A stretch of DNA of 21,406 nt from a virus: positions 1 to 21,406 of IMG/VR virus record IMGVR_UViG_3300008261_000188. One strand, 5' to 3'. How positions within the stretch are numbered: the first letter of the stretch is position 1; every line of letters begins with the position of its first letter. Under the pieces are notes generated by a model. It saw only the letters and a list, made by a program, of their open reading frames with translations. It did not search any database and was not told the origin of the DNA. A program made the translations under genes and the position numbers. Positions 1 through 21,406 of this stretch are shown here, piece after piece.

Positions 1-54
1 CATGTCTGCTATTGATAACTTACCAACACTTTTAGCACTTGTATTCTTTGCCAT
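1..54 (-). CDS. Start of an unidentified phage gene (5' end only)
   Basis: Only the first 18 codons lie in the window; they read MAKNTSAKSVGKLSIADM, and the frame is open to the window edge. The start is supported by an AGGA ribosome-binding site about six bases before the ATG. A rho-independent terminator just upstream separates it from the gp32-like gene. The peptide is short, basic and Ser/Thr/Lys-rich, like the disordered N-terminus of many phage proteins. Its position after a gp32-like gene would fit another replication or recombination protein, such as a UvsX-type recombinase. That is only a guess from context, because nothing diagnostic is visible. Confidence 0.6.
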   Translation of the reverse strand, partial: MAKNTSAKSVGKLSIADM

Positions 55-77
55 ATTAATCCTTATGTTAGAGAAAC

Positions 78-106
78 AAAAAAAGGCACCTGTAACCCCG
101 TGCCTT
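78..106 (-). terminator. Rho-independent terminator after the gp32-like gene
   Basis: Read on the minus strand, AAGGCAC and GTGCCTT form a seven-pair stem around a ten-base loop (GGGGTTACAG), followed by a run of seven T. It starts 20 bases after the stop codon of the single-stranded DNA-binding protein gene and ends about 24 bases before the next start codon. It therefore likely closes the polymerase/FtsZ-like/SSB transcript. Confidence 0.8.
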
Positions 107-125
107 CCTGCGGGCGAGATTTATC

Positions 126-896
126 TCAATCTCCTAGCAGATCATTAAATGCTGCTTCTACAGAGTTAGAAGCTTTCTTTTTCGAAGAATCATTTCCGTA
201 CTTTGCAGTCTCGGAAGAGGCTTCCTCAGGATTATCTCCCGCTAGATACTGATCAAGCATTGCCTGAACTTGTGCTGCTGTCTTACGCTCGAATAGCGTG
301 TTAAAATCAGGAACTGACTTCAGAAGTGCAGCACACTCCTCTGAACTAATATTGGGACATACTGGTGAGGTCCTACGATGAGGAATAAGACGTGTAGTTG
401 GGAATGATGCACCAACAGGCTTGCCATACTGCAAAGTAAGATCCGTTCCCTCCTTCGGGTCCGTAATATCTCCATACTCAGGGTTTAGAACCAAGGTTAG
501 AAGCTGCTCATACACAGTCTTTCCAAAACCCCAGATGCGTACTCCCTGATCTTCCTCTCCACGAACGATAATAGGGGCAAAGAATCGCTGGCGTGCTGAT
601 AGCTCCTTGGCCATCTTGATGGAATCCTCAGTACCCTCGCTCCAGAGGGAGCGAATGAAGTCATTGAGCGGATCATCTTCACCAAAGTTCTTCTTAGGTG
701 AGAGGAAACCGTTATTGTCTCCGAGGTTGTAGTGAAACCAGTACTCCTTAAAAGGATCGCCATCGGCGGTTGGCACAATTCGAATCGTCTGCTCGCCATC
801 GTTTGGCCGCCAAAAGACATTCTTCTGCTTTGTATCACGTCCACCATTCTGTAGACGATTAAGCTTTTCCTTCATTCGTGATAGATCAATACCCAT
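126..896 (-). CDS. 32: Single-stranded DNA-binding protein, T4 gp32-like
   Basis: The gp32 family coats single-stranded DNA during phage replication, recombination and repair and contacts the replisome through an acidic C-terminal tail. This 256-residue protein (T4 gp32 is 301) has a basic N-terminus that could act in cooperative binding. FWRPNDGEQTIRIVP at residues 28-42 and FHYN at 54-57 mark the start of the OB fold. RFFAPIIVRGEED (104-116), RIWGFGKTVYEQLLTL (120-135) and DITDPKEGTDLTL (143-155) resemble the core strands and the DP...EGxxxxL element of T4-like gp32. Residues about 218-247 are low-complexity and likely a flexible linker before the terminal VEAAFNDLLGD. The His/Cys zinc site of T4 gp32 is absent, as the only cysteines are C180 and C188. 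A strong AGGAGT ribosome-binding site precedes the ATG, and a TATAAATA box lies 64 bases upstream. Confidence is high for the family. Confidence 0.88.
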   Translation of the reverse strand: MGIDLSRMKEKLNRLQNGGRDTKQKNVFWRPNDGEQTIRIVPTADGDPFKEYWFHYNLGDNNGFLSPKKNFGEDDPLNDFIRSLWSEGTEDSIKMAKELSARQRFFAPIIVRGEEDQGVRIWGFGKTVYEQLLTLVLNPEYGDITDPKEGTDLTLQYGKPVGASFPTTRLIPHRRTSPVCPNISSEECAALLKSVPDFNTLFERKTAAQVQAMLDQYLAGDNPEEASSETAKYGNDSSKKKASNSVEAAFNDLLGD

Positions 897-952
897 TTTA
901 ATTACTCCTTTTGTTATTATTAATAATCAGCAAATATCCTGACTATCTTATT

Positions 953-1819
953 TTAAATGTTATTTATACTTCTTTCATCCTGAATCTGATCAGTATAAGC
1001 TACAAAATAAGCATAATCATTATCATAATCTGTTTCATTGATTTGAAATGAAATCTTAATGCCTTCTTTTCTAGCTTTACTTCTCATGTTTTCTTTCAAT
1101 TGCTTGAAATACTTCCCGTCAGATAGGGATTTCTTGCTGACTCCGATATAGTAAAACCGTTCTCGTACTTCGTTAAGGGGAAAAAACATCTTTTCTTCAC
1201 CGGTCACCGGATCAACAACGCCATAGGTTGAAATCCTATGATGTTCTTCGTGTTCTTCAACATTATTGAAGATCGACTTCCTATTTGAAAAGACGTTAAC
1301 CATATGAATAGAGCTAGAAATAAAACTATTGATAGAATCAAAATAACCCTTTACTGGCAGGTCTCCCATAATCGCTTCAATTGAAGGATTATATACTAAG
1401 GATATACTATTGAACAAGCCAGACCTTGCATATTCTTGCAAGATATTAAAGCTGATCCTATTCAAAATATATCTCTTTCCACCCATTAAAGTAATATCTG
1501 GTGTTATGTAGAGAATGTTGAGATTACAGTGCTTGATCTTCTCTAAGATCCTCAAAGATGAGCCGACAATCTTTCCTCCGCCTCCCAATATGAATATTAC
1601 ATTCGTCTTTTCATCAAAGCCCGAAAAGAATGAAGTCATATCAGGACAATTTTCTTCATAAGCCTCAGATGTTAACTGAGATGGCATAACAAAATTATTC
1701 TTTACATTTGTTGTAGGGTGCAGGATTTCGTCAATTTTGAAGACCTCATATTGAGGATATTTTGAGAAATTCTCAGCGATTGCACAACCAGCAGCCCCTA
1801 ATCCAATTATTGCGTCCAT
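953..1819 (-). CDS. FtsZ/tubulin-superfamily GTPase-like protein
   Basis: This 288-residue protein shows the FtsZ motif order. There is a glycine-rich N-terminal nucleotide loop, GLGAAGCAIAENF (residues 6-18; compare GVGGGGxNAV). A strand ending FKID (27-30) sits where FtsZ has its NTD loop. A G-box-like ILGGGGKIVGSS (77-88; FtsZ GGGTGTG) follows. Then come YITPDITLMGGKR (104-116; FtsZ TKPFxFEGxxR), a helix, SISLVYNP (138-145; FtsZ IvIpN) and a GYFDSINSFISSSI helix (158-171; FtsZ LLDAFxxANxVL). Motif spacing is close to FtsZ. The catalytic NxDxxD T7 loop is not recognisable and the G-box is altered, so GTP hydrolysis and polymerisation are uncertain. The start ATG lies inside the last codons of the polymerase gene (13-base overlap) with an AGAGGT ribosome-binding site, implying coupled translation. 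The C-terminal about 110 residues are divergent. Phage tubulins such as PhuZ are established in jumbo phages; the role here is unknown. Confidence 0.68.
   Translation of the reverse strand: MDAIIGLGAAGCAIAENFSKYPQYEVFKIDEILHPTTNVKNNFVMPSQLTSEAYEENCPDMTSFFSGFDEKTNVIFILGGGGKIVGSSLRILEKIKHCNLNILYITPDITLMGGKRYILNRISFNILQEYARSGLFNSISLVYNPSIEAIMGDLPVKGYFDSINSFISSSIHMVNVFSNRKSIFNNVEEHEEHHRISTYGVVDPVTGEEKMFFPLNEVRERFYYIGVSKKSLSDGKYFKQLKENMRSKARKEGIKISFQINETDYDNDYAYFVAYTDQIQDERSINNI
961..968 (-). promoter_or_regulatory. Possible T4-type late promoter for the gp32-like gene
   Basis: The minus strand reads exactly TATAAATA, the T4 late promoter box recognised by the gp55 sigma factor. It lies inside the last codons of the FtsZ-like gene, 64 bases before the start codon of the gp32-like gene. 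This would give a leader of roughly 55-60 bases. In an AT-rich genome an eight-base AT motif also arises by chance, so the placement is the main support. Confidence 0.4.
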
Positions 1820-3006
1820 TTAGTTGTACCTCTCATATTTCCGTAATTCTTCCCAACAGACATGTTAATACGATACTTACCTAGTTCTGTATCAGAAAAT
1901 TTCTTTACAAGTTCTGGGATTAGATAAAGTTCGTCTGCGCTCATATCGAGCACAATATTGTCATGTACCGTAAATGATATGAATGATTTCATATTTTTTA
2001 ATGACTTATCAAGCTCGACCATTCGCTTGAGAAGAAGATCGCTTGTAGTGCTCTGAATAATATAATTCAAAGCATGCCTATCATCAGATTCGATCCTTCT
2101 TCCAAAATGAGTTGTAATTACTCCATTGGAATAGTACTTCTTACATACCTTATCCCTATCGTAGAACTTATTGAATGACATATCTTTGCTATCTGGGTTA
2201 TAAAGCCATGAAAAGACCTTCTTCTTTGCATCCTCTCTTGTCATAGAACCCAAGAAGATATTATTCACATTCCAATCGTGAATGTCCTCTACAGGCTGGG
2301 ATATATCAGAGAGAGATAGAAGAGTTCGAAGCTCAGCTGCGTTAAAATCAAACTCGACAAGGTAATCGTTGACCGGTTCAATGATTGAACGAAGTTCTTT
2401 CTTCAGATTATGGATCGGAAAGCTTGTCTTGGTTGTCGATAACCGGCCGGTCTTCGTTCCAAATAGATTATATCTGATAAACTGTTCAGAATCTTTATGC
2501 TTCTTCCAGAAAGCTCTAATGTACGGGTCGGAAAGAGAAGCTCCCAAATTCTTGAAATTTAAATTCAATTTTCTGCGCTCAATAGAGGAAAGGACTTTTG
2601 TTACATCAGCTAAGAATTCATAGTTGCTCGGCTTCTCATAGTTTTCCAGAACATGCTTACAGATAATATTTTTTAGTTCGCAATGTTCCATCAAGAATTT
2701 CTTGGGGATCAGATCGTAAATACAGTTTTCGTCCAGCGAGACCTTACTTGTCTCAAAAGACTTCATGAATGCTCTCATTTTATGAGAAATGCTGTTCCAT
2801 TCATTTAGATATTCTTCTGGACATGACTCGGAAAGACTCGCTCCATTTGCATAAAGTTGAGCATATTTAACATCTCCAATGATGTGAGGAGAGTGAGACC
2901 ACGTAGCGGTTAAAGATACTTCTTTCGGTCGTTCTTCATAGAAGATCTCGCCATTGATATAGAAGCTAGCACAGTGCTTCTTATCATCAAGAACTTGGAA
3001 AATCAT
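1807..3006 (-). CDS. Short family A (Pol I-type) DNA polymerase
   Basis: This 399-residue protein carries the family A palm and fingers motifs in order. TKTGRLS (184-190) is followed by PIHNLKKELRSIIEP (197-211), the region before motif A. Motif A is EFDFNAAELR, with catalytic D220, E225 and R227. The motif B O-helix is REDAKKKVFSWLYN, with R257, K261 and Y269. An ALNYIIQSTTSDLL helix (312-325) precedes motif C, FTVHDNIVL, with catalytic D349; the usual Glu after this Asp is Asn350. The protein is very small. There is no 3'-5' exonuclease domain, and the A-B and B-C spacings (about 37 and 88 residues) are shorter than in Pol I or T7 polymerase. It likely synthesises DNA for phage replication or repair, but its proofreading must come from elsewhere. 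AGAGGTAAA precedes the ATG, 15 bases after the upstream gene. Both catalytic aspartates are kept, so activity is plausible. Confidence 0.88.
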   Translation of the reverse strand: MIFQVLDDKKHCASFYINGEIFYEERPKEVSLTATWSHSPHIIGDVKYAQLYANGASLSESCPEEYLNEWNSISHKMRAFMKSFETSKVSLDENCIYDLIPKKFLMEHCELKNIICKHVLENYEKPSNYEFLADVTKVLSSIERRKLNLNFKNLGASLSDPYIRAFWKKHKDSEQFIRYNLFGTKTGRLSTTKTSFPIHNLKKELRSIIEPVNDYLVEFDFNAAELRTLLSLSDISQPVEDIHDWNVNNIFLGSMTREDAKKKVFSWLYNPDSKDMSFNKFYDRDKVCKKYYSNGVITTHFGRRIESDDRHALNYIIQSTTSDLLLKRMVELDKSLKNMKSFISFTVHDNIVLDMSADELYLIPELVKKFSDTELGKYRINMSVGKNYGNMRGTTKWTQ

Positions 3007-3021
3007 TTTACCTCTTATTGA

Positions 3022-4320
3022 TCAATAATAGCTAAAGCTCTTAAAGCTATCTTTTATTCTCTTGTCCAAGATATCGTAGACTTGTTTCTTTGTCAAATCT
3101 TTTTGATCAAAAATTTGATTTCCTTTATATTGACTGAATTCAATTAACTCTTTATAAAGATAATAGATAACTCCACTTTCCCCGATCTCTCTAACCAAAT
3201 TTCCTTCAACCTCTATTTGTGATGATTCCCATATTTTTCGTGAGTCCATTATTTCTTCAGCTCTTGAGACAACATTATTAAACTTAGTTTGAGTCCACTT
3301 TTTATTTGCCTCTAAAGCTCTAACATAAGCATATATGCGAATAAAATATCGACTTGGAAATAGGTTAAAAAATTCATCTTGAGAATATCTTTTTCTTAAA
3401 ACCTTTTTGAATAAATCGGGATTAATTGTTTGCTTTTGAGGTATAAAAAAAAGTGCTTCGTACCAGCTCCATAAATTAAACTTAAAATTATCTAATTCTG
3501 TCTCATGAGTTCTTATAAAGAAATCATCATAAAACGTCTCTGGGGATGAGTTATAGTCAATGAGTTTATTTCTCATTGCAGTTGATTCTAGATCTGGAAT
3601 CAGTCTCCAAGGAACATTCTTGTCAAGTTCGAAGCCGAAATCTTTAATATATTGAGTAAATTTATTAAACGAGGGATCGTTGATTATATCAATTTTTTTC
3701 TGATCTTTATCATATGAATTTTTATTCTCGATCTCAATCAAAAGCCCACTAGAACTGGGGTGTACAAAGCTTGATAATAGAAATCCCTCTCTGGTAAAAG
3801 GGGTTATTTTGTGCATAATCTCAACGAATTCTAGATAAACAGATATAAATGAGGGAAAATCTATAATTTTTTCATTCCTCTCTTTATTCAAAAATTTCCC
3901 TACAAATGAATTATACAATACCTCATTATATTGAGTATTTTTTTGAGATGCGTCTTGCCAACCAATAGATGGCTTAAGTTTTGTGAAAACTGTTTCTCTG
4001 TAATTACCTACTTGCAACTTCTGAACTTCTATAGAGTTTTTTAACTCGAACCACAATTCAGCAATCGGTGATAATACTAAAATTAATTCCTCGTCGGGCC
4101 CTGAAATTGGTCTCATAAGATCAGCTCTTGGAATGACACATAAATTGCTGGTATCTATCTTTCCAAAATAAGGCTGCTCATGCCATAGGTCAAAAACAGC
4201 CTGATTGAAGAAATGACAATCATATATGCTCCTATAGTAAAAAGCTTGAAAAGCAGCCGACGAATTTGTGGCTTTTGATTCATTGATATCAAATAAACTT
4301 ATTAAATCACTTTTTTTCAT
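3022..4320 (-). CDS. Conserved phage protein of unknown function
   Basis: I do not recognise a named family. The 432-residue protein is rich in aromatic and charged residues, has no signal peptide or membrane segment, and looks like a soluble globular alpha/beta protein. Distinct stretches are PFTREGFLLSSFVHPSSSG (about residues 174-192), KNVPWRLIPDLESTAMRNK near the middle, and a lysine-rich C-terminal helical region (QKDLTKKQVYDILDKRIKD). I recall similar stretches in proteins of marine T4-like phages, but not an experimentally assigned role. It sits between the probable tail-hub gene and the polymerase gene, so it could be a virion component or belong to the DNA-metabolism block. A GGAAAT ribosome-binding site precedes its ATG, 18 bases after the hub stop codon. 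Confidence 0.75.
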   Translation of the reverse strand: MKKSDLISLFDINESKATNSSAAFQAFYYRSIYDCHFFNQAVFDLWHEQPYFGKIDTSNLCVIPRADLMRPISGPDEELILVLSPIAELWFELKNSIEVQKLQVGNYRETVFTKLKPSIGWQDASQKNTQYNEVLYNSFVGKFLNKERNEKIIDFPSFISVYLEFVEIMHKITPFTREGFLLSSFVHPSSSGLLIEIENKNSYDKDQKKIDIINDPSFNKFTQYIKDFGFELDKNVPWRLIPDLESTAMRNKLIDYNSSPETFYDDFFIRTHETELDNFKFNLWSWYEALFFIPQKQTINPDLFKKVLRKRYSQDEFFNLFPSRYFIRIYAYVRALEANKKWTQTKFNNVVSRAEEIMDSRKIWESSQIEVEGNLVREIGESGVIYYLYKELIEFSQYKGNQIFDQKDLTKKQVYDILDKRIKDSFKSFSYY

Positions 4321-4337
4321 TAAAATTAATTTCCATA

Positions 4338-7300
4338 TTATGATGGCGTCGGCGATATTGCGTTAGGAGGCACTTGGCCTGATGGCAAACCTGATGTTGG
4401 AGTATCTTCTTCGCAATTTTCTTCAACTGAGAACTCCAGACAATCAGTCAATGGATTGACCCTCCTATCTCTTGCCGGCTCTCCATATGATTGCCACTTT
4501 GTAGTTAAGGTTGTATCGTATTTTCCATCACTATTTAAAATGCTTTCCACTTTTATTATTATGTAATAACCACCAATACCCAATATATTTGCTGGTGTTC
4601 CATAAACCGAAGTTGAACCAGAGGATAAGATGGTAAAAGCGCCGGGATCGATATAGATCATTTGACCCGGCATAAACAATGATGTTCCAACAAGTTCAAC
4701 TGTAGCATTATACAAACCACGTATGGCAAAAGGAGAAGTTGGCTCATCATCTATTCTGGCTGATGTTACATAAGGAGCATCTTCTCTAGAGAATTTAATA
4801 TTCTTTACTATACCTGTATTTTTACCTATTACAAAATGATATATACCCCATTTTGCATCTCTTTCTTCTCTTGTAGTCTCAGCGGGATCGACTTCTTGGC
4901 TAAGTCTCCTTGAGCCAAGATTTGTGGTATAAAAGAATAAATAAGATGCTATTTTCAAACTTGGTAATTCTTCTGCATTTGGCCAAAAGTCCCTTGAAAC
5001 TTTAGCCCAAGTTTGCTCTGATGATTCAAAGTCCTCTGTCTTATTAAAGATCCAGCTCTCAGGATTGGTTCCGATCGAGCGTCCGGTCAACCTACAAGTA
5101 CGATCTGAATTTAATGGTATTTCAAATATCTTTGATTGCACCTTATACTTTAGCTCCCCGGAGCATTTTTCTCCGAAACAAGCTACACCAAGTATATTTT
5201 GTAGAAACTTAGAGATGAATTTAAAGAAGAATTCTTTAAAATACCAATTTTCTCTTTGAGGTATAACGACTTCCTTGAAAAACCAGTCAGTAAATAATTC
5301 ATAAGAAATAGGCATATCAGACAAACAGAAGTTTATTTTCTTTCTTGTTACTGGGTTAGCAAACTCAACTGGTCCGAAAATAGGAAATATCTTATCATCT
5401 GTCTTTTCTGAACCTTTCTGTAACCTCTTTAAGGCAACTTCCATTATGTCGCCAACATATACAAATCGAATGATATTATTAGCTTCGCCTGATTCTAATG
5501 ACTTATAAAGATCTGATTTTAAATATTGCTCCTTTCTCGCTTCTTCATTTCTGGCTGTTAAATCTGAACTCCAAAACCAAAAATCTTCTTTGAAAGCAAT
5601 ATCTTGTATTGCTTTATTTATATTAGCTTCATAAGTTTCCAAATTTTCATTATTTAATGTTGGCTGAAAAGTAGAACTCGAATCCGCTTGAAGTCTTCTC
5701 CAAGTTATCTGATCGGCAGCACCTGCTAATTTTCCATTGCTAGTTGTAGCAAAAACTTCTTTTGGATTTACTGTAATACGGAATGTCCCCTTTTTCATCA
5801 TTTCAGTTAAGAAAGAGGAATATCTTTCATTTAATAATTTAATCCTTTCTTCTTCAATTACTTTGGCTTCTTTTTCTATTTTATCTTTTTCTTCTTTACT
5901 TCTTTCAGTTGGTTTTTTTCCTTCGGCACAATTACCTTTATTTTGCTTATCTATCTCCTTTTTGCTTTCATTTAAAGCTAAAAGTCTTTTCTCGTTTAGT
6001 TGATGAAATTCATTTGATATTAAAATGTCTGAATCTTTACTTGTCATATCAAGCTCGGCGGCGGCCATATAATTAATAGTTAAAGTAATACTCCCTGTTT
6101 CATCAAAAGAAATATCATGCGTAGTCATGGTAAGGAAGAAGGTTGTAGCAGTTTTATTTGCCAATAATTCTAATCTTTTTCTTGATTCTTTAGAAATCTT
6201 TTCTACTCCGTCTCCCTGCTGCAAGAAAGACCAACCAACAACAGCTTTAATTCTAAAATACTTTGAATTATACACTCTATCATTAGTTTCTTCTATTTTT
6301 TTATGCTTTTGATCTTGGTGAATAAGGTCAATATATTTAAAAACATACTGTTCTGCTTCCAGACTTTGATCGGTAATCATTCTACCATCTGTGGTAGTCA
6401 GCATGTCATCCATTGTTTGAAATGAAAGAACCATTTTTGCTTCAACCATTCTTTCGGCTTCAACCGGGTTTCCGTTGCCAAGATTAAATTCGAAGCTCTG
6501 CAATCCAACCCCCGATCCTCTTCCTTTTTTAGTATTGATCATATCATTAATTGATTTTTGATCTAAATAATTTTTAAACTTTATCTCGTAAGGAATACCC
6601 GGACTATCTTCTCTTGGATAAAAAACTTTATATAATTTTATATATGGGGTTAAAAAAGATAATTCTTGAGGCGTTATTTTCATTAGGTCTGCAATATTTT
6701 TTCGCCCAAGCAATATAGAAATAAGTGTACTTGATTCTGAACCATTGAGCCTCCACATATTATATGTTTTATTATTGGCAGAAAACTGTGATAATGCACC
6801 TATTTTTGTAGCCAAGAAACATTGTTTTTGGAGGCGTAAAAGATCTTGCTTTTCTTCTTCTGTACCCTTAAATTCTTGGAAATTATTTACTATTTCCTTA
6901 GTTTCTTCTTCTTTCTTGTTAAATTTATCTAAATTTTCCCTAGTCAATGCCATCATTTTAGCAATAATGGCACTCTCTTGTTCAAATAGCCTCTCAAGAT
7001 GAAAGGATAGCGACTGTTGCTTGCTGTCTGTTTCTATCTTATTCCATAAAATAGTAACTAATTGTTTATTTTTAGCTTCTCTATTCTCGTCAACTACATC
7101 TGCATTGAAAAATAGTAAATTTTGGCTTATGGAAATGTCATCAGATTGAAATATCTTAAATAGAGATTCATCTCTTTGTAGCCTTCCTTCTTGAAGTGGA
7201 TCTTCTATCAAACTATCAGAACCGTGATCGCAGATTTCATCTAATGAGATGTCTTCAAATGAGATTTCTGTATCGTCATAATCATTTTTGCCTTGTCTTC

Positions 7301-7991
7301 TAAAGTTTTGACACGCTGCATATTGTGTATTTGATTCTGCTTTTGGCTTCCAGTCCAATACTTTAGTAAAACTATAAGGTAGACTGGTATTCAGTATGGA
7401 AAGCATTTTCGTAACATAGCTTAATTGTTGTTCTATGCCATTTATGTATATTTTTCTAACGTTACTGACATTACTGTCTCTTACAGCAATGTCTTTTATT
7501 TTCGAAAAAACATCATCTATAAATGGTATAGAACCATTAATAGCTTCTTCTTTTCTGCTTTGTCTGGCAGGATCACGCCACATTGTTGTGTCATCGGCAA
7601 AACCAGCCCAACCACCAATATGTTCATGACCTTTAATATCTCTATTAACAATACCCTGCTGTTTGCAATAATTTGCAAATTTAATTTGCTCTCTCAGTCT
7701 CCACTCTTCTCCCTCTCGATTATGAAGATTAGAAGCCTCACTGGAATTAAATGTACCTACGATGGGAACATATTGTTGCATAAGTGATGCTTTATAGGCA
7801 AGAAAAGCATTTCTTTTAATACGAGAAAATATTCTTCTAGAAGTCTTTTCATTAGACTCAGACTCAAAATCTTTGAAAGTAAAAGCGACAGGCCAAGTTA
7901 AAGGCAATAATATTGAACTGTCATCATGATTATTTGGCGCATTCTTCTCATCAAATGATGGTATAGAATAGTACTCATTGGGTAAAGACAT
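4338..7991 (-). CDS. Large probable baseplate/tail-hub protein
   Basis: This 1217-residue protein follows the tape measure, tube-related and LysM-like genes, the usual place for the central hub of a contractile tail. The C-terminal domain (about residues 1050-1190) has the pattern of gp27/gpD-type hub domains. RGLYNATVELVGTSLFMPGQ is followed by an aromatic/Gly segment, LGIGGYYIIIKVESI, and YDTTLTTKWQSYG. Two charged helical stretches (about 330-390 and 665-730) look like coiled coils, and the extreme C-terminus is Pro/Ser/Thr-rich and probably disordered. The N-terminal half is unlike anything I can name. T4 gp27 is about 390 residues, so if the assignment is right this is a much enlarged hub or a fusion with other baseplate parts. 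No lysozyme domain like that of gp5 is visible. An AGAGAG ribosome-binding site precedes the ATG. Confidence 0.6.
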   Translation of the reverse strand: MSLPNEYYSIPSFDEKNAPNNHDDSSILLPLTWPVAFTFKDFESESNEKTSRRIFSRIKRNAFLAYKASLMQQYVPIVGTFNSSEASNLHNREGEEWRLREQIKFANYCKQQGIVNRDIKGHEHIGGWAGFADDTTMWRDPARQSRKEEAINGSIPFIDDVFSKIKDIAVRDSNVSNVRKIYINGIEQQLSYVTKMLSILNTSLPYSFTKVLDWKPKAESNTQYAACQNFRRQGKNDYDDTEISFEDISLDEICDHGSDSLIEDPLQEGRLQRDESLFKIFQSDDISISQNLLFFNADVVDENREAKNKQLVTILWNKIETDSKQQSLSFHLERLFEQESAIIAKMMALTRENLDKFNKKEEETKEIVNNFQEFKGTEEEKQDLLRLQKQCFLATKIGALSQFSANNKTYNMWRLNGSESSTLISILLGRKNIADLMKITPQELSFLTPYIKLYKVFYPREDSPGIPYEIKFKNYLDQKSINDMINTKKGRGSGVGLQSFEFNLGNGNPVEAERMVEAKMVLSFQTMDDMLTTTDGRMITDQSLEAEQYVFKYIDLIHQDQKHKKIEETNDRVYNSKYFRIKAVVGWSFLQQGDGVEKISKESRKRLELLANKTATTFFLTMTTHDISFDETGSITLTINYMAAAELDMTSKDSDILISNEFHQLNEKRLLALNESKKEIDKQNKGNCAEGKKPTERSKEEKDKIEKEAKVIEEERIKLLNERYSSFLTEMMKKGTFRITVNPKEVFATTSNGKLAGAADQITWRRLQADSSSTFQPTLNNENLETYEANINKAIQDIAFKEDFWFWSSDLTARNEEARKEQYLKSDLYKSLESGEANNIIRFVYVGDIMEVALKRLQKGSEKTDDKIFPIFGPVEFANPVTRKKINFCLSDMPISYELFTDWFFKEVVIPQRENWYFKEFFFKFISKFLQNILGVACFGEKCSGELKYKVQSKIFEIPLNSDRTCRLTGRSIGTNPESWIFNKTEDFESSEQTWAKVSRDFWPNAEELPSLKIASYLFFYTTNLGSRRLSQEVDPAETTREERDAKWGIYHFVIGKNTGIVKNIKFSREDAPYVTSARIDDEPTSPFAIRGLYNATVELVGTSLFMPGQMIYIDPGAFTILSSGSTSVYGTPANILGIGGYYIIIKVESILNSDGKYDTTLTTKWQSYGEPARDRRVNPLTDCLEFSVEENCEEDTPTSGLPSGQVPPNAISPTPS

Positions 7992-8003
7992 AATTTCTCT
8001 CTT

Positions 8004-8336
8004 TTATCTTATAATAGATAGTGCATCAGTCAAGGGAATCGGTATCATGACAACATCACCTAAATTAAGGTGAGATTCGGTTGGTTTATTATTAAATCTT
8101 GCAATAACCCACCACCACGATACATTACCATAATATTTATATGCTAATTTATAATATCTATCACCTAAAGTCCATATATGACTTATTTGTTCTATTTTTG
8201 AACTCATTTCGGCGGTGATCTCTTTCATCGTAGGCGTAGCATAATGATCAATAAATTTAACGTTTCTTTCACGAAAGATATCTTGAAATAATTCATTATC
8301 ATTTTTTATGATTTTTCTATCCATTCTATTTTTCAT
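8004..8336 (-). CDS. LysM-like baseplate protein (gp53-like)
   Basis: This is a 110-residue protein. Residues about 54-100 form a LysM-like fold: IWTLGDRYYKLAYKYYG, then the aromatic stretch WWWVIARFNN, and LNLGDVVMIPIP at the end. The order 'size and time in residence, place, index' matches LysM domains of tail proteins such as T4 gp53 and P2 gpX, which act as structural joints in the baseplate and do not bind peptidoglycan. The N-terminal 50 residues are helical and polar. AAGGTAATATAA precedes the ATG; a second in-frame ATG four codons later is less well spaced. It sits between the tube-related protein and the large hub protein, as expected for baseplate assembly. It is shorter than T4 gp53 (196 residues). 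Confidence 0.68.
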   Translation of the reverse strand: MKNRMDRKIIKNDNELFQDIFRERNVKFIDHYATPTMKEITAEMSSKIEQISHIWTLGDRYYKLAYKYYGNVSWWWVIARFNNKPTESHLNLGDVVMIPIPLTDALSIIR

Positions 8337-8346
8337 TTATATTACC

Positions 8347-9102
8347 TTAAGCTATTCCAGATCTTGTCTCAGCTTCTGCTTCTCTTCTTGCTCTAGAGCC
8401 GGGTTCAGCAGTTGCATCTGAAACTGTACTTGTGTTTGAAGATGGCGCTGGGCGGGGTGGTGTTAGGGTAGCTAAATTATAGGGATAAGTGTTTTTATTA
8501 AAGTCATATCCTGAACCTTTTGTATCTATTCCAATCTCGTGAGTGTGCAATACTATAAATGTACATTCCAAACTTAGGTTTTGCGCATAGATGCCACCCT
8601 CATCTTGAAAAAAATGAGATGCATCCATTATAGGTTTATAAGAAAAGCCATCAATCGTCCCAGTTAGTCCGCCTGTTTTAGCTGATACTACGCTTTCAGA
8701 GCCATTTTCAATGGCGCTATCTTTTATTAAATTCATAAATTTTAATTTTATCAAAGGGGAACCCTTCATTACGCCTGACTCATATGCTGGGTATAACATT
8801 TTTATAAGAAGAGAACATCTCTTCATATTTTCTTTTGCTTCTTCAATATTCGCAGCAACGAGGCTCCAACCGAGATTTATTGTTCTTCTTGTGCCTTTGT
8901 AATTCTGAATTGGATCCATTCTACCATAAACTTCAGTCGAAGACCATGACGATTCAAATCCATCTTCAAAATTTGTCAAAAATGCCGGAAATTCAACTTC
9001 TTGATCAAGTAAAATGGAATAGAATTTAATTAATTCTTTCCTTGCAACTTGTGTATGGACACCATATAAGCCATTATTTTCTAATTCAGGCATTTGCGAC
9101 AT
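8347..9102 (-). CDS. Tail-tube-related baseplate protein (gp48/gp54-like position)
   Basis: The start is set at the ATG giving MSQMPELEN. A GAGGAA ribosome-binding site is spaced seven bases before it and overlaps the stop codon of the tape measure gene; an in-frame GTG five codons upstream lies within that site and is rejected. The product is 251 residues. FPAFLTNFEDGFESSW, VYGRMDPIQNYKGTRR, INLGWSLVAANIEEA and KGSPLIKLKFMNLI are the beta-rich pattern I associate with tube-fold proteins that cap the baseplate or initiate the tail tube. A GLTGTIDGFSYKP turn follows. The last about 35 residues are Ala/Thr/Arg-rich and probably disordered. The role as tube initiator is inferred from the pattern and from its place between the tape measure and LysM-like genes. 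Confidence 0.6.
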   Translation of the reverse strand: MSQMPELENNGLYGVHTQVARKELIKFYSILLDQEVEFPAFLTNFEDGFESSWSSTEVYGRMDPIQNYKGTRRTINLGWSLVAANIEEAKENMKRCSLLIKMLYPAYESGVMKGSPLIKLKFMNLIKDSAIENGSESVVSAKTGGLTGTIDGFSYKPIMDASHFFQDEGGIYAQNLSLECTFIVLHTHEIGIDTKGSGYDFNKNTYPYNLATLTPPRPAPSSNTSTVSDATAEPGSRARREAEAETRSGIA

Positions 9103-9113
9103 ATTTATTTTCC

Positions 9114-12100
9114 TCACCTAGTAACAAGACTTTGATTCTTTTCGATACGCTCTCCAATTATCTTCCCTAAAACATAATTATCTACCTTAAGAACAATTTC
9201 CTTATTTCCTCCGCTTGAGGTTTGGGTACTCTCTCTTATGTCCTTTGATTTATTTACACCAAAAACAGATTTTAAGGCTTCAATAAATGAGTCTTGCTCA
9301 GGTACTCTTGTTTCTGCTTGAATTTTTGAATATTCCGCCGATAGTTCAACCAATGATTTGACATTTTCAATTCCTTCGGGTGTCACCTTTACGCTGGCGT
9401 CAGACACAGAAGTAATTAATGCCGCAAAGGATAAAGCTTCGATCTCCTCTAAAGATGAAAGAGCAAAAGATATATTCCATATTCCATCGGCTATCATATT
9501 TAAGCCCTGAGAAATACTATCAAATTTTTCGATACTGGCTACTGTGGTTAATACTCCCTGTAAAGAAGCTATCTTTTCAGTTGAAATAGAGTTCAATGAT
9601 TCTGCTAATTTGCTTATTTCTTCTGAAAAACTAGCAGTAAATACACTAGAAGCACCTAAAGACATTTGGGCTGTGCCCATTGTATCTATAAAATTAGCTA
9701 ATTTATTTAGTGGCGCTTCCATATTTTCTAGGGAAGATAAACTGGTCGTTGTCTCTTCTAACATAGCAAATACTTCTCTTAATTTCGGACCCAAATTAGC
9801 AAATGATTCCAACTGCGGATTTAACTGTTCCATTCTCTCTGCCAATATTTGCAAATTATCTTCCATGAGCCATATGCCCATACCTATAGCATCTCCGGCG
9901 ACTGCAAGATAAAATGAGGCGGCCAATAATGATAAAGAGCCTTTAAAGAGAGCAGTTGCAAAAGGTATAAAATACTGAGAAATACTTATCATTTTCTCTA
10001 TATCTAGAGCTTTTATTGCAGAACCAAGCGTATGTAGTGCTGGTGCAATAAATATAGCAGCTGGTAATAAAAATATCGATGCAGCCAACAAGAGAGCTCC
10101 ACCAAGAGCTAACGGAATACCAGCTGCTACTAAAGATAAGCCTAGCATCAATAAAGCTGCCCCCAAAGGAGCGATCAAATCAACAGTTTTATCACTAAAA
10201 AGAAGTAATCCAATCCCAAGAGCTAATAGCCCAGCTCCCACTGTAATTGCTGCTATTCCAAAGCCTACAGCTGCTGCATTCATAAATATTCCAGCTAACA
10301 TTAAAGTAAAAGCAAGCAAGATCAAAGCTGCTCCCAATGGAGCAATCAATTCAACAGTTTCTTCCTTAAAAAGAAGCAATCCAAGGCCGAGTAATAAAAG
10401 TCCAGCGCCTACTGCAATTGCTCCTATTCCAAATATTACAGCTGCTGCATCCATAAATATTCCAGCTGCAATCAAAGTGGCTGCGAGGGAAATTAAAGCA
10501 ACTCCAAGGATAGGTATCAATTCAACAGTTTCTTCCTTAAAAAGTAATAATCCAAGGCCAAGAGCCAATAGTCCAGCACCTACCGCAATTGCCCCTATTC
10601 CAAAAACTATAGCTGCTGCGTCTAGCAATATTCCAGCTGCAATTAATGTTAATCCAAGTAAAATCAAGGAAACTCCAAGGGTGGGTATCAATTCAACAGT
10701 TTCATTGTTGAAAAGAGACAATGAAGTACCAAGCAAAAGCAAACCAATTCCAACTACCGTCGCTCCAGCACCAAACGTAGTAGCTGCTGTCAGCATTAAA
10801 GGACCAGATATTGCTAAACCAAGAGCAAACAACCCCAACGCCCAAGGTAGTTCATACATAATTTCCATAACTTCTTCAAAGTTTTTTAATGATTCAGAAA
10901 ATAAAAATAATGCTGCTGACAATAAAATAAATCCGGGTGCTAGTGCCATCATACCAGCGCCTATTAAAGTAGCAGAAGTCATAAACGCAGGAGCTATTGG
11001 TAACATTAATGCAATTAATCCAATAAATCCAACTAAGGTAAGTAAAAATAAAGCCATGCCTCCAATGGCGGGAAGTATTGCCTCAGGCATTTTCATAAAA
11101 ATAGTTATTAGTTGCACTAAAGAATAAACAAAAATTGCTGCTGCGGCAGCTGCGAGTCCAATACCTAAAGCTAAAGCTGCAATTGCAGAAATTCCAAGTA
11201 TTGCAGGGGGGGTACCTAAAGCTGCCATAGAGCCAGCAAGAGCGGTAACTCCAGTTGAAGCTCCTGCGGCTGCGGTACCCGCCGTTGTAGTTGAAGTGGC
11301 CAAACTTATATTTAAAGCTTGAAGAATACCAGTCAAAAAGGCTTGAGCTTTTGTTGAATTTTGCCAGAGAACAAATAGACCAAGCATGGTAACCAATACT
11401 GGTACTAACATTCCTCCCATGGCATCATTTAGAGATAATATGCCATTTAACAACCAGCTGATTACTTCGACGATAGGCTGAATGATCAATATAAAAGATT
11501 CCATTATCATATTCATTTTTTCTTGAATTGAAACGGTTGCTTGAGTTCTTTTCTCCAATTCTGCTTGAGAAATTGAATTATCTCTGACCATTGCCTGAGA
11601 CTCTTGATATGCTTTGAGGCCGCCAGCAAAAATCTTATTCGCCTCAGCCATATCTTTGATACCAGCTGCATTTGCAAGAGCCATTTTTTCATAACGACTC
11701 ATGGAGTTCCAACTCATATTGGATGCATCAACTCCACGAAGAAGGCTTTCGATACGCTCTTCTTCTGAAGAGTTTATCATCTCATACGTATTAAGCAGAT
11801 CACCACCAAGAATATTGTTTAATTTTCCGACAGCACTTGCTGCATCTTCATATGTATCAAATTGAGCTGTAAATCCGAGTAATGTCTGTATTTCAGCGCC
11901 TAAATTCTTTGCTGCTGACATTACCTTCTTAAATATTTCTGGTGCTTGTTTACCATATGAAGCTAAAGCAGGTAAGGCAGCTCTAAACTGATTTGACATT
12001 TCAGCAACTGGATAACCGATGCCCATCGCCAATTTTGCTATATCTTGATTAGCTTTCATTGCTTCATCGGCAGTCATTCCCATACCTAGCATAAATTGTT

Positions 12101-12992
12101 CAGTGAATTCGGCAGTATCTTTAGTAGAAACTCCTAGTCTCTCCAGCTGAGCACTGTGAGCCACAAGTGAAGCTTGAACATCTTTCGATAAGTTATTGAA
12201 ATTTGACATTGAAACAAACAATTCGCCTATAGCTTGTGCGCTCTCTTTCATCCCCACGCCAAATTGTCTATTCGAATCTGAGACCTCCATTATTAAGGAG
12301 TTATATTCATATCCTTGACCAGTCAATGTAGCTAAAGAGGCGGCTTGTTGACTGAATCCTCCAATAGCCGCTAAGGTCTGGGTTTGAATTTGCATCAGCG
12401 CAGAGCCTAGCATGTTTGCTGGCCTCATTGCTTGCAAAAATCCAGCTGCCATGTGTTTTAAAGATTTTACAATATCATCGCTTTTTGCTAATTTTCCAAA
12501 CCAACTTTTTTCCCAATTTTTAGATACGCCAAAAACTTTATCAGCAAATTCCTTGCCGAGTTCATTCATTTCTTTTTGATTTTCTACAGCTTCTTTTTGC
12601 TGTTTAATGAACTGTTCTAAAAGAGGAATTTCTTTTTCTAGAAATGCTAATCTTTTACTCTCCTCCTCGGTAAGGGCTTCCCCTAAGGCTATTTTATCTT
12701 GGAGTGCTTTTAATTCTTCTTTATTTATTCTTAAGGATGCCTTCCCAAGTTCAATGTGTTTATTCTGGATTAAAATGGAGTGTTCTAAGGCTTCACCATT
12801 TTCAATCATTTTAGCGCCTATATCTTGTAATTGCTTAAGTTCTTCTTGTCTTTGAAGAAATAATTCCTTGGATGATTTATTTATCTCACTTAATCGTTCA
12901 AGATATATATCCATCTCCTCTTCTGATAATGGTATTCCTTTAGGAGGCGGTGGTGGTCCGGGAGGGCTTGGGGGTGGTGGTGGTATTGCCAT
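9114..12992 (-). CDS. Tail tape measure protein
   Basis: The tape measure sets tail length and fills the tail tube before DNA ejection. This 1292-residue protein (T4 gp29 is 590) starts with a proline-rich leader (residues 4-17 almost all Pro). A charged coiled coil follows (about 22-150). Residues about 165-500 form an alanine-rich tape-measure core, with IGGFSQQAASLATLTGQG and repeated helical Gln/Ala/Met segments. A very hydrophobic Ala/Gly/Leu region covers about 510-1010; within it a 57-residue unit repeats in tandem. The C-terminal about 280 residues are helical and soluble. The long hydrophobic region is typical of tape measures that enter the host membrane during ejection. GAGG lies 11 bases before the ATG. 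It is the longest gene in the window, and its length predicts a long tail. Assignment rests on size, composition and position, all consistent. Confidence 0.87.
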   Translation of the reverse strand: MAIPPPPPSPPGPPPPPKGIPLSEEEMDIYLERLSEINKSSKELFLQRQEELKQLQDIGAKMIENGEALEHSILIQNKHIELGKASLRINKEELKALQDKIALGEALTEEESKRLAFLEKEIPLLEQFIKQQKEAVENQKEMNELGKEFADKVFGVSKNWEKSWFGKLAKSDDIVKSLKHMAAGFLQAMRPANMLGSALMQIQTQTLAAIGGFSQQAASLATLTGQGYEYNSLIMEVSDSNRQFGVGMKESAQAIGELFVSMSNFNNLSKDVQASLVAHSAQLERLGVSTKDTAEFTEQFMLGMGMTADEAMKANQDIAKLAMGIGYPVAEMSNQFRAALPALASYGKQAPEIFKKVMSAAKNLGAEIQTLLGFTAQFDTYEDAASAVGKLNNILGGDLLNTYEMINSSEEERIESLLRGVDASNMSWNSMSRYEKMALANAAGIKDMAEANKIFAGGLKAYQESQAMVRDNSISQAELEKRTQATVSIQEKMNMIMESFILIIQPIVEVISWLLNGILSLNDAMGGMLVPVLVTMLGLFVLWQNSTKAQAFLTGILQALNISLATSTTTAGTAAAGASTGVTALAGSMAALGTPPAILGISAIAALALGIGLAAAAAAIFVYSLVQLITIFMKMPEAILPAIGGMALFLLTLVGFIGLIALMLPIAPAFMTSATLIGAGMMALAPGFILLSAALFLFSESLKNFEEVMEIMYELPWALGLFALGLAISGPLMLTAATTFGAGATVVGIGLLLLGTSLSLFNNETVELIPTLGVSLILLGLTLIAAGILLDAAAIVFGIGAIAVGAGLLALGLGLLLFKEETVELIPILGVALISLAATLIAAGIFMDAAAVIFGIGAIAVGAGLLLLGLGLLLFKEETVELIAPLGAALILLAFTLMLAGIFMNAAAVGFGIAAITVGAGLLALGIGLLLFSDKTVDLIAPLGAALLMLGLSLVAAGIPLALGGALLLAASIFLLPAAIFIAPALHTLGSAIKALDIEKMISISQYFIPFATALFKGSLSLLAASFYLAVAGDAIGMGIWLMEDNLQILAERMEQLNPQLESFANLGPKLREVFAMLEETTTSLSSLENMEAPLNKLANFIDTMGTAQMSLGASSVFTASFSEEISKLAESLNSISTEKIASLQGVLTTVASIEKFDSISQGLNMIADGIWNISFALSSLEEIEALSFAALITSVSDASVKVTPEGIENVKSLVELSAEYSKIQAETRVPEQDSFIEALKSVFGVNKSKDIRESTQTSSGGNKEIVLKVDNYVLGKIIGERIEKNQSLVTR
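10120..10870 (-). repeat. Tandem 171-bp (57-residue) repeats within the tape measure gene
   Basis: The sequence encoding TVEL recurs at exactly 171-base intervals: the minus-strand ACTGTTGA-type word sits at 10693, 10522, 10351 and, more diverged, 10180. Each unit encodes a hydrophobic block with GIGAIAVGAGLLALGLGLLLF followed by an ETVEL-type hinge. Three units (residues about 767-823, 824-880 and 881-937) are clear; degenerate copies flank them on both sides. The two central copies are also visibly similar at the DNA level. The period is a whole number of codons, so gain or loss of a unit keeps the frame. Confidence 0.85.
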
Positions 12993-13018
12993 TGAATGAT
13001 AACCTCAATTAATAATTA

Positions 13019-13336
13019 TTATCCCTTAAATGGCCACTTTAAGCCAGTTACTCTTTCAAATCTTGAAATAGCTTTATATAAGCTGAACTTATTCTTATAA
13101 GTTCTGGGATCATTCAATCCGTGTTTGGCTACTGCATAGATATATTTCTTTTCCTTTCCGAGTAGCTCTCCGAAAGCTTTAATTGCCTGTCTATTGCCTT
13201 TTACCCTTACCGGAATCTCCGGGCCTCCAAGCAAGCTTTTCATTATGGCCTTAACTGAGCCGGCAAACATGTCTAGCCAGCCTTCAGCCAAGACCAAATC
13301 TGAATTTAAATTAATTTCAATAATCATATTTTTCAT
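13019..13336 (-). CDS. Small conserved phage protein, unknown function
   Basis: This 105-residue basic protein has a hydrophobic N-terminal segment (MIIEINLNSDLVLAEGWLDM). It then has a central RVKGNRQAIKAFGELLGKEKKY and a C-terminal HGLNDPRTYKNK...FERVTGLKWPFKG. I recall closely similar C-termini in uncharacterised proteins of marine T4-like phages but know no function. AGGAAT precedes the first ATG (a second ATG three codons in is possible). A canonical TATAAATA late promoter is 25 bases upstream, so it is the first gene of the late transcript that continues into the tape measure gene, and is probably made at high level late in infection. A structural or assembly role is inferred from context. 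Confidence 0.72.
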   Translation of the reverse strand: MKNMIIEINLNSDLVLAEGWLDMFAGSVKAIMKSLLGGPEIPVRVKGNRQAIKAFGELLGKEKKYIYAVAKHGLNDPRTYKNKFSLYKAISRFERVTGLKWPFKG

Positions 13337-13361
13337 TTAGATTCCTACCATAATAATTTAA

Positions 13362-13369
13362 TATTTATA
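13362..13369 (-). promoter_or_regulatory. T4-type late promoter upstream of the 105-residue gene
   Basis: The minus strand reads TATAAATA exactly, ending 25 bases before the ATG at 13336. That spacing leaves a short leader containing the AGGAAT ribosome-binding site. It lies just after the terminator of the preceding gene pair, where a new transcript is needed. The motif is part of a near-palindrome (TATTTATAAATA), so the plus strand also carries the box, but no plus-strand gene follows. Confidence 0.68.
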
Positions 13370-13387
13370 AATAGTTGAATGTATAAA

Positions 13388-13415
13388 TAAAAAAGGAATA
13401 GCCTAAGCTATTCCT
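13388..13415 (-). terminator. Rho-independent terminator after the gp51-like gene
   Basis: On the minus strand, AGGAATAGC and GCTATTCCT form a nine-pair stem with a four-base loop (TTAG), followed by a run of T. The stem begins six bases after the stop codon at 13422. Confidence 0.85.
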
Positions 13416-13421
13416 CATATT

Positions 13422-13607
13422 TTATCTTTTTGACTTAGCTTTAGATTTATTATGAGCCTGTTCCATTGCATCTTTTTCTTTTTCAAGTTGCTTCGAGAGT
13501 CTTTCAACGAACCAAGTTCTCAGACCAACTGGAAGGTTATATGATTCAATAAAACTCCATCCTCCATAATATTTCAAAAAGAAGAATTGCTCATAAACAT
13601 TCTGCAT
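13422..13607 (-). CDS. 51: gp51-like baseplate hub assembly protein, possibly expressed by frameshift
   Basis: The 61-residue product is read from the ATG at 13607, four bases past the gp26-like stop. It has YEQFFFLKYYGGWSFIES, then NLPVGLRTWFVERL and a lysine-rich helical tail. T4 gp51 is a small factor needed for baseplate hub assembly and is not in the finished particle. The pattern and the place next to a gp26-like gene fit this. The ribosome-binding site is weak (AAGCAG region). The frame stays open upstream to 13688, overlapping the end of the gp26-like gene, where a run of seven T could allow ribosomes to shift frame. The product may therefore be made as a C-terminal extension of gp26, with or without the free form. 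Assignment to gp51 is moderate. Confidence 0.65.
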   Translation of the reverse strand: MQNVYEQFFFLKYYGGWSFIESYNLPVGLRTWFVERLSKQLEKEKDAMEQAHNKSKAKSKR

Positions 13608-13611
13608 GTAT

Positions 13612-14508
13612 TTACTGCTTAGGCCAAAAAAAGTCCGTCGTAAACGGCACCTCCATGTCACATGTGTGACGGCATTCGCTGCATTCAAAATTCTGAGTTA
13701 AGTCTAAGCTTGGCATAACTTTCTGATATGTTTGTCTCAAATACTTTGAGTCACGAGCTGGTAGGCTCTGAATAGCTTGCATAATCTTTGACCGATCCGT
13801 AACACCAGATATCGATAGAGTAAAAAGATTAATTTGCTGAGATAGCATATCCTCTGGTAATTTTCTCTTTCTCCTCGTCTCAATAGCTTCAGTTAATGTC
13901 TTCTCATCCTTTCCATTCATTGGGCGGCATAAGAAAGTCCAACCAGTCAATGGAACCGTTATTGATACTAAGCCCATCTTTTCATCAATATGGACATTGG
14001 TTAATTCTGATAGTTCTTCTTCTCCAGTCTTAATATTTGTTTCGTGAAGATTGAACTCATGCTTTACGTTAGCCTGACAGTTAGGACAAGTAACATTTGT
14101 CTTATAATCAGCTCCATACCCGTTTATTCTCGCATTGACAAGAATAGCATTCTTATCCCCAAGAAGCAATTCATCAGTATTAACTCTCTTATCGACGATC
14201 AAGGACTGTAAGAATCTATCTATCGCAACTCCCTTCTTCAATAAAGACTGAGAAGTCAAAATATCTTCTTCTCTTGCGGTCATATGCCTAATCTCAACAA
14301 CCTTCTGACCATGGAGAGGATGTCCTTGTTCATAAAATCTCCCGCCAGACGGTAATTCAACAAATTCCGTCGGTGATACGAAATTTAAAGGATTTGATTG
14401 TGCTTGATGGCTTAAGCTCGATGCTAGATTTGGAGGCATCATTGGAGTTGGAGGGTCTGAATCGATATACGGTGTTCCAATCCTATCTTCATTTTTTCTA
14501 TGGCTCAT
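13612..14508 (-). CDS. 26: gp26-like baseplate hub assembly protein
   Basis: This 298-residue protein carries C141xxC144 in VTCPNCQANV and C276xxC279 (with C283) in FECSECRHTC. Together these likely form a split zinc ribbon. The protein ends with EVPFTTDFFWP, a C-terminus typical of the T4 gp26/baseplate (T4_baseplate) family. TEFVELPSGGRFYEQGHPL (about residues 47-65) is also characteristic of this group. In T4, gp26 (208 residues) takes part in hub assembly; members in other phages are longer, as here. The N-terminal about 40 residues are Pro/Ser/Asn-rich and probably flexible. AAGGGG precedes the ATG. It follows the tail tube gene after a terminator, without a clear promoter of its own, so read-through is likely. 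Confidence 0.78.
   Translation of the reverse strand: MSHRKNEDRIGTPYIDSDPPTPMMPPNLASSLSHQAQSNPLNFVSPTEFVELPSGGRFYEQGHPLHGQKVVEIRHMTAREEDILTSQSLLKKGVAIDRFLQSLIVDKRVNTDELLLGDKNAILVNARINGYGADYKTNVTCPNCQANVKHEFNLHETNIKTGEEELSELTNVHIDEKMGLVSITVPLTGWTFLCRPMNGKDEKTLTEAIETRRKRKLPEDMLSQQINLFTLSISGVTDRSKIMQAIQSLPARDSKYLRQTYQKVMPSLDLTQNFECSECRHTCDMEVPFTTDFFWPKQ
13626..13632 (-). other. Run of seven T, candidate frameshift site
   Basis: Near the gp26-like gene end the minus strand reads GAC TTT TTT TGG in frame. Reaching the gp51-like frame, which is open across this point, needs a +1 or -2 shift, and re-pairing on the T run would permit -2. The shifted protein would skip the gp26 stop 12 bases later. 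Confidence 0.35.
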
Positions 14509-14541
14509 ATTAACCCCTTATAAAGTTGTACAACAAGGGAT

Positions 14542-14584
14542 AAAAAATCCCCGCTCAACATATAAATAGTATAAGCGGGGATTT
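14542..14584 (-). terminator. Rho-independent terminator after the tail tube gene
   Basis: On the minus strand, AAATCCCCGCT pairs perfectly with AGCGGGGATTT (eleven pairs) around an 18-base loop, followed by a T run. It lies about 20 bases after the tail tube stop. It probably limits transcription into the less needed gp26-like gene relative to the abundant tube and sheath. Confidence 0.85.
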
Positions 14585-14603
14585 AATGCTAAAACAATTA
14601 ATT

Positions 14604-15263
14604 TTATCTACCATTACCAGTAGGAGTACCAGCAGGAGTGGGAGCGGCAGTATTACTTCTAGGAGAAGTTCCAGAATCAGTTCTTCCATCGAGGCCCCAC
14701 TGCTTCTGGTCTTTTGATGCGGTAAATGGAGGATTCGCTGTTTCTATCGAAGCCCAATCATATCTTATTTCGATTTCAACATTTGTTAGATCGTCTGATT
14801 CATAATCAAGTTCACCATATTTGACGTCCTTAATCCATGGATTGATAAGTTTCCAAGTTTCAATCATCTTACCCATATCGTCTATTGATTCAATTCTCAG
14901 CTCATTCCCAAGAGCGTTAACTGCTTTACTCTTAGACATGGTTTCTAGCCACCCATTTTTTTCACCGGTACCGGGATATCCCATTGCTGGGATATAACCA
15001 GAAGTTCTAATGATATTGGTTACGGTCATTGCCATGTCTACATCAACTGGGTCTGCCAATGTCATACTGATGGTATTCCAAGTAACTCTTCCGGGATAAT
15101 AATAGGAATGATTTAGAAACTTATGCTCTGTCTCTGAAATAGCATAAGAAGGCTTTGTTACCTTCTTCAAGGTATAAGCAGGAATATCATTAACATAAAC
15201 AACCCACCTATAATTTCTTTTTGGGTCTTTTACACCCGTACTCGCATCTGACCAAAATGGCAT
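14604..15263 (-). CDS. 19: Tail tube protein, T4 gp19-like
   Basis: Gp19 polymerises as stacked hexamers into the inner tail tube. This 219-residue protein (T4 gp19 is 163) has the family N-terminus, with YRWVVYVNDIPAYTLKKVTK and PSYAISETEHKFLNHSYYYPG. VTWNTISMTLADPVDVDMA and a terminal IEIRYDWASIE strand follow. A Thr/Pro/Ala/Gly-rich tail of about 30 residues (SGTSPRSNTAAPTPAGT) extends beyond the fold and may be surface-exposed. GAGAGGAAG precedes the ATG. It follows the sheath gene directly, the T4 order 18-19, and is closed by a strong terminator. Confidence 0.92.
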   Translation of the reverse strand: MPFWSDASTGVKDPKRNYRWVVYVNDIPAYTLKKVTKPSYAISETEHKFLNHSYYYPGRVTWNTISMTLADPVDVDMAMTVTNIIRTSGYIPAMGYPGTGEKNGWLETMSKSKAVNALGNELRIESIDDMGKMIETWKLINPWIKDVKYGELDYESDDLTNVEIEIRYDWASIETANPPFTASKDQKQWGLDGRTDSGTSPRSNTAAPTPAGTPTGNGR

Positions 15264-15332
15264 TTCAACTTCCTCTCTGTTTATAATCTAATGTAATATT
15301 AGTATTTTAATTTAATTAGTTTTTAATTTAAA

Positions 15333-18300
15333 TTAATCATCAAAAGATGCACCAGAACGTGCGATTACGAAATCAAGTGCAATAAATTCGATAGCTCTCG
15401 TCGGCTTAAGGAAAATCTTTGCATATACAATGTTTCTATCGATAAGATCAGGAGTTGTGGTCGTCTCATCTAATACCACTCTAAATTCTGAAATTCCAAA
15501 TCTTGCTCTGACAGAGGCTAAGAAAGGATTTACCTGAGAAGTGAATCTCTGCCATGTTACGGAAACATTCTGATCGAAGAGAATTGTTGTGGCAATTCTT
15601 GAAATCTCCTTCTTGAGATAAATCATCAAGCGACGAACATTGATTCTATCGAGAGCTGATGGAGTTACCTGCAACGTCTTCTGACCGAAAATAACTATTC
15701 CTTCTGAAGGGAAAGAAGCGATAGGATTGATATTATTCTCATAAAGATCATCTCTCTCTCTTGATGAAAGCTTGTATCTTACTTGAGTAACTGGTAATCC
15801 AGCTGATCCCTCAGATAGGCCGCCACGGTTGAATCCTGCTGGGGCAAACCAAAGTTCCGTTTTATTCTGCGAGCTAGCCATGGTTCCTAATGCGACGACA
15901 GAAGGCGGTACCCAAACAAGAGAATCAGAAGAATTATCTCTAATCTGAACCCATGGGTAATAAGCACAACCATAAGATGAATTGATATTTCTATCTTTCA
16001 TGTTGGCAATTGCTAGTCTTATATCTGGCAATCTATCAACTTCTTTTTGATAATTTTCAGTACTCGGAATATAATCATGTGGAAGGTCGAGAATAGCTAG
16101 AGCATCTCCTCTCTCTTCACATACAGTTAAAAGCTGCTCAGTCAAACCTATGTTTGTTACACCGGGCATTGTGGCAATATTAAATTCAACGACTTCAGAG
16201 TCAGAAACAGTCTGAATAGCTCTCTTGAGAGTATTGAACGAATAAGAGTTCAACTCATTAGCATCTTCACCATCTTCTGCTTCATCTAATAATGTATTTC
16301 TAAATGGCTCTCTCTCTGTAATATCAAAGCCATCGAAGCCATGAACAAATGGTACAGTGAACGCATTGAATCCAGCTGCTAAAACATCTCTAAAGGTATT
16401 CTGTTTATCGGTCAATGTAACACTTCCGCCATCGGTCTCAGGAAGTTGCAACTGATACATGGAAGAAATTGAATTTCCTGCATATCTTGAACCGGGCAGC
16501 CATTCGGCGTGTTTATTACTCTTCTGATTATTTACCGCATTTAAGGTAACCCAAGCTAAATCATCGAGGGTAAAGTTTGGTACAACACCATATCCATCGA
16601 CGTCTCCGGCGGCTACTCTACACTCCGCTGCATCTGAGGTTTCGTTAACGTTGAAAAGAGCAATGTCTTTGCTCTTGTCATAGCACCCCCTAGGTGTTCT
16701 TAGGGATGATTTTGTAATATATCTTCCCTCCTCTGCTCTACCATCCCAATTATTTTGGTCGTCTGCACTCCATGGACGAAGAAGTTCGCTATATGACTCA
16801 TCAAATCTATTTGAACCTCTAAAATTGGCAATTGCCCCAAAAGAGACAGAACGAGAAGAGTTTCTTACTTCTTCTGTACTCGATCGACACGACTGAGAAG
16901 GCATGACGAAGTGTGCTTCCTGTCCGTCTGACAGTCCCTCAACATTATTTACATCACCATTATCACCAATAACAACCGGTCTTGTTGAAATACTGTCAGC
17001 AAAAGTATCGGCGCCTTCCCCCGCTGAAAGGTACAATTCCTGACCTCCGTTATTCCATCTTAGAATCTTGAAGTTTCTAGGTGAAGGAGGACCTTCGAAG
17101 CCAAAAGGAACTAATCCGGGATCCATAGAACCAGCTTCAAACTCTTCATTCATTATGACACGAATATAAGTTGAATTATTTGGATATTGACCTACTGTCT
17201 TATATCTTCCTTCCTGATAACTCCAAATAGAATCCATATCTCCAATTCTTCTTGCAAGATAATCAGGCGATGATGGATTAAGATTTAAACCAGTATATCT
17301 CTCAATTGCTTGTCTGTTCTGATCAGAATCTTTGGCATCACGAATTGTAACCGAGAAAGAACCATATTTTGAATATATTCCCTCTGCTGGCTTGATATCT
17401 GATATTTCAATCTTCAAATTGTGAAGAGGCCAGTGCCCATCGTTAAGAGATTCAAAGCGAAATAATCTTTCAACTCCAACCTCATACTGTCCTGTACTAT
17501 TATTTACGGTATGAGTCTCATATGCGCCCAAATGCTGGCTCAAAACCCATCCTGTCTGTGGAGATTGCGCTTCAATTCTATTATTTTGTTTTTCGCTTAA
17601 TTTCATTAAGATAGCTATACCATTATTTGAATCAGGAAGACCCGTGTTCAAGTTGCTTAATGTCTCAGAGACTGAAGTAGTATATGTTTCTCCCAAGAAA
17701 TAAGCTTTTAGTGAAGTTGAAGTTGGTGATGTTATATCTTCGTTAATGAGAGTTGGATTTGTATTTAAAACATTTCGAATGAATTTCTTCGAATCTGGAT
17801 TAAAATTTACGGAATATACTTCAGAACCAATATTTACTTTTACTTCTGCATCAGTACCTTGACATAAAACAAATGTATCAGCTGCATTAGTTACTGGACT
17901 ATCGTCATCGGCTCTTTTGCCTGAAAGACCAACAGTAGTACCGTCAGCCTTAGTATAAATTACTGAAGCAAGAGTTAAAAGATGCTTATTTGCAGCTAAT
18001 CCATTCTTCTTGCCAACAAATAGACCCCAAGCTGCACCAGTTTCCCACCCAGCATGTCCAGCCGCAGAAGCGTCGCTGTGATGATGACCAAGAAGACGTA
18101 CATAGGTTAATGGCGATGCATTTCTTAGCCATGCCTGAGCTGCATAAGCTCCATAGGTTGGGGCTGTTCTATTTCCATTTCTCCAAACATCGCCTGATTC
18201 GTTACCGGGAATTGGATATCCAAAGGTCTCAACGAATTCAGAAAATGAGCTTACAGTTATAGGTCTCATTGAAGGCCCTCTCTCTGACCTACCAATTACT

Positions 18301-18398
18301 ACAGGACCGATTCCCTGACCTACAGCAGGAATCTGAGACTTATCAATTTCACTAATATAAACTCCGGGTGAAACAAATCTGAATTTCTTAACTGACAT
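15333..18398 (-). CDS. 18: Contractile tail sheath protein, T4 gp18-like
   Basis: Gp18 forms the contractile sheath around the tail tube. The N-terminus has the family signature SPGVYISEIDKS (10-21), with VVIGRSERGP and a downstream FVETFG. The conserved C-terminal core has GIVIFGQKTLQ, INVRRLMIYLKKEI, TTILFDQNVSVTWQRF and FRVVLDETTTTPDLID, ending with an EFIALDFVIARSGASF strand. These strands knit neighbouring subunits together. At 1021 residues it is far longer than T4 gp18 (659). The extra length lies in the middle (about residues 130-700), where inserted domains are expected to face outward. A strong AAGGAG ribosome-binding site suits an abundant virion protein. Confidence 0.95.
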   Translation of the reverse strand: MSVKKFRFVSPGVYISEIDKSQIPAVGQGIGPVVIGRSERGPSMRPITVSSFSEFVETFGYPIPGNESGDVWRNGNRTAPTYGAYAAQAWLRNASPLTYVRLLGHHHSDASAAGHAGWETGAAWGLFVGKKNGLAANKHLLTLASVIYTKADGTTVGLSGKRADDDSPVTNAADTFVLCQGTDAEVKVNIGSEVYSVNFNPDSKKFIRNVLNTNPTLINEDITSPTSTSLKAYFLGETYTTSVSETLSNLNTGLPDSNNGIAILMKLSEKQNNRIEAQSPQTGWVLSQHLGAYETHTVNNSTGQYEVGVERLFRFESLNDGHWPLHNLKIEISDIKPAEGIYSKYGSFSVTIRDAKDSDQNRQAIERYTGLNLNPSSPDYLARRIGDMDSIWSYQEGRYKTVGQYPNNSTYIRVIMNEEFEAGSMDPGLVPFGFEGPPSPRNFKILRWNNGGQELYLSAGEGADTFADSISTRPVVIGDNGDVNNVEGLSDGQEAHFVMPSQSCRSSTEEVRNSSRSVSFGAIANFRGSNRFDESYSELLRPWSADDQNNWDGRAEEGRYITKSSLRTPRGCYDKSKDIALFNVNETSDAAECRVAAGDVDGYGVVPNFTLDDLAWVTLNAVNNQKSNKHAEWLPGSRYAGNSISSMYQLQLPETDGGSVTLTDKQNTFRDVLAAGFNAFTVPFVHGFDGFDITEREPFRNTLLDEAEDGEDANELNSYSFNTLKRAIQTVSDSEVVEFNIATMPGVTNIGLTEQLLTVCEERGDALAILDLPHDYIPSTENYQKEVDRLPDIRLAIANMKDRNINSSYGCAYYPWVQIRDNSSDSLVWVPPSVVALGTMASSQNKTELWFAPAGFNRGGLSEGSAGLPVTQVRYKLSSRERDDLYENNINPIASFPSEGIVIFGQKTLQVTPSALDRINVRRLMIYLKKEISRIATTILFDQNVSVTWQRFTSQVNPFLASVRARFGISEFRVVLDETTTTPDLIDRNIVYAKIFLKPTRAIEFIALDFVIARSGASFDD

Positions 18399-18534
18399 TT
18401 TTATTTATCTCCTTGGTTTCTCTCATTTTGTGATTAATAAATGAGCTAGGCATGATATTCCATAAAACCCATTTCCTTATTAATTAGTATTTCCCTTTTC
18501 GAAAGGAATATTTTAGCGTGTAAACGTTTTCATT

Positions 18535-19374
18535 TTAATTTGAGTCAAAAATCACTCTCTCTCTTGGCATCTTGACTTCCACAAATCCTTCTGTTATTAC
18601 AACTTTTGGCGTGTCCTGATTTGTCCCGTCCCCAATTAGATGTCCAAGAACTTTTACTTCTATATCGGTTTGATATTTTCTCTCTTCCTCGGCCATGTCG
18701 GCAACGTTATTTGATTGCGAGAAGTCTTGACCTATGAATATTTCATATCTATGACCTTCGTGCTCAATAATTGCATAATTTACTGCTTTCGTTTCTGAAA
18801 TAAGCGGTTGAACGATCTCATTCATTTGTTGCTGGTATTGCGTCCATATAGATACCTTATATGTTACGTCGATATAGACTCGTTGAGGAATTGTCATATA
18901 CTCATAGACGACTTTATCATTCCTCTTTTGAATTTTAAAATTGACTTTCCCAGTTTTTCTGAGCATGTCAGCATTCTGGAAGTTGCTTGTTTTATCATGG
19001 TTTATTCTTCTTGCAATTGTCAATGACCCACCTCGGCCATCTTTAGGAGGAAGATCAGCCCAATAAGGACCTTTTCTAGATGGATCTTTTGAAATATTGG
19101 TTCTCTCAACAGTTATGAGCGGAAGGATGATTTGACCTGATTGATCTCTATTATTTCTTATATCTTTTACTTGTTTTGCTCTTTCCGACGTCGACCAAAG
19201 ACAAGGCACCTTCTCCCATCCTTTACTTGTTGTGCAGTAAAGGTCTAGTTGTTCATTAACCCAATTAAAAAAAGCAAAATCAATTGTTTCAATACTGGAT
19301 GGGGCTATATTGATAACCTTCTCTTTTTTATCTAGATTTAAGCTAGTGTTTCTATCTACCTTATTACCTTCCAT
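18535..19374 (-). CDS. 15: Tail completion / sheath terminator protein, T4 gp15-like
   Basis: Gp15 caps the finished tail and joins it to the head neck. This 279-residue protein is almost the length of T4 gp15 (272). It has an N-terminal helix (DFAFFNWVNEQLDLYC), a QIILPLITVERTNI strand, YEYMTIPQRVYIDVTYKVSIW and QMNEIVQPLI. A late YQTDIEVKVLGHLIGDG strand follows, the pattern of sheath terminators. It overlaps the gp14-like gene by 11 bases, with GAGAGGGG before the ATG, and sits right before the sheath gene. The match to gp15 is by pattern and position. Confidence 0.78.
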   Translation of the reverse strand: MEGNKVDRNTSLNLDKKEKVINIAPSSIETIDFAFFNWVNEQLDLYCTTSKGWEKVPCLWSTSERAKQVKDIRNNRDQSGQIILPLITVERTNISKDPSRKGPYWADLPPKDGRGGSLTIARRINHDKTSNFQNADMLRKTGKVNFKIQKRNDKVVYEYMTIPQRVYIDVTYKVSIWTQYQQQMNEIVQPLISETKAVNYAIIEHEGHRYEIFIGQDFSQSNNVADMAEEERKYQTDIEVKVLGHLIGDGTNQDTPKVVITEGFVEVKMPRERVIFDSN

Positions 19375-19858
19375 CGAATAACCCCTCTCTTGCCATTATG
19401 CATTTTGCTGCGATTTCCATTTTATGTTCTGTTCTCCCGAATAGTTCTCTTGGCTGAGCCAGAGTAACGATTTCATAATAATCTTGACCATAGAGGATGA
19501 AGTCTCCTTCACGAACATAAAGGTCTTGGTCTTCGGTTAGTCTTCTCTTGTGGAAATGCACAGTAATAGAGGCTTTTCTATCGATTCCATAATTTGTGCT
19601 TGTAGTCTCCGTTCCTTCCCAGTCGATAAGGGCATAGACTCTTATAGGTGGAAGGAATGTCTTCTGTATTGCTTCGCCATATAATGGGTGATATTTTGTC
19701 TCTTCAATTGAAATTGGGTAATAAAGAACTGTCTGTCCTATTACCCTCTCAATTAATTCATCATTTACCTGCTTAACAAGATCACGCTCTTTCTTTCCTG
19801 TAAACAGGGGAGGAGGAGGTGCGTCAGGTTGTTCCCATTTATTCTCTTCAGAAGCCAT
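19364..19858 (-). CDS. 14: Neck protein, T4 gp14-like
   Basis: This 164-residue protein (T4 gp14 is 256) has ERDLVKQVNDELIERVIGQ (24-42), VLYYPISIEETKYHPLYGEA (44-63) and KTFLPPIRVYALIDW (66-80). FHKRRLTEDQDLYVREGDF (102-120) and YYEIVTLAQPRELFG (127-141) follow. I recognise these as the gp14-like neck protein of T4-like phages. Gp14 joins gp13 to seal the filled head and give the tail its docking site. The N-terminus has a short proline run (PPPP). GGGGTAA precedes the ATG, six bases after the gp13-like stop. Tight spacing on both sides indicates one operon. Confidence 0.82.
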   Translation of the reverse strand: MASEENKWEQPDAPPPPLFTGKKERDLVKQVNDELIERVIGQTVLYYPISIEETKYHPLYGEAIQKTFLPPIRVYALIDWEGTETTSTNYGIDRKASITVHFHKRRLTEDQDLYVREGDFILYGQDYYEIVTLAQPRELFGRTEHKMEIAAKCIMAREGLFDGR

Positions 19859-19864
19859 CTTAGA

Positions 19865-21178
19865 TTACCCCGTAAATATGGCCATTGGTACATGGGCCAA
19901 GATCTTGTTAACATTCTCCATTTCAGCTGCATCTTTCTCGTTAAGCTTATTATATGTAAGCTCATCTAAGATAGTCTTTAGCTCATCTCTTAGGGCAGTC
20001 TGCTCTTCCTTGGCAGCGGAGATAAGATCTCCTCCGTTCATTTGTATATCATTGCCCGGAATGGGAATAGAGGCAAACTTTGATCTTACATGTCCAAGCA
20101 TTTCTTTGCATAGGGCAAGGGCAAATCTTCTAATCCACTGCTTTCCGATAGAGTTGATCTTATCGTATGGTATATTGGAGAAAGGAATTGTGTTAAGGTT
20201 ATTTACTCCTTTTATTCCGGTATCTCTCTTTACACCTTCTGGTGTTTCTGGAGCTTCATCCCATGAGTTGGAGTCTACGGTAAATTCAAACCATACCTGA
20301 TAAGGATGCATTGAATTGGGAACTGGGAATAGTCTCAATTTATTATTCTTTATCTCAAATGAGTAATGGGAAGCTCGATTATAGAGCTTACTTTCAAACT
20401 CTGCCATTTGAAGCTTGGTCTCCCATACCGGAATAATATGGAAGTAGGAATCATTTGCGTATGAGCTATAAGCTTGCCAGTTTCCTATGATATTGGTACC
20501 GCCGGCTCCGTAGTAATACCAGCTAGACTTTGGGCTCTTCCAGTAAAGCTTCTTTATTGTTACCTTCTTATCTCCAATCTTGTCTGCAAACTCTTCTTTA
20601 TTCTTCAAGATGGCTTGGAGATCATAATCTTGGACTCCAACTTCAAGATCGAATGAGGCGGAATAAACATCGATATTTCCGCCGATATTTGCTTCCTCTG
20701 AGATAGAGTCAGATATTCTTTTAGCATATGAGAAATTGAACTTTGGATAAGCCAAAGCAACATTAGTTCCGGGAGCAAGGCTCGTTTCATCACCGGAAAT
20801 TTCAGGATCAATTAACTCACCATTTTCATCAAAGTTTCCAGTGGTTGAACCAAGAACATTTGAAAGTATATTCTTTCCTTGGTGAATATTGATGAGGTAA
20901 GAATATTCAAGTACTGCCTCTTCGTAAGCAGCGTAGACTTGCCATTCCGTTATTTCGATATCAAGAACATCTCCGCCCAATTTCTTATAAACATAGGAAA
21001 CTTGATCTGATGCTCCTCGTTTAAAAGCATCAATCTGATATGGCTGCCAGAAGTCTTCAACAGTATAAACGCCAAGAGGAAGAGGATTCAATTCCGAATC
21101 AACGTTGTCCTTATCTCCCTTCGAAGGTAGTACAATTTTGCTTTGTTGGCTTTTTGGTGACATATCTGGAATCGGCAT
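19865..21178 (-). CDS. 13: Neck/head-completion protein, T4 gp13-like
   Basis: Gp13 attaches to the portal after DNA packaging and, with gp14, forms the neck. This 437-residue protein (T4 gp13 is 309) has an N-terminal helical part (VEDFWQPYQIDAFKRGAS, EWQVYAAYEEAVLEYSYLI). It has a central beta-rich part with SASFDLEVGVQDYDLQ and VTIKKLYWKSP. The characteristic C-terminal adaptor helices (about 346-410) contain WIRRFALALCKEMLGHVRSK and MNGGDLISAAKEEQTALRDE. These helices are shared with head-tail adaptors of many tailed phages. The start at the first ATG is supported by GGGGGAA upstream. It is the first gene after the capsid terminator. Confidence 0.8.
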   Translation of the reverse strand: MPIPDMSPKSQQSKIVLPSKGDKDNVDSELNPLPLGVYTVEDFWQPYQIDAFKRGASDQVSYVYKKLGGDVLDIEITEWQVYAAYEEAVLEYSYLINIHQGKNILSNVLGSTTGNFDENGELIDPEISGDETSLAPGTNVALAYPKFNFSYAKRISDSISEEANIGGNIDVYSASFDLEVGVQDYDLQAILKNKEEFADKIGDKKVTIKKLYWKSPKSSWYYYGAGGTNIIGNWQAYSSYANDSYFHIIPVWETKLQMAEFESKLYNRASHYSFEIKNNKLRLFPVPNSMHPYQVWFEFTVDSNSWDEAPETPEGVKRDTGIKGVNNLNTIPFSNIPYDKINSIGKQWIRRFALALCKEMLGHVRSKFASIPIPGNDIQMNGGDLISAAKEEQTALRDELKTILDELTYNKLNEKDAAEMENVNKILAHVPMAIFTG

Positions 21179-21207
21179 AGTTACTTGTTCCCCCTGTTTA
21201 TATAAGT

Positions 21208-21215
21208 AGTTTATA
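21208..21215 (-). promoter_or_regulatory. Weak late-promoter-like box before the gp13-like gene
   Basis: The minus strand reads TATAAACT, matching six of eight T4 late-box bases. It ends 29 bases before the gp13-like start codon and just after the capsid terminator, where a promoter is expected. The mismatches keep confidence low. Confidence 0.25.
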
Positions 21216-21220
21216 GAAAT

Positions 21221-21258
21221 AGAGAAAGCCCCAGCTAGACTAATCTAATCTGGGGCTT
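21221..21258 (-). terminator. Rho-independent terminator after the major capsid gene
   Basis: On the minus strand, AAGCCCCAG pairs perfectly with CTGGGGCTT (nine pairs) around a 15-base loop and is followed by TTCTCT. It begins 23 bases after the capsid stop codon and fits strong termination after a highly expressed virion gene. Confidence 0.8.
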
Positions 21259-21281
21259 AACCTAAATAAGGCTTTTAAATA

Positions 21282-21406
21282 TTAAGCTGAAACTGGATCG
21301 ACTGACGTAATAACGTTCATGTCACGGACAAGAACAAGACCATACATGTCTGGTCTGACCATCTTCTTACCATAACGTGTCATGACGCCCTTACGAGGAG
21401 TAAAGT
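21282..21406 (-). CDS. 23: Major capsid protein, C-terminal end (gp23-like, partial)
   Basis: The last 41 codons of an open frame run from the window edge to a TAA. They include FTPRKGVMTRYGKKMVRPD, then MYGLVLVRDMNVITSVDP, ending in VSA. The TRYG element and the following strand resemble the end of T4-family major capsid proteins, and position before the neck genes supports this. Only the C-terminus is visible, so the call rests on a short match plus the context and the strong terminator. Confidence 0.6.
   Translation of the reverse strand, partial: FTPRKGVMTRYGKKMVRPDMYGLVLVRDMNVITSVDPVSA

Follow-up and report, generated by a model that had tools for sequence, protein, structure and literature searches.

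A compact, divergent protein of predicted tubulin/FtsZ fold without a recognisable T7 loop is encoded among replication genes of uncultured ocean phages

Introduction

What could a protein resembling FtsZ do in a bacterial virus when its gene lies between those of a DNA polymerase-like protein and a single-stranded DNA-binding protein (SSB), and when it lacks the T7 loop? The question arises from an IMG/VR record of 21.4 kb, the whole stretch of DNA analysed here (the window). A preliminary description had read one of its genes as a possible divergent phage tubulin and had offered a stable filament, a non-polymerising nucleotide sensor or a decoy for host FtsZ as functions. Tubulins that function as GTPases have active sites shared between neighbouring subunits: one subunit supplies its T7 loop and helix H8 to finish the site of the following one, and these two elements also make the longitudinal contact. 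We refer to the protein as TUB1 and to a second phage tubulin, encoded on some of the contigs that carry TUB1, as TUB2.

Results

Predicted fold of TUB1

The AlphaFold2 model of TUB1 (pLDDT 93.3, pTM 0.91; input alignment of 39 sequences) contains a Rossmann-like N domain, the central helix H7 and a C-terminal activation domain. Compared with the PDB using Foldseek, the model matched FtsZ, TubZ and CetZ first (E 7e-13 to FtsZ), and all 50 matches listed belonged to the tubulin superfamily and ran over the full length. VIA-align returned Z scores of 25.2 for CetZ (265 residues, rmsd 3.0), 23.4 for TubZ, 23.1 for FtsZ and about 22 for tubulin, with alignments spanning 265-284 of the 288 residues. 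The closest viral model in BFVD was A0A6J5RW92, an FtsZ-annotated protein of an uncultured Caudovirales phage (E 2e-12, TMq 0.77). An NAD-binding Rossmann dehydrogenase was considered as an alternative and discarded in view of the full-length matches to the tubulin superfamily.

Sequence searches gave weaker signals. TUB1 as a single query found no match in Pfam, PHROGs or PDB sequences, and when 39 family members were scanned one by one, PF00091 was matched more often than any other Pfam family, though weakly and by only seven of them (best E 0.0064). The hhalign score of TUB1 against FtsZ (18.2) lay inside the column-shuffled decoys (95% level 20.3), and that against TUB2 was marginal (21.6 vs a decoy 95% level of 20.5). 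Since profile-profile scores are indecisive, the assignment is based on the predicted structure together with collinear motifs. On this basis, membership of TUB1 in the tubulin/FtsZ superfamily by fold is well supported, and the model depicts a compact, divergent member of that fold. The earlier proposal of a divergent phage tubulin is thus upheld by structure prediction, which gives a whole-length tubulin/FtsZ fold with H7 and both domains and not a dehydrogenase; of the computational checks suggested with it, the fold search recovered FtsZ, TubZ, CetZ and tubulin (Foldseek, VIA), while the profile-profile comparison, run with hhalign, left the TUB1-FtsZ score within shuffled decoys.

Distribution and selection

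A pattern scan yielded 52 viral relatives of TUB1 that share its length and neighbours and are 31-44% identical to it when aligned. Scanning at the level of the family placed relatives at no fewer than 594 IMG/VR viral loci or contigs. The median dN/dS was 0.086 (15 usable close pairs). Because relatives keep length and neighbours, occur at at least this many loci and show so low a ratio, TUB1 is more than a chance ORF; it is a conserved gene under strong purifying selection. Its carriers, numbering in the hundreds, are uncultured ocean viruses of bacteria. A tblastn search of 50,697 phage records gave one partial match (E 3), which we take as chance, and a pattern scan of GTDB genomes found none; carriers thus turned up neither among the isolated phages nor among the cellular genomes searched. 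TUB1 appears to represent an undescribed family: no description of it, nor of a non-catalytic phage tubulin of this sort, was found in the open-access literature searched.

Motifs kept, altered and missing

Conservation was assessed on an alignment of 113 sequences (Table 1). The stretches GLGAAGC (6-12), GGGG (79-82) and TPDITLMGGKR (106-116), to which attention had been drawn, are present in the ORF, and NxDxxD is absent as had been noted. The T1 phosphate loop is retained across the family, its glycines being near-invariant (G6 98%, G8 100%, G11 96%; n=113), and the protein of the window has an alanine at residue 13 and so does not retain N13. In FtsZ and tubulin, residues N165, F182 and N186 (E. 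coli FtsZ numbering) contact the guanine base. Of their TUB1 counterparts, N164 is kept in 103 of the 113 sequences and position 160 is tyrosine or phenylalanine in 86 (Table 1 gives N144). The T1 loop, N144, the aromatic residue 160 and N164 are the true matches to FtsZ. The GGKR of TPDITLMGGKR is private to this protein and the family consensus there is PDxxLLxxxxxxQE, so that this part of the likeness to FtsZ is coincidental. The description of the G-box as altered holds in that the T4 signature GGGTG[ST]G (GGGTGTG in E. coli FtsZ) is absent from the family, but the GGGG itself is peculiar to the protein of the window; across the family the box reads G-G-[S/A/G]-G-x-[I/V]-S-G.

Table 1 Features of the TUB1 locus, numbered along the window
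Feature	Positions	Strand	Basis
TUB1, divergent protein of predicted tubulin/FtsZ fold, 288 aa, ATG to stop	953..1819	minus	ORF, AlphaFold2, Foldseek/VIA, viral relatives
Short family-A DNA polymerase-like gene (polA), 399 aa, upstream of TUB1	1807..3006	minus	PF00476 E 2.5e-18
gp32-like SSB gene, downstream of TUB1	126..896	minus	PF08804 E 3.7e-14
432-aa protein (g432), no known family, directly upstream of polA	3022..4320	minus	TUB1-bearing loci
T1 phosphate loop, residues 6-13, GLGAAGCA; family GLGxAGCN, with N or A in the last place	1781..1804	minus	113-sequence alignment
Altered T4/G-box, residues 78-86, LGGGGKIVG; family GG[SAG]Gx[IV]SG	1562..1588	minus	113-sequence alignment
C-terminal end of helix H5, residues 127-134, LQEYARSG, most conserved stretch of the family	1418..1441	minus	mean entropy 0.23 bit
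N144, aligned with E. coli FtsZ N165 (guanine contact)	1388..1390	minus	hhalign; N in 102/113
Central helix H7, residues 159-178; F160 and N164 aligned with E. coli FtsZ F182 and N186	1286..1345	minus	model DSSP
Residues 179-195, expected site of T7 (NxDxxD) and helix H8, loop alone	1235..1285	minus	DSSP and alignment

Residues 179-195 form a 17-residue loop between H7 and S7 (196-202). This loop is the most variable of all segments measured (entropy 2.45 bits), has no conserved aspartate or glutamate among the 113 sequences and contains no helix in the model. The loss of T7 is thereby confirmed over 113 relatives, and the model adds that helix H8 is lost as well. Where helix H9 would be, the model has a short hairpin region, and the modelled chain ends in S10 (269-276) followed by a six-residue helix, with no long C-terminal H11 or acidic tail as in PhuZ.

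The strictest conservation of the family has shifted to LQEYARSG at the end of H5, where Q128, Y130 and R132 are invariant (113/113), and the end of H7 is also conserved (H172, M173 and N175; HMxN). Helices of a Rossmann-like domain have their C-terminal ends on the side away from the nucleotide. From this fold topology, LQEYARSG and the H7 end would sit on the edge opposite the nucleotide, on the side where T7 would project, and together they are the candidate for the most conserved surface of TUB1.

Gene neighbourhood

The start of TUB1 overlaps the end of the polA-like gene by 13 nt, inside its last codons, and 56 nt separate TUB1 from the SSB gene. Among the 53 sources compared (window included), a polA-like relative was recognisable in 50 and a gp32-like SSB relative in 47, and the order g256, gp53-like, g1217, g432, polA, TUB1, SSB is kept in nearly all loci. 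A few loci (L009, L028 and L030) have an additional ORF of about 103-112 aa that separates polA from TUB1. The 432-aa protein was not recognised by profile in the examined related loci without TUB1, and may possibly be a partner of TUB1 or a baseplate protein.

A tail module of T4 type takes up the remainder of the window, with a sheath, a gp19-like tube, a gp15-like sheath stabiliser, a baseplate hub and a gp53-like wedge. The sheath protein is very large (1021 aa; 15333-18398), with significant sheath-family matches only in its C-terminal third, and a tape-measure-like protein of 1292 aa (9114-12992) contains several near-repeated hydrophobic segments (GAIAVGAGLLxLGLGLLLFKEETVELI).

Downstream of polA-TUB1-SSB lie UvsX-like recombinase, exonuclease and DnaB-like helicase genes, which together with these three genes make up a replication block. 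The 166-kb TUB1 contig G004 encodes these three functions together with ribonucleotide reductase and a bacterial-type (PolIII alpha-like) DNA polymerase. The latter has 1135 aa (L054:1850-5257) and is encoded in addition to the short polA-like gene of about 399 aa. No T4-type family-B polymerase was detected in 13 records, so the label 'T4-like' applies to the tail, SSB and recombinase genes but not to the polymerase. A search of 11 records with gp105 of 201phi2-1 (chimallin, the nucleus shell protein), made without a positive control, gave no match.

The terminase of G004 is closest to those of Flavobacterium phage immuto (44%) and Microcystis phage Mel-JY01 (41%). A block of gp53-like, polA, a variable slot and SSB is common to Immutovirus, Mel-JY01, a 484-kb uncultured phage (LR756508) and the seven examined contigs with TUB2 only, and continues in these relatives with ORFs sized like recombinase, exonuclease and helicase. 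Their polA-SSB slot holds other ORFs, none of them a tubulin by the TUB1 profile, and TUB1 is therefore a clade-specific occupant of this slot. In TUB2-only relatives, the slot can contain an ORF with the DEDD-type exonuclease motif VxxDVETTGL (L365:8440-9297, L367:8295-9134, L368:8068-8907), which by its motif looks as if a separate proofreading subunit stood in the place of TUB1.

A second phage tubulin

TUB2, a protein of 364 aa, is encoded on contig G004 (L063:1027-2121, minus strand; PF00091 E 3e-6) and aligns with FtsZ at an hhalign probability of 94%. Its T4 and T7 motifs are intact, comprising a canonical GGGTGS and a DxxD whose invariant D249 and D252 align with the FtsZ T7 acids D209 and D212. 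Modelled in the same way as TUB1, it served as a positive control: H8 (250-257) directly follows T7, so the pipeline shows this helix where it is present, and the match to TubZ reaches a Z of 32.9. A0A6J5RW92 is the closest viral structure in BFVD to TUB2 as well. TUB2 sequences share 57-100% identity among 80 viral loci with varied gene contexts, and tblastn in INPHARED phages gave no match.

Both genes occur on six contigs (G004, G014, G015, G016, G022 and G098), 31-107 kb apart in the five longer ones. TUB2 was present in only one of five contigs of at least 120 kb chosen for TUB1, and TUB1 was missing from five of nine contigs of at least 150 kb chosen for TUB2, all counts being on incomplete contigs. 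An obligate pairing is rejected on these counts, since many large contigs carry one gene alone.

Discussion

We propose, tentatively and at somewhat less than an even chance, that TUB1 is a protein of tubulin fold that binds a guanine nucleotide without hydrolysing it and serves as an adaptor in the phage replication complex; we infer both the binding and the adaptor role. TUB1 would probably still bind a guanine nucleotide. Since it lacks T7 and, in the model, H8, it would be incapable of the tubulin GTPase cycle, and neither GTP hydrolysis by the tubulin mechanism nor a standard protofilament would be expected. Instead of forming a dynamic filament, it may act, with nucleotide bound, as an adaptor or scaffold and use the H5/H7 patch to dock a phage partner. 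We arrive at the adaptor reading from the largely kept guanine pocket, the position in the replication block and the new invariant patch, and at its link to replication from the location of the gene in a block of polA-like, TUB1, SSB, UvsX, exonuclease and helicase genes. This neighbourhood supports such a link without proving a physical role in replication. Of the three functions offered previously, the best fit is that of a protein that binds nucleotide without hydrolysing it; the absence of interface elements makes a stable filament of the canonical kind less likely.

Filaments of another kind deserve consideration, as the complete two-domain fold of TUB1 and the conserved H5/H7 patch, a candidate interface through which a new filament mode is possible, could allow polymerisation via non-canonical contacts, with stable filaments that would organise the compartment in which the phage replicates. 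This has been suggested for FtsZl1, with a filament mode proposed to be novel (PMC2875224). We regard this reading as unlikely, since TUB1 lacks both T7 and H8, elements of the subunit contact in phiKZ TubZ, tubulin and FtsZ protofilaments (PMC3678025), and a PhuZ-like long C-terminal H11 or tail. Conversely, the fold may have been repurposed without any nucleotide, leaving a pure accessory protein of the polymerase or SSB. The loss of the T4 signature, the alanine at position 13 in this protein and the 13-nt overlap with the polA-like gene are consistent with this; however, near-invariant T1 glycines, and N144 and N164 kept in about 90% of the family, would not be expected of an unused pocket, which makes the nucleotide-free variant improbable.

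The existence of TUB2 raises the prospect of a two-tubulin cytoskeleton in which TUB1 is an accessory subunit that caps, nucleates or anchors TUB2 filaments, for example to replicating DNA. A nucleotide face without a T7/H8 face is the expected look of a one-sided cap, TUB2 retains intact T4 and T7 motifs and six contigs carry both genes. We nevertheless consider such a role rather unlikely, given the large contigs with one gene alone (TUB2 in one of five, TUB1 missing in five of nine) and the wide spacing of the genes where both occur, although the contigs are incomplete. The specific picture of a large ocean phage group in which TUB2 forms a catalytic filament, and a non-hydrolysing TUB1 either caps this filament or attaches it to the machinery of replication, is improbable too; if true, it would amount to a division of labour between TUB1 and TUB2 analogous to that of alpha- and beta-tubulin and independently evolved in phages. 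Phage inhibitors of FtsZ exist, and an FtsZ fold with a nucleotide face and no T7 face could also suit a takeover protein that caps host FtsZ filaments and blocks the divisome. Against this, sequence identity between TUB1 and FtsZ is just about 11-16%, no FtsZ-specific interface motif was found in TUB1 and a position in the replication block is unusual among host-takeover genes. Such a role is very improbable, and the idea of a decoy for host FtsZ found no specific support.

Under the favoured adaptor reading, hundreds of marine phages would retain, as a core gene next to their replication genes, a compact, non-catalytic tubulin, a case of the fold being turned to another use. TUB1 would offer a natural minimal tubulin for asking what remains of the fold's function once T7 and H8 are gone. 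It also suggests that T4-related ocean phages have a component of the cytoskeleton family that escapes current annotation tools.

Comparison with known systems

The phage tubulins that we found in the literature (PhuZ and TubZ) are catalytic filament formers. TUB1 resembles PhuZ, the TubZ of phiKZ, from the jumbo phages that form a nucleus, in being phage-encoded, compact (phiKZ PhuZ has 327 aa) and of the tubulin/FtsZ fold, with a similar T1 loop (GGAG). However, PhuZ keeps a T7 acid, which it requires to hydrolyse GTP (PMC7950403), and has H11 and a C-terminal tail (PMC3678025), whereas TUB1 has none of these and belongs to another phage group, where it lies beside replication genes. T7-loop mutants of PhuZ lose GTPase activity and form non-dynamic filaments (PMC7950403), and the protofilaments of phiKZ TubZ, tubulin and FtsZ agree in where T7, the base of H8 and S9 are placed within the subunit contact (PMC3678025). 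With FtsZ, CetZ and TubZ, TUB1 shares a two-domain fold over nearly its full length (Z 23-25) and the guanine-contact asparagines, but it differs in its altered T4 signature, in the missing T7 acids, H8 and H9 and in an identity of about 11-16%. Because the T4 signature and T7/H8 were tested for and are absent, we do not class TUB1 as FtsZ, TubZ, CetZ or PhuZ. Phage FtsZ proteins of the TUB2 type differ from it in their canonical GGGTGS and DxxD and are encoded elsewhere in the genome.

The nearest conceptual precedent of TUB1 is FtsZl1 (Makarova and Koonin 2010), a superfamily member without recognisable S6-T7 elements whose filament formation is doubtful (PMC2875224). FtsZl1 is cellular and has its own long C-terminal extensions, whereas TUB1 is viral, has a length of 280-300 aa and retains both H7 and the second domain.
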